A DNA stretch of 64,000 bases from Agarivorans sp. TSD2052 (lineage in GTDB: Bacteria; Pseudomonadota; Gammaproteobacteria; Enterobacterales; Celerinatantimonadaceae), in contig NZ_CP096670.1 of assembly GCF_023238625.1 (NCBI RefSeq), positions 4,112,001 through 4,176,000 on the forward strand, read 5' to 3'. The position numbers and the translations under genes were made by a program. Each line of letters begins with the position of its first letter. The stretch's first letter is position 1. Below the pieces are notes generated by a model. That model was not told the origin of the DNA. It saw only the letters and a list, made by a program, of their open reading frames with translations, and did not search any database. Positions 1 to 64,000 of the stretch are shown piece after piece.

Positions 1-1427
1 ATGTCTTGCTCACTACTGCCTGAATGGATCATTTCTCTCACTTCATCGTTAACTGGCAATAGCTCATGAATACCGGTTCGGCCGCGATAACCGGTATTAT
101 TACAGTGCTCGCACCCTACCGGCCGATATACCGTTGCGTCTTTGGCAATATCGAGTAACTGATGCTCGCGCTCACTCACCACGTGGGCTTCGCGACACTC
201 TGGGCACAAGGTACGCACTAAACGTTGCGCTAACACAGCTAGCAAGCTCGACGACAATAAGAAAGGTTCAACCCCCATGTCCCGTAAACGCGTGACCGAG
301 CCAATGGCCGTATTGGTATGCAAGGTAGATAATACTAGGTGTCCGGTTAAACTCGCTTGCACCGCAATTTGAGCGGTTTCTAAGTCACGAATTTCACCAA
401 TCATCACGACATCAGGATCTTGGCGTAAAATGGCCCGCAAACCGCGTGCAAAGGTCATATCCACTTTGGTATTAACCTGAGTTTGGCCGATCCCTTCAAT
501 GTTATATTCGATGGGATCTTCTACGGTAAGAATATTGCGGTCTTTACTGTTAATTTCGCTTAAGCCAGCGTACAAGGTGGTACTTTTACCAGAACCGGTT
601 GGGCCGGTTACCAATATAATGCCGTGTGGCTTTTTCAGTAACTCGCTCACCACATCTCGGTGTTTTTCAACCAAGCCTAAATTGGCCAAGTTTAAGCGAG
701 CATTGTTTTTATCTAATAAACGTAAAACCACCCGTTCGCCGTGGCTAGATGGCATGGTTGATACACGCACATCCACCGCGCGCCCAGCGATACGTAATGA
801 GATACGGCCATCTTGAGGGATGCGTTTTTCAGCAATATCTAAACGCGCCATAACCTTAATACGAGACACCAATAAGGCGGCTAGCTTACGGTGAGGGCGT
901 AATATTTCGCGCAATACACCATCAATACGAAAACGAATCACCAAAATAGACTCGAAGGTTTCAATGTGAATATCACTGGCGCCTTCTTTAATCGCTTCAG
1001 CTAACATCGCGTTAATCAACTTAATGATTGGCGCGTCGTCTTCTGACTCCAATAAGTCTTCGTTTTCTGGCAGTTCTTCAGCCAGAGTGTAGAAGTCCAT
1101 ATCGTTGCCGATATCTTCCATCAACTGACGCGCTTGAGAAGAGTCTCGCTGGTAACCTTCGGTGAGGCGTTGCTCAAACTCATCATCAGATAAAGCTTCA
1201 CACTCAAACTCGTGTTGTAACACTCGGCGAATTTCTAACAGCGCATTGAGCTCAAGGCTTGAATTATGGTAAACCCGCCAAGCATTGTGTTGTTTCTCTA
1301 ACATTACGCCATAGGTTTTAGCAAACATATAAGGCAGCTGCCAGCCTTCAATGCCTTCCATATGAGGCGTATCAGACACCAGCGCCTTTTCATCCTCTAG
1401 CGAATTAAGCTCTGCTTCTAAATCCAT
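1..1427 (-). CDS. gspE: Type II secretion ATPase GspE, 3' end beyond window
   Basis: Cytoplasmic hexameric ATPase that powers pseudopilus assembly in type II secretion. Reading the minus strand from the ATG at 1427 gives about 475 residues open to the left edge; the family is about 500, so only the last 25 or so are missing. Visible motifs are Walker [10 protein letters not shown], the Asp box around VEDPIEY, Walker B near VMIGEIRD, and a tetracysteine zinc motif (CPEC ... CEHC). The start overlaps the gspD stop by one base (TAATG), so the two are translationally coupled. It is not a PilB pilus ATPase, because the partners are gspD and gspC. Confidence 0.95.
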
Positions 1428-3526
1428 TACTCAGCACTCACTTGCTTTGGATTAGCGCTTTCTTGTTTGGCGGCTTTGTCAGCTTCTTCTTTCTTTAGGC
1501 GCTCGTTCTTGTCTTTTAAGAAATCGATATATTCTTGAACTTCAGGTGATACGTCTTCTACCGAATTAAACTCAGGCAATACTGGCACCTTAGTTTCAGG
1601 CATTAATGCCACCCCTAACTCTTCACGTAGCAATTGCTGAGCGCGGATTTGGCTATATTTACGCGAACTCACATTTTGCATAGTCACCGAATCGCGAATA
1701 ATGGTCGGACGAATAAAGATCATCAGGTTACGTTTGGTTTTCTTCGAGTTGGTAGACCTGAACAAGTGGCCAAGTACCGGAATATCACCCAGTAATGGTA
1801 CTTTAGATTCACTTTCTTCAATTTGGTCGTCTAATAAACCACCCAAAATGATGGTGTCACCACTGTCAACCAACACTGTGGTTTGTAATTGGCGCTTCGC
1901 AAATACCACGTCTACCGAGGTTTGCCCTTGTACTTTAGACACCTCTTGCTCAATGGTGAGCTGCACGGCATCGCCTTCGTTTATTTGTGGCGTTACTTTT
2001 AACTTAATCCCGACTTCTTTACGGTCAACCGTGGTGAAGGGATTATCGTTACTACTACTAGAGGCAGAGCCGGTTAATACCGGTACTTCTTCACCTACGG
2101 TGAAATAGGCTTCCATGTTATCCATGGTCGTAATAGACGGTGTAGCTAATAAGTTAGAGCGCGAATCATTAGCAGCCGCTTGAATGAGTACGCCCCAGTC
2201 AGCCCCGTAAAAACCAAAGGCCGCACCCGAGATTTTAGCTAAAGAGCTGGCTAAACCAGAAATGTCGCCGGGAGTGTCAGGGTTAACCGTACAGGTTTCG
2301 CCGGTACATACGGTGCTACCTTTGGTTGGCTGAGCATCATAAATACCTGCACCCAACTCACCGATTGAAACACCAGAGTCATTAAACTGAGTACCACCCG
2401 CTTGAGTCGCCCACTGCACGCCCAAACTCACCCCGTCGCCTTCTGCCACTTCAACAATAATCGCTTCTACATGGACTTGCGCGCGGCGAATATCGAGCTG
2501 ATTAATCACCCCTTCTAGCGTGCGCATGTTATCAGGCTGAGCGGTAATCACTAAGGCATTAGTATCTTCGTGAGCTTCAATGGAGAAATTGCCACGAGAG
2601 TTAGACGAGCTGCTTTTTTTAGAGCCTCCTGCAGCCTCAGCGGTCACGGTTTCACTCACCCCTTTTAGCACGTCCACTAAATCAATAGCCTTGGCATACT
2701 TCAAGTAAAATACTCGGGTATTACCGTAGGTTTGTAGTTCGCTGTCTAACTTAGTAACCAAGCGCACAATGCGCGCTCTGGCACTGGGTTCACCTGATAC
2801 CACAATGCTGTTGGTTCGTTCATCGGCCACCACTTTAGGAATTAACAAGCTAGCACTGGCGCCTTTAGCACCAGTATTGGCGGTTAATGAATCCAAAATT
2901 CTCACCAGTTCACCCGCCGATGCAAACTTAAGGCGAATAATATCAACCTCTTGGTCACCTGCTTTATCGACACGGCGAATAATCTCTACCAAGCGGTTTA
3001 CCACCGCAGCGCGCCCCGTTAGCATAATCACATTTGAAGGGTCGTAGTGAACCACGTTGCCGCCACCGGCATTATCGTTAAGTTGACGTAACAGAGGCGC
3101 CAGCTCTCTTACTGATACATTTTTCACTGCTACCACACGAGTGACCATTTCATCGCCCGTGGCTTGGTCATCGCGATCCACAACCGGAATCGCGCCCGCT
3201 TTAGCGTCTTTAGCTCTTACCACCTTTGACACACCATTTGGCATATCAATCACAGCAAAGCCATATACATCTAATACGCTTAAGAAAAATTGGTAGTACT
3301 GCTCTTCGGTGAGTAGGTCATAGCTTCGCACGTTAACTTTGCCACGAACCGCGGGGTCAACAATGATGGTTTTATTAAGATTACGCCCTACCGTAGTAAT
3401 TAATTCATTGATATCGGCATCCTTAAAATTTGCCGAAAATTCAGTGGCACCTACCACCCCACATAGGCCTAATCCAATTAGACCCACCAGGGCGCGGCGA
3501 ACAAAGCGTAACGCTTGCAACTTCAT
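1427..3526 (-). CDS. gspD: Type II secretion outer-membrane secretin GspD
   Basis: Forms the multimeric outer-membrane channel of type II secretion. An ATG at 3589 would add 21 unlikely residues and overlap gspC; the ATG at 3526 is preferred because it has GGAGAG upstream and opens directly into a signal peptide (basic [11 protein letters not shown], then a hydrophobic stretch ending GVVGA). The 699 residues contain the N0-N3 periplasmic domains, with N0 starting at the [10 protein letters not shown] region. The C-terminal secretin domain contains VPVLTG and the closing [10 protein letters not shown] segment. A charged Lys/Glu-rich tail follows, of the kind that can bind a pilotin. It lies 19 bases after gspC, in one operon. 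Confidence 0.96.
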
Positions 3527-3545
3527 GTAAAAAACTCTCCGGTAC

Positions 3546-4436
3546 TTATTCATCAGGCAGGCTAAAAAACACATCCTGCAATTGGCCATTGCGCTCTACA
3601 GTCACGGTAATATCCGTTAACTCGGCCATTTCTTGCATTACTTGCATTGCTTGCGCGTTGTCGCGCAAGTCGTATCCATTTAAGGCCACCGCTAAATCAT
3701 TAGCTTTAAGGCCTACTTGTTTAAATAAACCCGCATTTTTCCCTGGGTTTACTCGATATCCAGTTAGGGTTCCATCTTTACGCACTGGTGAAATTCGAAT
3801 GTAATCAGTCAACTTTGATGGATCGTTCAAAACTTCTTTAACATTTACCTTACTAGAGGCCACTGCAGACTTTGATTTAGCACTGGTCTTTTTACGATTA
3901 TTACTGGCAGAACTCGACTTTGACGATTTGTCGTCAGGATCCAGTAACAAGCTTTCATAAACACCTCGATGCAACAAAATAATACGATCTATTTGAATCT
4001 CTTTTATGACCGCTTTAGTGCCATTAATAGATTCTTCTACACCGTAAGTTTGTTGCTTACCTTTGTGTTCAACAATGGCTAAGGCTTTAGATTGGTCGCT
4101 ACTTGCCACTAAACCAGAAAGGGTCAGTTTAAGCGATGTTTTTGGCGCTTCAGTGGTAGATGTTGTAGCAACAGATTTGGCTTGCGGCTTGGCTTGATAC
4201 TCACCAAACAAGTTCAGCGCCGTTAAACGACTCAAATCAACTTGAGCACTACTTTTTACTGCATTTACTTGCTGGGGCACCCAACTAAAAGACTGAGACT
4301 TACTTGGAATAAGTAACCAAGTAATGTTAGCGAGTTGGTAAGCCGCTAGGCATAGCAGCAATAAGGTAATTAATGCGCTACTTTTAGGTGACGACAGATA
4401 ATGCGCGCACTGAGTAGAAAAAGATTTAATATCCAT
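3546..4436 (-). CDS. gspC: Type II secretion inner-membrane protein GspC
   Basis: Bitopic inner-membrane protein that links the inner-membrane platform to the secretin and helps choose substrates. The 296 residues show one N-terminal transmembrane segment (about 20-42) and a homology region (about 65-160). A Ser/Lys-rich low-complexity linker (about 167-196) follows, then a C-terminal PDZ-like domain (about 205-296, containing VGLKANDLAVALNG). It is the first gene visible in the gsp operon, transcribed away from hslR. The 256-base gap to hslR must contain both divergent promoters. Confidence 0.94.
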   Translation of the reverse strand: MDIKSFSTQCAHYLSSPKSSALITLLLLCLAAYQLANITWLLIPSKSQSFSWVPQQVNAVKSSAQVDLSRLTALNLFGEYQAKPQAKSVATTSTTEAPKTSLKLTLSGLVASSDQSKALAIVEHKGKQQTYGVEESINGTKAVIKEIQIDRIILLHRGVYESLLLDPDDKSSKSSSASNNRKKTSAKSKSAVASSKVNVKEVLNDPSKLTDYIRISPVRKDGTLTGYRVNPGKNAGLFKQVGLKANDLAVALNGYDLRDNAQAMQVMQEMAELTDITVTVERNGQLQDVFFSLPDE

Positions 4437-4692
4437 TTATTAGCTATAATACAACTGACATCGTTGACCGAATATCGATTATCCTTATTGGTATGTCTGG
4501 CAACCCGCCAAATATAGATGCAGTTCATTCTAAAGAGAGTTGCACGCAGAACAAGTACTATAGATAGAAAAATTGCGATTCTTTACACTTTTGTGGTTTC
4601 TCTACAATTTCACACATTTAATTTGAACATCGCGCGCCTCTATAAAGCTGATATAATTTAACAGTTAATACATAAACCAGCTAAGACTTCGA

Positions 4693-5088
4693 ATGAAATC
4701 TCAAATTACTAACATTCAGCAACCACGTATAGATAAGTGGTTATGGGCGGCACGTTTTTATAAAACGCGAGGCTTAGCACGCGACATGGTGATGGGCGGT
4801 AAAGTTCACTACAATCAGCAGCGCTGTAAACCGAGTCGAACTGTAGAAGTTGGCGCTACCATTAGCCTTTGGCAAGGGCAGCAACAAATCGAAATTATTG
4901 TTCAGCAAGTCAGTGATAAACGCGGCCCCGCGCCACAAGCTCAGTTACTTTATCAAGAGACTGAACAAAGCGTTAAAAAGCGTGAAGAATTTGCCATGCA
5001 AAGAAAGCTCATGGCACAAAACACTAGCCCCGAACGTCGACCAGATAAAAAACAACGTCGGCAAATTATTCAGTTTAAACAAAAATAG
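4693..5088 (+). CDS. hslR: Ribosome-associated heat shock protein Hsp15
   Basis: Binds 50S subunits that carry a stalled peptidyl-tRNA and helps recycle them. The 131 residues match family length. An S4 RNA-binding domain is visible at about 10-70 (RIDKWLWAARFYKTR, then a GGKV turn). The C-terminal tail is strongly basic (RRPDKKQRRQ), as expected for rRNA contact. hslO begins 12 bases after the stop, the usual hslR-hslO operon of gammaproteobacteria. The start ATG at 4693 gives a natural N terminus. Confidence 0.95.
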   Translation: MKSQITNIQQPRIDKWLWAARFYKTRGLARDMVMGGKVHYNQQRCKPSRTVEVGATISLWQGQQQIEIIVQQVSDKRGPAPQAQLLYQETEQSVKKREEFAMQRKLMAQNTSPERRPDKKQRRQIIQFKQK

Positions 5089-5100
5089 TCAGGTCTAAAC

Positions 5101-5982
5101 ATGAAGCAAGACATACTCAACCGTTATACCTTTGAAGAATACAACTTGCGTGGCGAATTGGTGCAGCTGCAGCAAAGCTACCAAGAAATCATCGAACAGC
5201 AAAACTATCCAGTGCCAGTGCAATCACTGCTAGGGGAATTGCTCGCCGCCACTTGCTTGTTAACCGCCACCTTGAAATTTGAAGGTGATATAACGGTGCA
5301 GTTACAAGGCGATGGGCCATTAAAGGTGATAGCGGTAAGTGGTACAGACCAGCAACAGATGCGCGGTATTGCACGCTATGACGGGGCCATAGACCCAGAA
5401 ATCAGCTTTGCCGAGTTAGTGGGTAAGGGACACATCGTGATTACGATAAGCCCTACTCAAGGAGAGCGCTACCAAGGCATTGTAAACATTGAGCCAGAAG
5501 GGGTTGCCGCCAGTATCGAAAGCTACTTTCAGCAATCTGAACAGCTAAATACGCGTATTTGGTTATTTACCGGCATGTTTGACGGTCGCCCACATGCTAG
5601 CGGCTTATTCTTACAAGCGTTACCGGGCAGTGAACAACAAGACAGTGAGCACTTCGAGCTGATCAACACCTTAAGTAGCACCACGACAGCCCAAGAAAGC
5701 TTTGAGCTAGACGCCGAGCAATTATTGTATCGCTTATACCATGAGCACCAAGTTCGCTTATATGAGCCGCAAGACGTGTGCTTTAAGTGCAGCTGCTCCA
5801 AAGAGCGCTGTGAAACAGCATTAAGCAATATTGACCACAAAGAATTACTCGAAATTTGCCATGAACGCGGTCACATTTCGATGCATTGTGACTACTGTGG
5901 ACATGACTACAAATTTAACGAAGCCGACGTTGAAAACATTTTCACGCGCAATATATCGACAAACCCTGCCAAAATTCATTAG
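5101..5982 (+). CDS. hslO: Redox-regulated chaperone Hsp33
   Basis: Cytoplasmic holdase chaperone activated by oxidation. The 293 residues have the N-terminal substrate-binding core and a C-terminal zinc switch. The four zinc cysteines are in CSC (C230, C232) and CDYC (C263, C266), the family spacing. In the reduced state they bind zinc; under hypochlorous or peroxide stress they form disulfides and expose the client-binding surface. Cotranscribed with hslR; followed by a GC-rich hairpin before pckA. Confidence 0.96.
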   Translation: MKQDILNRYTFEEYNLRGELVQLQQSYQEIIEQQNYPVPVQSLLGELLAATCLLTATLKFEGDITVQLQGDGPLKVIAVSGTDQQQMRGIARYDGAIDPEISFAELVGKGHIVITISPTQGERYQGIVNIEPEGVAASIESYFQQSEQLNTRIWLFTGMFDGRPHASGLFLQALPGSEQQDSEHFELINTLSSTTTAQESFELDAEQLLYRLYHEHQVRLYEPQDVCFKCSCSKERCETALSNIDHKELLEICHERGHISMHCDYCGHDYKFNEADVENIFTRNISTNPAKIH

Positions 5983-5991
5983 ACTGAGCTA

Positions 5992-6019
5992 AGGAAATGC
6001 GGTGTCAATCGCATTTCCT
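5992..6019 (+). terminator. Hairpin after hslO
   Basis: A 10-base perfect inverted repeat (AGGAAATGCG at 5992-6001 and its complement at 6010-6019) with an 8-base loop, starting 9 bases after the hslO stop. There is no T-tract directly after it, so it may be a weak or Rho-assisted terminator or an mRNA 3' end stabiliser. Confidence 0.5.
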
Positions 6020-6160
6020 GATTAGAACCACAATAACCATAAAAAAAGTGCTGGTAATTTGACCCCCCTCTCTTTTTAGCACCTCTAAAGGGATAGAATC
6101 AAAGCCAACACCAATAAAAATATAATATAAATCTTACCTCTCTACCTACAGGAGACTGCT

Positions 6161-7786
6161 ATGCTTGACGTTGCAGAAAAAGATCAGGTTATCGACCTGG
6201 CTCAATACGGCATCAAAGACGTGTCGGACGTGGTGTACAACCCCTCATACGAAGAACTATTCAAAGAAGAAACCCGCCCCGAACTCACTGGTTATGAAAA
6301 AGGAATTGTAACCAAATCAGGTGCTGTTGCGGTTGATACCGGTATCTTTACCGGACGTTCCCCCAAAGATAAATACATCGTTTTAGATGACGCGACCCGC
6401 GACAACATGTGGTGGACCAGTGAACAAGCTAAAAACGATAACAAACCGATTGATCCCTCGGTATGGGTCGAGCTCAAAAAAACCGTGACCGACCAGTTGT
6501 CGGGTAAACGTTTATTTGTTGTCGATACCTTCTGTGGGGCCAACCCAGACACTCGACTAAAAGTGCGTTTTATTGTTGAAGTCGCGTGGCAAGCTCACTT
6601 TGTTACCAATATGTTCATCCGCCCCACAGCGGAAGAGTTAGTTGACTACGAACCAGACTTCGTAGTGATGAACGGCTCTAAAACCACCAATAAAAACTGG
6701 CAAAAACAAGGCCTTAACTCTGAAAACTTTACCGTTTTCAATATGACCGAAAAAATGCAAGTCATTGGTGGCACATGGTACGGCGGCGAAATGAAGAAAG
6801 GTATGTTCGCCATGATGAACTACTACCTACCGCTAAATGATATCGCTTCAATGCACTGTTCTGCCAACGTAGGCGCAGATGGCGACACCGCCATTTTCTT
6901 TGGCCTATCAGGCACCGGTAAAACCACCTTATCTACGGATGCTAAGCGCCAATTAATTGGTGATGATGAGCACGGTTGGGATGACGAAGGGGTATTTAAC
7001 TTTGAAGGCGGCTGTTACGCCAAAACCATCAAGTTAAGTAAAGAAGCCGAGCCCGACATTTACAAGGCGATTAAACGCGACGCGTTATTAGAAAATGTTA
7101 CGGTGCGTAACGATGCTAGTGTTGATTATGACGATGGGTCTAAAACCGAGAACACCCGTGTTTCTTACCCGATTGATCATATTGAAAACATCGTTAAACC
7201 TGTGTCTAAAGCAGGTCACGCTAAGAAAGTCATTTTCTTAACCGCTGATGCCTTTGGTGTACTTCCACCAGTGGCGAAGTTAACGCCAGAGCAAACCAAG
7301 TACCACTTTTTGTCTGGCTTTACCGCCAAACTCGCCGGTACTGAACGTGGCATTACTGAACCCACCCCCACCTTCTCTGCATGTTTTGGTGCCGCGTTCT
7401 TAACGCTACACCCAACCAAGTATGCTGAAGTGCTAGTAAAACGCATGGAAGCAGCAGGGGCAGAAGCCTACTTGGTTAACACCGGTTGGAACGGCACAGG
7501 TAAACGTATTTCAATTCAAGATACACGCGCGATTATTGACGCCATTTTAGATGGCTCAATTGAGCAGCAAGAAACGAAAATCTTGCCAGTGTTTAATCTA
7601 GAAGTGCCTACTTCCTTACCCGGTGCAGACAGTGACATCTTAGATCCTCGTGATACTTACCAAGATCCACTGCAGTGGGAAAGCAAAGCCGATGATTTAG
7701 CCAATCGCTTTATCAAAAACTTTGCCAAATACACTGACAACGCAGAAGGTAAAGCCTTAGTGGCAGCAGGCCCTCAGCTAGACTGA
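6161..7786 (+). CDS. pckA: ATP-dependent phosphoenolpyruvate carboxykinase
   Basis: Converts oxaloacetate and ATP to PEP, CO2 and ADP, the first committed step of gluconeogenesis in the cytoplasm. 541 residues, full family length. The kinase P-loop GLSGTGKTT starts at residue 248, and the metal/substrate motif around [11 protein letters not shown] follows. The start ATG follows an AGGAG ribosome binding site. It is monocistronic, with a 178-base leader from hslO and a strong terminator downstream. The gene makes sense for a bacterium that lives on organic acids and needs sugar precursors for the adjacent polysaccharide cluster. Confidence 0.97.
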
Positions 7787-7815
7787 TAAATATACAATAA
7801 AACAGTAAGTTATAA

Positions 7816-7849
7816 ATGCCAGTGGGATAATACCCATTGGCATTTTTTT
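7816..7849 (+). terminator. Rho-independent terminator of pckA
   Basis: An 11-base stem (ATGCCAGTGGG with CCCATTGGCAT, one G-U pair) with a 6-base loop, followed by a run of seven T residues, 30 bases after the pckA stop. Confidence 0.9.
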
Positions 7850-7904
7850 ATCCACTAAACCACATGGCGTTATAAGCGGTAAACTGCGAGCGATATAGCG
7901 AGAC

Positions 7905-7937
7905 AAAAAAAAGGCTAGCAACTGCTAGCCTCTTTTT
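7905..7937 (-). terminator. Terminator, mainly for the small secreted peptide gene
   Basis: GGCTAGC and GCTAGCC pair around a short loop. The minus-strand side is followed by eight T residues and the plus side by five, so it can act in both directions. It lies 26 bases past the stop of the minus-strand small gene. Confidence 0.85.
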
Positions 7938-7962
7938 ACAATAACCTTACTGGCTAATGTGC

Positions 7963-8193
7963 TTAGCTCGGTGAAGCGAATATTGTACCACCACCGCCAG
8001 AACCACTTCCGCCACTGCCTACTCCAGGAGCTGGTGGAGGTGGTGGAGGCGGTAATAACAAGCCCGCAGGAGCGCTAAGACCCGCAGGGAAAAAAGGTGC
8101 AGGTAGGTCAGCAGCCATTGTCATACTCGCCAGCGCCATTTGCCCAGCCGAGAGTAAAATTAGTACCCACTTTGTTAACCGTTTTTGCCTCAT
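7963..8193 (-). CDS. Small secreted proline/glycine-rich peptide, unknown function
   Basis: A 76-residue product not recognised as a known family. The start at 8193 is chosen because an AAGGAGG site lies just upstream; an ATG at 8253 would only add residues before the signal. Residues 1-28 look like a signal peptide (MRQKRLTKW, then a hydrophobic stretch and a likely cut after MTMAA). The mature part is only about 48 residues: an Ala/Leu/Pro segment, a run of seven prolines, then a Gly/Ser stretch ending in TIFASPS. It has its own terminator. It lies between pckA and the exopolysaccharide cluster and shares the strand of the latter. The excellent ribosome binding site makes a real gene likely. 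Confidence 0.7.
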   Translation of the reverse strand: MRQKRLTKWVLILLSAGQMALASMTMAADLPAPFFPAGLSAPAGLLLPPPPPPPAPGVGSGGSGSGGGGTIFASPS

Positions 8194-8659
8194 AAGTCCT
8201 CCTTGAACTACCGTGGCATAAGTAAAATTATATGTATTGTTGCTAAAGCACACCCACCGACAAATGGAATAATGCCAACTTCAACACAAAATCAAACTTG
8301 CATTTGTTACTGCTCATAATATATGCAAATAAAGAACCAACTATACAAACCCAATAAAAACAACAAGTTAAAAAAACGTCAAATCTATTTATGTGAGCCA
8401 TGTAAAATATTTCGACATCTATTTTTGGTCTTAAAGCTCAGCCGCTACGCCCCCCTTCTACAACATCAAGCAATCGCAGCACAATCACTTAATAATAAGC
8501 CACTCAATAGCACTTTTACACACATAAACACTAGTAAATGGACCATTTCACGCATTTAAGACTTTAAGGCGATTATGTATAAATTTCTGTCTCGCAAAAC
8601 AGCTAAGGTTATTACGGTGCAACTACTCACCAATATTGCACACCCAAGGTAAACACCCG
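8194..8659. other. AT-rich intergenic region
   Basis: 466 bases between the small secreted peptide and the last gene of the exopolysaccharide operon. A 78-codon frame exists on the plus strand (8323-8559), but it has no ribosome binding site and a composition like noncoding DNA. The right part should hold the 3' end of the long minus-strand transcript, yet no clear terminator hairpin is visible. The left part must hold the small gene's promoter. Confidence 0.6.
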
Positions 8660-10066
8660 CTAATACTTATCGGGTACGTAGCCTTTTCTGGGCATTTTTG
8701 CTGCAACCATAGCCAAGCATAAAATAATAATAAAGCTGGCGGCATTGGCTGGCGCCTGTAAGTTAAAATCAACGCTAATATGAATTAGCATACCAATAAT
8801 TGCCATTGCACAACCCAGTGAGGTTGCGCGTAATAAAGGGTCTCGTCGTTTACGCATTGCCAGCGTCGCTTGAACTAACACCCACAGTACTGCCCCGCCC
8901 AATATTAGGGTTGCAAGTAACCCTGACTCAATCACAAACTGCAAATAGTCATTATGGGCATGATCATAAAAACGGTTTAAAGGTTCGGGCGCATAGTTTT
9001 GGAAGATGGTGTAAAAGCTTCCTGCTCCTGAACCAGTCATATAAAAATCTTCTACAATAGGCCATGACCACCCCACTATGTCTGCTCGGCCTTCTTCTAC
9101 TAAAACCGTTGCACTTAGGCGCTCTCTCACTTGGTCTAGCCCAAAAAAGGAACTCACGATTACCACATCAATCAGCAACACGCTAGAAAACAACAGAGTT
9201 AACGAACGTGGCCGCTGGCGAAATAGCAACAAGGCCATCACCGCGCCCAATATAGTAATAGCAAAAAATGCACTGTTCCCCATGCGTGAGTGAGACATCA
9301 CCAAACCAATCACCATAATGATCATGCACAGCCTTACCAGCATTTTACCGCTTAATAAAGCCTCAATAATTTGCTGAATACGATGACGCCAACTGCTTGC
9401 ACTTGTGGCGTTAAGATCTGCCACCACTAAGGCCAAGCCCATGCTTAAACACAAGATGAGATAGTTAGCAAAATGGTTTTTATAGACAAATGAACCGGTG
9501 GCATTTCCGCCCACCGCCATATCAAAAATCGGTGAGTGAGTAATATTACTCAAAATCAGTAACGAGCCATAAAAAGCCTGAAAAGTACCACTAATAACAA
9601 AGGCCAACATCACCATGCGAATTCGATCTGGATGATTAAACAACAAACAAGCATTTATCGCTAACAGCAAATAGCTACAGCCTTTCACCAGATTAACAAT
9701 TGTTTGATTGGGGTCTAAAGAAATAGGGTAATGACTTGAGCCGGGTATGCCCAACAAACGAAAATTTAATGCTGCTTCGCTTAACCAAGTTAACACCCCC
9801 TGCGATAAGGGCACTAACTGAATAACCGTAAATAGCTGAAAAAGCAGTAAGCCAAACAGTAAAATTCGGCAAGCTTTTAGCCACTGCCAAGGGATCCCGC
9901 CTCTACAGCAGTAAACCAGCATTAAAGACTGAGTTGCTATTAGCACTTCCATAATAGACCAGGCCCAAGGCCTATTGCTGGCTAGGGGGATGGGCAGCCA
10001 AACGATTAAAAATAACATTAAGCCAAACGCTGTACGCTCAACTCTAGGCGATGAAAGTTCCATCAT
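8660..10066 (-). CDS. O-antigen ligase/polymerase family membrane protein (Wzy_C type)
   Basis: A 468-residue polytopic protein with about 10-12 hydrophobic segments and the large periplasmic loop and late-sequence motif of the O-antigen ligase/Wzy_C family (AHNDYLQFVIESG at about 345-357). Members either polymerise repeat units or transfer polysaccharide to an acceptor. It is the last gene of the exopolysaccharide operon, 3 bases after the CpsB-type phosphatase. A second, sequence-unrelated polymerase candidate exists at 21470-22684, so the division of labour (polymerase versus ligase) cannot be assigned from sequence. Confidence 0.82.
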   Translation of the reverse strand: MMELSSPRVERTAFGLMLFLIVWLPIPLASNRPWAWSIMEVLIATQSLMLVYCCRGGIPWQWLKACRILLFGLLLFQLFTVIQLVPLSQGVLTWLSEAALNFRLLGIPGSSHYPISLDPNQTIVNLVKGCSYLLLAINACLLFNHPDRIRMVMLAFVISGTFQAFYGSLLILSNITHSPIFDMAVGGNATGSFVYKNHFANYLILCLSMGLALVVADLNATSASSWRHRIQQIIEALLSGKMLVRLCMIIMVIGLVMSHSRMGNSAFFAITILGAVMALLLFRQRPRSLTLLFSSVLLIDVVIVSSFFGLDQVRERLSATVLVEEGRADIVGWSWPIVEDFYMTGSGAGSFYTIFQNYAPEPLNRFYDHAHNDYLQFVIESGLLATLILGGAVLWVLVQATLAMRKRRDPLLRATSLGCAMAIIGMLIHISVDFNLQAPANAASFIIILCLAMVAAKMPRKGYVPDKY

Positions 10067-10069
10067 ATT

Positions 10070-10867
10070 TTAGGCTTCCTTGTCTACATTTAGGCGTTCG
10101 CGTTGACCATTAACCGCCGTTAAGGTTGGTTCCATTCTTCCTGAACAACTAGCGGCAATAGTGCCGGGGGTATCAACAAATAGGCGTTGGGCTCGCGGCT
10201 CACCCGCAAGCGCCTGTACCTTAGCAAAGGCCTTGCTTAAATCGGGGCTACGCTTTTCCATACCATGGCAATCACTGGCCACTACATCGATTAAGTCTTG
10301 TTGTAGCATGTGCTCACTCACTTGTTGCGCTTGCTCGCGAAACTCCCCCAGCAAAGCGCCGGCAGTGACCTGAAATAAACACCCTAAACGTCGCCATTGT
10401 TGCAGCAAGTATTGTTCTTTCCATATCCCGCGATTTCTTTCAGGGTGGGCAATCAAAGGGGTAATGTTTCGCGCGGTGAGCCACTTTATTAGGCTATTAA
10501 GGCCTTGCGGCACATGACCATGTGGCAACTCTAGCAACAACACATCTTTATCTTGGTAGCGACCTAACAAAGGCAATTTATTTTGACCGTGCCACAACAT
10601 AATCTCAGGGCTAAGGTGCACCTCGGCCGCATGATAAATACGCAAGGGCATATTGCGCTGCTGCAGCGCATTCATCAGCGTAAGATAGCTACGCTCTATG
10701 GTTTCAGCGGTGTTATCAAATATTCCGGGCAATATATGCGGAGTAGCCAGCATTACCTGAGTGCCACAGCTTATCGCCTTGTCTAACATCGCCAAGCTTT
10801 GGGCTAGATCTTTTGCCCCATCATCAATGCCAGGCAAAATATGACAGTGAATATCAACGAACCCCAT
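10070..10867 (-). CDS. PHP-type protein tyrosine phosphatase, CpsB/Wzb functional analogue
   Basis: A 265-residue metal-dependent phosphatase of the CpsB/YwqE family, predicted to dephosphorylate the Wzc-like tyrosine kinase at 25849-28143. The polymerase and histidinol phosphatase (PHP) metal motifs are visible: DIHCHILPGIDDGAKD at residues 5-20, ATPH, HPERN and DCHG. No low-molecular-weight phosphatase (Wzb) is present in the cluster, so this protein probably takes that role. It overlaps the VanZ gene by 14 bases. Confidence 0.88.
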   Translation of the reverse strand: MGFVDIHCHILPGIDDGAKDLAQSLAMLDKAISCGTQVMLATPHILPGIFDNTAETIERSYLTLMNALQQRNMPLRIYHAAEVHLSPEIMLWHGQNKLPLLGRYQDKDVLLLELPHGHVPQGLNSLIKWLTARNITPLIAHPERNRGIWKEQYLLQQWRRLGCLFQVTAGALLGEFREQAQQVSEHMLQQDLIDVVASDCHGMEKRSPDLSKAFAKVQALAGEPRAQRLFVDTPGTIAASCSGRMEPTLTAVNGQRERLNVDKEA

Positions 10868-11270
10868 TAAGCTGCTCCTTTAGATTTCTTGTACCAATTA
10901 GCTTTTTAAGGGCGAACCAAGTGATTAACGCTAAGGCCAAACCTAAGTAATTAGCCGCTAAATCTTCCCAAGAAAACTGCCTTAATGGAAAAATCATTTG
11001 AAGGCCTTCATCTAAAGTAAATAGGATAAGTAAGATTAAAACCCATGACAAAATAGCTTGCCACTTTCTGTCGGCCCCTTGGCAAAACACAAAAAACACG
11101 CTGAGTGAGCAAACATAAGCCAATGCTAAATGTAGTCGTTTATCACCGCCCATTGCGGTTTCAACTGCGCTTAAAGTATCAGGAAATAAACCCAAGGTTT
11201 TAGATACACTAGCCGCTAGTACACCAAGCCAGATAAATACGGTTAATCCTGTTAAGCCTTTATGCCACAT
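10854..11270 (-). CDS. VanZ-family membrane protein
   Basis: 138 residues with about four transmembrane helices and the VanZ-like pattern (GGDKRLHLALAYV at about 40-52 and a conserved WEDLAANYLG at about 100-109). VanZ-like proteins are common in exopolysaccharide clusters, but their biochemical role is not known. It is embedded in the operon, 3 bases from the upstream gene and overlapping the downstream phosphatase gene. Confidence 0.75.
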   Translation of the reverse strand: MWHKGLTGLTVFIWLGVLAASVSKTLGLFPDTLSAVETAMGGDKRLHLALAYVCSLSVFFVFCQGADRKWQAILSWVLILLILFTLDEGLQMIFPLRQFSWEDLAANYLGLALALITWFALKKLIGTRNLKEQLNGVR

Positions 11271-11273
11271 AAG

Positions 11274-12032
11274 CTAACCACTCTTACAGAAATTAGGCTG
11301 CGTAGGGTGACCTTCAAAATTTAATAAATAACATACCCGCAGTCGGACCATTTCAGAACCAAAGTCCTTAGCTAACTCAGCCTTCATACGATGGGTATCA
11401 ACAAGCGTTTTTAGCGAGCGTGTTACTAAGGCTTGTTGATCTGGGTTAAGTTGCTCCCAATTACTAATACCAAGGTTAACCACCCCCACTAAACTTGCCC
11501 GCGTAGCGGGCGCTATGCGCAAACCTTGCTCCAAATAACCAAACCATAGATCAGCAGACTCACCACTTTTTAAGCGATTACTCGCGATATCCACATAGGT
11601 ATTTGGCCAAGTAGGCCTTTGCTCTATGGCTTGTAAATAGTGAACAAAGGCTTCATCCAAGTTTTCTAGCTGAAGCTGTGACTTATTTTCACCAGTAGCG
11701 ATAACCAATTGATAAAAATTACGCCACTCAACTTGTTTGGCCATTAAGGTTTGATATAAAGGGTCGCTATTACGGTATTCAAGCATCTGCAAACCCACTT
11801 GGTCTGCTATTTGTACCGTATCTTGGTTTAACTGGCTGCTGTAATCTTGTTGCCAGCGTTCGTGCCAACTTCTAAGCGCATAAGAATACACATTAGCGAG
11901 TCCTAATTGTGAGGCCGACACAAGTACCCAAATGGCCAGCCCGGCTACTGTCGCTAACGCTAGGTAGCGCACCCATACATACTGTTTGCTCACCGCACTG
12001 GGTGAATGCGGAATATCCATAGAAGCGTCCAT
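11274..12032 (-). CDS. Membrane-anchored protein of unknown function in the exopolysaccharide operon
   Basis: 252 residues; not recognised by motif. One transmembrane segment at about 24-44, then a long soluble, probably periplasmic, mostly helical region. Its middle (about 120-180, YLQAIEQRPTWPNTYVDIA) resembles a tetratricopeptide-like arrangement. It sits between gmm and the VanZ gene. A helper role for the nearby ligase or polymerase is inference from position only. Confidence 0.65.
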   Translation of the reverse strand: MDASMDIPHSPSAVSKQYVWVRYLALATVAGLAIWVLVSASQLGLANVYSYALRSWHERWQQDYSSQLNQDTVQIADQVGLQMLEYRNSDPLYQTLMAKQVEWRNFYQLVIATGENKSQLQLENLDEAFVHYLQAIEQRPTWPNTYVDIASNRLKSGESADLWFGYLEQGLRIAPATRASLVGVVNLGISNWEQLNPDQQALVTRSLKTLVDTHRMKAELAKDFGSEMVRLRVCYLLNFEGHPTQPNFCKSG

Positions 12033-12139
12033 TCTTTTATTTATCCCTTGGTCTGCTCATTCCATTGCATCGTTCATATCAGCACAAACGCTCAATATTC
12101 ACCTCACGTCCGCTAAGTGGCACCGAGCCAGCGTTACAG

Positions 12140-12613
12140 TTAGTTTTCTAAATACCATTTAGTATGTTGATGAACTTCGTCACTACTCAGTAACTCGGCG
12201 GCTGAAAACCAGCGGTACTGCCCGTGCTGCTGCTCTGGTAATAGAGCTAAATCAATACGTAAACGATACCGATACGCCAGCACAACGTAGTGAGTAGAAA
12301 ACTGGCTTTGAGGATCGGTATCTTGATAAAACACATTGTCGTGATAAAAATGCTCAAAACTACCTAGAAACTCGCCATTGTCTAATGTCAACTCAAGCCC
12401 AAGCTCTTGCCTTGCTAACCGTGTAAGCGCATCGCGCATACTCTCGTCTTTCATGATCCGCCCACCCGGCACAAACCAAAAGCCTTGAGCAGGGCGATTT
12501 AAACGCTGGCCCAGTAATACTTGCCCCTGAGGGTTTTCAATAATCAAATCTATTGATACCAGCGGCGTATTAGCAATAACTTGGCTAAACGCTTGTTGAC
12601 TTAAAAAGCTCAT
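12140..12613 (-). CDS. gmm: GDP-mannose mannosyl hydrolase (Nudix)
   Basis: Hydrolyses GDP-mannose to GDP and mannose and may balance sugar-nucleotide pools. 157 residues from the ATG at 12613, whose ATGA overlaps the fcl stop; a longer start inside fcl is unlikely. The Nudix box is the Gmm variant: GGRIMKDE, then RLARQELGL, in which the usual REUXEEXGU is altered as in E. coli Gmm. The fcl-gmm coupling supports the assignment. Confidence 0.9.
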
Positions 12614-13569
12614 TGTCTGTAGGCCTGTTGATTGTCTAAAAACCATTGATAAGTAGTGGCTAACCCTTGCTCTAGCTCTATTTGATATCTCCAGCCTAAA
12701 TCGGCCAAGCGGCTCACATCCATTAACTTACGGGGTGCGCCATCAGGTTTACTGCTATCAAAGCTTATACTGCCACTGTACCCCACCACTTTGGCTACAG
12801 TTTCAACCAACTCACGAATAGTACAATCAACGCCTGTTCCCACGTTAATGTGGCTTAGCATTGGCTGGGTATTGCTCTGATAAATGGCGCTATCTAGCTC
12901 CATAACATGCACACACGCTGCGGCCATGTCATCTACATGCAAAAATTCTCGCATTGGCTTACCGCTACCCCACGCAAGTACCTCGGCGTCACCATTTTGT
13001 TTTGCCTCGTGAAAACGACGTAATAAAGCCGGAATCACATGGCTATTTTGGGGATGAAAGTTATCAAATGGGCCATAAAGGTTGGTAGGCATAACACTGC
13101 GGTAATCACGCCCATACTGACGGTTATAGCTTTCACATAACTTGATACCGGCAATTTTGGCTATGGCATAGGGCTCATTGGTCGGCTCTAAAGTACCGGT
13201 TAACAGCGCGCTCTCAGCCATAGGTTGGCTAGCCAATTTAGGATAAATGCACGACGAGCCCAAAAATAACAAGTGTTCTACGCCAGCTAAATGAGCGGCA
13301 TTGATAATATTGCACTCTATCATCAAGTTTTCATAAATAAACTCGGCTGGGTAAGTATTATTGGCAATAATACCGCCTACCTTGGCGGCCGCTAAATATA
13401 CTTGGTCAACGGCATTATCGTTGAAAAAAGCCTGCACAGCCTGTGGGTCGAGTAAATCTAACTCGTTACGGCTACGTAGCAACAACTCAACATCGTCGCG
13501 CTGTTCAAGCTGGCGCACAATGGCAGATCCCACCATTCCCCGATGTCCAGCTACAAATACTCTGACCAT
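12610..13569 (-). CDS. fcl: GDP-L-fucose synthase
   Basis: Epimerises and reduces GDP-4-keto-6-deoxymannose to GDP-L-fucose using NADPH. The start at 13569 has an AAGGAGCG site and puts the Rossmann motif GHRGMVGSA at residues 8-16, as expected; an upstream ATG at 13632 lies in gmd. The 319 residues match family length. The catalytic Ser-Tyr-Lys triad is visible as LGSSCIYP and YAIAKIAG. It follows gmd by 10 bases. Confidence 0.95.
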
Positions 13570-13579
13570 AAGGCGCTCC

Positions 13580-14707
13580 TTAGTTTTCCACTGCCATGCT
13601 GACATCAAAGCCATGAGATTTAAGCAGCGCATGGCGCTTGGCTTTATCGTAATCGTTCGTCACCATTTCAGCACACATTTGCTCCACGGTGATCTCGGGT
13701 GTCCAGCCTAACTTAGCCTTGGCTTTAGCTGGATTACCTAACAGTGTTTCTACCTCTGCCGGGCGGAAGTAACGCGGATCAACCTTAACAATGACATCGC
13801 CAACCTTAAGGGCTGACGCTTTATCGCCATGAATAGCTGCCACGGTGGCAACTTCATCAACGCCTTCGCCTGAAAAAGCTAGCTCGATGCCGAGTTCTTT
13901 AGCACTTAAGGTAACAAACTCTCGCACCGAGATTTGCTTGCCGGTGGCAATAACAAAATCGTCTGGCTGATCTTGCTGTAACATCATCCATTGCATACGC
14001 ACATAATCTTTAGCATGACCCCAATCTCGCAGCGCATCCATATTACCTAGGTATAAACACTGTTCTAAACCAAGAGCAATATTGCTTAAGGCACGAGTGA
14101 TTTTTCGGGTAACAAAGGTTTCGCCGCGACGTGGCGATTCATGGTTAAACAATATACCGTTACACGCATACATTCCGTAGGCTTCTCGGTAGTTAACGGT
14201 TATCCAGTAGGCGTACATTTTGGCCACTGCATAAGGCGACCGAGGGTGAAACGGTGTAGTCTCAGATTGCGGAATTTCTTGTACCAAGCCATAAAGCTCA
14301 GAAGTTGAAGCCTGATAGAAGCGGGTTTTCTTTTCTAATCCCAAAAAGCGAATGGCTTCAAGTAAACGCAGTGTGCCCATGGCATCTACATCGGCAGTAT
14401 ATTCTGGCGCTTCAAACGACACAGCAACATGAGATTGAGCGCCCAAATTATAGACTTCATCTGGCACCACCTGACGCAATATACGGGTTAGGTTAGAAGT
14501 GTCACTTAAGTCACCATAATGCAAGAAAAAGCTTGGGTTTTCGGCTTGTAAACGATCTTCATAAATATGGTCGACCCGCTCGGTATTAAATGACGAAGAA
14601 CGGCGTTTAATACCATGAACTTCATAGCCTTTTTCTAGCAAAAGCTCTGCTAAATAAGATCCGTCTTGTCCGGTTACCCCGGTAATTAATGCTACTTTCT
14701 TAGTCAT
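13580..14707 (-). CDS. gmd: GDP-mannose 4,6-dehydratase
   Basis: Makes GDP-4-keto-6-deoxymannose, the precursor of GDP-L-fucose. 375 residues. NAD(P)-binding [12 protein letters not shown] lies at the N terminus; STSELYG and the SPYAVAK active-site segment are present. No manA, manB or manC gene is in this window, so GDP-mannose must be supplied from elsewhere on the genome. It lies 4 bases after the wcaI-like gene. Confidence 0.96.
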
Positions 14708-14711
14708 TATT

Positions 14712-15974
14712 CTAGTCCTTTAGTAAAGCGTGATTACTACCTGCAAGCAGCTCATCCAGCTGTTGCTCGAAGCGTTGTAAAACACGGGTTTTTTCCAAAT
14801 TATTTACTGCGTATTCACGCGCAAGCTGATTAACGCGTTTAATCTTGGGATCGTTTGCTAGTGAAAGCACTGCTTCAACAAAACGTGCTGGTTGCTCTGG
14901 CTCTATGCGCGTAGCAATACCTGGGTAATGTTGGCAAAGCAATCCTAGCTCGGTATCGGCTTCAGCGGTGATCAGCGCATGGCCACCACAAGATAAAATA
15001 TTGGTAAGCTTAGAGGGCAACACCACGTCTGCCGCGCCAAGGCGTTGCACCACTAAATGAATATCAGCGCAGGCCAACAATTGAGGCAGTTGCGCATAGG
15101 CTTGTAAGGGGTGAAACTGCACATTAGTTAAACCGTATTGCATAACCAATTGCTCAAGGGCTGGTTTGGCGGCCCCCTCGCCTACCATAAGGTATTTTAT
15201 TTTAGGGTTATTCTGGGTGACTTTTGCCGCTTCAATAACCATTTCTAAGCCTTGCTTTAGGCCCATATTGCCTGAGTAAAGCACCAGCACTTGGTCGTCT
15301 GCCACACCAAATTTTTCTCTAAATGCGGCGCCGTCTGTTTGCGGTGTAACAAAATTGGTATCTGCCCAATTGGGAAACAACATCACATTCTGTTCATTTA
15401 CCCCTTTGCGTTTAGCCATAGCTACCATGCTATTTGAAATCGTAGACACCCGGCTAAACCGGCGCATTACCCATGACTCTGCGGCATACACCCATTTCTT
15501 TAAACCTTTACTTTGGCCAGCCATACCCAAACCAAACATGGCGTCAACTTCGTAATCTTGTATGTGTAAAATAGACTTAGCCCCTGTCACAGCAGTAAAC
15601 AACAGCGTATTTGCGGCACAAAATAACGGCGGTTCAACTAAAATAACCACATCGGGGCGAAAGCCAATATTTTTAATTAGCCCAAAAAAGGAAGAACAGG
15701 CAAAGCTGGCCAAATGCGCAATACGCTTGAATGTAGAAGGCTTAGCAGGTACATAAAGTGGGCAGCGTAATACCTCTACACCATTTATTTGTTGGCCAAC
15801 GTACTTGTAGGCACTAAACCCTTCGCTTATCTCCCAGGCGGGATAGTAAGGCGGCGCAGTAAGCACCTTAACTTGATGACCCATACTCACCAAAGCTTCA
15901 GCCATTTCGCTAGAATACTTACCAATACCGGTTAACTCTGGGGCGTAATTAATGCCGTAAATGAGTATTTTCAT
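14712..15974 (-). CDS. wcaI: WcaI-like glycosyltransferase (GT4)
   Basis: 420 residues, GT-B fold, closely patterned on the colanic acid glycosyltransferase WcaI: the N-terminal [20 protein letters not shown] signature and the C-terminal nucleotide-sugar region ([12 protein letters not shown] near 235). WcaI transfers fucose to the lipid-linked intermediate in colanic acid synthesis. Here gmd and fcl lie directly downstream, which agrees with fucose as donor sugar, though the acceptor may differ. Confidence 0.82.
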
Positions 15975-15976
15975 GG

Positions 15977-16900
15977 CTAACTTCCCCTACCTGACAATTG
16001 ATAACCACTTAACTGTTCAAGCATGAATAACTGCTCTTCCATTGTCTTACAATTTTTTAGCGCCGCCTCTGCCTCAAGACACTTCAAGTCAACAAGTGCT
16101 CGATACCAAAACCCTTGCATAAAGTGGTAAGCAAAACCTCTAGCTCCATCAAGCAAGCCGAGCTGAATAAAATACCGAAACAAAAAATATAAAACGGGTC
16201 GGACAAAATAAGGTAACTGTTGATATATATCTTCTTTAAGCCAGCGCTTTAGTCTAATTTTAAAGCCAGTCTCTTTGGTCATTGTAGATTCAGCTTGTGG
16301 CTCTATCCGCTTTAGCATCATGTCTAACATTTCACGGGTGGCATATTTGTTGTGTTTATCAATAAACCAAGTGACCGAATTAAGGTTGTCATCGAAAAAA
16401 CCGCCCTTCAGTTCTTGTGCATATCCTTTGTCCAACACAATGTGCTCATCCATCCATTTTTGCTCAATGTGCGCACACCCATTGCGAAAAAGACGCAACA
16501 TGGGTAATGGATAACGACCGCCAAAGCGCACCCACTTACCAAGAAATATATGCCGACGATTTAAAATGGCACCGTTACAATCTTCAGAAGCAGTAGATAA
16601 AAAATGGGTGATGTTATTGCACAACTCCTCATCTATATACTCATCGGCATCTAGGCGAAGAATCCACTCCGAGTTAATATCGCAGTTTTCAATTGCCCAT
16701 TGGAACTGCTGCGCCTGATTGACAAACGGATTTTGGAACACCTCAGCACCTTTCGCAGTGGCTAATTCAACGGTGTTATCTGTTGAAAATGAATCTACAA
16801 CAACAACTCGTTCAGCCACACTGCGAACAGCATCCACGACTCGGGATATATGTAAGCTTTCGTTGAAAGTGAGAATAATCACAGATAAACCAGATTTCAT
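15977..16900 (-). CDS. Glycosyltransferase family 2, WaaE/KdtX-like
   Basis: 307 residues, GT-A fold. It begins with the family 2 start LSVIILTFNES and carries the DXD-type metal motif in LRLDADEYID at about 94-103. The overall pattern resembles LPS core beta-1,4-glucosyltransferases (WaaE/KdtX). In this operon it more likely adds a sugar to the exopolysaccharide repeat unit. It is separated from the wcaI-like gene by 2 bases. Confidence 0.85.
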   Translation of the reverse strand: MKSGLSVIILTFNESLHISRVVDAVRSVAERVVVVDSFSTDNTVELATAKGAEVFQNPFVNQAQQFQWAIENCDINSEWILRLDADEYIDEELCNNITHFLSTASEDCNGAILNRRHIFLGKWVRFGGRYPLPMLRLFRNGCAHIEQKWMDEHIVLDKGYAQELKGGFFDDNLNSVTWFIDKHNKYATREMLDMMLKRIEPQAESTMTKETGFKIRLKRWLKEDIYQQLPYFVRPVLYFLFRYFIQLGLLDGARGFAYHFMQGFWYRALVDLKCLEAEAALKNCKTMEEQLFMLEQLSGYQLSGRGS

Positions 16901-16909
16901 ATTGCTACC

Positions 16910-17872
16910 CTAGTGACAAATCATTACTTCGTCTGAAGACAATCGTTCCGAACGGGCAACTTTCAAATCAGTTGGCTTAGGGTGACCAAAAGAAATCATC
17001 ATAATGATCCTTTCCCCTTTAGGTATCCCACCAACATTACATATTTTTAGTTCTCGACTGTTTGTTACTGCCATATTTAGCGGGCATGCACCCAAGCCCA
17101 AGGATTGACAGGCATTAAGCAGTTGCATTGAAGTAAGAGCGCCATCGACATAGGCCTGAGAACGAGCTTTTAGACCGCTCCAAGCTGTTATTTCGCTGGT
17201 TACAATAAATAAGTTTCTTACTGTCTCTCTAAACCCCTCAGCTCCACCTTGTAGGCGCAGTAAATTGTCTATTTTCTCAGGATCAGAAAAATAGTGTACG
17301 CGGCTAGATTGGCGATTACATTGAGACGGTGTTCTTGCCACCATCTGAGCAATTCTATCAATAAGCTCGGGTGTTACGATGCGATCTTGATAACTACGGC
17401 AACTAAAACGGTTTAACAATGCAAATTCCAGGCTTTCTTGAGCTTCAACACTACTGTTGCGAATACTTTTACTGCCACCTTTACGCTTCAAGCCTTTCTC
17501 TTTACAAGTATCAACAAAAGATTGAATGCCTGTACCAAAATCACCAAGCGGATAACCTATTTCAGCATGCCATTCTAAGTATTCAGCCAAGCAACCATAT
17601 GCCTTCTCTACAGCAAATCGCTGAAAATGATCTTCATAGCTACCAAGGTACCCCAGCAACTTAGTTATTTTTTCCTGCCCAAAACCGGCTCTAGGCTCGG
17701 GCATACTCAAACCTTTTTCAACAGTGTGCGCTAGCAATACTATTTCGTAATGTAGCTTTTTATCTTGAGGGCTTAATGGCGACGCCTTGCTCCACATTAA
17801 AGCTCTTACAAAATCCAAACTGTATTCCACTGGAATAAGTAGCAAACCAATTATTTCCTTAAAACGACTCAT
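16910..17872 (-). CDS. Nitroreductase-family protein in the exopolysaccharide cluster
   Basis: 320 residues. The C-terminal two thirds (about 140-310) fit the FMN-dependent nitroreductase fold: LLNRFSCRSYQD, ARTPSQCNRQSSRV and a late GLGACPLN segment. The first 130 residues are an extra helical region. Such proteins often sit beside polysaccharide pyruvyl transferases, as here, but their substrate is unknown. It overlaps the upstream acetyltransferase by 4 bases (ATGA). Confidence 0.8.
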   Translation of the reverse strand: MSRFKEIIGLLLIPVEYSLDFVRALMWSKASPLSPQDKKLHYEIVLLAHTVEKGLSMPEPRAGFGQEKITKLLGYLGSYEDHFQRFAVEKAYGCLAEYLEWHAEIGYPLGDFGTGIQSFVDTCKEKGLKRKGGSKSIRNSSVEAQESLEFALLNRFSCRSYQDRIVTPELIDRIAQMVARTPSQCNRQSSRVHYFSDPEKIDNLLRLQGGAEGFRETVRNLFIVTSEITAWSGLKARSQAYVDGALTSMQLLNACQSLGLGACPLNMAVTNSRELKICNVGGIPKGERIIMMISFGHPKPTDLKVARSERLSSDEVMICH

Positions 17873-18426
17873 AACTCCTCCTTGAGCTTACGCAAACCTA
17901 CAACTTGGGCTGGGTTACCAACCAATATTTGCCATTCGTCTACATCTTTAGCCACTACCGCTCTAGCCCCAACCACTGCACCGCGTTTAATAGTGACGCC
18001 AGGGCCAATATAAGCCTCGGCAGCAACCCAAACATGGTCCTGTATACTAATCGGCTTGGTAATTAATTCTCGGGTCAAACTTGAGATTACGTGGCTGCCG
18101 GTGCAAAGAAACGTTCGTTGACTAACTGCCACCTTAGAACCCAGTGTGATTTTGGCCATTGTGTAACATTCCACCTGATCTCCTAGGACAGAAAACTCGC
18201 CCATTACTAAATTCCAAGGAGCCCAAATTTTTGCACTGGCGGCAACTTTAGAACCCTTACCTATTTGGGCGCCAAACAACTTCAATAACGAAATCCGCCA
18301 AGGATTAAAACCAACCCTCGGGGTAAATCTAAAAAACAAATAATAGGTTATGCTCCAAACAAGCCTTAATAACTTGTTGCGAGCGCCAAGTTGGTCAACA
18401 TATTTATGATCTGCAAACTCACTCAT
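17869..18426 (-). CDS. wcaF: WcaF-like O-acetyltransferase (left-handed beta helix)
   Basis: 185 residues from the ATG at 18426, close to E. coli WcaF (about 182). A longer frame to 18510 would overlap the pyruvyl transferase gene and add 28 atypical residues. Hexapeptide repeats begin near residue 60 (IGKGSKVAASAKIW). The late region has the usual GPGVTIKRGAVVGARAVV pattern of acetyl-CoA-dependent transferases. It is predicted to decorate the polysaccharide or its lipid-linked precursor. The start is moderately certain because the ribosome binding site is weak. Confidence 0.82.
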   Translation of the reverse strand: MSEFADHKYVDQLGARNKLLRLVWSITYYLFFRFTPRVGFNPWRISLLKLFGAQIGKGSKVAASAKIWAPWNLVMGEFSVLGDQVECYTMAKITLGSKVAVSQRTFLCTGSHVISSLTRELITKPISIQDHVWVAAEAYIGPGVTIKRGAVVGARAVVAKDVDEWQILVGNPAQVVGLRKLKEEL

Positions 18427-18454
18427 ATACAATCCATCTGCTGGGGTTAACGGC

Positions 18455-19588
18455 TTAAAGCGATAATGCTTTGCGAATAAAGTCTCTGCCCAGAGTTCTT
18501 TGCGCCTCAACTTTTTTATTCACACTGTTCCAGTCAATTTCTTTAAGAATCATGTCTTTTACCGCGGCGTCACTAAACGCATCAACTGCACGCTCTGTTA
18601 AACCCAATTTTTTCAATAAGTTATCAACACGAGCATTAAACTTAGTCTTGCTTCCTTGTAACCTAACAACAATAAAAGGCTTATTTAGAAGAATGCTTAA
18701 AGCGGTGCCGTGAAATGAATTTGTTACGACGAATTCTGAGTTTTTTAACAAGTACAACCATTGGCCTGGGCACGGATATACAGTCTCGCCTATTTCGCGC
18801 CAGCGCCGATGAGGGTTATGAGGAGAGTAAAGCTTACATGAAAGTTCACTGGCAATATTTTCTGCCCACTCACCGATTACGTCGCGTGATCTTAGACCGT
18901 AACAGAACACATGCTTAGAGGAGCATAATGGATATTCTTTAATAACAGTCTGAAAGTCGTCCAGTAAAAAGGTAGGGTCCGGCACACAGTCTGCGGTTAG
19001 CCCAGTAATTTCTTTTACTAAATCACAGCCAGACTGCTCTCTTACTGAAAGGCTATCAATATTTTTTATATAGGCAGCTATTTGCTGTTGGTGGTTTACG
19101 TCTAACTCTGCAGAGCCAAAACTAGGCGCATACGCGATCCGCTTTACCTTCTCATCTAGATTAGGGATCGCTAGATAGTAGGTGGGGTCTACACCGTAAT
19201 GCTCAGAAGGTTTCCACACTTGGTCGCTACCGCATATTAGTGCGTCCATATTCACTACATTTGCTAGCACGCCATCCAGAGAGAGGATCTTATCCCCAAC
19301 AACATTGAGATGCTCTTTCTTAAAAGACTCAAACCCTTGTTTAACTGCCGAATTACCAAACCATTTATCGCGTAGTTCTACCATCTTCAAAAAAACAATT
19401 TTCAGGTTATCTTTTGATAAAGGTTGCTTTAAATTGAAATTCCCACCGGCCTCAACATAATCGGGGTGGTAGTTAACAAAGTCAGCCTCAACATCAAATG
19501 CTTGGTTGAGATAAGTTCTCAAGGCATACGCTTGAAATAATGCGCCGTAATTATTGCTGAAATGGTAGGTAAAAATGCCCAATTTCAT
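18455..19588 (-). CDS. Polysaccharide pyruvyl transferase family protein
   Basis: 377 residues from the ATG at 19588 (preceded by AAGG); six residues of upstream frame are dropped. It begins MKLGIFTYHFSNNYGALFQA, the usual start of the WcaK/CsaB-type family, and has the late TNSFHGTALSILL motif at about 290-302. The family transfers pyruvate from PEP to sugars as a ketal, adding negative charge to the polymer. Adjacent wcaF-like and nitroreductase genes are common companions. A 138-base AT-rich gap separates it from the low-GC block upstream. Confidence 0.88.
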   Translation of the reverse strand: MKLGIFTYHFSNNYGALFQAYALRTYLNQAFDVEADFVNYHPDYVEAGGNFNLKQPLSKDNLKIVFLKMVELRDKWFGNSAVKQGFESFKKEHLNVVGDKILSLDGVLANVVNMDALICGSDQVWKPSEHYGVDPTYYLAIPNLDEKVKRIAYAPSFGSAELDVNHQQQIAAYIKNIDSLSVREQSGCDLVKEITGLTADCVPDPTFLLDDFQTVIKEYPLCSSKHVFCYGLRSRDVIGEWAENIASELSCKLYSPHNPHRRWREIGETVYPCPGQWLYLLKNSEFVVTNSFHGTALSILLNKPFIVVRLQGSKTKFNARVDNLLKKLGLTERAVDAFSDAAVKDMILKEIDWNSVNKKVEAQRTLGRDFIRKALSL

Positions 19589-19726
19589 AAAAAACCTTAA
19601 TAACATAAATAATTATTATAGTGTAAGCCCCAAATAAAAAGACAACGCATATAATGCGACACTAACAAAAAACCGTCTAAAAAATGTTAATCATAGAATT
19701 AACCTGACAACTGAAAACCTTATCGA

Positions 19727-20272
19727 CTAATTCCTTTTTTGTAGCTTATTTTTCTTTGGAGACAGTCCGGAAAAAAATTTTTCAGATAGCGATTTTAAAT
19801 GACTATTAAGCTCATCTGAATTAAATCTGTCTTTAATCTTTTTTGCTGGGACCCCACCATAAATAGCTCCAGGAGGAACGTCTTTAGTAACTACGCTTCT
19901 TGTAGCAACAATCGCTGCGTCTCCAATTGAACATCCGGCCATAACTGTCACCCCTTGTCCAATCCATACGTCTTTTCCTATTATTGTTTTTCTCAAACTA
20001 GGACGACCACTAAATACAATAGGGGTTCCAACAACATCAAAATTATGATCACTGCCTACCACTGAAAAATAGGGAGCTATAATACTATAATCTCCGATAC
20101 GAACTCCGGAGCACACGGAGGCATATTGACCGATATAACAATATTTTCCAACTTTTATATCTTTAGATATATTTGATTTAACCATTACATTGCTAGTAAT
20201 ATTAACTCCAAACCTTCGAGTAATAAGTATTTTAAATACATTTCTAACTGAGCGGATATATAACATAATCAT
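19727..20272 (-). CDS. Hexapeptide-repeat acetyltransferase
   Basis: 181 residues of left-handed beta-helix type, with isoleucine-rich hexapeptides (VKSNISKDIKVGKYCYIG) and a closing GAIYGGVPAKKI typical of sugar O- or N-acetyltransferases of the maltose acetyltransferase/WbbJ group. The start lies directly against the upstream glycosyltransferase stop. The gene is AT-rich like the block to its right, unlike the wcaF-like gene to its left. Confidence 0.85.
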   Translation of the reverse strand: MIMLYIRSVRNVFKILITRRFGVNITSNVMVKSNISKDIKVGKYCYIGQYASVCSGVRIGDYSIIAPYFSVVGSDHNFDVVGTPIVFSGRPSLRKTIIGKDVWIGQGVTVMAGCSIGDAAIVATRSVVTKDVPPGAIYGGVPAKKIKDRFNSDELNSHLKSLSEKFFSGLSPKKNKLQKRN

Positions 20273-21412
20273 CTAAGATAGTACCTTTTCGATAGACGCC
20301 ATAACTACACTCATTTGTGCAGTAGCTGTGTACTTACTTTCTATTATGTCTAAGCAATTTTCTTTTACATTAGGGATAGGATCACATATATAGTTTTCTA
20401 CAGTATTTACCATAGAATCGAATGACCCATACTCAAATAGTAAACCCGTTTTACCAACCACTATTGATTCGTACTCAGGCATCTGATCTTTGTAACTATC
20501 ATGTGTAATTACAGGAACTCCGTAGCCCATTACATGCATCGCGGTCAAGCCAACCTCTCCAGGAGCCACACATAAGTCACTAGAGCTTATTAGGTAGGCT
20601 AACTCAACTTCATTATATGTTTTACCATAGAAACAAATTTGTTTATTAAGAGACATAGAAATGGCTAGTTTTTCGATCTCCTCCCTTTCTTCTCCATCAC
20701 CTATAAATAGTAAGTTAACGAACACACCTTTATCTTTAAGGTTAGATAACAAGTAAACCAAGTCCGTTAGTTTCTTTTGCTTAGTTAACCTGCCTACAAA
20801 AACTAATTGAAATAATCCTGAATTATGAAAAAGTTGATTCTTTAGAAGGCGTAGCGAAGAGTTATCAATAGAATTAGCTATATCTCTTTGAAGAAAATAG
20901 TCTACCGAATTAAAAATAGTAAATAATTTACTACTACTCAACCCTTTATTAACCAAATTAGTCTTTGCTGCATCACCATATAAAAATAGCGCATCAGCTA
21001 ATTTATACATTAAAAGTTTTACCTTATCTTTAAACCCACCACTTCTAATAAAGCCGTGAGTCCAAAGAATTGTCTTCTTTCCGTATAATTTTGATATAAC
21101 AAGCGAAACCCATGTAGACAGAAAGTAAGGATCCCCCAAAAAAATCACTGTTTTATATCTATTACTTACAACTTTATTAATCAAACCTATTTGCCAAAGA
21201 ATAGAACGGGAAAGCCAAACATTCCTTAATCTTATGAAGTTAGCATTAGAATAGAATTCTTTATCTATCAACTCAATCGAACTATTCCCTTGAATGTCAG
21301 CCGCTATGTGGAATGAACTGTTATCTAACATAGCATTGAAAATTGGTTCCCTATATTTAGCAATATAATGGTAAACTACCAGTACGTCTCGAGGTTCTTT
21401 TTTACTTTCCAT
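20273..21412 (-). CDS. Glycosyltransferase family 4
   Basis: 379 residues with GT-B architecture. The C-terminal half has the GT4 pattern: LVFVGRLTKQKKLTDLVYLL at about 204-223 and the E-X7-E-type region near APGEVGLTAMHVMGYGVPVI. It probably builds the species-specific repeat unit. Codon use is strongly AT-rich compared with gmd and fcl. Confidence 0.88.
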   Translation of the reverse strand: MESKKEPRDVLVVYHYIAKYREPIFNAMLDNSSFHIAADIQGNSSIELIDKEFYSNANFIRLRNVWLSRSILWQIGLINKVVSNRYKTVIFLGDPYFLSTWVSLVISKLYGKKTILWTHGFIRSGGFKDKVKLLMYKLADALFLYGDAAKTNLVNKGLSSSKLFTIFNSVDYFLQRDIANSIDNSSLRLLKNQLFHNSGLFQLVFVGRLTKQKKLTDLVYLLSNLKDKGVFVNLLFIGDGEEREEIEKLAISMSLNKQICFYGKTYNEVELAYLISSSDLCVAPGEVGLTAMHVMGYGVPVITHDSYKDQMPEYESIVVGKTGLLFEYGSFDSMVNTVENYICDPIPNVKENCLDIIESKYTATAQMSVVMASIEKVLS

Positions 21413-21469
21413 AATTCATCCTAAAAAATTCACATCCAGTGTCATTCCCTTTCATTATACAAACAACTA

Positions 21470-22684
21470 CTAACTGCTGTCAGTCATCATCCTGGCGTTA
21501 GACATATAAGCAACGATTGGCACCAAGTAAATAAAATGTTGCCAGTCGTAAGGTTGTCCATGTAGAAAAAGCCTGGGAACATTTGCCAAATATAATAAAG
21601 AAAAAAAACCCACAGCATTACTGCTATTGATATATCGTAATGAAAATAAACAAGGCAGAATCAAAAAAGTCCCCATAAATAGAAATCCGAAAAGTATCCC
21701 TAAGTCAGAATAAGCCTGTAACAATGGAAAATCCAACCACAATGATTTATAACCACTACCTTGGATAGGATTACTTAAAAAACTATCTAAACCTATACCT
21801 CTCATTAGTACTCTAGAAAATGACGCGCTATCAGTTACAGCTGATCCGGAAATTGTCATCAATCCACTATATAGCGTATCTCCCATGTGTAATAATCTTT
21901 CAAAAAAAGAATCAGAAAGCCATAATGATAATATTAAAAACATTCCACATAGTAGACAAATCATAGAAACAAGCCTTAATGGAGAAGAAAGTAATTCGCT
22001 CCTAGCATATTGATAAAACCAATAAATTATTAAAAATGAACACCCAAACAAAGGAGACCTTACACCTGTTAATATGACGATATATAAAAGTATTGATATA
22101 CCCGCAAGCTCAAGTAAAAATTGTTGATAGCCATTGCAGTCAAATTTTGCATTGTGTGCATACCCAGCCAAAGAACATACACAGCAGTATGCTATAAAAC
22201 CATAAGCTGCATTTTCTTCACTCACAGAAACCCTTCCGATTCCGATCTCATCCATATTTAGACTTTCTACCTGAAACAAAAATAGACAACACAGCAACGT
22301 GGAAAAAAAAATATAGATCTTTCCTACTTTTATCTTATAGCTGGCCATATTTAAAAAAAGAAAGTAAGAAATAGTAAACACAAAACAGAACAAAATAACT
22401 TTACTGTCTGAAGAAGCTAACGAATTGAGCAACACTATAAAAACAACAATTAAAAAGGACATAAAAACCAAGTAGTTCAATTTCCTCTTTAACAAAAAGC
22501 CTCCCCTAAGGGCTACAAAAATCAACATGAAAGATAAAGTTAAGACCACGCCAATATCATAGAAACGAGGTAGAATCCCTAAGCCTTGTAGCGACCAGGC
22601 TAATAACGCACCAGTAAAGTATAGCGCTAATGCCAATTGCAGATAATTTGTTCTACAGAAATAGTTTTTTTTAATTTCCAACAC
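21470..22684 (-). CDS. Wzy-like polysaccharide polymerase
   Basis: 404 residues, very hydrophobic, about 10-12 predicted transmembrane helices with one larger hydrophilic loop in the middle. A motif in the second half, SNPIQGSGYKSLWL, resembles the loop of O-antigen polymerases. Sequence conservation of Wzy proteins is low, so the call rests on topology and on placement between glycosyltransferases near a flippase. Confidence 0.75.
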   Translation of the reverse strand: MLEIKKNYFCRTNYLQLALALYFTGALLAWSLQGLGILPRFYDIGVVLTLSFMLIFVALRGGFLLKRKLNYLVFMSFLIVVFIVLLNSLASSDSKVILFCFVFTISYFLFLNMASYKIKVGKIYIFFSTLLCCLFLFQVESLNMDEIGIGRVSVSEENAAYGFIAYCCVCSLAGYAHNAKFDCNGYQQFLLELAGISILLYIVILTGVRSPLFGCSFLIIYWFYQYARSELLSSPLRLVSMICLLCGMFLILSLWLSDSFFERLLHMGDTLYSGLMTISGSAVTDSASFSRVLMRGIGLDSFLSNPIQGSGYKSLWLDFPLLQAYSDLGILFGFLFMGTFLILPCLFSLRYINSSNAVGFFSLLYLANVPRLFLHGQPYDWQHFIYLVPIVAYMSNARMMTDSS

Positions 22685-22694
22685 AACACCTTAA

Positions 22695-23666
22695 CTAAAA
22701 GTCACCTGAAACAATATCAACAAGCTTATTCTGATCATTAATTAGCATCAATTCATCGTTAACAACAAAATTAAAACCTAGCAAATTTTCAACAGTTACA
22801 TCATATTCTTCCAATTGCACTTCTAAATAGCTTGATTTAACTTTTTTCACAATTTTGCTAATGACTGAACCAGCTCTAACTATTACAAAATTTTCGTATT
22901 GCAATGCCCTTCCAAAAACCCCTGAAGATTGGTCATATTCCGGTGAATAAGCTGCCCAAACAACATCTGTCACCTTATACATCGCCACAAGTTCAGCGCT
23001 TGATATCTTTTTATCGATAACTAGCCCTCCCGAATTGGTAAACTTTAGTATCTGGGTCTCATCGAAACCAGAAACCTTACCAGCCGCAACAAATAGGTAT
23101 TTTTCCCGTAGTTTTTCGGAGGATAAATACAACGCAATGAAAGAATCGAAACCTTTACTTTTATCTTGCTTACCGATTGCAGATAATATTTTTCGCCCAT
23201 TAGCAGCTTCCCTAATCCTGCGTTCCAAATCGATACACGCGACTCCACCTACACTCTTACATAGAACATCTCTATCCCAGAATTGAAAATCATATATCCA
23301 TTCATCACATATGCTTTCTAATTCTGGCTCAACATAAAATGGTACAATTGAAATGTTATTTATAAATTTTATTCGTCTTGTGAAACCCATTGCATTTTTT
23401 TTTACACCACTTTTCATAATTCCGCTCTTAAGCACATCCACACCTCGAAATACTAAGCCGGACGTTCTTCTTAAAAATAGACTCCTTAACAAAGATACTA
23501 GAAAATACATAACAAAACCTTCTTCTACCATAAGGAAAAGGACAGGTTTTCTAGTAAACATAGCAGTCAATAATGAGCACCTTCTGCCATTTAGTTTTTT
23601 CTCACAAAAATCTATATATTCGATGCGATGACCACTTTCAAGCCTAGAATAAAAGTTAAAATCCAT
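22695..23666 (-). CDS. Probable glycosyltransferase, weakly recognised
   Basis: 323 residues, not firmly assignable. An early LESGHRIEYIDF segment and a late GT4-like stretch (AAYSPEYDQSSGVFGRALQY at about 239-258) suggest a GT-B enzyme shorter than usual. The region around 165-180 (RKILSAIGKQDKSKGFD) is like the donor-domain loop of GT4 proteins. It overlaps the upstream gene by 11 bases. It could also be a sugar-modifying enzyme; the call comes mainly from context. Confidence 0.55.
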   Translation of the reverse strand: MDFNFYSRLESGHRIEYIDFCEKKLNGRRCSLLTAMFTRKPVLFLMVEEGFVMYFLVSLLRSLFLRRTSGLVFRGVDVLKSGIMKSGVKKNAMGFTRRIKFINNISIVPFYVEPELESICDEWIYDFQFWDRDVLCKSVGGVACIDLERRIREAANGRKILSAIGKQDKSKGFDSFIALYLSSEKLREKYLFVAAGKVSGFDETQILKFTNSGGLVIDKKISSAELVAMYKVTDVVWAAYSPEYDQSSGVFGRALQYENFVIVRAGSVISKIVKKVKSSYLEVQLEEYDVTVENLLGFNFVVNDELMLINDQNKLVDIVSGDF

Positions 23667-24459
23667 TCCCTATTACCTTTCTTAATAAAGCTTTAATCCT
23701 AAATTTAAAGTAGTACTTGATTGGATTAGCCTTTCTGTTTGACAAAAGTATGGTTGGATACTTACTTCTTCTATCGTTGACTCTAAACAATCTATTCATA
23801 GAAAAGTATTGGCTTGGAAACTCCCCATAATCTGACGGGTCTCTATAAGGTATTAGACCATTTTTCTTTGCTAACAAGCTTAAAATAGATTGGTCATGTC
23901 TATGATCAAAAGCTTCTTCAGATTCCGTTGTCATATCATCGGTCACTAATTCTTTTTTTCTACAAAGATTTAAATACTCATTAACGAAAAAAACAGAATA
24001 TGGCGTTTTTTTAAATAGCATATATGACGCGAGAATTTGATTAGAATCCTTGTATTCACTAGTTTCCAAACCCATAAAGTTGAATAAGTAATTATTTGTC
24101 CATTGCCGCTCAATAAGAGGCAGTTCAAATAACATTACAGACTTACCATCCTCATCCATAACATCAATAAGTAAATCTACGCTATTAATAAAAATTGTAC
24201 CTGAGTCACAATACATTATGTAATCTCCGTCATTTGCAGAATCCATAACCTTTTTTATAAAATATGGTTTCCAAAGCCAATAACCAGCGCCTCTTTTCCT
24301 ATTTAATACTTCAGAGTTATTTTCTACAAAATCATCATCCATGTCTTCTTTTTTAAACTCAAAAACTTTATCCACTTTACCTTTGTTTTTTGCCGTGTAA
24401 GTATTCCACTTCCTAAACGCCTCAAATTTATCGTCTGCAAAATTTATAGAAAGTTTCAC
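23656..24459 (-). CDS. Probable glycosyltransferase with DXD-like motif
   Basis: 267 residues. A segment at about 75-90 (GDYIMYCDSGTIFI) places an aspartate-serine-glycine motif after a beta strand, like the metal site of GT-A enzymes that use nucleotide sugars. GAGYWLWKPYFI at about 57-68 is characteristic of a family of capsule-cluster proteins of unproven activity. It overlaps the flippase gene by 32 bases and the next gene by 11 bases, showing tight packing. Confidence 0.65.
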   Translation of the reverse strand: MKLSINFADDKFEAFRKWNTYTAKNKGKVDKVFEFKKEDMDDDFVENNSEVLNRKRGAGYWLWKPYFIKKVMDSANDGDYIMYCDSGTIFINSVDLLIDVMDEDGKSVMLFELPLIERQWTNNYLFNFMGLETSEYKDSNQILASYMLFKKTPYSVFFVNEYLNLCRKKELVTDDMTTESEEAFDHRHDQSILSLLAKKNGLIPYRDPSDYGEFPSQYFSMNRLFRVNDRRSKYPTILLSNRKANPIKYYFKFRIKALLRKVIGNGF

Positions 24460-25852
24460 TCGCTCTACTCCCTAGTACTAAGGAAAACAACATAATTAAA
24501 AATCCAAATGTACTTATTGCAGTTTTAATGATATATCCATCAAATACATCACTAATCAAAACTACAATAATGAAAAATATGAATGGAACTAAACAACTTC
24601 TATAAACTGAAAACAAAACCGAATAGTCAAATGGAACATTTTTTATTAGAAAAACAAAGCATATGGCCGTACTAATAACAGTACTCGATGCTGCCCCATG
24701 AACTCCATATAAGTATGTTAATGCTAGCAGGACTGGTATAAATATAATAAGTTGAATTGTTGCTGCAGAAGTTACCAGTTTAGGGTTCCCTAAAGCTCTA
24801 TGGTATACAACCATTACAGAAATGAGACTTCCTATAGCCATTGTGATAGATAATATTTTTAAGACTATAATACCGTCCTTCCACTCTTCTCCCAGTAAAA
24901 TAGGAAGTAAGCTAGAAATACTGAACATATAAATCACAGAAGAAAAAGCTAACAACGATATTTGCGATAATGATTTGGTCATAAACCTAGTCATATTATT
25001 AACATCTTTTTCGTTCATTCTAGAAAATGAAGGAAAGAGGTACTTACTATAAGCCATAGAAAACTCTGAAATTCCTAGTTGTGCTAGGCGATTACTCATG
25101 TGGTATATCCCTAAACTAGCATTCCCCAAAATCAGACCAGTAATTAACTTGTCAGACTGATTTAACAACAAATTAATTATATTATTCAACCAAATCCACT
25201 TACCGAAATTTGAGTATTTTTTAATATCTATATTGAAACTTTTAAACCTAATAAATAGCTTCCTATCAGTGCCAAATAATAGATAAGTAAGGATCAGTTT
25301 TATTATTTCACCTGCGGCCAAGCTTATAAATATTGCCACAAATTTGACATCAAGAAGAATCAAACCTACAAATATTAGAAAATCAAAAGACACTCCTAAA
25401 AAAGTTATGAAAAATATCTCTTTGAAGTTCCTCTCTCTTAATGCAATATACCAGTTTGGACTAACCATAGATTTAGACAAAGCGCAAACTGCAAGACATA
25501 AAGCAGATACCAACGTCTCAGAAGTATTAGTTACATAATTAGTTAAAGTTGGAATAGAAAATACTATGATCCCGATTACCACACCACGAAGTGTAAGCGC
25601 CAACCAAATGGAATCTAAATCACTTTCACTTGGATACCTCTCAGCTTGAACGATAGCCCCTATTAATCCGAACTCCGAAAGAGATTCCACTATCGCATAA
25701 AGAATTAGCAAAAGACCTACTATACCCATCACTTCTGGCCCAAAGCATTTGGCAGCAAAAAGAAACTTCATAGCAATTAGCAACTTACATAGGCCGTGAT
25801 TGATAATAACCCACGTTGGATGGCAAGTAGGTAGAGTTAAAAGATTCTTCAA
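24428..25852 (-). CDS. wzx: Wzx-like lipid-linked oligosaccharide flippase
   Basis: 474 residues with about 12-14 hydrophobic segments and the polysaccharide-biosynthesis flippase pattern (FGPEVMGIVGLL near 33-44; NQSDKLITGLILGNASLGIYHM near 230, split across helices). It moves the undecaprenyl-linked repeat unit to the periplasmic face for polymerisation. Its ATG overlaps the wzc-like stop by 4 bases. AT-rich composition matches the variable block. Confidence 0.85.
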   Translation of the reverse strand: MKNLLTLPTCHPTWVIINHGLCKLLIAMKFLFAAKCFGPEVMGIVGLLLILYAIVESLSEFGLIGAIVQAERYPSESDLDSIWLALTLRGVVIGIIVFSIPTLTNYVTNTSETLVSALCLAVCALSKSMVSPNWYIALRERNFKEIFFITFLGVSFDFLIFVGLILLDVKFVAIFISLAAGEIIKLILTYLLFGTDRKLFIRFKSFNIDIKKYSNFGKWIWLNNIINLLLNQSDKLITGLILGNASLGIYHMSNRLAQLGISEFSMAYSKYLFPSFSRMNEKDVNNMTRFMTKSLSQISLLAFSSVIYMFSISSLLPILLGEEWKDGIIVLKILSITMAIGSLISVMVVYHRALGNPKLVTSAATIQLIIFIPVLLALTYLYGVHGAASSTVISTAICFVFLIKNVPFDYSVLFSVYRSCLVPFIFFIIVVLISDVFDGYIIKTAISTFGFLIMLFSLVLGSRASETFYKFCRR

Positions 25853-28143
25853 GACGAGTACCCATAATAGCCATAATCTTCACTACTTTTTGCGACCGTC
25901 CGATTTAAGATAACTCCGTCTATAGGTATAGAGTGGTCTACAAATTTGGCTATAGAGCCATTAAGTTGCTTTAGTTTTGTAGTACCTGATCCAATAACCA
26001 AAGCACAACCGCCAGCTATTTTCCCCAAAATCAGAGCATCACTAACTGCCACCACGGGAGGCGTATCAAAAATTATCTTGTCGTAATGCTTTTCAAGCGA
26101 TGCTATTAGTTCAATGAACTTCTGACTGGCGAGTAACTCCTGTGCATTAGGAACTAACATACCTGCTGGCAAAACACTTAACCCGGACTTTTCATGTAAG
26201 TAGATACACTCATCCATGTCACTTCCCATCAGTATCAAATTGCTAAGTCCTAAATGGGAAACTTTGAGGCCAAACCTTTTGCCTACCGATGGCCTCCGTA
26301 AATCACAATCTATTAATAGCGTTTTCTCCATTTGGGCCATTGATAAAGCTAGATTGATAGAAACCGTAGTTTTTCCCTCACCAGGAACAGCTGATGATAC
26401 AGCTATTAAACTTCTTTCTTTTCCAGCCATGTTAAGCAGTAATGAAGTTCGAATGCTCCTAACGGCCTCACTGAAATGATTAAATTTCTTATTAAAGTAC
26501 GCCTCAGATAAAAGCGCCATTTTCGCAAACTGCCTACCTTTCAATAGGGGAATTGAACCTAGGGGAGCTAGGTGGAGCTTTTCTTGAATATCAGAAACAG
26601 ATTCAATTGTATTTTTTGCTGAGTGACAGATTAATGAAAAGAAAATAGTAAAAACGAAGGATACTAGAGCTGATATTACGATAATCGCCATCTTTCTCGG
26701 TTTCGCAGGAACCAACGGAACACTAGCTAAATCACTAAAGCGAGCAACTAAAGGCTGGAAATCCATGGTGGCCATTGTTTCTTTTTGTCGATTTAGAAAT
26801 AAGTCATAAAGCTTACGATTACTTTCTACTTCCCGCTTAAGAGCGTCATATGTCGCTCTCTTAACCGCAATCCCTTGGAATTGATCTTTTTTCCCATTCA
26901 ATTCAGCTTGAATTGCATTTTCTTGCTTTCTCGCACCATTAAGCTCTTTCTCTATCCCCGTAGCCAAGCTGTTAAGCACTTTTCTTGTTCTGTCTTTCAC
27001 TGAGGCTAACTGAGCTTGCGCTTGAATCATTTTGTCGTGTTTAGGGCCATAACGTTTACTTAGCTCAGAAACTAAACGTTCCGCTTCTATTTCAGCTAAT
27101 CGCACATCTCTTAACTGCGGATGGTTAGATATTGCTGATATAGATGATAGCTGAGCAATCCCTGCATTACGGTTATCTTGCAGTACATAAAACAACGATT
27201 CCGCTGCAACTCTTCGATCTCTAGCATCACTTAAACGACGACTAATATCACTTAATTCAGCAGAAGCTAAACTATCGATACCACTCACATCTACTAAGCC
27301 TTCTCTCTCCAAAAAGCCTGTTAATCGATTTTCAGAAAATGTGACAGCTGTCTTTAGTTCTGTCAAACGATCTTCTAACCAGGTTGTTGCTTCTTGACTC
27401 GCTTGTAAATGTGCGTCTCGATTGTTCTCTATGTAAGCTTCCCCAACCGCATTCGCTAACGCTGCTGCTAAGCGCTTATCCCCAGACTCAAAGCTAATAT
27501 TAACTAACTGTGTCTTTCTTATCGGACTAACGATCAATCTTTTACGAAATTCCGCCATAACCCTTTGAGATAACGCTTCTTGCATATCTAAATCAGAAGC
27601 AGCTTGTTGCGGCGGTAACCAACTTTGAACCAAAACCGACTCTTGAGCGTATCCCCGCAAAGTACCTATTGGATTTTTTAGCTTATCAAAGTTAGTAAGT
27701 TCCTTCTGACCGTTAAACTCCGCTAACTCACCTAGTTTATATTTATCTATAACCTTCTGAGCAATAGTTCGAGATTTAAGCAGCTCGAATTGAGTGAGAT
27801 AATATTCCTGCTTAGATGTATCTACGCCTATCACCTCGGCTATAGAAACTGCATTTCGCTGTTCAGCTTCGATCAACAACACTGCTGTTGCTCGATATAC
27901 GGGCGTTATAGAAAAAGCGATTAGAGTAGCTAATAGACCCACAATGAAAGTAAAGCCTATTATCATCGGCCAATATCTCAAAACTGCTATAAAGTATTGC
28001 CCTAAATCAATCAACTCCTCATTAGACTCAAATCGCTTAGCAGCCACGATCTGCTGATTTATCAAGTCATTGTCAATATGGTGAACATTGATACTCGAGT
28101 GTTTATTCACGTTTATACATCCTTGTTCATTCGATAGCCTCAA
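25849..28143 (-). CDS. wzc: Wzc-like polysaccharide co-polymerase and tyrosine autokinase
   Basis: 764 residues. Two transmembrane segments (about 58-80 and about 490-510) bracket a periplasmic coiled-coil domain. The cytoplasmic BY-kinase domain has Walker A in SAVPGEGKTTVSIN (about 583-596), a second Walker motif LLIDCDLRRPS, and a Tyr-rich C-terminal tail (DYGYYGYSS), the expected autophosphorylation cluster. It controls polymer length and export with the wza-like protein immediately upstream. The first 45 residues are hydrophilic and the exact start is uncertain. Confidence 0.92.
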   Translation of the reverse strand: MRLSNEQGCINVNKHSSINVHHIDNDLINQQIVAAKRFESNEELIDLGQYFIAVLRYWPMIIGFTFIVGLLATLIAFSITPVYRATAVLLIEAEQRNAVSIAEVIGVDTSKQEYYLTQFELLKSRTIAQKVIDKYKLGELAEFNGQKELTNFDKLKNPIGTLRGYAQESVLVQSWLPPQQAASDLDMQEALSQRVMAEFRKRLIVSPIRKTQLVNISFESGDKRLAAALANAVGEAYIENNRDAHLQASQEATTWLEDRLTELKTAVTFSENRLTGFLEREGLVDVSGIDSLASAELSDISRRLSDARDRRVAAESLFYVLQDNRNAGIAQLSSISAISNHPQLRDVRLAEIEAERLVSELSKRYGPKHDKMIQAQAQLASVKDRTRKVLNSLATGIEKELNGARKQENAIQAELNGKKDQFQGIAVKRATYDALKREVESNRKLYDLFLNRQKETMATMDFQPLVARFSDLASVPLVPAKPRKMAIIVISALVSFVFTIFFSLICHSAKNTIESVSDIQEKLHLAPLGSIPLLKGRQFAKMALLSEAYFNKKFNHFSEAVRSIRTSLLLNMAGKERSLIAVSSAVPGEGKTTVSINLALSMAQMEKTLLIDCDLRRPSVGKRFGLKVSHLGLSNLILMGSDMDECIYLHEKSGLSVLPAGMLVPNAQELLASQKFIELIASLEKHYDKIIFDTPPVVAVSDALILGKIAGGCALVIGSGTTKLKQLNGSIAKFVDHSIPIDGVILNRTVAKSSEDYGYYGYSS

Positions 28144-28146
28144 GAC

Positions 28147-28680
28147 TTAAAAAAAGCTCGCCTTCACAACAATAATGTCGCCAGCTTGAATTTTAGAATT
28201 GAGCGTCGCCTTAGATACAAGGCTATTATTAGCGCCAGAACTCAAATTGATATTGGTTTTGGATGCGCGTTCGGTGAAACCGCCTGCAAGTGCAATAGCT
28301 TTTTCTATAGTTAAACCCGGTTGGTAGGCATACCCTCCTGGATTTTCTACCTCACCGTTGATAAATATCTGTCTATATTGAACAATATTTACGGCTACCT
28401 TCGGCTGAATTAAATAATCACCTTTTAAGCCGGTTTGAATAGTTTGTTTTAGCTCTTGGCTGGTTGCACCGCTCACGCTTAAACGGCCGAGGTAGGGGTA
28501 ATCAATTTTGCCGCTGTTGTTTATTAACAGCTCCATGCTTAGGTCTTCTTCACCATACACTTTAATGTTGATTACATCGCCAGGCCCTAAGCGGTAATTG
28601 TCTTCATTGGCCGCATAGCTATTAAATATAGGCAGCAACAAACTACAAACTAATAAAATACGCTGTAACTTTATCAACAT
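28147..28680 (-). CDS. wza: Short Wza-like polysaccharide export protein
   Basis: 177 residues, about half of E. coli Wza. It has a signal peptide (cut after about SYA), the polysaccharide-export domain starting YRLGPGDVINIKVYGEEDL, and one SLBB-type domain (QIFINGEVENPGGYAY). It lacks the lipobox cysteine and the C-terminal amphipathic helix that forms the Wza outer-membrane pore, so it probably works with a separate outer-membrane beta-barrel. It lies 3 bases upstream of the kinase gene. Confidence 0.88.
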   Translation of the reverse strand: MLIKLQRILLVCSLLLPIFNSYAANEDNYRLGPGDVINIKVYGEEDLSMELLINNSGKIDYPYLGRLSVSGATSQELKQTIQTGLKGDYLIQPKVAVNIVQYRQIFINGEVENPGGYAYQPGLTIEKAIALAGGFTERASKTNINLSSGANNSLVSKATLNSKIQAGDIIVVKASFF

Positions 28681-28773
28681 TTAAACCACCTCTGTTATGG
28701 AGATTAATTGCACACTGGTAATAACAGTAGTGACTCGGGTAACTTTCATATACTCCCTTGCATATCTAATGCC

Positions 28774-30186
28774 TTAATAGGCTTGGTCGCTGCGAAAACC
28801 TTTGAAAATGGTTTTATAGACAATTTTAATGTCCATCCATAAGCTCCATAGCTGGATATATTCCAGGTCATAGGCAATACGGCGCTCCATTTTGTCTAGG
28901 GTGTCGGTTTCGCCTCTGCAGCCATTTATTTGCGCCCAGCCAGTAATGCCGGGTTTAACTTTGTGGCGCAGCATGTAGCGGTCAACCACTTGTCGATACT
29001 CTTCGTTATGCGCTACCGCATGTGGGCGCGGCCCAACAATCGACATGCTGCCAAATAGCACATTAAAAAACTGCGGAAGTTCGTCTAGTGAAGTGCGGCG
29101 AATAAATGCGCCAAAGGGGGTAACCCGTGGGTCATTTTGGGTAGCTTGGGTCACTGTGCCGCCATTCTCCATTACCTTCATAGAGCGGAATTTCCAAACG
29201 CGAATTCTTTTACCGTCTAGGCCATAGCGGTCTTGCTTAAACAATATTGGCCCCGCAGAGCCCAGTTTTACGCCAATGGCTACCGCTAACATCAGCGGGC
29301 TGATCAAGGTGATAATAATGCTGGCTAACACCACATCTTGAATCCGCTTTACAGTTACACTAAATACACCTCGGAACGGGCTGTCGAATACACTCACTGT
29401 TTGAATATTGCCTAAGCTGCTCCAACGCGAGTGAATCAAGTTATAAGTGAAAAAATCGGGAACAATAAAGGTGGTGCAGGTAGTGTCTGACAACTGTTTG
29501 AGGTAACCGGTGATTCTATCTTTGGCATGCATTGGTAGCGCCACATACACATGGTCTACCTCGCCATTTTTAGCTAACTCTAAGGCTTTAGCTACCGAGC
29601 CTACCGGCCCAAAATAATGAGAGTCGTCGCCTAGGCGAGCACTGTCGCGATCATCAAAGAAACCAATAAAGTGTAAACCTAAGTCGGGGTTAGATATCAG
29701 CTCTTGGTGTAGCCTTAAGCCTGTTTCAGATACACCAATAATGAGGGTTTTACGAGTGTTGTAGCCAGTTTTTCTTAATAAGGCGAGTACTTCACGAAAT
29801 ACCATCCGCCATACAATCAATGCGATAGGCGTGACTAACAGCCAACCGCCAAATACTAGCCGTGAGTAGTTATCAGAAACTTTTAAGAAATAGTTAATCG
29901 CGAGTATTATTGCCACTGTTATCAGCCAAACACTTAATGTTGTTTGCGCTTGCTCTTTCACTGAGGCTATCCGCCATGAGCGGTACAAAGTGAAAGACTC
30001 TGCAATAACCAGAAACACCATGCCTAAGCCAATGGCTAACAGCCTGAAATCACCGTCTACCTGGCCATTTCTCCACCACGCTAATGATGCTAGCGTAGCA
30101 AAAATGATCACTAAGTCGGTAATGCGATAAACAAGCGCTAACTCAAACTCGTGGCTGCGAACAAAGCCATTTCTTTCGTTTCCCAT
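28774..30186 (-). CDS. wcaJ: Undecaprenyl-phosphate sugar phosphotransferase, WcaJ-like
   Basis: Starts repeat-unit synthesis by moving a hexose-1-phosphate, probably glucose, onto undecaprenyl phosphate. The start at 30186 has AAGGATG seven bases upstream; a longer frame to 30204 is not needed. The 470 residues show four N-terminal membrane segments, a CoA-binding-like middle domain and the bacterial sugar transferase domain (about 280-470), with KFRSMKV, RRTSLDELPQ and KPGITGWAQING. First gene of the main operon. Confidence 0.92.
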   Translation of the reverse strand: MGNERNGFVRSHEFELALVYRITDLVIIFATLASLAWWRNGQVDGDFRLLAIGLGMVFLVIAESFTLYRSWRIASVKEQAQTTLSVWLITVAIILAINYFLKVSDNYSRLVFGGWLLVTPIALIVWRMVFREVLALLRKTGYNTRKTLIIGVSETGLRLHQELISNPDLGLHFIGFFDDRDSARLGDDSHYFGPVGSVAKALELAKNGEVDHVYVALPMHAKDRITGYLKQLSDTTCTTFIVPDFFTYNLIHSRWSSLGNIQTVSVFDSPFRGVFSVTVKRIQDVVLASIIITLISPLMLAVAIGVKLGSAGPILFKQDRYGLDGKRIRVWKFRSMKVMENGGTVTQATQNDPRVTPFGAFIRRTSLDELPQFFNVLFGSMSIVGPRPHAVAHNEEYRQVVDRYMLRHKVKPGITGWAQINGCRGETDTLDKMERRIAYDLEYIQLWSLWMDIKIVYKTIFKGFRSDQAY

Positions 30187-30223
30187 AACACATCCTTGTG
30201 CCAAGCTTGTTGGCTAAAACGTG

Positions 30224-30284
30224 CCTATATTGGTGCTTTATTGCACAACATAGGTGAGCAGCGGGAATCCGTTCTCCTGCTGCT
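30224..30284 (-). promoter_or_regulatory. Two hairpins in the leader of the exopolysaccharide operon
   Basis: The 111 bases between the PEP-CTERM gene and wcaJ contain two inverted repeats. The first in transcript order pairs AGCAGC with GCTGCT plus flanking bases (30256-30284). The second pairs CCTATATTGGTGC (30224-30236) with GCACAACATAGG (30243-30254), with one G-U pair and one bulge. Neither has a T-tract. They may act as a processing site or an antitermination/JUMPstart-like leader; no consensus ops element was seen. Confidence 0.45.
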
Positions 30285-30297
30285 TAACTTATATCAA

Positions 30298-30894
30298 TTA
30301 GTTTTTTGTTCGCAATAAACGACGGCCAAATACACCGGCAACAGACAACACAAACAACAAAATTGATGCAGGCTCTGGTACTGGAGCCGTTTCTGTAACG
30401 TTAAATAATGACCCACCCACGTATTGTTGTTCGGCATAGGCGTAAAGTGACCACTCGCCTACTTGTAATAAGTTATTGGCAAAAAGGTAATCATCAGACA
30501 CAAAGGTCAACAAGCTTAAACCTAATAACTGCTGGTCAAGGATACTTGCCCATGAGATATAGCTATAATTAAACCCTTGCTCAACACCGCCGAAATACCA
30601 AAGGAAGGTAAGGTCTAAAAAACCGTTATCGTATGGGAATGCACCTTCATCTGAAGCAAAATCTAAAGCCTGTAAGTCAAAGCTAACAGTTGCTCTAACA
30701 TCGTCGTTTATATCAACGGTGCTGGCAGAGCTTGCTACTGGGTATAGTGCAGGGTTTTGATGGGGTGATGCACCACCGGCTAAAAATACCAGCGGCCCTG
30801 CAGCCTCTGCGGGGTTTTCTGAAACCGGTATAATCCCGGCCGAAGTATTAAATGTGATTAACGCTGTGATTAAAAAAAAGATGGAAGCTTTCAT
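30298..30894 (-). CDS. PEP-CTERM sorting-signal protein
   Basis: 198 residues from the ATG at 30894, which has an AAGGAT site and opens into a signal peptide (MKASIFFLITALITF). The C terminus is a textbook PEP-CTERM tail: VPEP, a hydrophobic helix, then basic FGRRLLRTKN. Such proteins are cut and processed by an exosortase and often belong to the same genetic module as exopolysaccharide export. The mature part is beta-rich with no known catalytic motif. It is transcribed toward wcaJ. No exosortase gene is visible in this window. Confidence 0.88.
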   Translation of the reverse strand: MKASIFFLITALITFNTSAGIIPVSENPAEAAGPLVFLAGGASPHQNPALYPVASSASTVDINDDVRATVSFDLQALDFASDEGAFPYDNGFLDLTFLWYFGGVEQGFNYSYISWASILDQQLLGLSLLTFVSDDYLFANNLLQVGEWSLYAYAEQQYVGGSLFNVTETAPVPEPASILLFVLSVAGVFGRRLLRTKN

Positions 30895-31253
30895 TGCGGT
30901 TATCCTTACCAAAAAAGTGAAAAGCAACAACTGTCGTAAGTAACATAGCAATCACCAAGCCAAAAGTGATAACAAGATCACATTTTTTTAACCCTCTGTT
31001 TTTAAAGGTTTTTTTATTAATCTCCTAGGTTGTTAAGGACTTGTTAATATATTCGGTATGTAAATTAATTAGACGAATAAGGCTTAACTTACCATTTATG
31101 TTGTTTTTATTATCCACTGCTGTTTGTTTATTACAGCAGCGCTTTATTCTTAACAAATAAATCAGTAGAGAGGGTAAAGGAGCTTTCTGCTGGCCATTCA
31201 CTATTAGCCAGAATATCAATAAGATTGGTACAGGTGTAAAATTAACCGACAAA
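30895..31253. other. Noncoding AT-rich region upstream of the PEP-CTERM gene
   Basis: Contains several T/A runs (for example TTTTTTAACC near 30985 and a run of seven T near 31010) and the promoter side of the PEP-CTERM gene. A 75-codon minus-strand frame at 31025-31252 lacks a ribosome binding site and overlaps the terminator of the next gene, so I treat it as chance. Confidence 0.6.
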
Positions 31254-31280
31254 AAAAGCCAGCGAATACGCTGGCTTTTA
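31254..31280 (-). terminator. Terminator of the polyamine-binding protein gene
   Basis: AAAAGCCAGC and GCTGGCTTTT form a 10-base stem around a 6-base loop, with seven T residues on the minus-strand exit. It starts 20 bases after the stop of the gene at 31300. Confidence 0.9.
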
Positions 31281-31299
31281 AATGGCTTAAATATGTATG

Positions 31300-32397
31300 T
31301 TAACGACCCGTTTTAAACTTGGTCCAAAGACGAGTGCGGGTGCGTTCTACTTTTGGGGGTACGTTTACAAAGCCGTAGAGATTTTTAGCGGCATCTTCAT
31401 TGGGATAAATGCCTTGGTGCTGGGCAATCTCTGGGTCGATTAAGGCAGTGGCTTTAATATTTGGATTGGCATACCAAACAAAATCAGTCACTTTGGCAAT
31501 CACTTCAGGGCGCAATACGTAGTTGATAAACGCATGGGCATTTTCTGGGTGTTTGGCTTCTTTAGGGATGGCAAACATATCAAACCAAACGCCTGCGCCT
31601 TCTTTAGGGATAATGTATTCTAGCTCAACCCCGTTATCAGCTTCAGCTGCACGGTCACCCGCCATAAGTACATCGCCAGACCACCCAATCGCCACACAAA
31701 TGTCTCCACTGGCTAGGTCGTTAATGTATTGAGAGCTGTGGAAGTAGCGAACGTTAGGACGCAATTGCTCCATTAAGTTTTCTATCTCACCTTTATAGTC
31801 AGACGATTTAGTACTATTAGGATCTTTGCCCATGTAGTTCAGCATAGCTGCTATCACTTCACTTGGCGCATCTAAAAATGCTATACCACATTGGCTTAGC
31901 TTGCCGGCAATCTCAGGATCAAAGACCAAAGACCAAGAGTTAAGATCGGCATCTTCGCCAAGAATTTCTTTTACTTTATTAACGTTGTAGCCAATACCGG
32001 TCGTTCCCCACATATAAGGAATACCATACAGGTTACCTGGGTCGTAACTATCTAAGGTGGCGAGTAGTTTTGGGTCAAGGTTATCCCAATTGGTCAGCTT
32101 AGAGCGATCTAGCTGTTGGTATACCCCTGCGGTAATTTGTCTACCGTAAAAGTCATGAGACGGCGCAACAATATCAAAACCGGTGTTACCTGATAGTAAC
32201 TTAGCTTCTAATACTTCATTAGAATCAAAGACGTCGTAAATGACTTTAATGCCAGTTTCTTTTTCAAACTCTGCAATGGTGTCTTCTGCAATATACTCAG
32301 TCCAGTTGTAAACATTCAGTACTTTCTCTTCTTGAGCTATTACTGCGTTAGTGGCCAATGCCAAAAGCCCAACCAACAACATGTTTATTTTATTCAC
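31300..32397 (-). CDS. Spermidine/putrescine-type periplasmic binding protein (PotD/PotF family)
   Basis: 365 residues with a signal peptide ending NAVIA. The mature protein opens VLNVYNWTEYI, the PotD/PotF signature, with later family motifs (PYMWGTTGIGYN, GWSGDVLMAGD). It should bind a polyamine in the periplasm and deliver it to a PotBC/PotGHI-type permease. No permease or ATPase gene is adjacent, and a terminator follows directly, so it is monocistronic here. Putrescine versus spermidine cannot be decided by eye. Confidence 0.9.
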   Translation of the reverse strand: MNKINMLLVGLLALATNAVIAQEEKVLNVYNWTEYIAEDTIAEFEKETGIKVIYDVFDSNEVLEAKLLSGNTGFDIVAPSHDFYGRQITAGVYQQLDRSKLTNWDNLDPKLLATLDSYDPGNLYGIPYMWGTTGIGYNVNKVKEILGEDADLNSWSLVFDPEIAGKLSQCGIAFLDAPSEVIAAMLNYMGKDPNSTKSSDYKGEIENLMEQLRPNVRYFHSSQYINDLASGDICVAIGWSGDVLMAGDRAAEADNGVELEYIIPKEGAGVWFDMFAIPKEAKHPENAHAFINYVLRPEVIAKVTDFVWYANPNIKATALIDPEIAQHQGIYPNEDAAKNLYGFVNVPPKVERTRTRLWTKFKTGR

Positions 32398-32704
32398 TCA
32401 TACAATCCTCAATAGGGTGTGATACGAAATCACAGAAATCTTGTTTGATACCTTATTAGTGTAGTTTGCGGGGTGAAAACTGACAAAAAAGCGCACTTTT
32501 TCTTCCACCAGCAAACGCCGCGAGATAATAACGGGTAATTTATCTAAACCCAAGTGCTAGCTGGCTAACATTTATCCAAAAAAGCACTTTGAAAAGGCTT
32601 TACTAGTGGTTAAAATTGTCGATTAACTAATTTTTGGGTTATTAGCGTTACATATAAGGTAATCGTTAGCGCTTAACGCAATAGGAAGGAAGACATTCAA
32701 AAAA
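32398..32704. other. Divergent promoter region
   Basis: 307 bases between the polyamine-binding protein and the DksA-like gene, so it must hold both promoters. An imperfect palindrome around GTTAGCGCTTAAC lies at 32665-32677, about 28 bases upstream of the plus-strand start. A purine-rich GGAAGGA ribosome binding site is near 32685. No terminator or small gene was seen. Confidence 0.5.
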
Positions 32705-33064
32705 ATGATTAGCGACCAACAAATTGAGACCATTCGTCAACAACTCACCGAGCAATTGAACGAAACTCAACAGCGCCTAGAGCAAGACAACGAGCTGTTC
32801 AAAGATAAAGTTGATTTAGGTGACGACGTCGATCGCGCCAACCAAGAAGAGTCTCAACAACTCCAGCTAAACCGTCGCCAACATGACCTCGCCCACGTTA
32901 AAAGCTTAAAAGATGCACTGCGCCGTATTGCAGAGCAAGATTATGGCTTTTGTGAAGGCTGTGGCGAAGATATTAGCACCGCCCGCCTTAATGCCCGCCC
33001 AGAATCGCGCTATTGTATTGATTGCCAAGATTATCGCGAACGAAAAAGTAGTCAATACGCCTAA
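32705..33064 (+). CDS. DksA/TraR-family RNA polymerase-binding zinc finger protein
   Basis: 119 residues, shorter than DksA (151). It has a helical hairpin with the acidic tip LGDDVDRANQEE (the D-X-X-D-X-A pattern at residues 40-45), then a four-cysteine zinc finger (C83, C86, C104, C107). The acidic tip enters the RNA polymerase secondary channel in DksA, so a role in transcription initiation with or without ppGpp is likely. It is not the main DksA by length and is monocistronic. pyrB begins 113 bases later with no clear terminator between. Confidence 0.88.
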   Translation: MISDQQIETIRQQLTEQLNETQQRLEQDNELFKDKVDLGDDVDRANQEESQQLQLNRRQHDLAHVKSLKDALRRIAEQDYGFCEGCGEDISTARLNARPESRYCIDCQDYRERKSSQYA

Positions 33065-33124
33065 GGTTTTACGCTAAAAGAAATTAATCTTGGTATTCCT
33101 TACTAAGATCATATTCACTGGGAC

Positions 33125-33178
33125 TGCTCGCTGCTATAATTCTGTTCCGATTTCACATCGGATTAGGATCTGCGAGCA
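33125..33178 (+). promoter_or_regulatory. pyrB promoter/leader with nested inverted repeats
   Basis: A perfect -10-like TATAAT lies at 33135-33140. Just after it is a 6-base hairpin (TCCGAT 33146-33151, ATCGGA 33157-33162). Outside these, TGCTCGC (33125-33131) is a perfect inverted repeat of GCGAGCA (33172-33178), which reaches the pyrB start codon. The leader is only about 30 bases, too short for the enteric pyrL attenuator with its leader peptide. Confidence 0.5.
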
Positions 33179-34110
33179 TGAACAACCCGCTTTATCAAAA
33201 GCACATTATCTCTATCCCTGATTTATCCCGTCAGGAGCTTGAGTTAATCGTCGACACAGCCACTAGCATCAAGCAACAACCACGCCCAGAGTTATTACGA
33301 AACAAAGTTGTTGCCAGCTGTTTTTTTGAAGCTTCAACCCGTACTCGTTTATCTTTTGAAACGGCCGTTCAGCGCTTAGGTGGCAGCGTGATAGGTTTTG
33401 CCGATGGTGGCAACACCTCTTTAGGCAAGAAGGGTGAAACCTTAGTTGATTCGGTAAAAGTTATTTCATCTTATAGTGATGCTTTTTTTATGCGTCACCC
33501 ACAAGAAGGTGCCGCGCGCTTAGCCAGCGAATTTTCGAATGTACCGGTGATTAACGGTGGCGACGGTTCAAACCAGCACCCTACCCAAACCTTGCTAGAT
33601 TTGTTCACGATCTTTGAAACCCAAGGTAGTTTAGAAGGCTTAAAAGTCGCTTTTGTCGGTGACTTAAAATATGGCCGCACGGTTCACTCTCTCACTCAAG
33701 CTTTGTCACTCTTTGGCTGCGAATTTTACTTTATTGCCCCCAAGGCACTGGCGATGCCCGACTATATTATTGAAGAGTTAAACGAGCGAGAAATCAAATA
33801 CAGTCTGCACGACAGTATTGAAGAAGTGGTGGACGAACTCGACATCTTATATATGACCCGCGTGCAAAAAGAACGTTTCGACGAAACTGAATACCAACAT
33901 ATTAAATCAAGCTTTATTCTACGCGCCAATATGCTTGAGCAGGTCAAAGACAACCTTAAGATCTTGCATCCGCTACCACGAGTTGACGAAATTACTACCG
34001 ACGTTGATAACACACCTTATGCCTATTATTTCGAGCAGGCCGAGAACGGTGTTTATGCGCGCCAAGCCTTATTAGCGCTAATTATGACTAACGAATTTGG
34101 AGCGCAATAA
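33178..34110 (+). CDS. pyrB: Aspartate carbamoyltransferase catalytic subunit
   Basis: Joins carbamoyl phosphate and aspartate in de novo pyrimidine synthesis. 310 residues, full length. The carbamoyl-phosphate loop [14 protein letters not shown] is at about 49-62, [12 protein letters not shown] at about 134-145 and HPLPRVDEI at about 266-274. The stop overlaps the pyrI start by one base (TAATG), so catalytic and regulatory chains are made together as in the enteric dodecameric enzyme. Confidence 0.97.
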
Positions 34111-34568
34111 TGAAGAAGAAGTTGCAAGTTGAAGCGATTGCTCACGGAACAGTGATTGACCACGTGCCTGCAGGGCAAGGCATTAAGATATTAAAGTTTT
34201 TCCAACTATCGGCAGCTCAAGAACGAATTACCGTTGGCTTAAACTTACCCAGCGGAGAGCAACAACAAAAAGATTTGATCAAAGTTGAAAATACCGTTTT
34301 TGATGAGAACCAAGCCAATCAGTTGGCCTTGTTTGCCCCCAATGCCACCATTAACTTAATTGAAGATTTTGAGGTGGTGAGAAAGTTCCACGTGTCTACG
34401 CCCGACTATATCAAGGCGGTGTTTGCTTGCCCAAATAGTAATTGTATAAGCCATAACGAACCTATCGACAGCCATTTTTATGTAAGACACCAAAAAACAG
34501 ACATCAAACTGAAATGTCACTACTGTGAAAAATCTTTTGACCGCAGTTTATTCTCAGAGCTAGATTAA
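34110..34568 (+). CDS. pyrI: Aspartate carbamoyltransferase regulatory subunit
   Basis: 152 residues. The N-terminal nucleotide-binding domain binds CTP/ATP to tune the catalytic chains. The C-terminal zinc domain has four cysteines in the family spacing (C107, C112, C136, C139) that hold the regulatory-catalytic contact. The start codon overlaps the pyrB stop. A terminator follows 29 bases after the stop. Confidence 0.97.
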
Positions 34569-34596
34569 AGTCTGCACTAAGCGATATAAATCAACC

Positions 34597-34621
34597 ACAG
34601 AGCGCCAGTCGCTCTGTTTTT
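34597..34621 (+). terminator. Terminator of pyrBI
   Basis: ACAGAGCG pairs with CGCTCTGT around a 5-base loop, followed by TTTTCT. Confidence 0.88.
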
Positions 34622-34851
34622 CTATCCACACTCAACCCTTTAATACGCAACAAAAACCGAACAAGTCTTTCAAGCTAGCGCCTGTTAAGCAGGGAGCGCA
34701 GCGCTTCAGTGGCTAACGGTACAAATAGCGGCTAGTTTACGTTGAGTAAAAGATAAAACAAACGTTGATCTATTCATCTATCATTAACGTTAGTAGTATT
34801 AATCCAAGATAATGATTTCACTAAGATTACCCAGATACAAGGATGTGACGA

Positions 34852-35853
34852 ATGTTTAAACGAGTAAGCTCGTTAGTGTGCTGTAGTATGTTGTTGAGTG
34901 TTGCCGCAGATGCTCGACCGTTAGCCGAAGAGTCTGGCTGGTCTGCAACCATCAACTTAAACGTCGGTTACGTAAGCGGCCAAAACCAATTCTCTACCGA
35001 TGACGATAATAAAATCACCAAAGATCTTAACAACAACGGTCAAAGCTCTAGCTCAGTGATTGTTTACCCACTGGTCCGTGTTGACTACACCACCGAAGAT
35101 CTTAAAAACCAATTTTTCTTAGGTAACAGCCGCGAGAATTTAGGCAGAGCACAATTTCAATACGAGCTCGGTTACACCCGAGCGTTAAGCGATCGCAGTA
35201 AAATTACTGCTGCTTACTTCCCCGAGTTACCTTTCATGAATGACACATGGAGTGACCCCTATGATACTAATGTCGCCAGACAAGAAACCGATGAGAACTA
35301 CCAAGGTGGGCGGATACGTTACGAAGCGATAGCTGATGGCCCGTTAACTCTAGAATATGCCTACGCTAAACGCACCGTAGATAACGAGCAAAGTGGAGTG
35401 GCATTATTCGGGGCAAATTCAAGCGAAGCCCAAGCTCTGAACCGTAATGCCGATTTACACCGTGTTATTGCCGAAACCTTTGTGCCTTTGTCGCGCAAAT
35501 GGTTTTTATCACCCGCTTTGTTATATACCACCGCCAAAGCTGATGGCAGCGCCAACGACTTTGACCAATATGCTTTGCGCTTAAACAGTTTGTACCGCTC
35601 TGGTCAGCATCTATTCACTGTAAACGCTGAATATGGCCAAACTAAATACTCTGGAAGCAACCCTGTATTTGATAATCAAACCCAAAAAGACGACAAAATA
35701 TCACTGTTTGCCATCTACGTTTATCAACAACCTTTTGGTTGGGAAAACGCCATGTTTAATATATTGGGTGGCTACAACGATACCGACTCAAACATTACGT
35801 TCTACGATAGCAAAGGTGGCATAGCAGCCTTTGGCTTTGGTTATAAGTTCTAG
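34852..35853 (+). CDS. Outer-membrane beta-barrel protein, DUF2860-like
   Basis: 333 residues with a signal peptide (cut near ADA/RPL). The mature part consists of alternating beta strands and ends in an aromatic FGFGYKF, typical of outer-membrane barrels inserted by BamA. The N-terminal SGWSATINLNVGYVSGQNQF and the overall layout match my recollection of the DUF2860 family found in Vibrio and relatives; substrate and function are unknown. It is monocistronic with its own terminator and an AAGGATGTG ribosome binding site. Confidence 0.75.
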   Translation: MFKRVSSLVCCSMLLSVAADARPLAEESGWSATINLNVGYVSGQNQFSTDDDNKITKDLNNNGQSSSSVIVYPLVRVDYTTEDLKNQFFLGNSRENLGRAQFQYELGYTRALSDRSKITAAYFPELPFMNDTWSDPYDTNVARQETDENYQGGRIRYEAIADGPLTLEYAYAKRTVDNEQSGVALFGANSSEAQALNRNADLHRVIAETFVPLSRKWFLSPALLYTTAKADGSANDFDQYALRLNSLYRSGQHLFTVNAEYGQTKYSGSNPVFDNQTQKDDKISLFAIYVYQQPFGWENAMFNILGGYNDTDSNITFYDSKGGIAAFGFGYKF

Positions 35854-35872
35854 TAGCAACAGCGGATCATTT

Positions 35873-35898
35873 AGGCAGCTATTACAGCTGCCTTTTTT
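35873..35898 (+). terminator. Terminator of the DUF2860-like gene
   Basis: AGGCAGCT and AGCTGCCT form an 8-base stem with a 5-base loop, followed by TTTTT, 20 bases after the stop. Confidence 0.88.
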
Positions 35899-35917
35899 GT
35901 TGCCGTGGTTTAGCTAT

Positions 35918-36844
35918 TTACTCTTGGCTTAAATCTAACTCTGCCATATAGATAGCCGTTTTATCGTGGTGGCTAGAGTAGTAACTACAATAGATGCGCT
36001 CGCCGCGCTGCACTAGCCCAGCGTAACTGGTGTCTCCACCAGAGGGTAAAACCTGCACTTCTTTCAGTTGGCCCCGCTCTACCTGAAGCCAACACAAACT
36101 GGTACGCACCGGCTCATATAAACGTACCGCGCATAATACTCGGCCATCATCAAGTTTAAGCATTACTGGGCCGCCAATTTGTGCGCCTAAGTCTAGCCAA
36201 TCCCAGTTAAGGTAAGGCGCGGTAGCTGAACCTAATTGGGCAGTGCCGCTGTCTTTATCACGGCGTAATAAACACAAGGCCGAGCCATCATCTAACAAGG
36301 CAAGATCATGCTCATTGGGGTAAGCTAAACCGTTTTGTTCAAGGCTAAATAAAGGGTCTACGTGTAACTGGTATTGCTGCTCAGCATCCATTTTATATAA
36401 GCTCACTTTATCTAGGCTGTAATTGTAAGCCACTGAATACGCCACATCATTCAGGTAGCGACTGCGCCATAACCACATGCCCTGCTCGCCTTGAGGGCTA
36501 AGCTCAGACCAAGTGATGCCATCACTAGACCAGGCAATATAACTTTGGATTATTTGGCGCTCTGCACTGCGGTCTACCCCAGCGCAAGTGAGTAGTAACT
36601 TACCATCTGGGCTTTCTACCAGCTTGGGGTCACGTAAATCGATACCCTCTACATGAATCAATGCCGCTGCGCTGAAATGGCTCTGATCATCCGCTCTACG
36701 CAGAATACGAATATCACCCTCTGGGCTGACATGGCCTTCGGCTTCACGAAAACACAACCACAATGCTGAGTTAAAATCGCATAAGTCTGTAAAAGCGTTG
36801 TGCTCGCCTTTATCCCAAACCTGTTCTACCAAACATAACTTCAT
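35918..36844 (-). CDS. Sialidase-like six-bladed propeller protein
   Basis: 308 residues from the ATG at 36844 (AGAGGT upstream); the longer frame to 36904 is not needed. No signal peptide, so cytoplasmic. Repeated blade motifs (WSSDGITWSE, DDGSALCLLRRD, LDDGRVLCAVR) and the early DLRDPKLVESPDGK resemble BNR/Asp-box sialidase-fold proteins. A catalytic set for a true sialidase cannot be confirmed by eye, so it may act on another glycan or be a glycoside phosphorylase-like protein. It stands alone, divergent from yiaW. Confidence 0.65.
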   Translation of the reverse strand: MKLCLVEQVWDKGEHNAFTDLCDFNSALWLCFREAEGHVSPEGDIRILRRADDQSHFSAAALIHVEGIDLRDPKLVESPDGKLLLTCAGVDRSAERQIIQSYIAWSSDGITWSELSPQGEQGMWLWRSRYLNDVAYSVAYNYSLDKVSLYKMDAEQQYQLHVDPLFSLEQNGLAYPNEHDLALLDDGSALCLLRRDKDSGTAQLGSATAPYLNWDWLDLGAQIGGPVMLKLDDGRVLCAVRLYEPVRTSLCWLQVERGQLKEVQVLPSGGDTSYAGLVQRGERIYCSYYSSHHDKTAIYMAELDLSQE

Positions 36845-37024
36845 GGTGACCTCTATGGTGTTGATGACACTACCGCAACAGTTAAGCCTAGCTCGCGAAT
36901 ACAAAATAAGGCCGCTTAACCATTATCGTTATCAATACTTAATTGCTTAGTATCGTTATCGACCCATTTGATTTAAGCTGAATGTTAGTTTCAATTAATC
37001 GCAAAGATATCCCAAGGAGGGACT

Positions 37025-37432
37025 ATGTTTTTGGATTTTTTCGCGCTGGGTTTACTGTTCTTTGTAGGCCTAACCTTGTTTTACGGCATTATCGCCATTC
37101 ACGATATCCCCTATGAAATATCAAAGCATCGCAACCATCCCCATCAAGATGCGATTCATGTTGCCGGTTGGGTTAGCTTGTTTACCTTACATGTTCTTTG
37201 GCCCTTTTTATGGATCTGGGCCACCTTATACCGCGAAGACCGAGGTTGGGGTTTTAAACAGCTTGAACAACAAGAACAAGCGCTTGAAGATAGGCAACAA
37301 CAGCTCGAAGGAAAAGAGCAGCAGCTAGCATCTCGTGAAGATGAAATGGCCGCCGAAATCAGCAAATTGAAACGCCAAGTGGCCATTATTAGTAAACATG
37401 TGCAACAACTAGAACAACAGGAGAACCAATAA
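37025..37432 (+). CDS. yiaW: YiaW-like inner-membrane protein (DUF3302)
   Basis: 135 residues: two transmembrane helices (about 4-24 and 45-65) in the DUF3302 pattern (FYGIIAIHDIPYEI), then a Gln/Glu-rich coiled coil (about 78-133) that E. coli YiaW lacks or has in shorter form. A strong AAGGAGG ribosome binding site is visible. The stop overlaps the yiaV start by one base (TAATG). It probably forms a membrane complex with the YiaV fusion protein; the exported substrate is unknown. Confidence 0.85.
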   Translation: MFLDFFALGLLFFVGLTLFYGIIAIHDIPYEISKHRNHPHQDAIHVAGWVSLFTLHVLWPFLWIWATLYREDRGWGFKQLEQQEQALEDRQQQLEGKEQQLASREDEMAAEISKLKRQVAIISKHVQQLEQQENQ

Positions 37433-38574
37433 TGGATTTATTGCTTATCCTCACTTATACCGGCATGTGTATTGCCATATTCAAAATTTTCAATATTCCC
37501 TTAACTAAGTGGACCGTGCCTACCGCCGTATTAGGTGGGGTAATAATCATTGGGGCATTAATTATATTAATGAACTATAACCACCCCTATACCGCCAACG
37601 CTCGCCAAGTGTATACCTCGGTGCCTATTATGCCTTTAGTGCGTGGCAAGGTGATCGACGTGCCAGTTGAACCCAACCGCTTAATCAAGGCAGGTGATGT
37701 ACTGTTTAAACTTGACCCTGAGCCCTTTGAAGCCATAGTGCGGCAACGCCAAGCCGAATTGGCGGCGGCTCAGCAACAAGTACCACAACTGTATGCCCAA
37801 TTGGCCAGTGCTAAAGCGACTACCGCGTCAGCCAAAGCGGTGCGCGATAGAACTCAACAAGCTTACCAACGCTATGCCGATGGCCGAAAGAAAGGCGGAA
37901 AAAATAGCCCATTTAGTGAGCTAGAAGTAGAAAATCGTCAACAAGCTTATCTGGCTGCCGAAGCACAATTACAAGTGGCAGACGCCAATGAAATGCGAGC
38001 TCAATTAGCCTACGAGTCTACCTTTGACGGCGTAAACACCAGCGTGGCCAGCTTACAAAGCCAATTGGATAAGGCACTGTTCGACTTAGAACAAACCGTG
38101 ATCCATGCACCTACCGACGGCTACGTGACACAAGTCGGCCTACGTAAAGGGATGGTAGCAGTGCCAATGCCCTTAAGACCGGTAATGACCTTTATCCCTA
38201 AAGAAGAGGCGATGTTTGTCGGTGCCTTTTGGGAAAACTCAATTAAGCGTCTTAAATCGGGCGACCAAGCAGAGTTCATTGTTAGCGCCCAACCAGGTAT
38301 TGTATTTAAAGGAACCGTAAGGCAAGTCATGCCCACGATTGCCGAAGGTGAATTTCAGGCCAATGGTAATTTACGCGGCGCAGAAACTTTCTTTAAACAT
38401 AGCCGCGCTTTAGTGATTATTGACCCCGAAGAACGCTTTGACGAATTTCACTTCCCGATGGGAATCAGTGGCCATGTTGCCATTTATACTGACCACTTCC
38501 ATCATGTATCGGTAATCAGAAAAGTATTATTGAGAATGCAAGGATGGGTGAATTACATCTTCCCCTTCCACTAA
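37432..38574 (+). CDS. yiaV: YiaV-like HlyD-family membrane fusion protein
   Basis: 380 residues with two N-terminal membrane helices, a biotinyl-lipoyl-like domain split around a coiled-coil hairpin (about 100-200, rich in Gln/Ala), and a beta-barrel adaptor domain. It carries the HlyD marker VIHAPTDGYVTQVGLRKG at about 222-239. Such proteins bridge an inner-membrane exporter to the outer membrane; here the only partner is YiaW. Both genes end at a very strong terminator. Confidence 0.88.
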   Translation: MDLLLILTYTGMCIAIFKIFNIPLTKWTVPTAVLGGVIIIGALIILMNYNHPYTANARQVYTSVPIMPLVRGKVIDVPVEPNRLIKAGDVLFKLDPEPFEAIVRQRQAELAAAQQQVPQLYAQLASAKATTASAKAVRDRTQQAYQRYADGRKKGGKNSPFSELEVENRQQAYLAAEAQLQVADANEMRAQLAYESTFDGVNTSVASLQSQLDKALFDLEQTVIHAPTDGYVTQVGLRKGMVAVPMPLRPVMTFIPKEEAMFVGAFWENSIKRLKSGDQAEFIVSAQPGIVFKGTVRQVMPTIAEGEFQANGNLRGAETFFKHSRALVIIDPEERFDEFHFPMGISGHVAIYTDHFHHVSVIRKVLLRMQGWVNYIFPFH

Positions 38575-38586
38575 GCTAGCAGCTAA

Positions 38587-38619
38587 AAGATAAGGCCAGC
38601 AGATTGCTGGCCTTATCTT
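38587..38619. terminator. Bidirectional terminator between yiaV and yceH
   Basis: A perfect 15-base stem (AAGATAAGGCCAGCA with its complement) and a 3-base loop. The plus side exits into TATTTTT. The yceH stop codon (38618-38620) lies within the 3' arm, so the same palindrome serves both converging genes. Confidence 0.92.
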
Positions 38620-39262
38620 ATTTTTCCAATTCTTCTACGCGGTGTTTTAACGCGACTAACTCTTGTTGCAACAAGTTTATTTGCTGTTGTAAATCAGTGT
38701 GTTGTTCAACAATGACTGGGGTTGCTGCAACACTGCTGGCTGCTGGCAAGGTCGGCTCACCAGAGAATAGATGGGCGTAACGTGATTCACGCTTGCCTGG
38801 CTCACGCTCTAACCTTAACACCAATTTACCGCTGTCGTGATCGGCCAGTGCCTGCAGACTTTGTTCTACTTGTTGCACACTAGCAAAATTAGCTAGGCGC
38901 TGACTGCGCGTACGCAATTCCCCCGGCGTTTGTGGGCCACGTAAAAACATCAAACAAATAATCGCTCGTTGTTGCTCATCTAACTGTAAACCGCCAAATT
39001 GAGAATTACAGAAACGATGTTGATAACGCACCACGCGGCCAGCCATCGGGGCCTCGGTAACCATGCGTAATTGCTGCAGCTGCACCAAGACATCTTGAAC
39101 CTCAGCTTCTGATAGGGCCATTACTGGTTCACGGTTACTTTTTTGATTACACGCCAAGGTTAGGGCATTTAGCGACAAAGGGTATTGGTCTGGAGTGGTG
39201 GTTTCTTTCTCTAACAGTGCGCCAATAACACGGGTTTGTTCTAAGGTTAAATTTTGTTCCAC
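38618..39262 (-). CDS. yceH: YceH-family protein (DUF480)
   Basis: 214 residues of two winged-helix-like domains: an N-terminal LEQTRVIGALLEKETTTPDQYPLS (the DUF480 signature, residues 4-27) and a second around RTPGELRTRSQRL (about 110). The C-terminal 35 residues form a Gln/Leu coiled coil. Function unknown; widespread in gammaproteobacteria. It converges on yiaV and shares its terminator. Confidence 0.9.
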   Translation of the reverse strand: MEQNLTLEQTRVIGALLEKETTTPDQYPLSLNALTLACNQKSNREPVMALSEAEVQDVLVQLQQLRMVTEAPMAGRVVRYQHRFCNSQFGGLQLDEQQRAIICLMFLRGPQTPGELRTRSQRLANFASVQQVEQSLQALADHDSGKLVLRLEREPGKRESRYAHLFSGEPTLPAASSVAATPVIVEQHTDLQQQINLLQQELVALKHRVEELEK

Positions 39263-39569
39263 TTATCACCTCTCTAGCAGATTGTAATAACAGCAGCTTT
39301 CGCCTTGTAGATTAGCATACGCCAATATTTTGCAGCGAAACAGCATAGCCGAAAAGTTTAATCTTCTTGAACAATATTTAGGCATAAGCAAAGGCATAAA
39401 ATGGAAGAAAAGCCTGATAAACTGCCTTTGAATTGATGTTTTTTTGATATAGATTAGCTTTACTGTTCTAATTAGTCGGTAAGGTAGCCCCCTTCTTTTG
39501 GTGAGCTAAACCTAGTATGCCACCATTGAGTTTTAGTCCTTATATTATTGATAGGCTGGACAGCAGGAT
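39263..39569. other. Divergent intergenic region
   Basis: 307 bases holding the promoters of yceH (minus) and the hemerythrin-GGDEF gene (plus). A/T-rich stretches occur near 39380-39470. No small gene, repeat or riboswitch-like structure was recognised. Confidence 0.5.
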
Positions 39570-40694
39570 ATGGAATCATTTCGTTGGACTTCTGACTTTG
39601 AGACAGGTTTAACTACGGTTGATCAACAGCACCGTAATTTGATCGATCTTATCAATCAGATTGGTGAGCAACTCACCGAACAAGATACCCCTAGCGAAGC
39701 GATTGAATCACTGTCTGTAGAACTCAATCGTTATGTTATTGAGCACTTCCAAGAAGAAGAAACACTGATGGCGGTGAATCGGGTTGATCCCAGACATCGC
39801 AAAGCTCACATCAAAGCTCATCATGAATTTTTAGCGGAAGTTGCCAACCTCAAGGTACTTGATAGCAACAGCCAACAAGAAAAAGTTAAGCACCTGCTCG
39901 ACTACCTGATTCAATGGTTGGCCTATCACATATTGGGCATCGATCAAGTGCTTGCTAAGCAACTAGAATATATCCAAGCTGGTGATCCACCTGCACTGGC
40001 TTTTAGCAAAACAGAGCAGCCTGCCGACTTAGCCACCGAACCGCTAATTGCCGCTTTACGCGGTTTATTTCATCAGGTAAGTTTACGCAATCACGAATTG
40101 CTCGAGCTCAACCAAAATCTTGAGCAGAAAGTACAAGAGCGAACCTTAGCCTTACAAAAAACTAATCGCCATCTGCAATCGTTGGCGCATACTGATGTAC
40201 TCACTGGTTTGCCTAATCGACGCCATGCCATGATCCAATTAAAAGAGCTGTGGCGACAATCTTTAAAACAAGATACCCCTTTAGCTTGCATGATGATTGA
40301 CGCTGACCATTTCAAACAGATTAACGATCGTAATGGTCATGATGCGGGCGATGCCGTGCTTATGTTGTTAGCAAGATCATTACGTGAATCAGTGAGAAAT
40401 GACGACGTAGTAGCACGTTTAGGTGGTGATGAGTTTTTGTTGATTTGCCCCAATACCGATGCGCAAGGCAGCCTACGTTTAGGTAACGACATACGTGAGC
40501 GTATCGACGCAATGCAAATCAACAAGCAACAATACAAGGTCAGTGTAAGTGTAGGGATTGCCCACCGTAACGACAAGATGCAGCACCATGAAGAAATGAT
40601 GAAAGCGGCAGACAAAGCCGTTTACCAAGCTAAAGCCGAAGGCAAAAACTGTGTTCGGGTATATCAAACTGATTCAGCCAAACAAGCTAGCTAA
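39570..40694 (+). CDS. Hemerythrin-GGDEF diguanylate cyclase
   Basis: 374 residues. Residues 1-135 are a bacteriohemerythrin domain with an iron-binding His/Glu/Asp set (H22, HFQEEE, H near 79 and 83, WLAYHILGID), expected to bind O2 or NO at a di-iron centre. A coiled coil (about 170-205) leads to a GGDEF domain with intact RLGGDEFLL near 285. The inhibitory site RNDD lies five residues before GGDEF, so product inhibition is likely. It probably makes cyclic di-GMP in response to oxygen or redox state. Single-gene unit. Confidence 0.9.
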   Translation: MESFRWTSDFETGLTTVDQQHRNLIDLINQIGEQLTEQDTPSEAIESLSVELNRYVIEHFQEEETLMAVNRVDPRHRKAHIKAHHEFLAEVANLKVLDSNSQQEKVKHLLDYLIQWLAYHILGIDQVLAKQLEYIQAGDPPALAFSKTEQPADLATEPLIAALRGLFHQVSLRNHELLELNQNLEQKVQERTLALQKTNRHLQSLAHTDVLTGLPNRRHAMIQLKELWRQSLKQDTPLACMMIDADHFKQINDRNGHDAGDAVLMLLARSLRESVRNDDVVARLGGDEFLLICPNTDAQGSLRLGNDIRERIDAMQINKQQYKVSVSVGIAHRNDKMQHHEEMMKAADKAVYQAKAEGKNCVRVYQTDSAKQAS

Positions 40695-40740
40695 ACAGCC
40701 GCACAAACATTTTGGCCCACCCCAATACAAGACTCTGAGA

Positions 40741-40786
40741 AAATGGCGCGCTACACTAGTTATAGTTTGGCTTTAGCGCCATTTTT
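40741..40786 (+). terminator. Terminator after the diguanylate cyclase
   Basis: AAATGGCGC (40741-40749) pairs with GCGCCATTT (40776-40784) across a 26-base loop, then TTC. The long loop makes it less canonical. Confidence 0.6.
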
Positions 40787-40816
40787 CTTGCTTGTTGTGT
40801 AGGATGGAAATCACCG

Positions 40817-41596
40817 GTGACGATAGACATTAGTTGGTCTGCTCTTGCAATGTTTAGTGCGGTATTGCTTATCCCAGTATTAATCAACTGGCACTTTCAA
40901 CTCTCCCTTGGCAAAGACATCGCTATTAGCTTAGTGCGAATGGCAGTGCAGCTGGCATTGCTGGGCATTTACCTACAATTTTTATTTGATTTAGACAGTC
41001 TTTGGGTAAATGTACTTTGGTTAGCACTAATGCTTGTTGTAGGCGCTAGTGCCATTATTGGCAAAGCTAAATTGCCACAAAAAGCCCTATTTATTCCGGT
41101 ACTCAGCGGCTTGATACTAGGGCTAAGCCCACTGTTACTGATTTTGCTCTTTGCCTTACTCAAACCCAGCCCTGTTTACAGTGCCCAATACTTAATTCCC
41201 TTAGCGGGCATGTTATTGGGCAATAGCCTTAGTGCCAACATTGTTGCACTACAGCGCTTATTTAACGCCTTAAGCGAAAAAACCAGTGAATATGAAGCTT
41301 ACTTAGCGTTAGGCGCCAACCGCCAACAAGCCACTCTGGGCTTTGTGCAAACCGCTATGCAGCAATCTTTTGCGCCAGTGCTGGCCTCAATGACAACGGT
41401 AGGGCTAGTCACTCTACCAGGGATGATGACCGGACAAATTTTGGCTGGCAGTGACCCCATCATCGCCGTTAAGTATCAGCTAGTCATTCTTATCGCTATT
41501 TTTGTGATGCTGAGTATTTCTATCGCGACCACCTTAAGCTTGACGGTTCGCATTGCCATTAGCCAAACCGGTTTGGTGAAATTGACAAGCCGCTAG
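40817..41596 (+). CDS. fetB: FetB-like ABC transporter permease (UPF0014)
   Basis: 259 residues with about seven transmembrane helices and family motifs (SLVRMAVQLALLGIYLQFLF at about 38-57; AYLALGANRQQATLGF at about 157-172). E. coli FetB works with the ATPase FetA in iron homeostasis. Here no ATPase gene is adjacent on either side. The start is a GTG at 40817, with AGGATGG about 10 bases before; an ATG at 40804 is out of frame. Confidence 0.85.
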   Translation: MTIDISWSALAMFSAVLLIPVLINWHFQLSLGKDIAISLVRMAVQLALLGIYLQFLFDLDSLWVNVLWLALMLVVGASAIIGKAKLPQKALFIPVLSGLILGLSPLLLILLFALLKPSPVYSAQYLIPLAGMLLGNSLSANIVALQRLFNALSEKTSEYEAYLALGANRQQATLGFVQTAMQQSFAPVLASMTTVGLVTLPGMMTGQILAGSDPIIAVKYQLVILIAIFVMLSISIATTLSLTVRIAISQTGLVKLTSR

Positions 41597-41656
41597 TTAA
41601 ACGGGAGCGGCCAGCCGTAAGCCGCCACCATTAAATGAGCCTTGTCGTTTGTTCGT

Positions 41657-42226
41657 TTAACTTGCTAAGCGTTTAGCTGTCTCGGCAACCTCTGCCCCCA
41701 AGGCTTTTACTCGCTGCTCCATATCAGTGTCCGTTAACTGGCCTTCGCTGTTAAACGCTTGATAAGACGAGCCCACGGCCACTTGCTTAGGGCTAACCAT
41801 TACCCCTAAGTTGAACAAAATATCACGCGTATGCGCCAGACCGCGTATCCCCCCTAAACCACCAGGAGATGTCGCCATAATGCCTGCAACTTTGCCTTGG
41901 AAAGCGGGGCCAATCTCCGCATCTTTGGACGGGCGCGATAACCAATCCAAGGCGTTTTTTAACACCCCAGAGATAGAGCCATTATACTCAGGACTGGCTA
42001 ACAAAATACCATCGGCTTGAGCGAACAAATGCTTTAAGTCGTTCACAGAAGCAGGCGTTCCCTCGGCTTCTAAATCTTCAGAATAAAGCGGAATGGAAAA
42101 ATCAGCCAAGTCGACATAACGCACTTCGGCCCCCGCATCTTCTGCACCTTGAGCGGCTATTTTAACCAAGTTTTTGTTAAAAGATTGAGCGCGTAAGCTG
42201 CCTGCAATAGCGATTAATTTAATCAT
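41657..42226 (-). CDS. NAD(P)H-dependent FMN reductase (ChrR/YieF-like)
   Basis: 189 residues with a flavodoxin-like fold. The phosphate loop GSLRAQSFN is at residues 9-17 and PEYNGSISGVLKNALDWLSRP at about 78-98, the signature of the class that includes E. coli ChrR/YieF (quinone and chromate reduction). Cytoplasmic. It is divergent from a LysR regulator 106 bases away, a common arrangement that suggests control by that regulator. Confidence 0.9.
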   Translation of the reverse strand: MIKLIAIAGSLRAQSFNKNLVKIAAQGAEDAGAEVRYVDLADFSIPLYSEDLEAEGTPASVNDLKHLFAQADGILLASPEYNGSISGVLKNALDWLSRPSKDAEIGPAFQGKVAGIMATSPGGLGGIRGLAHTRDILFNLGVMVSPKQVAVGSSYQAFNSEGQLTDTDMEQRVKALGAEVAETAKRLAS

Positions 42227-42327
42227 GTTGTGCTCCTAGGTTTAGCCTGAAAGTGGAATTTATGTTCGATTTGAGAGCATTGTTACACAAGCAAATTTGA
42301 AGAAAAATAGTACCTGTGCAACACTTC

Positions 42328-42343
42328 TGTGCATGAATGCACA
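42328..42343. promoter_or_regulatory. Inverted repeat over the LysR-gene start codon
   Basis: A perfect 7-base inverted repeat, TGTGCAT-GA-ATGCACA, whose left arm includes the ATG at 42333. It could be an autoregulatory operator or an mRNA hairpin that limits translation. Confidence 0.45.
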
Positions 42344-43229
42344 CAAAAGTGATTGGAACGACATCCACATTGCCTATCAGGTTGCCACCTTAGGTACGCT
42401 TACCGCCGCGGCAGAAGCCTTAGATGTTCACCACAGTACGGTATTACGACGGATAAATGCCTTAGAAGAACGCTTAGGCACCCGTTTATTTCATCGCCAC
42501 GCTCGCGGTTACCAGCCAACCGAAGCCGGTATAATGCTAACCCAAGCTGCCGAAAATACTCAAAACGACTTCAACCGTTTATTGGGTAAGCTGGCAGGAA
42601 CAGATAACCAACTCTCTGGCACCTTAGTGCTCACTACGGTAAACAATATGGCAGACATTCTGCTGCCCTTGTTGGCTGAATTTCAGACACTTTATCCCAG
42701 TATTAAAATGGAATACGCGGCCGATAGCCGAATTCTAAAGCTAGAACATGGTGAAGCACACGTAAGTATTCGCCCTGGCAATAAACCCAAAGACTTGGAT
42801 TACGTGGTGCAACACTTAGGGGAAATCCCGATGACCTTGTACGGGTCTAAAAGCTATGTTCAACAATATGGCTGTATACGCTCGTTAGAGCAGGTTGTCG
42901 GGCATCGACTTATTTCCACCATCGAGCCCTACTCGCAAATTAGTGCGATTCATTGGATGAATAGCCAAGTAGACCCGCAGCAAATTAGCCTGCGAGTGAA
43001 CGACTTTAACGCCTTTATCCCAGCAATAAAGGCAGGCTTTGGCGCAGCCCCCTTATCCTGCTGGTTAGCCAAGCAACATCCAGACTTATACCCGTTAATC
43101 GAACCACCTGTACAATGGGCAATCCCCCAATGGCTAACGACTCACGTAGATATGCACCGCATTAGCAAAGTACAAGCCTTCACCCAGTTTTTAAAGCAGC
43201 GCTTTAAGGCAATGCATCAACAAAAATAG
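42333..43229 (+). CDS. LysR-family transcriptional regulator
   Basis: 298 residues from the ATG at 42333. A TTG at 42297 would add 12 residues not typical of the family. The N-terminal winged helix has VATLGTLTAAAEALDVHHSTVLRRINALEERLG split over residues 18-50; the C-terminal part is the LysR effector-binding domain. The absence of a clear Shine-Dalgarno and the palindrome on the start codon suggest low or controlled translation. Likely target: the divergent FMN reductase. Confidence 0.9.
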   Translation: MNAHKSDWNDIHIAYQVATLGTLTAAAEALDVHHSTVLRRINALEERLGTRLFHRHARGYQPTEAGIMLTQAAENTQNDFNRLLGKLAGTDNQLSGTLVLTTVNNMADILLPLLAEFQTLYPSIKMEYAADSRILKLEHGEAHVSIRPGNKPKDLDYVVQHLGEIPMTLYGSKSYVQQYGCIRSLEQVVGHRLISTIEPYSQISAIHWMNSQVDPQQISLRVNDFNAFIPAIKAGFGAAPLSCWLAKQHPDLYPLIEPPVQWAIPQWLTTHVDMHRISKVQAFTQFLKQRFKAMHQQK

Positions 43230-43293
43230 AACCACGTTTTTTGTCGAACAGCATCTTAAACTGGCGCATCAACACTAGCAACGCAACTCACCG

Positions 43294-43878
43294 CTATAAG
43301 GCAGGGTGATAGCGGTAATGCCCAGTAATTTTATAATCAAATAGCATATCTTCAAGCTGCGGGCCTAGACCGATATTATGTACAATTTTAGGCCTACCAC
43401 TAGGCGCTAGCTTATCGGTCACGATGCCAATATGTGGCAGGTTTCCGGGAAGCATCCAGGTGACAATGTCGCCCGGTAAATAACTATCGGCACTGTGTGT
43501 AATGCTAAAAGATTCGCCGTTACGCGCAAAAAACACCTGTAGATTGGGCACTCTTCGATGATCGATATTTTTATCAGTGCGGCTTAAACCCCAAATACGC
43601 GTTGAGGGATAAGCGGCAAAGTGTTGCTGCATATCTTCATGAACCTGCACTTGTAAATCGATACCAATGGCCCTGTATGAACGAATCACCACATCGGTAC
43701 AAACCCCCAAATGTGCGGGCACATCACCATTGGGGTAATCTAAAGAAAAATACGAACCGTCATACGTCACTGGCTGCTGAGTACGTTTTAATGCTGCGAG
43801 CACCAGTTCATTTTCAAGCGCTTGCACTTGGCCAATTAGCGATAAGCTAAGGCTTAGTGCCACTCCCCACTTCAGCAT
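43294..43878 (-). CDS. Secreted DUF1287 protein (NlpC/P60-like fold)
   Basis: 194 residues from the ATG at 43878, with GGAG upstream and a signal peptide (MLKWGVALSLSLSLIGQVQA). The DUF1287 signature GVCTDVVIRSYRAIGIDLQ has the invariant Cys-Thr-Asp. Later GDIVTWMLPGNLPHIGIVTD supplies a His, consistent with an NlpC/P60-type Cys-His hydrolase fold. It probably acts on the cell wall or another periplasmic substrate; activity is not proven for the family. Confidence 0.85.
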   Translation of the reverse strand: MLKWGVALSLSLSLIGQVQALENELVLAALKRTQQPVTYDGSYFSLDYPNGDVPAHLGVCTDVVIRSYRAIGIDLQVQVHEDMQQHFAAYPSTRIWGLSRTDKNIDHRRVPNLQVFFARNGESFSITHSADSYLPGDIVTWMLPGNLPHIGIVTDKLAPSGRPKIVHNIGLGPQLEDMLFDYKITGHYRYHPAL

Positions 43879-44134
43879 TATTACTCCAGACGCAATGACT
43901 ACATTGTCAACATAATACACAATTACACTTGAGGTAATCAGCCTATCTATTGGCGCAGCGCCTAAATGGTTACTGACCAGATCTAGTGCAGTAGCAGATC
44001 CATCTCACTCTTTACACAATAATCCCTAACACCATAGAGGTAGCTGAAACCATCCGTTGATTTGGATCATATTTTATTTTCTGCCTCTTGGTTTATGTTG
44101 AAAGAGCGTAAATAATTCTGCTTGAGGTAGTGAT

Positions 44135-44311
44135 ATGGAATTAATACAAGACCCGCGGTGTTACACCGACGTATGCATTGACGGACAGTGGTTTCATTAC
44201 GATCACTGCGGAACGTCTGCCTATATGCTTAAAGGTGGGGTATCGGCTGGAATAGAATTAGAAAAAGTCCCAGCAACAGAGAATGAACTGATAGCGTTAC
44301 TGTCGAACTAA
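44135..44311 (+). CDS. Small hypothetical protein, 58 residues
   Basis: ATG at 44135 with GAGG about eight bases upstream; 58 codons to TAA at 44309-44311. The product has no signal peptide. The N-terminal half is rich in Asp, Cys and His (C9, C14, C25, H21, H24), and the C-terminal half is an amphipathic helix-like VPATENELIALLSN. It is not recognised as a known family. It could be a small regulatory or metal-binding protein. Coding is supported by codon character and the ribosome binding site only. Confidence 0.55.
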   Translation: MELIQDPRCYTDVCIDGQWFHYDHCGTSAYMLKGGVSAGIELEKVPATENELIALLSN

Positions 44312-44327
44312 GCGCGAAGCTTAATTT

Positions 44328-44369
44328 AAAAAAGTAAGCTGCAGCGAGGGTTAAGCCGCTGCAGTTTAC
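44328..44369 (-). terminator. Terminator of the MFS transporter gene
   Basis: A 13-base stem (GTAAGCTGCAGCG at 44334-44346 with CGCTGCAGTTTAC at 44357-44369, one G-U) and a 10-base loop. On the minus strand it is followed by six T residues. It also lies 22 bases past the 58-residue plus-strand gene. Confidence 0.85.
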
Positions 44370-44411
44370 TGGTTGGCAAACACACGACTTAGGCCGACTC
44401 AGCAAGGTTTG

Positions 44412-45566
44412 TTAAGCTAACTGCTTTAGCCGTTCGCTCGTATATAGCATCACCACACAAAACACTAACAAGGCGAGCGGCAACGCCATGAAGGAAAACG
44501 AGGTGGTGAGTAAGCCAATAAATGGCGGCATTAAAGTGGTCCCCACGTAGGCAGTAGCCATAGACAAACCAATAATGGCTTGAGAAGAACGTTTACCAAA
44601 CCGCAACGGTGTTAGGTGAATGGTGTTAGGGTATATCGGTGCGCATCCTAGACCAATGAATAGCAGACCTATTTTGGCGAATAGCGGTGATAAAGGTACC
44701 AACATTAAGCTTACCCCCACAAAGATAATCGCCACGCCATAACGCACCAGTCGGTCTTCATTGAATCGTTCGGCAATAAAGCCTGAAATAAATCGCCCAA
44801 TGGTAATGCCTAAATAGTACATAGCGGTCCAAAATGCAGCATCAGCAGGGGTGATCCCTTTTTCAATAATTAAATAGCTGGCTGCCCATAAGCCTGTCCC
44901 TGCCTCTAGCGAGCAGTAGCAAAAAAACATCGCTAGCTGCAATTTGACCCCGTTGATCTTAAGGGCCATTGAGTTAGTAACAAACTGCGAAGGTTCGCCT
45001 TCTTTTACAGAACTTAAGCTTAGTTTTACCCGTTTCCACTGCGGTAATGCCATGATAAGTACCGCGACGATAGCAAACTGAATATAAGCAATGCTTGAAT
45101 AACCATCGCGCCACCCATCTTGCTGGCTAATGTAAACTGCCATAATTAACGGCCCAGCGGTGGCCCCAACGCCCCAGAAAGAATGTAAGTAATTCATGTG
45201 TTTTGATTTGTAATGTAGGGCTACAAAATTATTCAAGGCGGCATCGACTGCCCCAGCACCTAAGCCCAGTGGAACCGCCAGTAACACCAAAAACCACACA
45301 CTGCTGGCAACACTAAACCCCAGCAAGGCCAATGCGGTCATCAATACGCTAATGGCGACCACGTTACCGGTGCCCAAATAATGGATCACTCGTGTAGCGA
45401 CTAAGCTTGAGATGACCGTGCCTGCACTGATAACAAAAGACACCACCCCGGCAAATTCTAGGCTGGTGTTTAAATCGGTGCTGATAACTGGCCAAGAAGA
45501 TCCCAACAGCGAATCGGGCAGGCCTAAACTAATGAAAGCTAAGTAGATAACAACCAGTAATAACAT
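44412..45566 (-). CDS. Major facilitator superfamily transporter
   Basis: 384 residues, 12 predicted transmembrane helices. It shows the sugar-MFS pattern seen in FucP/YbjJ-like proteins (SLGLPDSLLGSSWPVI at the start, GVGATAGPLI in helix 5, GLGCAPIYPNTIHLTP in the second half). Substrate unknown; a sugar is the best guess. Single gene with its own terminator. Confidence 0.85.
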   Translation of the reverse strand: MLLLVVIYLAFISLGLPDSLLGSSWPVISTDLNTSLEFAGVVSFVISAGTVISSLVATRVIHYLGTGNVVAISVLMTALALLGFSVASSVWFLVLLAVPLGLGAGAVDAALNNFVALHYKSKHMNYLHSFWGVGATAGPLIMAVYISQQDGWRDGYSSIAYIQFAIVAVLIMALPQWKRVKLSLSSVKEGEPSQFVTNSMALKINGVKLQLAMFFCYCSLEAGTGLWAASYLIIEKGITPADAAFWTAMYYLGITIGRFISGFIAERFNEDRLVRYGVAIIFVGVSLMLVPLSPLFAKIGLLFIGLGCAPIYPNTIHLTPLRFGKRSSQAIIGLSMATAYVGTTLMPPFIGLLTTSFSFMALPLALLVFCVVMLYTSERLKQLA

Positions 45567-45770
45567 GTAAACTCTAGCAATAACAGCGTTTAACTTGAGC
45601 TAGATAATACGTTGAAAATTAATCAATAAGTAGCCGAAGACTCGTTTAAGCAGCAATTTTTTACCGCTGACTATAAGATGCGCATGCTCTTGCTACTACG
45701 AGGATTTCACGCATTAATCCCGGTAGTCAATCCAGTCGCCCTCTCAAAAAACGACTCACGCTTATAAAGA

Positions 45771-46316
45771 TTACAGCTGATAGTGACTGCGCTTACCGAT
45801 GTCGTAATACAGCGGCTGTTTGATTTTATGATAAGCGATGAGTAAGCAGCCAATCGCCGCAAGCAATAAGCTAACAACCCGTAAAGCTTGCCAATCGCCT
45901 AAGCTTAGTACCCAGTCTGCCACTAGCAGTAATGGCATCCAGCGCAGTAAACCCAAGTTAAAACAAAAGCTTTCTTTATACGCTAGAGCACCTATTACGG
46001 CATAAAAAGCCCCTAGCGAAAACATAGCCATAAATGGCCAATGCCAGAGGTAATAACTCATCGTCAACCATAAGGCTAGCCACCCACAGGCAGCCACCAA
46101 ATAACGAATAAGCTTGTTATAGATATGAAGGTTATGCGCCAACAAACTGCAGCCCACCGCCAGTAACCATAAGGGCTGCCAAATAGAATGCTGATAAGCT
46201 CCGCTGTAACTGGCCCAGCCAAAAGAGAGCGTTACCACTACCCAAGCCATGCGATACAGTACAACACTCACTTTATCAACAACATCTAGCTGCTCTTGGT
46301 GCTCAATATTAGCCAA
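45771..46316 (-). CDS. Multi-pass membrane protein of unknown function
   Basis: 181 residues, about six hydrophobic segments after a short hydrophilic N terminus, ending in a basic tail (KIKQPLYYDIGKRSHYQL). Not recognised. It is 19 bases downstream of the 176-residue membrane protein gene, so the two are probably cotranscribed and may form one complex. Confidence 0.7.
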   Translation of the reverse strand: MANIEHQEQLDVVDKVSVVLYRMAWVVVTLSFGWASYSGAYQHSIWQPLWLLAVGCSLLAHNLHIYNKLIRYLVAACGWLALWLTMSYYLWHWPFMAMFSLGAFYAVIGALAYKESFCFNLGLLRWMPLLLVADWVLSLGDWQALRVVSLLLAAIGCLLIAYHKIKQPLYYDIGKRSHYQL

Positions 46317-46335
46317 TGCTAACTCCTTTAGAATA

Positions 46336-46866
46336 CTAGGTTCGGCTTAAATCTCTTGCTAAAATCAAGGCTAAGCCCATGATTTGTAGAAACAAGGCTA
46401 GGTTACGCAAACTAGAGATTGTACCCATTTGTTCGGTGTAAGTGCTCATAAAATCAATGTTTTGCAAATACCAATTGTCGATACGTTCACGCAGTTGGCT
46501 TTGCACTGTTGATACAAGGGTGTCCAACTGATTTACGTTACTTAAACTGATGCTAGGGACCTCACCCATTTCTAGCCAATACTGTAGATCCTTAGCCAGT
46601 AATTGCTGCACGGCCATAGGAATATCTCGCTGGGTTTGCGCCTCGTTACTCACCAAGTTCAGTATCAGCTCTCGCTTGCGTTCTAATGACTCTATTTGTA
46701 ACCAAGTCTGCTTAATAAGATTATCATTAGCTTGTTGCTGTTGTACCCACTGATGGGCCTCTTGGCTCACGCTATCAATATAAAAGTTGGTCATTAGCGC
46801 TGCGACAATATTGAACAGCAAACCAATAGATACTAAAACCTGTGTCCGTGTAAAACGCCAGCTCAT
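46336..46866 (-). CDS. Two-helix-anchored protein with sensor-like periplasmic helix bundle
   Basis: 176 residues. A transmembrane helix at about 9-30, a helical extracytoplasmic region (about 35-145, Gln-rich), and a second transmembrane helix at about 152-170 with a very short cytoplasmic end. The layout resembles the four-helix ligand-binding module of chemoreceptors or histidine kinases, but there is no HAMP or output domain. Not recognised as a named family. Confidence 0.65.
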   Translation of the reverse strand: MSWRFTRTQVLVSIGLLFNIVAALMTNFYIDSVSQEAHQWVQQQQANDNLIKQTWLQIESLERKRELILNLVSNEAQTQRDIPMAVQQLLAKDLQYWLEMGEVPSISLSNVNQLDTLVSTVQSQLRERIDNWYLQNIDFMSTYTEQMGTISSLRNLALFLQIMGLALILARDLSRT

Positions 46867-46938
46867 AAGCCCTCCCTGAAACTATAAGTATGGGTTGGGC
46901 TTTCGCTTTTTACTAGATTGGCTTCATCATGGTGAAGG

Positions 46939-47832
46939 TCAAACCTTTATTGTTAACCTAGCGTTAAGCACTTTTCGCAGAGAAAAGCCCGTCACTAAAG
47001 CCGTACCCACCAAAATTACCAAAGTAGCGGCTACGGTATTCCAACCAATCGTTTCGTTAAGAAAAACACGGCCCCACAAAATGCCAAAAATGGGGACCAA
47101 AAAGGTCACGGTTAACGCCGACGAGGCGCCTACATCGGTGACCAAGCGATAATACAACAAGTAAGCAACCCCGCTACACACCACCCCTAAAAACACCACT
47201 GACAACATCAAATTGCTCGAAGGAAGCTCCACCACAGGGAAGAACAACATAGCTGGGGCAACCAATAGTGTTGAAGCCCACATGCCGCCATGGGCATTAG
47301 CAAAAGGCTCAACTGATTTGGCTGAGTGTGCGTAGGTACTGGCTATGCCGTAACAGACTGCTGCACCTATCGAGGCAGCAATAGCCACTTTAGCACCAGG
47401 GGCGAAACTTGCATGATCAAAACCCACAAGTATTGCCACACCCAGCACCCCAATCACCAGGCCGAGAACCTTTTTCATCGCGAGAGCCTGGCGTAACCAC
47501 AAGGCTGAGATGATTGCCCCCCATATTGGCGCGGTGGCGTTAAGGATAGACAGCAGTGAAGCAGACAAGGTTTGCGCAGCATAGGCCAGCAATAAAAATG
47601 GCAAAGCGGAGTTAAACAAACCAAGAATAAGGTAGTGACGCCAATGCTCTCGTAGCATCAGCTTTTTCTTCAAAAAATAGCCTACTGCCAACAGAAATAA
47701 CGCGGCAAAGCCAACGCGCAATTCAATAAGTACTGCAGGCCCTAATATTGGGGCCGCTACCCGCATGAACAGGAAAGAGCTTCCCCAAATAGCTGATAAC
47801 AATAACAAGCGAATAACACTGGCTAAATCCAT
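46939..47832 (-). CDS. EamA/DMT-family transporter
   Basis: 297 residues, ten transmembrane helices in two EamA repeats (LLLSAIWGSSFLFMRVAAP at the start of the first; AAVCYGIASTY at the start of the second). Drug/metabolite exporter superfamily; substrate not predictable. The start at 47832 is preferred because the six residues before it are atypical; neither start has a strong ribosome binding site. Confidence 0.85.
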   Translation of the reverse strand: MDLASVIRLLLLSAIWGSSFLFMRVAAPILGPAVLIELRVGFAALFLLAVGYFLKKKLMLREHWRHYLILGLFNSALPFLLLAYAAQTLSASLLSILNATAPIWGAIISALWLRQALAMKKVLGLVIGVLGVAILVGFDHASFAPGAKVAIAASIGAAVCYGIASTYAHSAKSVEPFANAHGGMWASTLLVAPAMLFFPVVELPSSNLMLSVVFLGVVCSGVAYLLYYRLVTDVGASSALTVTFLVPIFGILWGRVFLNETIGWNTVAATLVILVGTALVTGFSLRKVLNARLTIKV

Positions 47833-47911
47833 TTTGTAACCCAAACACATTGATATGCTGGCAGTGTGCTACAAACTAAAACAACAAGCGACCCGATAAT
47901 AGCTTAGCCAT

Positions 47912-47936
47912 AAAAAAACCGCCTAAAGGCGGTTAA
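47912..47936 (-). terminator. Terminator of the outer-membrane protein gene at 47995
   Basis: AACCGCC and GGCGGTT pair around a 4-base loop; on the minus strand six T residues follow. It lies 60 bases past the stop of the gene it ends. Confidence 0.85.
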
Positions 47937-47994
47937 CTTGGCCCTAAACGAGCGGCGGTTCATACTGACAAAGACTCACAGCAGGGTGAAACCA

Positions 47995-48825
47995 CTAAAA
48001 CTGATAGTTAAACTCTATACGATGGTCACCATCTTGAAAGTTAGAATACTCAGTCCAGTTAGCATAATAACGTACATTTGCGCGTGGGTTAACTTGATAA
48101 GAAGCCGCAAATTCATGAGTAAAGACATCACTATTACCGATACCAAAAGCGTTATCTTTGTAAAAATCAGAACCCGACAAGCTACTCATCCACATTGGGT
48201 TGTAGTTAAGCCAAATCTTGTCGGTAATGGTAATTTTTGAATAAGCCCCCACTAAGGCAAAGGTGCCAGGCGCAGAATAACCCGCAGCATAATCATCGCT
48301 ACCTTTCGCGTAGTTATTGGCAAACGCCACACCTGCGCCAGCTAACGGATAAAGTTGAAAGGGCCCCATCTTGGGTAGCGCTTGGATAAATGAATAAGAA
48401 GCACTGCCCATTTCATTACTAATGTCGTAACTCACATCTAATTGAGAACCGCGACCATTAGTGATATCTACACCAAAATTTCGAAAGCGAATGGAGTCCA
48501 CAGAGTTATCACGTTGACTGCTTCCATCCCACCCAAGCGCTTCACCAGCAAAACCTTTTACTTCAATAATATTCATCGCCATGGTGGTTGGCTTTCCAGT
48601 ATCGTAAGTTTGGCCCACTTTTAGGTTTAAGCCTTTATTGGTAAGCCCTACGCCAGCTTGGGTATATACCGCCAGCGGATCAGACATATCTTGTAAATCT
48701 TGTTCTTGGTTTTGCTCAACCGAAGCTGTACTCGCTTCTGCATAGCCGTATTGGCTAAACAAACCAGCACTTAATAAGGCGCCAAGCATCACGCTTGAAT
48801 TAATTTTTGGGGAGGTCAAAGACAT
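47995..48825 (-). CDS. Outer-membrane beta-barrel protein of unknown substrate
   Basis: 276 residues from the ATG at 48825. A signal peptide (about 1-29, ending GYAEA) is followed by a Gln/Asp-rich linker and a series of amphipathic beta strands, closing in HRIEFNYQF with a terminal Phe as required for BamA insertion. No known porin family could be named with confidence. Monocistronic with its own terminator. Confidence 0.75.
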   Translation of the reverse strand: MSLTSPKINSSVMLGALLSAGLFSQYGYAEASTASVEQNQEQDLQDMSDPLAVYTQAGVGLTNKGLNLKVGQTYDTGKPTTMAMNIIEVKGFAGEALGWDGSSQRDNSVDSIRFRNFGVDITNGRGSQLDVSYDISNEMGSASYSFIQALPKMGPFQLYPLAGAGVAFANNYAKGSDDYAAGYSAPGTFALVGAYSKITITDKIWLNYNPMWMSSLSGSDFYKDNAFGIGNSDVFTHEFAASYQVNPRANVRYYANWTEYSNFQDGDHRIEFNYQF

Positions 48826-48960
48826 TTTATTGCTCGCAGTTAGGCACAAAAGCAAACAAATTTAGGAGGGTGTTAACCAAGCAGCAAGTCTGTGGTGTAG
48901 TTACATCAAACTATCGAGTGAATCGATACAATATGCCGATAAAACTTTAACATTAAAAAT

Positions 48961-48986
48961 AAAAAGCCACCCGCAGGTGGCTTTTT
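48961..48986 (-). terminator. Terminator of the DAHP synthase gene
   Basis: AAAAAGCCACC and GGTGGCTTTTT, an 11-base perfect stem with a 4-base loop, T-run on the minus exit, 16 bases past the stop. Confidence 0.92.
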
Positions 48987-49001
48987 AGCAAAAAAATCTA
49001 A

Positions 49002-50348
49002 TTAGCGAGCCGCTTTAATATGATCTGCAATTAAGAATGCTAATTCCAAAGCTTGGTCAGCATTTAAACGTGGGTCACAGTATGTATGGTAACGCTGCGC
49101 TAAGTCGTGTTCAGTGATTTGGAAAGCACCGCCCACACACTCGGTTACGTTACGGCCAGTCATTTCAAAATGAACACCACCAGCGTATGAACCTTCCGCT
49201 TTATGAATTTGGAAGAACTGCTGAACTTCGCGCAATACATCATCAACACGACGTGTTTTGTAACCGTTTGGCGCTTTAATGGTATTACCGTGCATGGGGT
49301 CTGAACTCCACACTACATTTTTACCTTCACGCTCTACCGCTTGAATCAAGCCAGGTAGGTGGTCAGCCACTTTATCCGCTCCCATACGCACGATTAAGTT
49401 CAAACGACCCGCTTCATTGTTCGGGTTAATGATATCGATAATCCGCAATAACTCTTCAGGATCGGTGGTTGGGCCGGCCTTCAAACCAATAGCATTTTCT
49501 ACGCCACGCAAGAATTCGATGTGAGCGTGGTCGATTTGACGAGTACGATCACCAATCCACAACATGTGTGCAGAACAGTCGTACCACTTACCGGTTAAGC
49601 TGTCACAACGCGTTAAGGCTTGCTCATAAGGTAACAATAGCGCTTCGTGCGAGGTGTATAAGTTGGTTTCACGTAATTGCGGTGCTGTTGCAGGGTTAAT
49701 GCCACAAGCATTCATAAAGGCCAACGATTCTTCAATGCTACCCGCTAAGGTTTCGTAACGCTCACCCAGTGGGCTTTTCTTGATAAAATCCAAGTTCCAT
49801 TTATGGACTTGGTTTAAATCAGCCAAGCCACCTTGGGCGAAAGCGCGCAACAAGTTAAGCGTAGACGTAGATTGATTGTAAGCATCTACCATGCGCTGTG
49901 GATCTGGCACGCGACTTTTTTCATTAAAGTCGATGGCGTTGATAATATCACCACGGTACGATGGCCAGCTCTCGCCATTGATGGTTTCCATGTCTTCACT
50001 ACGCGGCTTAGCAAACTGACCCGCGATACGGCCAATTTTTACTACTGGCTTTTGACCGCCAAAAGTTAACACTACCGCCATTTGCATTAAGGCTTTGAAG
50101 GTATCTCGAATATGGCTAGTGCGGAATTCATCAAAACTCTCAGCACAATCACCACCCTGCAATAGAAACGCTTCACCCTTAGCTACTTTAGCTAGGTCTT
50201 CACGTAAAGCTCGCGCTTCACCTGCAAACACAAGCGGGGGTTGATCAGCTAAAAACTTCTCGGTTTGTTGAAGTTTTTCTTGATCAGGGTAAGTAGGTAA
50301 TTGTTTTACTGGTTTGTCTCTCCAGCTTGAGGGTGTCCATTGCGTCAT
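49002..50348 (-). CDS. Class II 3-deoxy-7-phosphoheptulonate synthase (DAHP synthase)
   Basis: Condenses PEP and erythrose 4-phosphate, the first step of aromatic amino acid synthesis. 448 residues, plant-type class II enzyme rather than the E. coli AroFGH class I type. Motifs: [14 protein letters not shown] at about 61-74, [15 protein letters not shown] at about 102-116, and a late [10 protein letters not shown] near 400. Monocistronic. Class II enzymes of this kind occur in a subset of marine gammaproteobacteria as well as actinobacteria and plants. Confidence 0.95.
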
Positions 50349-50480
50349 GTTGCGTTCCCGAGAGTGTACTAAACCCCCATAATAGGCATTCTCAGCCGCA
50401 TGAAAAGCGCTAATTTAAGTTTTTTTATTCAAAACTAACTATTTTTTACTTATTGCTCGCCAAAAGGCATCATTTTAAGC

Positions 50481-50503
50481 TAAAACACCCCCTACAAGGG
50501 GTG
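50481..50503 (-). terminator. Terminator overlapping the end of the DUF1349 gene
   Basis: CACCCC (50486-50491) and GGGGTG (50498-50503) form a 6-base GC stem with TTTTA on the minus exit. The stop codon of the gene lies inside the loop. Confidence 0.65.
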
Positions 50504-51115
50504 AGAGCGCCATAAACAACTTGAGAGATGCAGCTGCTCAAAACAGGCGGTAAATGATGAATCTATCGGACTACAGGCGTATAAACCACACTTAATCGTG
50601 TGTTTAGCAGGCGCTGGCGGATCACCTTGTTCTGCTTGAGTTTCCCCTAAGAGGTGTAAATGAAACACCCGCATTTGCTGATAGTGTTGGCCATCTTGAG
50701 AATACTCGATCAAAAAATCAGGCCCACGGCGACTTAAGCGATACCAAATATGTTGCGGGGTGACAATGTCGGTGGTGGCCCAATCTGAATAGCCTAAATT
50801 AGTCACTACCGATCCTAACCGCGATAGCGCTGAAGTCTCAAATTCTATTGATGCCTTAAACCAGTTGTCGCTATCGAGATAGATAATCACCCCAGCCTGA
50901 TCAAACTGCTGCTGATAGTTAAAACTGACTTTTACGCTAAGACTAAAATTGTCCTGTTGTTCTATGAGTAAAGCGGGCGCATTGTCATTACGAAAACCAT
51001 AATAAGAGCGCTGCCAAAGATCAGTATGTGGTTCAGTCGTCAGCTGCAGTTGCTGCTGGTCTAATAGAAACTGTTTGGGTGGGTTTATCCACTGCGCATT
51101 CGCGAATGCCTTCAT
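50492..51115 (-). CDS. DUF1349 (YesU-like) beta-sandwich protein
   Basis: 207 residues from the ATG at 51115 with AAGGACG upstream. A concanavalin-like beta sandwich with the family motif FDQAGVIIYLDSDNWFKASIE at about 75-95 (split by strands) and a later YSQDGQHYQQMR. The family is linked to carbohydrate use, but no activity is proven. It follows the GNAT gene by 12 bases, so the two form one unit. Confidence 0.85.
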   Translation of the reverse strand: MKAFANAQWINPPKQFLLDQQQLQLTTEPHTDLWQRSYYGFRNDNAPALLIEQQDNFSLSVKVSFNYQQQFDQAGVIIYLDSDNWFKASIEFETSALSRLGSVVTNLGYSDWATTDIVTPQHIWYRLSRRGPDFLIEYSQDGQHYQQMRVFHLHLLGETQAEQGDPPAPAKHTIKCGLYACSPIDSSFTACFEQLHLSSCLWRSHPL

Positions 51116-51127
51116 CAATTAACGTCC

Positions 51128-51736
51128 TTAAAGCTTGTTATATCGGGCTAATTTATATTGCAGCGAATGCTTTACCGTCGGCCACTCTTGATTGGTAATA
51201 GAAAACACCACCGTATCGCGGTAATTGCCCTGAGCATCAACACTATGGTTACGCAATACCCCATCCTGTTTCGCGCCAAGGCGGGCAATCGCATTGCGTG
51301 AAGCGTGATTATGCCAATGAGTTCGAAACTCAACGGCAATCGAGTTCAGCTGCTCAAATGCATAGCCCAGCAACAGTAACTTACACTGGGTATTTACCGC
51401 CGAGCGTTGGTAGCGTTTAGCATACCAAGTATGGCCAATCTCCAAACGGCGATTAACCCCATCAGCGTTGCAATAACGGGTAGCACCGATCAATTTACCA
51501 CTGTGTTTATCGACTACCACAAAAGGTAAAGCCCGCCCTTGCTGCTTATCTAACAAGGCGCTTTCTAGGTAGCTATCAATAGAGCTGGCATTAGGAATAC
51601 TGGTGTACCATAGCTCACTTAGCTTGCCATCTGCTTCGGCAGCTAACAGCGCGTCGCGATGGCTAATTTGCAAGGGCTGTAACAATACATCGTCGGCGTC
51701 TAATTCAGTGTCTATAAGGTAAGCTTGAGCACTCAT
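51128..51736 (-). CDS. GNAT acetyltransferase (RimL/RimJ-like)
   Basis: 202 residues. The N-acetyltransferase fold of the ribosomal-protein acetyltransferase subfamily is indicated by EIGHTWYAKRYQRSAVN at about 98-114, followed by EFRTHWHNHASRNAIARLG, split by the acetyl-CoA loop. Targets may be an amino group of a protein or small molecule. First gene of a two-gene operon with DUF1349. Confidence 0.85.
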   Translation of the reverse strand: MSAQAYLIDTELDADDVLLQPLQISHRDALLAAEADGKLSELWYTSIPNASSIDSYLESALLDKQQGRALPFVVVDKHSGKLIGATRYCNADGVNRRLEIGHTWYAKRYQRSAVNTQCKLLLLGYAFEQLNSIAVEFRTHWHNHASRNAIARLGAKQDGVLRNHSVDAQGNYRDTVVFSITNQEWPTVKHSLQYKLARYNKL

Positions 51737-51929
51737 CGATGGCTCCTAAATTGTCAGGCTCAGTGTTCAGATTAAACTGCAAGCAAGTGAATAGAAAGAA
51801 AAAATCAGCGTAAACTTTAATCAAAATATGTTCAACTATTGACTACACTTAAGCCAAGCAGACGCTAATGTGGCTATATCGCGAGCCCAGTTAGCATGGC
51901 AAATATTTCACTCATGAATAAGGGAACGT

Positions 51930-52169
51930 ATGGGCATTATTATTTGGTTATTGATTGGCGCAGTCGCAGGTTGGTTAGCCGGCAACATTATGAAGGGCGA
52001 CGGCTTTGGCTTAGTGGGTAACATCGTAGTCGGTATTGTTGGCTCGGTGGTCGGTGGGTTTGTATTCGGCTTATTGGGCTTCGGCACTACCAGTATGCTG
52101 GGCTCTCTGATTACTGCGGTAGCGGGTGCGGTTATTCTACTTTACATCGTCAGTATTGTTAAAAAGTAA
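51930..52169 (+). CDS. GlsB/YeaQ/YmgE family membrane protein
   Basis: 79 residues, three glycine-rich transmembrane helices, with the family pattern IGAVAGWLAGNIMKGDGFG at about 10-28. These small inner-membrane proteins are induced by stress; biochemical role unknown (sometimes labelled transglycosylase-associated without proof). Own terminator downstream. Confidence 0.9.
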   Translation: MGIIIWLLIGAVAGWLAGNIMKGDGFGLVGNIVVGIVGSVVGGFVFGLLGFGTTSMLGSLITAVAGAVILLYIVSIVKK

Positions 52170-52192
52170 CCTTAGGTTAAAACGCGGATACA

Positions 52193-52222
52193 AAAAAGCC
52201 AGCCTAGTTAGGCTGGCTTTTT
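52193..52222. terminator. Bidirectional terminator between the GlsB-like gene and the sugar ABC operon
   Basis: AAAAAGCCAGCC and GGCTGGCTTTTT form a 12-base perfect stem with a 6-base loop and T-runs on both exits; it ends both converging units (stop codons at 52169 and 52238). Confidence 0.92.
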
Positions 52223-52237
52223 ATTTTGCTTTGTTTA

Positions 52238-53068
52238 TTAGCCTTTCACAGCACCCGCTGTTAAGCCGTCAATCAGCTTACGTGAGGTCATAACAAACAA
52301 GATCATCAGTGGTACTACCGCAATTGCTGCACCGGCACAAATTGCGCCCCAAGGAACCTGACCAGTACCTTGTAGTGCTCGTAGTGCGAGTGGCACGGTG
52401 AACATCTTCATGTCATTCATTACCACCAATGGGCCCATGAAGTTGTTCCATTGACCAATGAAGGTAATCAAACCAAGCGTACCAAATGCTGGAGTAATAA
52501 GTGGAACCACTACACGCCAGTAAATAGCAAACTCGTTACAACCGTCCATACGTGCCGCTTCAATTAGCTCTTTAGGAATCGCGCTAGAGATAAACTGACG
52601 CATCATAAAGATACCCATTGCTCCACAAGCCATTGGAATGTAAAGCGCACGTGGTTGGTTCATCCACTCGAGCTTAGACATAATCAATGCCGTTGGAATC
52701 ATGCCTAAGAATGGTGGTAGTAACATGGTGCCCATGATTAACACGAACATAATGTTGCGACCTTTAAACTCAAACAGAGCGAAGGCATAACCGGCTAGTG
52801 AACAGAAGAATAAGTTTAATACTGTAGTGATTAAGGCTACGTAGAAACTCAAACCAATGTTGTGCCAGAAGTACGGTAGTGCATCTAAAAGAATACCAAC
52901 GTTGTTTACAAACTCTCCGCCAAACCATACTGGTGGTGGCACCGATAGAATCGATGAGTTGGTATGCGACGCAAATACAAACATGAAGTAGAACGGCGCA
53001 AGCATTATTATCGCGCCCATCCCCACTATAAAGTACGCAATTAAATGGCTTTTAGTAATTTTATTCAT
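52238..53068 (-). CDS. Sugar ABC transporter permease (MalG-like)
   Basis: 276 residues, six transmembrane helices, with the EAA loop EAARMDGCNEFAIYWRVVVPL at about 166-186 that docks the ATPase. MalG-type permease of the CUT1 group, pairing with the MalF-like permease encoded 9 bases upstream. The GH52 beta-xylosidase in this locus points to xylo-oligosaccharides as cargo. Last gene of the importer operon. Confidence 0.93.
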   Translation of the reverse strand: MNKITKSHLIAYFIVGMGAIIMLAPFYFMFVFASHTNSSILSVPPPVWFGGEFVNNVGILLDALPYFWHNIGLSFYVALITTVLNLFFCSLAGYAFALFEFKGRNIMFVLIMGTMLLPPFLGMIPTALIMSKLEWMNQPRALYIPMACGAMGIFMMRQFISSAIPKELIEAARMDGCNEFAIYWRVVVPLITPAFGTLGLITFIGQWNNFMGPLVVMNDMKMFTVPLALRALQGTGQVPWGAICAGAAIAVVPLMILFVMTSRKLIDGLTAGAVKG

Positions 53069-53077
53069 GATTAAGTC

Positions 53078-54073
53078 CTACTTCTTCTCACCAAGTAATT
53101 TGTTGTTGCCCCAGGTGAGGAAAGCAATTAGAGCGAACAGAATCCAAGACACTGCTGACGCCGTACCAAAGTCACCTTCAACAAATGCTGTAATATACAT
53201 GTGCATTGCTGCAGTTTTACCCGCTTGCTCTAGGCCACCACTACCACCGGTAATAATGAACGGTTCTTCGAACAACTGTAAGTTACCAATAATGGTTAGG
53301 GTTACTGCAAAGAACATCATTGGCTTAAGCATAGGTACTGTGATGTACCAGAATTGTTGCCAACGTTTAGCGCCATCAACGGTTGCCGCTTCATAAAGAT
53401 CTTTAGGAATAGTCTGCATTGCAGAGAGGTACAATACGGTGTTCCAACCCACATAGCGCCAGAACACAACAAAGGCGATCATCGTCTTAGTATATTCAGG
53501 ACGGTTCCAGTCAATATTTGCGGTTGGGAATAGCCAAGATAAAGGCTGAATATCACCGAATATTGTCCAGTTACCCGCCGACGTAAACAGCATATTAATC
53601 ATGCCGAAATCGCGAGAGAATAAGGTAGTGAATACCAAAGAAATAGCCACAGACGAGGTAATAAACGGCAGGAAGTACATGCCGATAACCGTGTTACGGC
53701 TACGTTTAAAGCTGGTATGTAAGAAATACGCTAATGGAATAGCTACTACGTGCTGCGGGATACCGGCAGCAAGAGCGATCCACATCGTATTGAAAACTGA
53801 TTTTTGAAACCAATCATCGGTCAATGTGAAGGTAAAGTTCTCAATGCCTACCCACTCCATTGCCGCTAGGCCGGAGGCTGGCTCCCAATAGTGGAAAGAT
53901 AAAAACAATGAAAATAGTAATGGGAACAACCCAAAAACAGCAAAAATAACGAAGAATGGACTAACAAATAAGTAAGGAGCCCACTTATAGCCACTAGCGT
54001 TTAGTCGCTGCTTTAGGGTCCGCTTTCTTATTTTGGTTACTGGTGGTCTTACGGCAGACTCGACAGAAGACAT
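53078..54073 (-). CDS. Sugar ABC transporter permease (MalF-like)
   Basis: 331 residues from the ATG at 54073, which has GGGAG upstream; the frame continues to 54109 without need. Six to seven transmembrane helices with the EAA loop YEAATVDGAKRWQQFWYITVP at about 226-246. MalF-type CUT1 permease. Between the binding-protein gene and the MalG-like gene, so all three are cotranscribed. Confidence 0.93.
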   Translation of the reverse strand: MSSVESAVRPPVTKIRKRTLKQRLNASGYKWAPYLFVSPFFVIFAVFGLFPLLFSLFLSFHYWEPASGLAAMEWVGIENFTFTLTDDWFQKSVFNTMWIALAAGIPQHVVAIPLAYFLHTSFKRSRNTVIGMYFLPFITSSVAISLVFTTLFSRDFGMINMLFTSAGNWTIFGDIQPLSWLFPTANIDWNRPEYTKTMIAFVVFWRYVGWNTVLYLSAMQTIPKDLYEAATVDGAKRWQQFWYITVPMLKPMMFFAVTLTIIGNLQLFEEPFIITGGSGGLEQAGKTAAMHMYITAFVEGDFGTASAVSWILFALIAFLTWGNNKLLGEKK

Positions 54074-54128
54074 CTTTAACTCCCGACAAAAGGAAAAGAG
54101 AGGGAGCAAGCTCCCTCAGGATTTAAAA

Positions 54129-55388
54129 TTAACGTCTAGCGCGACGCTTGATTTGTTTCTCAGCTTCAGCTAACGCTGCATCAATGTTCTCATCACGTTC
54201 TAATACACCTTCTAGTGCATCGTTGATGATTTGTTCAGCAACTGGATCATGCTTATGCACGTCTAATGCTGGAATGCGGTCAGCAGATTTTTTCCACTCT
54301 ACGCGAGCCACTTGGCCACCTAGGTAAGGAATAGGCTGGTTAATGAAATCATCATTTTGAGCTTCAATTAATGCTGGGAAAGCGTCTAAATCACGGAACG
54401 CAGCAATTTGCATTTCTTTGTTCATTGTCATGAACTTAATGAACTCCCATGCTTCTGCTTTGTTTTGTGCTTTCTTAGGAATGGCGTAGAAAGAACCACC
54501 CCAACTTGCATAAGTACCACCTGGTAGTGCAGCTGCACGCCATAGACCTTTACTGTCTGGAGCAATCCAGTTGTTCAAGTGACCGCCTAACCAAGCACCC
54601 ATCATTTGAGAAGCGATAGTGCCGCGACGTAGACCTTCAGTCCACTCAGAGCTCCAAGCACCCACTTGCGCATCAATACCTGCATCACGAACAGCTTTAG
54701 CTAAACGGAATGCTTCTTTGAAGCGGTCGTTGTTAACAGTGATGTTGTTGTCTGAATCAAAGTAGATACCTTGACCATCTTCAAGACCACTACGGATCAC
54801 AACGTCTTTAATATCCACTGCGCTAGCCACTAAGTAAGAGCCAGTCGTTTCTTTAATTTTCTTACCTGCAGCGATGAAAGAATCCCAGTCTTTAATTAGG
54901 TCTTCTTGCGTTACGCCCGCTTTGGTAAAGATATCTTCACGGTAGAACAACGCACCAGGACCGATATCAGCTGGAATAGCTGCTAGTGTACCGGTACCGC
55001 CAGTGGCTAGTGGCACAGTAAATTTCGAGAATAATTTTTCGTATTGTGCAGCGCTGTATGGAGCAGCACGTAAATCTTCTAAACCACCAGAAGAAGCAAA
55101 ACGGCCGATGTAACCATATTCGATACCCATAACATCAGGTAGGTTACCGCCAGTTGCTAACGCTGTGGTCATTGCATTGTGGTGATCTCCGTAAGCCAAA
55201 GATACCAACTTAATTTCTACTTCTGGATGAAGCTTTTTATATAAAGGAATGGCTGACTGTACCGCTAGGTCAAAACTTGGGAATGAAGCTACAGTCAGAG
55301 TAGTTTTAGCGAATGCCGACGTTGCGGTTAACGCAAGTGTGGCACCTAAAGCTAGAGCTACCGTTCCAATTTTCTTTTTATTAAACAT
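54129..55388 (-). CDS. Oligosaccharide-binding protein of the ABC importer (SBP family 1)
   Basis: 419 residues with a clear signal peptide (cut after SAFA). The mature protein is a family 1 solute-binding protein of the MalE/UgpB type (GNLPDVMGIEYGYIGRF near 80; WEFIKFMTMNKEMQIAAF near 330). An AGGAG ribosome binding site sits seven bases before the ATG. The cargo is inferred to be xylo-oligosaccharides because the locus contains GH52 and a XylR-like regulator. It follows the ATPase gene after an 88-base gap with a hairpin. Confidence 0.92.
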   Translation of the reverse strand: MFNKKKIGTVALALGATLALTATSAFAKTTLTVASFPSFDLAVQSAIPLYKKLHPEVEIKLVSLAYGDHHNAMTTALATGGNLPDVMGIEYGYIGRFASSGGLEDLRAAPYSAAQYEKLFSKFTVPLATGGTGTLAAIPADIGPGALFYREDIFTKAGVTQEDLIKDWDSFIAAGKKIKETTGSYLVASAVDIKDVVIRSGLEDGQGIYFDSDNNITVNNDRFKEAFRLAKAVRDAGIDAQVGAWSSEWTEGLRRGTIASQMMGAWLGGHLNNWIAPDSKGLWRAAALPGGTYASWGGSFYAIPKKAQNKAEAWEFIKFMTMNKEMQIAAFRDLDAFPALIEAQNDDFINQPIPYLGGQVARVEWKKSADRIPALDVHKHDPVAEQIINDALEGVLERDENIDAALAEAEKQIKRRARR

Positions 55389-55444
55389 CCTATTCTCCTA
55401 AGTACATGAACTTTATTATTATTCAATGTCGCAGTTGGGTAGTA

Positions 55445-55464
55445 CGCCTAAAACCTTTTAGGCG
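55445..55464 (-). promoter_or_regulatory. Intercistronic hairpin between the ATPase and binding-protein genes
   Basis: CGCCTAAAA (55445-55453) and TTTTAGGCG (55456-55464) form a perfect 9-base repeat around two bases. No T-tract follows. Such hairpins between operon genes can stabilise the downstream mRNA, giving more binding protein than ATPase, as in mal operons. Confidence 0.5.
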
Positions 55465-55476
55465 CTTGGAAGCAAA

Positions 55477-56580
55477 CTAGTTCAATTGTGGCAATATTGC
55501 TTTGCCAGTTTCATTATTAAACAAGTGGATCCGCGAAATATCGAAGAACAACTCCACTTTACCTTGCATCTCTGCGTTTACATCATCTGCAATGGCAACT
55601 TCTGCTATGAAACGTGCGCCGTCTAACTCGCACTGCACATGATAGGTTGACCCCAATAATTCAACGCCCACAACAGTGGCCAAGACGTTTCCGATAGTGT
55701 CTGACTCAATAGAGCGTTTAGTTAGGTATAAGTCACTTGGACGAATCCCCAAGGTACAAACCAACTCATCTTCTGCGTAAGATGCAGGTAAATCGATATG
55801 TTGGTCTGAGAAAACTAGGCTTGAGGTCGTACCTAGTTTTTTAATAGTGGCCGGAATCATATTCATCTCTGGCGCACCAATAAACGAAGCAACAAACTTA
55901 TTAGCTGGCTCTTCGAAAATTTCTTTAGGTGTTCCTACCTGCTCAATGTAACCATCTTTCAAAATCACAATCCGGTCTGCTAAAGTCATGGCTTCAACTT
56001 GGTCGTGGGTTACATACAACGTGGTAGTACCTAATTTGTCGTGCAAAGTTTTGATTTCTGCACGCATAGAGCCACGCAATTTAGCGTCTAAGTTTGATAA
56101 GGGCTCATCGAATAAGAATACTTCTGGTGTGCGAACCATTGCACGACCCATTGCTACACGCTGGCGTTGACCACCCGATAGCTCTTTAGGCTTGCGGTCC
56201 ATCAGTGGCGTAAGCTCCAACATGTCGGCAGCATATTTAACGCGCTTGGCGATTTCAGGTTTTGGAACGCCGGTCATCTTCAAACCAAACGCAATGTTTT
56301 GCTCAACACTCATATGTGGGTACAAAGCGTAGCTTTGAAACACCATTGCAATGTTACGTTCCATTGGGTGCAGGTCATTCACTAGCTCGTCAGCGATGAA
56401 AATTTCACCATCTGAAATATCTTCTAAACCAGCAAGCATTCTTAAAGTGGTTGATTTACCACAACCAGAAGGGCCAAGTAACACGACAAACTCACCATCT
56501 TGAATGTGTAAGTCGAAGCTTTTTACCACTTCGGTTTTACCAAAGCGTTTTTTCAAATTGTTAAAAGTAACTGCTGCCAT
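55477..56580 (-). CDS. MsmX/MalK/UgpC-type sugar ABC ATPase
   Basis: 367 residues from the ATG at 56580; the extra 17 residues to 56631 are not needed. Walker A GPSGCGKSTT at about 37-46, signature LSGGQRQRVAMGRAMVR near 134, Walker B VFLFDEPLSNLDA near 157, H-loop TLYVTHDQVEAM, and a C-terminal OB-fold regulatory domain (about 240-367). First gene of the importer operon; its promoter region contains the shared LacI-type box. Confidence 0.94.
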   Translation of the reverse strand: MAAVTFNNLKKRFGKTEVVKSFDLHIQDGEFVVLLGPSGCGKSTTLRMLAGLEDISDGEIFIADELVNDLHPMERNIAMVFQSYALYPHMSVEQNIAFGLKMTGVPKPEIAKRVKYAADMLELTPLMDRKPKELSGGQRQRVAMGRAMVRTPEVFLFDEPLSNLDAKLRGSMRAEIKTLHDKLGTTTLYVTHDQVEAMTLADRIVILKDGYIEQVGTPKEIFEEPANKFVASFIGAPEMNMIPATIKKLGTTSSLVFSDQHIDLPASYAEDELVCTLGIRPSDLYLTKRSIESDTIGNVLATVVGVELLGSTYHVQCELDGARFIAEVAIADDVNAEMQGKVELFFDISRIHLFNNETGKAILPQLN

Positions 56581-56903
56581 GATGTATCGTTTCCATAAGT
56601 TTAAATGTGGAGAAGCGTTGACACGAAACAAGAAAAAAAATTCTATTTCACCACTTTCGTGTAAGCGCTTTCTTGGAACTAACTTTAGCTAAGCCTGAAA
56701 AGGTCTTCAAACTAATAAAGGTTAAGATTTGAGACGTGTCATAAAAAAAGCCACTATCATGACAATTAGCAATTATTAAACTATATAACGTAATGCGATA
56801 GTCACGAAACCACTAGCGATAAGGCTTAGCGAAGATTTTAGAAACTCAAAAAAATATCAACGGCGTTGTCTTGCTAGTAACAATTAATTAGCCGTTTATG
56901 TTT
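56581..56903. promoter_or_regulatory. Control region of the importer operon
   Basis: 323 bases with no gene. A LacI-type box TGTAAGCGCTTTC starts at 56660, about 80 bases upstream of the ATPase start. 68 bases further upstream (56728-56746) lies the second motif TTTGAG-N4-GTCATAAAA. The same pair occurs upstream of the GH52 gene. The part near 56850-56903 is the 3' end of the regulator gene's transcript; no clear terminator was seen there. Confidence 0.7.
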
Positions 56904-58007
56904 TCACGCAAACTTTTTCCGGTACTGATTTGGCGTCATTTCCATTTCCTGGCGAAATAGATAATACAGGTAGTGTTGATTTGAGAAGCCCGCAGCATCG
57001 GCAATTGCATCAACCGAGGAATTTGTAGTGGTAAGTTGTTGCTTTGCAAATTCCATTCGAACTTCGTGTAATTGTTGATGCACGGTTTTTCCAAGAATTT
57101 GTTTGAAGCGTGTTTCAAGAGTTTTGCGAGATACCGCACAATAGTCTACAACCTGAGCGACTTTAATTCGGCGGTGAAAGTTACTGTTTAGGAAGAACAA
57201 AGCCTTGGTAATAAGGGGATCGGTGGGAGCGGCAAGGTCGGCCGAGGCACCACTAACAATCTCTACGGCAGGCACCAATATTTCGCGCGCAGGTTTTCCG
57301 TCAATCTGTTCTTGCAACAAACGCACTGCTTGCTCTCCAATTTGCTGAGTGGGTAATACCGCTGAGCACAAAGAAAGAGGCGATAATGCACTTTCGGTTG
57401 GATCGGCATCTACGCCAATAATCGAATAATGCCCTGGTACACTAATGCCCTGATCATGGCACAAACTAGCGAATTGACGCGCTTGAGTATCTGAAGCGGC
57501 TAACACCCCCACTTGCTGCTCAGGTTTGGTGAGTTCTGGAAGGCTTAACTCCAACCACTCTAATTTGTATTTTAGTGCCAACTTAGCCAGAGCATTTTTG
57601 CGTTCTTTCACCCAAGGAGCAGAAAAAGCGGGCACTCCTCCAAAGAAAGAGACACGACGAATGCCTCTCGCCAAGAATGACTGCACGATAAGTTCAACAA
57701 TGGCATAACTATCAGGGCTAACTCGCGCAAAATTGCGATCAGGTAATAGATTTAAACGTGAACCTGATAACGCTACCAAGGGAAGAGAGAGATCTTTACA
57801 AAACTGCGGTACGCCCAATTTATCGAAATCGGCAATCACTCCGCAAAACCGATCTAATGTGATCAGCTTAGCCTCAGCAATGGTCATTACTTCTGGCTGC
57901 ATCCAATGAGATAATGGACAGCTATTACTAGTCACTCCCTTTAAGATTTCTCTGTCATAGGGGTGTTTTACGTCGAGCAACAATAAAACTGCATTGCGTT
58001 CTCGCAT
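56904..58007 (-). CDS. xylR: XylR-like AraC-family regulator with sugar-sensor domain
   Basis: 367 residues. Residues about 1-260 form a periplasmic-binding-protein-like sensor of the XylR (E. coli) type (ADFDKLGVPQFCKDLSLPLVA near 59-79; IIGVDADPTESALSPLSLCS near 194-213). Residues about 265-367 are two AraC-type helix-turn-helix motifs ending SNQHYLYYLFRQEMEMTPNQYRKKF, split across helices. Predicted cytoplasmic xylose or xylo-oligosaccharide-responsive activator of the flanking importer and xylosidase genes. It is separated from the GH52 gene by a terminator, so it has its own promoter. Confidence 0.9.
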   Translation of the reverse strand: MRERNAVLLLLDVKHPYDREILKGVTSNSCPLSHWMQPEVMTIAEAKLITLDRFCGVIADFDKLGVPQFCKDLSLPLVALSGSRLNLLPDRNFARVSPDSYAIVELIVQSFLARGIRRVSFFGGVPAFSAPWVKERKNALAKLALKYKLEWLELSLPELTKPEQQVGVLAASDTQARQFASLCHDQGISVPGHYSIIGVDADPTESALSPLSLCSAVLPTQQIGEQAVRLLQEQIDGKPAREILVPAVEIVSGASADLAAPTDPLITKALFFLNSNFHRRIKVAQVVDYCAVSRKTLETRFKQILGKTVHQQLHEVRMEFAKQQLTTTNSSVDAIADAAGFSNQHYLYYLFRQEMEMTPNQYRKKFA

Positions 58008-58041
58008 TTAGATTCTCCCTTCTCCTGCCACTCAACTAAAA

Positions 58042-58081
58042 GCGCAAAAAGCAACAAGCTGATGAACCTCATCAGCTTGTT
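58042..58081 (-). terminator. Terminator of the GH52 gene
   Basis: AACAAGCTGATGA (58053-58065) pairs with TCATCAGCTTGTT (58069-58081), a 13-base perfect stem with a 3-base loop. On the minus strand it exits into GCTTTTTG. It lies 94 bases past the GH52 stop and upstream of the regulator gene. Confidence 0.85.
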
Positions 58082-58174
58082 AATTATTATACTTTGCTAG
58101 TTAGCGCTGATTAAGTCGCCACTCTATTAGTACTCTAGCAGCTAGCACCAAGCCAACGATCCTAGGCTAAAAGG

Positions 58175-60259
58175 CTATTTTTCATCTAACCATAAGATGT
58201 TGGTCACACATCGAGGATAATACAAGCTACCAATTGGCTTACCGGAGCTGAATTGATCACAACACGCATGTTTACTGGCACCTTCGGTTTGCCAGCGTTG
58301 GTGAGCGGCATCAGCCTCTACGCTAAAGGCCTCAGGAATATTTAAAATTTCTCGAGCAACATACTGATTCAAAAATATTTTACTTGCCCAAGAATTATCA
58401 GCGGTAGAAGACAGCTTCCATGCGCCATCTGGATATAAGCAGTATTCATCATTTAACACATATTTTAGGTGTGATTTTAGAATTTTAATGTAGCTAGCGT
58501 AAGGCCCCGTTTCTGAAACGGCCTCTGTTAAGCCCATCTGATAAGGATAAACTAAGGCTTCAATCGCTGGGATAATGGCACTTTTTGAGTGTCCATCTAA
58601 TACCGCTGGTACATAGCCTAACTCTTGATCAAAACTCTCTGTTAACTTATCAGCACAGCGTTTTGCCGCTTGTAGAGCAATAGCAGCGTGCTCTGTTTCG
58701 CCTAATTGATTGAGCACCTCTGCAATCGCTAAGTAAGCCGCCCAACTTTTCCCTGCTAGGTAAATATTGCCCCGAGCTTGGCCAAGGCTATGGTCTAAAG
58801 AATCATAGGTGGTAATTTCTCCCCCTTGCTCGGTTCTCGCTGATTCGAAGCTCATGATTCCATCACGTAAAGCTGGCTCGGGATTATCTCGGTTTAACAG
58901 CGATTGTAAACCGTCGATCAGGGTACCACGCTGCTCAGTGGCAAAAGCGCGGTCTTCTGTTTTGCTGATGTATAAGCCACAACACAATACCCAGTTAGTT
59001 AGCTGCTCATAGGTCATATGACTAAAACAAAGTCTGTCTAAACCCGCCATTTCGTAAGAGCTTTCTCCCTTAGGGCTCCAATTATTAGACACTCCCATAT
59101 CATGGGTAAATGACAAGCCACCGCTGAAATTAAGCTCGGGATTAGCGGGGTCAAAAATCTCATCATAGAAACTATATTGAGTTAAAAACTGCTCAAGCGT
59201 GTTCTTCACTGTCCAAGGGTTTTTCTTCAATTCAAAGAACAGCATATCTACGGTTAGGTCGAGGGTATTCATCATCAAATACTCGCCCTCATTGACCACC
59301 CAAACAGATTGGGTGCCGTCAAATAGCCACTGGGTTGAACCATAATAACTGCGAGTAGCATGCGCGATTAAATACTGTTGATGGGCGTTTAATGAACTGG
59401 CTAATAGCTCTTTATCGGCGCGCTCTGCGATGGCGGCGTAACTATCGTAATGACGTAATGCATAAGCAAGTACATCGTTTAAGCCTGTAAAGTGCTGGGT
59501 GTAGTAATACTGCATTGCGCGGTTAAAGGTTACGTTACCGTCTAAATAAAAGCCTAAAGCTAAACGAACCGTGACTTTTTCACCGGCTTTCACATCAATC
59601 ATCACACCAGCGGTTGGGCCTAGCATGAAACACTCGTTGTTGCCCATTTTACTCAAAGCACTTTGTACCGAAAAATGACTAAATGCGCGGGTATGTTTGC
59701 TGTTGCTTGCCAGACCAATATTGTTGCGACACGTCACCCCAACCATACCATTTGCATCACCATCAAGCAGCTTGTTCCAGCGTAATTCTTCTCCCTGCAA
59801 AGCAAAAAAGCCGGTCCAGTCTTTATCGCTAGTATTATCAAGCGTGAGCTCTACATATACCGCAGGGCAGCTGGCCTGTTTAAGCAATTGATGCTGAGCC
59901 AAAGCAGGATCGGGAATATCAAAAAACGGGCTCAGCACTTTAAGGCTAATTCCTGGAGCAGAAAATGTATCGCTCGCCCAGCGGTAATCACGCTCTACCT
60001 CTGAAAAAGTGCGTTCGGTGAGTGTTGAGCTGTCATCTTTTTGAACATAACGCTCACTTTGATCATTAGCGCCTTTGTAAAATGGAAAACTATTTACCAC
60101 ACCGTCACCATCTTGGTAGCCGATGAAGATATTGCCTTCGTAAGGAGCTCCTAGCTCTAAACCCATTCCTCCGTGGTCGCCATGCTCACCAAAGGTAAAA
60201 GAGGCTAATGCGCCCATTGGCGAGTGATGAGCATGAAAAAACTGCTGATTATGTTGCAT
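58175..60259 (-). CDS. GH52 beta-xylosidase
   Basis: 694 residues from the ATG at 60259 (AGGAG seven bases upstream); a longer frame to 60292 would add 11 residues. No signal peptide, so it acts in the cytoplasm on imported xylo-oligosaccharides, releasing xylose with retention. It matches the GH52 layout end to end: FFNAHHSP-like start (here FFHAHHSPMGALASF), WVVNEGEYLMMNTLDLTVD at about 320-338, SFTHDMGV near 383, ITTYDSLDHSLGQARGN near 482, and the closing YYPRCVTNILWLDE. By motif alignment the nucleophile and acid/base of GH52 (E335 and D495 in the Geobacillus enzyme) correspond to about E326 and D486. GH52 is a small, almost purely beta-xylosidase family. Confidence 0.93.
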   Translation of the reverse strand: MQHNQQFFHAHHSPMGALASFTFGEHGDHGGMGLELGAPYEGNIFIGYQDGDGVVNSFPFYKGANDQSERYVQKDDSSTLTERTFSEVERDYRWASDTFSAPGISLKVLSPFFDIPDPALAQHQLLKQASCPAVYVELTLDNTSDKDWTGFFALQGEELRWNKLLDGDANGMVGVTCRNNIGLASNSKHTRAFSHFSVQSALSKMGNNECFMLGPTAGVMIDVKAGEKVTVRLALGFYLDGNVTFNRAMQYYYTQHFTGLNDVLAYALRHYDSYAAIAERADKELLASSLNAHQQYLIAHATRSYYGSTQWLFDGTQSVWVVNEGEYLMMNTLDLTVDMLFFELKKNPWTVKNTLEQFLTQYSFYDEIFDPANPELNFSGGLSFTHDMGVSNNWSPKGESSYEMAGLDRLCFSHMTYEQLTNWVLCCGLYISKTEDRAFATEQRGTLIDGLQSLLNRDNPEPALRDGIMSFESARTEQGGEITTYDSLDHSLGQARGNIYLAGKSWAAYLAIAEVLNQLGETEHAAIALQAAKRCADKLTESFDQELGYVPAVLDGHSKSAIIPAIEALVYPYQMGLTEAVSETGPYASYIKILKSHLKYVLNDEYCLYPDGAWKLSSTADNSWASKIFLNQYVAREILNIPEAFSVEADAAHQRWQTEGASKHACCDQFSSGKPIGSLYYPRCVTNILWLDEK

Positions 60260-60420
60260 AACAACTCCTGGGATTGAAGAAACAGCGCACACGCGCCGCC
60301 AAATTGGATTGATTTGCGCCTATCAAAAGAGTGTAAGCGCTTTCACATGAATTCAATCTACCCAAGGCGAGTGTTTGATTCAAAGGAATATAATGGAAGT
60401 TTTGAGTTAAGTCATAAAAT
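60260..60420. promoter_or_regulatory. Control region of the GH52 gene
   Basis: LacI-type palindrome TGTAAGCGCTTTCACA at 60332-60347, about 73 bases upstream of the start. The second motif TTTGAG-N4-GTCATAAAA is at 60401-60419, 69 bases further upstream. The arrangement matches the importer operon promoter. Between them the sequence is unrelated, so the two motifs stand out as separately conserved. Confidence 0.7.
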
Positions 60421-60483
60421 CAGAAGGTGTAAAGAAACAAAAAAAATGGCACCACAGAAACCTTAAGCATGATACGAAAAACA

Positions 60484-60517
60484 ATAAAAAAACTCCTCGC
60501 AGAAAGGAACGAGGAGT
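60484..60517 (-). terminator. Terminator of the small carbohydrate-binding protein operon
   Basis: ACTCCTCG (60492-60499) and CGAGGAGT (60510-60517) with a 10-base loop; the minus exit is a run of seven T residues. It is about 117 bases past the stop at 60635. Confidence 0.82.
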
Positions 60518-60634
60518 AACCGAGTAATGTAGCTGTTTTAAGCAAGCAAACTGCTATAGCTTGCTAAAACATACAGTGCTATTGGGATTAAGCGCACTGC
60601 CTACGTTGATAGGTTAAAGAAGGTTATGGAAAAA

Positions 60635-61144
60635 CTAGTTCATGGATTTCAGGCTAATGTTTTTAAAGGTATACGTTACACCTTGATCAGCGCCACCAGC
60701 GAAGAAAGCAAACGCGGCTTTGCTGTCACTTTTTGGCATTTTGAATTGGAAACTAAAGGTTTGAGACGCGCTGTTAACACTCACATCTTCAGCATAATAA
60801 GTGGCGTAATCACCAGAGTCTTTTTGTACGATAATGGTTAATGGACTTTTAGCACTGGCGCTTACTTCAGCGGTAATTTGGTAGTTCTGGCCTTTTTCAA
60901 GGTTCACTTTTGGGTGCTTTAATTGAATATGCCAAGGATTACTGGCTTTTTCTTCTACGGTTACCGTAGCGGTGTCGCCATTAAAGGAAAAATTACCTTT
61001 ACCGTCGCCCCAACCGTCAACGCCCGCATTGACCTCTTGCCATTTTTTGCCATTGTCTAATTTAATATCTACATTGGCAGCCTGTGACACCGATGCTACC
61101 GAGAATAAGCTAAATGCTAAGGCTAGAGATGTTAGCAGTTTCAT
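60635..61144 (-). CDS. Secreted stand-alone carbohydrate-binding-like protein
   Basis: 169 residues with an ordinary signal peptide (MKLLTSLALAFSLFSVASVSQA). The mature part (about 147 residues) is a single beta-sandwich like CBM4/9-type modules: GWGDGKGNFSF, KASNPWHIQLKHP, QNYQITAEVSA, and a closing GVTYTFKNISLKS. No catalytic domain is attached. It is paralogous to the lipoprotein encoded 39 bases upstream. A role in holding xylan fragments in the periplasm or outside the cell is inference from the locus. An AAGGAAA ribosome binding site is present. Confidence 0.75.
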   Translation of the reverse strand: MKLLTSLALAFSLFSVASVSQAANVDIKLDNGKKWQEVNAGVDGWGDGKGNFSFNGDTATVTVEEKASNPWHIQLKHPKVNLEKGQNYQITAEVSASAKSPLTIIVQKDSGDYATYYAEDVSVNSASQTFSFQFKMPKSDSKAAFAFFAGGADQGVTYTFKNISLKSMN

Positions 61145-61183
61145 AATATTTTCCTTTTAAATAACGCTTAAGGTTTGAGATAA

Positions 61184-61735
61184 CTAATAGGTCGAATTCA
61201 ACTTAATGTTACGTAAGCTATAGCTCACACCTTCTTCACCGTCACCAAACATGATTGAAAAAGTCCCCTTTCTCTCATCATTAGGCATAGTAAAGTCATA
61301 AGTGAATACTTGGTTTTCAGTGCTTACTGTTTCTGAACGATAAAAATAAGTCACGTAATCGCCATAATTTTGTTGCACCGCCACTACCATCAAGCTTTCT
61401 TGACTGGCCGAGGCTTCAACGGTTAATTCGTAGTGCATATCTTCAACTAAAGCCACAGGGCGTTTTAATTGAATATGCCAAGGATTACTGGCTTTCTTTC
61501 TGATTTTCACATTAGCTTGCTCGTTCGCTAAGCTAAATTTACCGACTCCGTCACCCCAACCTTGGGTGCCCGCGCTGACTTTGTCCCAGCCTTTTCCGTC
61601 ATTGAGAGTGTAGGTAACCATTAACGGAATGGCGAATTGATCTTTTTTGCTGCTATCTCCGGATGTTCCAGTACTGCCACAAGCCACTAAGAAACCTGAA
61701 GAAATGGCAACAAACAACACAAAAAAACGTTTCAT
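61184..61735 (-). CDS. Lipoprotein with carbohydrate-binding-like domain
   Basis: 183 residues; the ATG at 61735 is preferred to one at 61741 because AAGGA then has normal spacing. Lipobox LVAC puts the lipidated Cys at residue 19. The mature part, after a short Gly/Ser linker, repeats the fold of the next gene: GWGDGVGKFSL, the identical KASNPWHIQL, GDYVTYFY, and GVSYSLRNIKL. Probably anchored in the outer membrane. Ligand unknown; the locus suggests xylan or xylo-oligosaccharides. Confidence 0.75.
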   Translation of the reverse strand: MKRFFVLFVAISSGFLVACGSTGTSGDSSKKDQFAIPLMVTYTLNDGKGWDKVSAGTQGWGDGVGKFSLANEQANVKIRKKASNPWHIQLKRPVALVEDMHYELTVEASASQESLMVVAVQQNYGDYVTYFYRSETVSTENQVFTYDFTMPNDERKGTFSIMFGDGEEGVSYSLRNIKLNSTY

Positions 61736-61776
61736 TTTCATATCCTTATGCGCCTTTATTCCAAGTTAAAGACAAA

Positions 61777-61805
61777 TAGGCCGCTAAAAAACATTTAGCG
61801 GCCTA
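61777..61805 (-). promoter_or_regulatory. Intercistronic hairpin in the lipoprotein operon
   Basis: A perfect 12-base stem (TAGGCCGCTAAA with its complement) and a 5-base loop, 15 bases past the stop of the upstream lipoprotein gene. The minus exit is TTTGTC, a weak T-tract, so it may be a partial terminator or an mRNA stabiliser that sets the ratio of the three proteins. Confidence 0.6.
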
Positions 61806-61819
61806 CTGTTAGCTATTGA

Positions 61820-62518
61820 TTAGCCACAAGTCCACTCAACCGCGCCTTCAGGGCTCATAGTTGCGTCTTTCTCAAGCTTCACAGTTCCTAATTCATAGGT
61901 AACTGATTCGTTGCGAATGTCCAAACGGAATACTTCGTTCACCTTAGTGATATCAAAGTTGCCATTCTCATCGGCGCTGAGACAGCTAACTGGCACAGTG
62001 ATTGTTTTCCAGCCTTCGCCTTCTAAGTCAGCTAATTGATCTTGGCCAAAGTAGTAGGTATTTCGATCAAGGTAATCCGTCGCACCACCGCTAGTTTGCA
62101 TTACGATTTGGTGAGCATAGTTTCCTGACGCAGTAGCATTAGTTACGTTTAGATCAAATACATAAATACCAGCTTGATAGTCAGTCATATCCATTTGGGT
62201 ATCACTACCAACAATGAAATACGCTTCACCGTTGCCAAATGTTTCAACTTCCCAAACGTATTCTTCACCGTTAGCACTTGGAGAAACCTTAAGACCAGCT
62301 TGGTCATAAGTTCCATCTTTCGCTAACTCTGTCTTTTGATAATCAGGTGCGTAACCTACTTTAAGTGTAAAACTACCGGTCGCTCCATCATCAATAATAA
62401 CTAAAGCTTCATCTGCTGGCGGTGGCGGTATTACTGGCGTACCCTCGTCATTGGCACAACCGGCCATGGTTACTGCAGCGGCTAACATTGATACTTTAAA
62501 TATTGTGTTGTTAAACAT
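61820..62518 (-). CDS. Lipoprotein with galactose-binding-like beta-sandwich
   Basis: 232 residues. Lipobox MAGC places the lipidated Cys at residue 21, then a proline-rich spacer (TPVIPPPPADE) and a beta-sandwich of about 190 residues. The pattern (GYAPDYQKTELAKDGTYDQAG, then GWKTITVPVSCL) resembles the ExoP-type galactose-binding-like domain found at the end of some glucan hydrolases, but here without a hydrolase. First gene of a three-gene operon with the two paralogous binding-like proteins. AGGGAGAG ribosome binding site. The ExoP resemblance is by eye only. Confidence 0.7.
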   Translation of the reverse strand: MFNNTIFKVSMLAAAVTMAGCANDEGTPVIPPPPADEALVIIDDGATGSFTLKVGYAPDYQKTELAKDGTYDQAGLKVSPSANGEEYVWEVETFGNGEAYFIVGSDTQMDMTDYQAGIYVFDLNVTNATASGNYAHQIVMQTSGGATDYLDRNTYYFGQDQLADLEGEGWKTITVPVSCLSADENGNFDITKVNEVFRLDIRNESVTYELGTVKLEKDATMSPEGAVEWTCG

Positions 62519-62912
62519 TGTTCTCTCCCTATGAAATCCCTTTGAAGGCTCTTGACCCGAGTTGCCCTAGACGCCTTTTACACTTTTATCGTAAGGCGCA
62601 AGCAGGCGCATGGAAACGACAGAGATCACAATGTAAGCGCTATCACGAAATAAAATTCACTTTAAATGACTAAGCGATATTTAGCAAAAGCTTGGAGAGA
62701 TTTGTTAAAAAACAAAGATTTTAACCATAAGATACTGAAAAAGAAGGATAATTGATGTTAATAATATGTTCAACAAAAGACAAAAGTGAGATCTCGCCTG
62801 CAATAACCATGAATAGCTTGAGAATAAAAATTCACAATGAATTTACCATATATCACAACACAGATAAAAGTAAGTGGCTATATTTCATAAAATAAACAAA
62901 TTAAGGTGCAAA
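62519..62912. promoter_or_regulatory. Control region of the lipoprotein operon
   Basis: A long AT-rich gap. The LacI-type box TGTAAGCGCTATCACGA is at 62632-62648, about 115 bases upstream of the first lipoprotein start. At 62701, exactly 69 bases from the box, a degenerate form of the second motif is seen (TTTG, then CA at the matching position). The rest (about 62740-62910) is AT-rich and holds no gene that I can support. Confidence 0.6.
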
Positions 62913-62941
62913 AAAAAACAAAGCGGTAGCCTTGTTTTTAT
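62913..62941 (-). terminator. Terminator of ubiK
   Basis: AT-rich stem of AAAAACAA and TTGTTTTT with a GC core, followed by A/T runs; 22 bases past the ubiK stop. Weak by GC content but well placed. Confidence 0.55.
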
Positions 62942-62962
62942 ATTGGTGAAATGAGCCCTGAC

Positions 62963-63217
62963 TTAAGACGTTTGATTCAAACGCGACTCTAACTCTGCCA
63001 CTTTTAACTCTAATTCAGCTAATTTTTCACGGGTTCTTAATAACACTTGGGTTTGTACGTCAAAGTCTTCGCGATTTACCACGTCAAGTTGGCTCAGCTT
63101 AGCTTGAATCACTTGCTTTACTTTACGCTCAAATTCATCACCTACATTTTTTAGCCCAGGTGGAACCATGTCGCTCACTTGTTTCGCTATTTCTTCAATT
63201 TTAGCCGGGTTAATCAT
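62963..63217 (-). CDS. ubiK: UbiK (YqiC) ubiquinone biosynthesis accessory factor
   Basis: 84 residues: an amphipathic N-terminal part (MINPAKIEEIAKQVSDMVPP) and a C-terminal coiled coil (VLLRTREKLAELELKVAELESRL), the BMFP/YqiC family. UbiK helps assemble the soluble ubiquinone-making complex with UbiJ. Monocistronic here. Length and layout match the family. Confidence 0.92.
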   Translation of the reverse strand: MINPAKIEEIAKQVSDMVPPGLKNVGDEFERKVKQVIQAKLSQLDVVNREDFDVQTQVLLRTREKLAELELKVAELESRLNQTS

Positions 63218-63286
63218 TAAACTCTCCTTAATTTGACCTCATTGTATAGAAGCTTATTTGTCGGCTCAAGCGAAGCGAAAAGGTAT

Positions 63287-64000
63287 TTAATACTGATTAG
63301 CCAAAGTACCGTCCAAGGCAAAAATGTTATCTAACACACCATCTTCACGTAAACGAACCAACGCTTGCTTTAAGCGTTCTGCTTGCTCCTTTTGGCCGGA
63401 CGAACGCGACCAATACAAATGAACCTTTCGTGTGGCTAATTGATATATGGGTGTGATTTGTGCCGCCGCAACATGTAACTCTTTCAATGCGTAATTTATC
63501 GAGTAATTAGTGGCGATCATTGCGTCGATGCGACCTAGCAGCAACATTTGAATACCTTGCTCGGTATTAATAAAACTTACCCGCTCAACATAAGGGTTAT
63601 CATCTATATCAGGCCCATAAGCAGAGCCACGAATAACGCCTATACGTTTGCCGGCTAATTGCGATACATGGTGAACAGGCTGCTCTCCAGCATTAGCGAT
63701 GGCCACTATTTTGACCGTCACCACTAAACCTAAATCAACCGCTATCTCGTCTGAATGAGGGCTAGCAAACATTACCGCAAAATCGGCACTCCCCGATTCC
63801 ATTTCTTTAATTACTCTTGGGTAAGGTCGCATAGTATTGAGGTAGTCTATACCTGCCTCTTTCACTAAGGCTTGGGTGAAACTCGGCAGTAGACCTTGCC
63901 CAGCCAATTCTGCGTCTTGGTAACCCCAAGGCTTGACGATACTGGTGGAAAATTTTGCAGGTTCTAAATCACTGGCTAAAACAGCCCAGTGGAAAGTAAC
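63287..64000 (-). CDS. Periplasmic amino-acid-type binding protein (SBP family 3), 5' end beyond window
   Basis: The frame is open from 64000 to the stop at 63287 (about 237 residues seen); a TTG near 63907 is not needed as a start, because the reading frame continues upstream to the window edge with protein-like sequence ending a signal peptide (AVLASDLEPAKF). Type II periplasmic-binding pattern: GQGLLPSFTQALVKEAGI, SGSADFAVMFA, LAGKRIGVIRGSAYG. Many such stand-alone proteins in marine gammaproteobacteria are not transport partners but sensors or orphan binding proteins. Ligand unknown. Confidence 0.85.
   Translation of the reverse strand, partial: VTFHWAVLASDLEPAKFSTSIVKPWGYQDAELAGQGLLPSFTQALVKEAGIDYLNTMRPYPRVIKEMESGSADFAVMFASPHSDEIAVDLGLVVTVKIVAIANAGEQPVHHVSQLAGKRIGVIRGSAYGPDIDDNPYVERVSFINTEQGIQMLLLGRIDAMIATNYSINYALKELHVAAAQITPIYQLATRKVHLYWSRSSGQKEQAERLKQALVRLREDGVLDNIFALDGTLANQY

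Follow-up and report, generated by a model that had tools for sequence, protein, structure and literature searches.

Surface glycan-binding proteins (SGBPs) of Bacteroidota are encoded with a SusC/SusD pair, and one of them, BtSGBP-B from Bacteroides thetaiotaomicron, works beside SusC and SusD. How Gram-negative bacteria lacking these partners retain glycans is, in our judgement, documented less fully than it is for Bacteroidota. A protein named BtSGBP-B bound laminarins and yeast beta-glucan, according to the available part of PMC7157763. The ligands of family CBM4, in turn, include xylan, amorphous cellulose, mixed-linkage glucan and beta-1,3-glucan, and the CBM4 module TmCBM4-2 (1GUI) grips the middle of the chain, as described in the accessible portion of PMC3975366.

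A set of three genes, here named A, B and C, is found in Agarivorans sp. TSD2052 (4.6 Mb genome, single contig), within the 64,000-nucleotide stretch of DNA that was analysed as a whole (the window; Table 1). Three small exported proteins with no enzyme attached had been proposed for 60635-62518 in a first-pass annotation, and the open reading frames occupy exactly this span. They encode 232, 185 and 169 amino acids in the transcription order A, B, C, and no catalytic domain was detected in any of them in a Pfam domain scan. A-B-C is likely, as judged from the sequence, to be one transcript unit of three exported enzyme-free proteins. Domain scans of the window place a GH52 enzyme, a XylR-type regulator and an ABC importer downstream. 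In a search of solved structures, the GH52 protein is closest to beta-xylosidases and the regulator to XylR from E. coli; in Pfam, the XylR N-terminal domain of the regulator stays below the cut-off, and a periplasmic-binding domain and an AraC helix-turn-helix are present. The closest solved chains of the solute-binding protein are mixed sugar binders, one of them termed cellobiose-binding, a mix that does not single out one sugar and gives no pointer to xylan. Two GH10 genes with intact frames are encoded in the TSD2052 genome. The reading preferred here, to which we assign a probability of roughly 0.55, is that A-B-C would capture glycans at the cell envelope as an enzyme-free set and belong to the local xylan regulon, with a ligand and a location that we infer from sequence.

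Table 1. Features of the A-B-C locus and its neighbours, in window coordinates.
Feature	Position	Strand	Basis
Gene A: exported lipoprotein with a stand-alone, putative Exop_C-like (galactose-binding-like) domain	61820..62518	-	ORF, Pfam, lipobox by reading
Gene B: lipoprotein with a single CBM_4_9 domain	61184..61741	-	ORF, Pfam, lipobox by reading
Gene C: CBM_4_9 domain and plain signal peptide (periplasmic or secreted)	60635..61144	-	ORF, Pfam, model
GH52 beta-xylosidase, no signal peptide by reading; functional neighbour	58175..60292	-	Pfam, nearest structures
XylR-type regulator	56904..58007	-	Pfam, nearest structures
ABC-type importer of sugars, made up of an ATPase, a solute-binding protein and two permeases	52238..56631	-	ORFs; ATPase named by reading
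LacI-type operator-like site upstream of A-B-C, TGTAAGCGCTATCAC	62632..62646	+	exact pattern match
Copy of this operator word ahead of GH52, TGTAAGCGCTTTCAC	60332..60346	+	exact pattern match
Further copy, with two mismatches, ahead of the ABC importer, TGTAAGCGCTTTCTT	56660..56674	+	pattern match
Intercistronic hairpin A/B	61775..61807	-	RNA folding, stem in 10/10 A-B gaps
Terminator-like hairpin with T run, operon end before GH52	60492..60517	-	folding

B and C are 41% identical, and the segments by which they had first been recognised as paralogues (KASNPWHIQL, GWGDG and GDY.TY) are common to both, the first of them in the longer form KASNPWHIQLK and the last as GDYxTY. By reading, B holds the lipobox FLVAC and C a plain signal peptide ending in ...VSQAAN, in agreement with the earlier proposal that an anchored and a soluble copy are made together, from one likely transcript unit. 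The CBM_4_9 domain is detected by Pfam in C (5.2e-13, 50 bits) and in B (1.3e-6, 29.3 bits), with a cut-off of 25.9. In the window, the KASNPWHIQLK stretch is nearly identical as DNA too (32 of 33 bases between B and C), so its identity may partly be the result of recent copying rather than constraint; among the codons shared by B and C, 10 of 11 are identical in this stretch against 33 of 58 elsewhere. Since this pattern weakens in the second clusters described below, gene conversion is not claimed for it.

The structure model of C (pLDDT 87.4) is a beta-jelly-roll, and the fold search suggested by the first-pass annotation places CBM4 modules closest to it. The closest solved structure is 1GUI (Z 19.7 over 142 residues, 1.8 A); the CBM4 modules of CbhA and CelK score 17.5, and ranks 1-9 by Z are all CBM4 modules or engineered CBM4-2 variants, one of which we take to be 3jxs. 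Cry toxins (in Foldseek) and Vip3, meprin and phage tail-spike domains (Z 12-13) also appear in the fold lists; kinship of C to these was rejected, and the likeness is read as the common jelly roll. The B/C profile finds its best match in the PDB in the laminarin-binding 1GUI (8.9e-16), with cellulosomal CBM4 modules also matched, and in the profile alignment WHIQ of 1GUI aligns with WHIQ of the family and DPWTNYF with GDYATYF. Given the ligand breadth of CBM4, family and fold support glycan binding and are unable to choose the sugar. That the best sequence match is a beta-1,3-glucan binder counts against xylan, and the profile matches are a first argument for another reading, possible and yet doubtful, in which the proteins perform the same capture at the envelope on a beta-glucan (laminarin, mixed-linkage glucan or amorphous cellulose), with the xylan locus as a mere neighbour. 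The CBM4 module carried by an enzyme in the same genome also points this way, being attached to a GH9; against it, the structures of xylanase CBM4-2 variants fit C nearly as well (Z about 17 vs 19.7). Apart from B and C themselves, the TSD2052 genome yielded a single relative of theirs in CBM4, this GH9 N-terminus, confirmed by a domain scan. A recent release of B/C from it was rejected, as they fall in a separate, fully supported clade in a tree with long branches. Beta-1,3-xylan has no support as a target, CBM31 being found in two of the seven genus genomes and not in that of TSD2052.

A holds the lipobox VTMAGC followed by a Pro-rich linker, both by reading, and two conserved cysteines, 179 and 231, apart from the lipid Cys. 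It had been annotated as a third lipoprotein with an unrelated galactose-binding-like domain; the lipoprotein part stands, and the fold comes down to a match to Exop_C that is below the Pfam cut-off in the window copy (7.2e-5, 23.1 bits against 26.1). Exop_C (PF18559) is presumably the third domain of ExoP-type GH3 exo-glucanases. The profile is matched at E 0.1 or better by 11 of 12 A-family members (best 3e-12), and the homologue in genome G008 scores 42.5 bits. No PDB sequence matched the A family at E 0.1, and the structure model of A, made from a three-row alignment, has a pLDDT of 33, so that the fold of A is read from a weak profile match. Domain 3 of ExoP is mentioned in the available text of PMC6987092.

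Following the rule established for E. coli, a lipoprotein without Asp at position +2 after the lipid Cys goes to the outer membrane. The window copies of A and B have no Asp there and would thus both reside in the outer membrane, A extended on its linker, with C as a soluble copy in the periplasm or the medium; the copy of A in genome G003 has Asp at +2, which speaks against this sorting. An unlikely alternative is that all three are holding proteins on the inner side of the outer membrane, buffering oligosaccharides for the solute-binding protein, a periplasmic role of the kind that MalM may play in maltose systems. The plain signal peptide of C would agree with it, as would the fact that gammaproteobacterial lipoproteins commonly face the periplasm and the presence of a MalM-type protein, beside LamB, near the same operator word. 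The Pro-rich spacer of A and its allele-like variability in relatives instead suggest exposure, and a mid-chain grip like that of TmCBM4-2 (described in the consulted part of PMC3975366) suits a polymer.

Regulation of the locus is suggested by an operator-like word. The pattern TGTAAGCGCT[T/A]TCAC matches the window without mismatch at two places, one ahead of A and one ahead of GH52, and has five matches there with at most two mismatches, where 0.42 are expected; two of the five are one palindrome seen on both strands. The word was then scored per gene, as the best 16-base match in the 300 bases upstream, in the seven genus genomes. It reaches at least 14 of 16 bases before GH52 and 13 of 16 before the importer ATPase in 7/7 genomes, and at least 13 before A in five of the seven, with 11 in G003 and G005. 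Upstream of XylR (0/7 genomes) and C (0/6) the best match is at most 11 of 16, and the second-cluster A genes reach 10-11. Random 300-base chunks of the window score 13 or more in 40 of 3000 cases, true sites included. The earlier description of a co-regulated set beside GH52 is backed by the word that GH52 and the ABC importer have in common. Against a shared regulon, the site before A is lost or degraded in two of the seven genomes (G003 and G005) and missing in the second clusters. A promoter scan returned 6 matches against 12.5 in shuffles, fewer than chance.

A looser form of the operator pattern occurs at 11 places genome-wide, against 0 for a control pattern, and two of these are the sites before A and GH52. 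The other nine comprise one by a LacI gene with a GH1, one before a GH16, one before an alpha-amylase gene, three within and at the edges of the gap between GH116 and LamB-MalM, and three where no sugar-use gene was recognised, a family scan covering one of the three. Against the preferred reading, an operator-like site is absent from the GH10 regions read in the TSD2052 genome (L138 and L139). Since the word stands before several sets of sugar genes, more than one LacI-type protein may recognise it, and through this predicted operator word the locus is linked not to xylan alone but to beta-glucan genes too. Its presence before LacI-GH1, GH116, LamB-MalM and GH16 is a further argument for a beta-glucan ligand.

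Gene neighbourhoods also argue against a beta-glucan ligand. A and B are adjacent in 7/7 Agarivorans genomes and are accompanied in all of them by GH52, XylR and the importer ATPase, by which importer conservation was counted, other importer genes lying sometimes beyond the stretch read; C is present in six of the seven and missing in G003. Besides, in a second genus of the family (g3), genomes G008 and G009 encode an A-like two-domain lipoprotein that adjoins a GH8 and lies 2.8 kb (G008) or 1.6 kb (G009) from a GH10-CBM9. The GH8 of G008 is closest to reducing-end xylose-releasing exo-oligoxylanases (Rex), and this neighbourhood favours xylan as the probable ligand. The xylan link of the first-pass annotation is partly supported: the GH8 beside and the GH10 near the A-like protein agree with it, and the closest CBM4 modules bind beta-glucans too and the operator word stands before beta-glucan genes, so that beta-glucan is indicated as well.

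A second tandem A-B-C cluster is present in G002, G005 and G006. In searches in which the best few candidates per genome were scored, A gave matches in 9 of the 394 genomes from the order (E 1e-10) and, among 369 of the class, in its own genome alone (1e-5); B/C-like proteins were found in 16 of the 394 (1e-8), nine of them from the same family, and again only in the own genome among the 369. Outside the family, five of the seven genomes have long frames only (772-835 aa), and G246 and G256 have free short ones. A scan of a named genome collection gave six loci, one from Agarivorans and five distant ones (24-30% identity) in Ruminococcus, Clostridiales and Oscillospiraceae bins. dN is well below dS for the set where dS is computable, and between genomes A, B and C diverge more than GH52 and malK.

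This higher divergence agrees with a very improbable reading, in which A, B and C are relic modules freed from enzymes, surface proteins without nutritional role that would serve in algal adhesion or as decoys. In its favour, too, the C-like gene of g3 lies in G008 among housekeeping genes (SelO, DNA polymerase I, a GTPase, cytochrome c, and further a methyltransferase, YihI and a HemN-type protein), with the same gene order in G009 by frame starts. Retention of A-B in all seven genomes, duplication of the set in three, the low dN and the shared operator word argue against relics. Unrelated enzymes next to homologues, named in the first-pass annotation as counter-evidence to substrate capture, are not seen for A-B in the genus, and appear in part elsewhere, with the g3 C-like gene and with a distant A-like gene of G005 that adjoins isocitrate lyase.

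The anatomy of the putative transcript is conserved in the A-B gap. In the window, the hairpin after the A stop codon folds at -27.6 kcal/mol, with 0 of 200 dinucleotide shuffles as good, and the gap has a stem in 10 of 10 clusters (z -1.5 to -5.0 vs mononucleotide shuffles), with unrelated sequences in several; the G006 stem is the weakest, being equalled by 27 of 200 dinucleotide shuffles. The B-C gaps have no stem beyond chance in 9/9 cases: six fold at -0.3 to -1.6 kcal/mol and three from second clusters at -1.4 to -5.8, values that 20 to 146 of 200 shuffles match. In the window, a poor T run follows the A-B hairpin and a long one the C hairpin. Because of its poor T run, the A-B hairpin is read as message-protecting or attenuating, a role that might set A above B and C. 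A terminator scan was overall near chance (8 vs 6.4 in shuffles), and the terminator-like call relies on folding and conserved position. This hairpin between C and GH52 disfavours their co-transcription, as does an opposite-strand M4-peptidase gene that intervenes in G001, G002, G005 and G006.

Unexpectedly, gene A is highly variable between close genomes, its binding domain behaving in some relatives like a cassette whose flanks are conserved. Between G001 and G002, A is 83% identical (dS 1.22), B and C 97-98% (dS 0.21 and 0.14) and GH52 97% (0.41); between G002 and G006 the values are 57% (1.19) for A, 93% (0.29) for B, 95% (0.50) for C and 97.5% (0.52) for GH52. In 100-column windows, the drop in identity starts near the lipid Cys codon and ends near the A stop, with adjacent windows at 84-100%, in pairs among G001, G002, G004 and G006, of which five out of six were windowed; it is weaker in pairs with G005 and absent in pairs with the more distant window genome. 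At fourfold sites, A differs from all other genes in 6/6 pairs among the same four genomes (p <=0.02) and from B+C in 5/6 (p <0.05); in both comparisons the pairs are non-independent and p is uncorrected for test number. The raised silent divergence indicates replacement by divergent alleles, not merely fast protein change. Phylogenetically, the A genes from cluster 1 of G003, G004 and G006 group with those of the second clusters (support 100/99, on long branches).

Two other exported neighbours were compared. The M4 peptidase is 95.5% identical between G001 and G002 and 88% between G002 and G006. An SBP3-like protein is 66% identical between G001 and G002, with uncertain frame starts, so A is not the sole variable gene.

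A tentative proposal, which we hold to be unlikely as a whole, is that A is a surface glycan-binding lipoprotein with a recombining cassette as its binding domain: between some Agarivorans strains, signal peptide, hairpin and B-C stay near constant and divergent alleles of the mature domain are swapped, perhaps also with the tandem copy. Such swapping might change the ligand range or allow escape from phages or grazers, and with B and C the protein would form a SusD-free capture system feeding the ABC importer. Whether surface sugar-binding proteins evolve in the manner of antigens could be tested on the variable domain of A.

In the preferred reading, that of envelope capture within a xylan regulon, A, B and C would bind xylan or long xylo-oligosaccharides freed by the two GH10 xylanases. 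Captured chains would pass to the periplasmic binding protein and the importer, and xylose would be released by GH52 inside the cell. The AraC-type XylR and a LacI-type repressor may set expression according to substrate, and the A-B hairpin would protect or attenuate the message and thereby give an excess of A relative to B and C. Such a small, regulated set of enzyme-free proteins beside an ABC importer would offer a simple model, in which single-gene knock-outs would be clear. With the free CBM4 pair, of which one member is anchored and the other soluble, the contribution of anchoring could be tested cleanly.

The system had been called undescribed, which is too strong. No description of the operon was found among the matches listed in a search of titles and abstract starts of the open-licence literature, a weak test; enzyme-free CBM-like lipoproteins are known in Bacteroidota, a domain of BtSGBP-B being related to B/C, and stand-alone CBM4 lipoproteins exist in another family of the order. 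There, in G246 and G256, three were read (176-179 aa, lipobox by reading), one adjoining a CBM4-GH9 and two adjoining FGE-sulfatase-type proteins. Like B, they are free CBM_4_9 proteins with a lipobox; unlike B/C, which form a separate clade, they fall with the GH9-attached CBM4 modules in a tree where long branches meet, and are thus probably an independent release.

Compared with modules of known enzymes, B and C belong to the same family as TmCBM4-2 of laminarinase 16A (1GUI), the CBM4 of CbhA and CelK and CBM4-2 of Rhodothermus Xyn10A, and C has the same fold; those modules are enzyme parts, whereas B and C stand free, each with a signal peptide of its own. Similarly, the A family resembles by profile match the Exop_C domain of ExoP-type GH3 enzymes, but A is free-standing and lipidated, and its window copy scores below the cut-off. 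Among enzyme-free systems, A and B are like the SGBPs of Bacteroidota in being exported lipoproteins with a CBM-like domain in a sugar-use locus. SusD_RagB was matched in 0/7 genus genomes, as the earlier annotation had anticipated (among 14 control genomes, the Bacteroides one matched), and since this feature is absent, A-B-C is not classed as a Bacteroidota SGBP despite its putative SGBP-like working. The two-domain cellulose system of Bacteroidota resembles the proposed set in being located in the outer membrane, enzyme-free, built of CBM-like domains and needed for polymer use. A close counterpart is BtSGBP-B (7KWB/7KWC), likewise enzyme-free, one of whose domains is related to B/C both in sequence (3e-4) and in fold (Z 13.9); it is a larger, multi-domain protein of about 420 residues, whereas A, B and C are single-domain proteins that go with an ABC importer instead.

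Among the relatives of A, the gene of the Exop_C-like lipoprotein (window 61820-62518), at four Agarivorans loci (L068, L069, L071 and L073), the mature domain varies as a cassette between conserved flanks. Because divergence at silent sites is likewise elevated across this domain, its alleles seem, on sequence comparison, to have been exchanged.

The surroundings of the operon also differ within the genus (see table). In four relatives, the gene of a lipobox-bearing M4-peptidase-PKD protein, absent from the window, lies between C, the CBM_4_9 gene with the plain signal peptide, and GH52. Transposase genes border A-B in G003, the genome without C, and a transposase gene is found between C and GH52 in G004.

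Features at the compared loci and in the own genome (G000)
Feature	Location	Strand
M4-peptidase-PKD gene	L068:6423-8096	opposite
M4-peptidase-PKD gene	L069:6679-8358	opposite
M4-peptidase-PKD gene	L072:12674-14359	opposite
M4-peptidase-PKD gene	L073:6419-8101	opposite
Transposase gene (G003)	L070:7618-8442	
Transposase gene (G003)	L070:10317-11576	
Transposase gene (G004)	L071:10496-11638	
DUF1349 protein	window 50492-51118	
GH10 fragment	G000:C1:2457629-2457838	
Operator-like sites	L019:5565-6415	
CBM4 and GH9 frames (G246)	L122:9105-11413	

In the own genome, a DUF1349 protein with a weaker match to GH43_C2 (beta-xylosidase C-terminal) is encoded past the importer genes and may be part of the xylan locus. 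A GH10 fragment in this genome, with an in-frame stop and about 64 profile positions matched, is possibly a decayed third xylanase. Elsewhere in the same genome, three operator-like sites within and at the edges of the gap between GH116 and LamB-MalM form a dense cluster of predicted operators.

In G246, from another family of the order, a CBM4 piece and the GH9 remainder occupy two separate frames, possibly a broken gene, with two XylR-like regulator genes nearby. CBM31 domains, which are found on beta-1,3-xylan enzymes, are present in two of the seven genus genomes (G002 and G006; L140-L147), where the reading frames that carry them range from 585 to 1800 aa.
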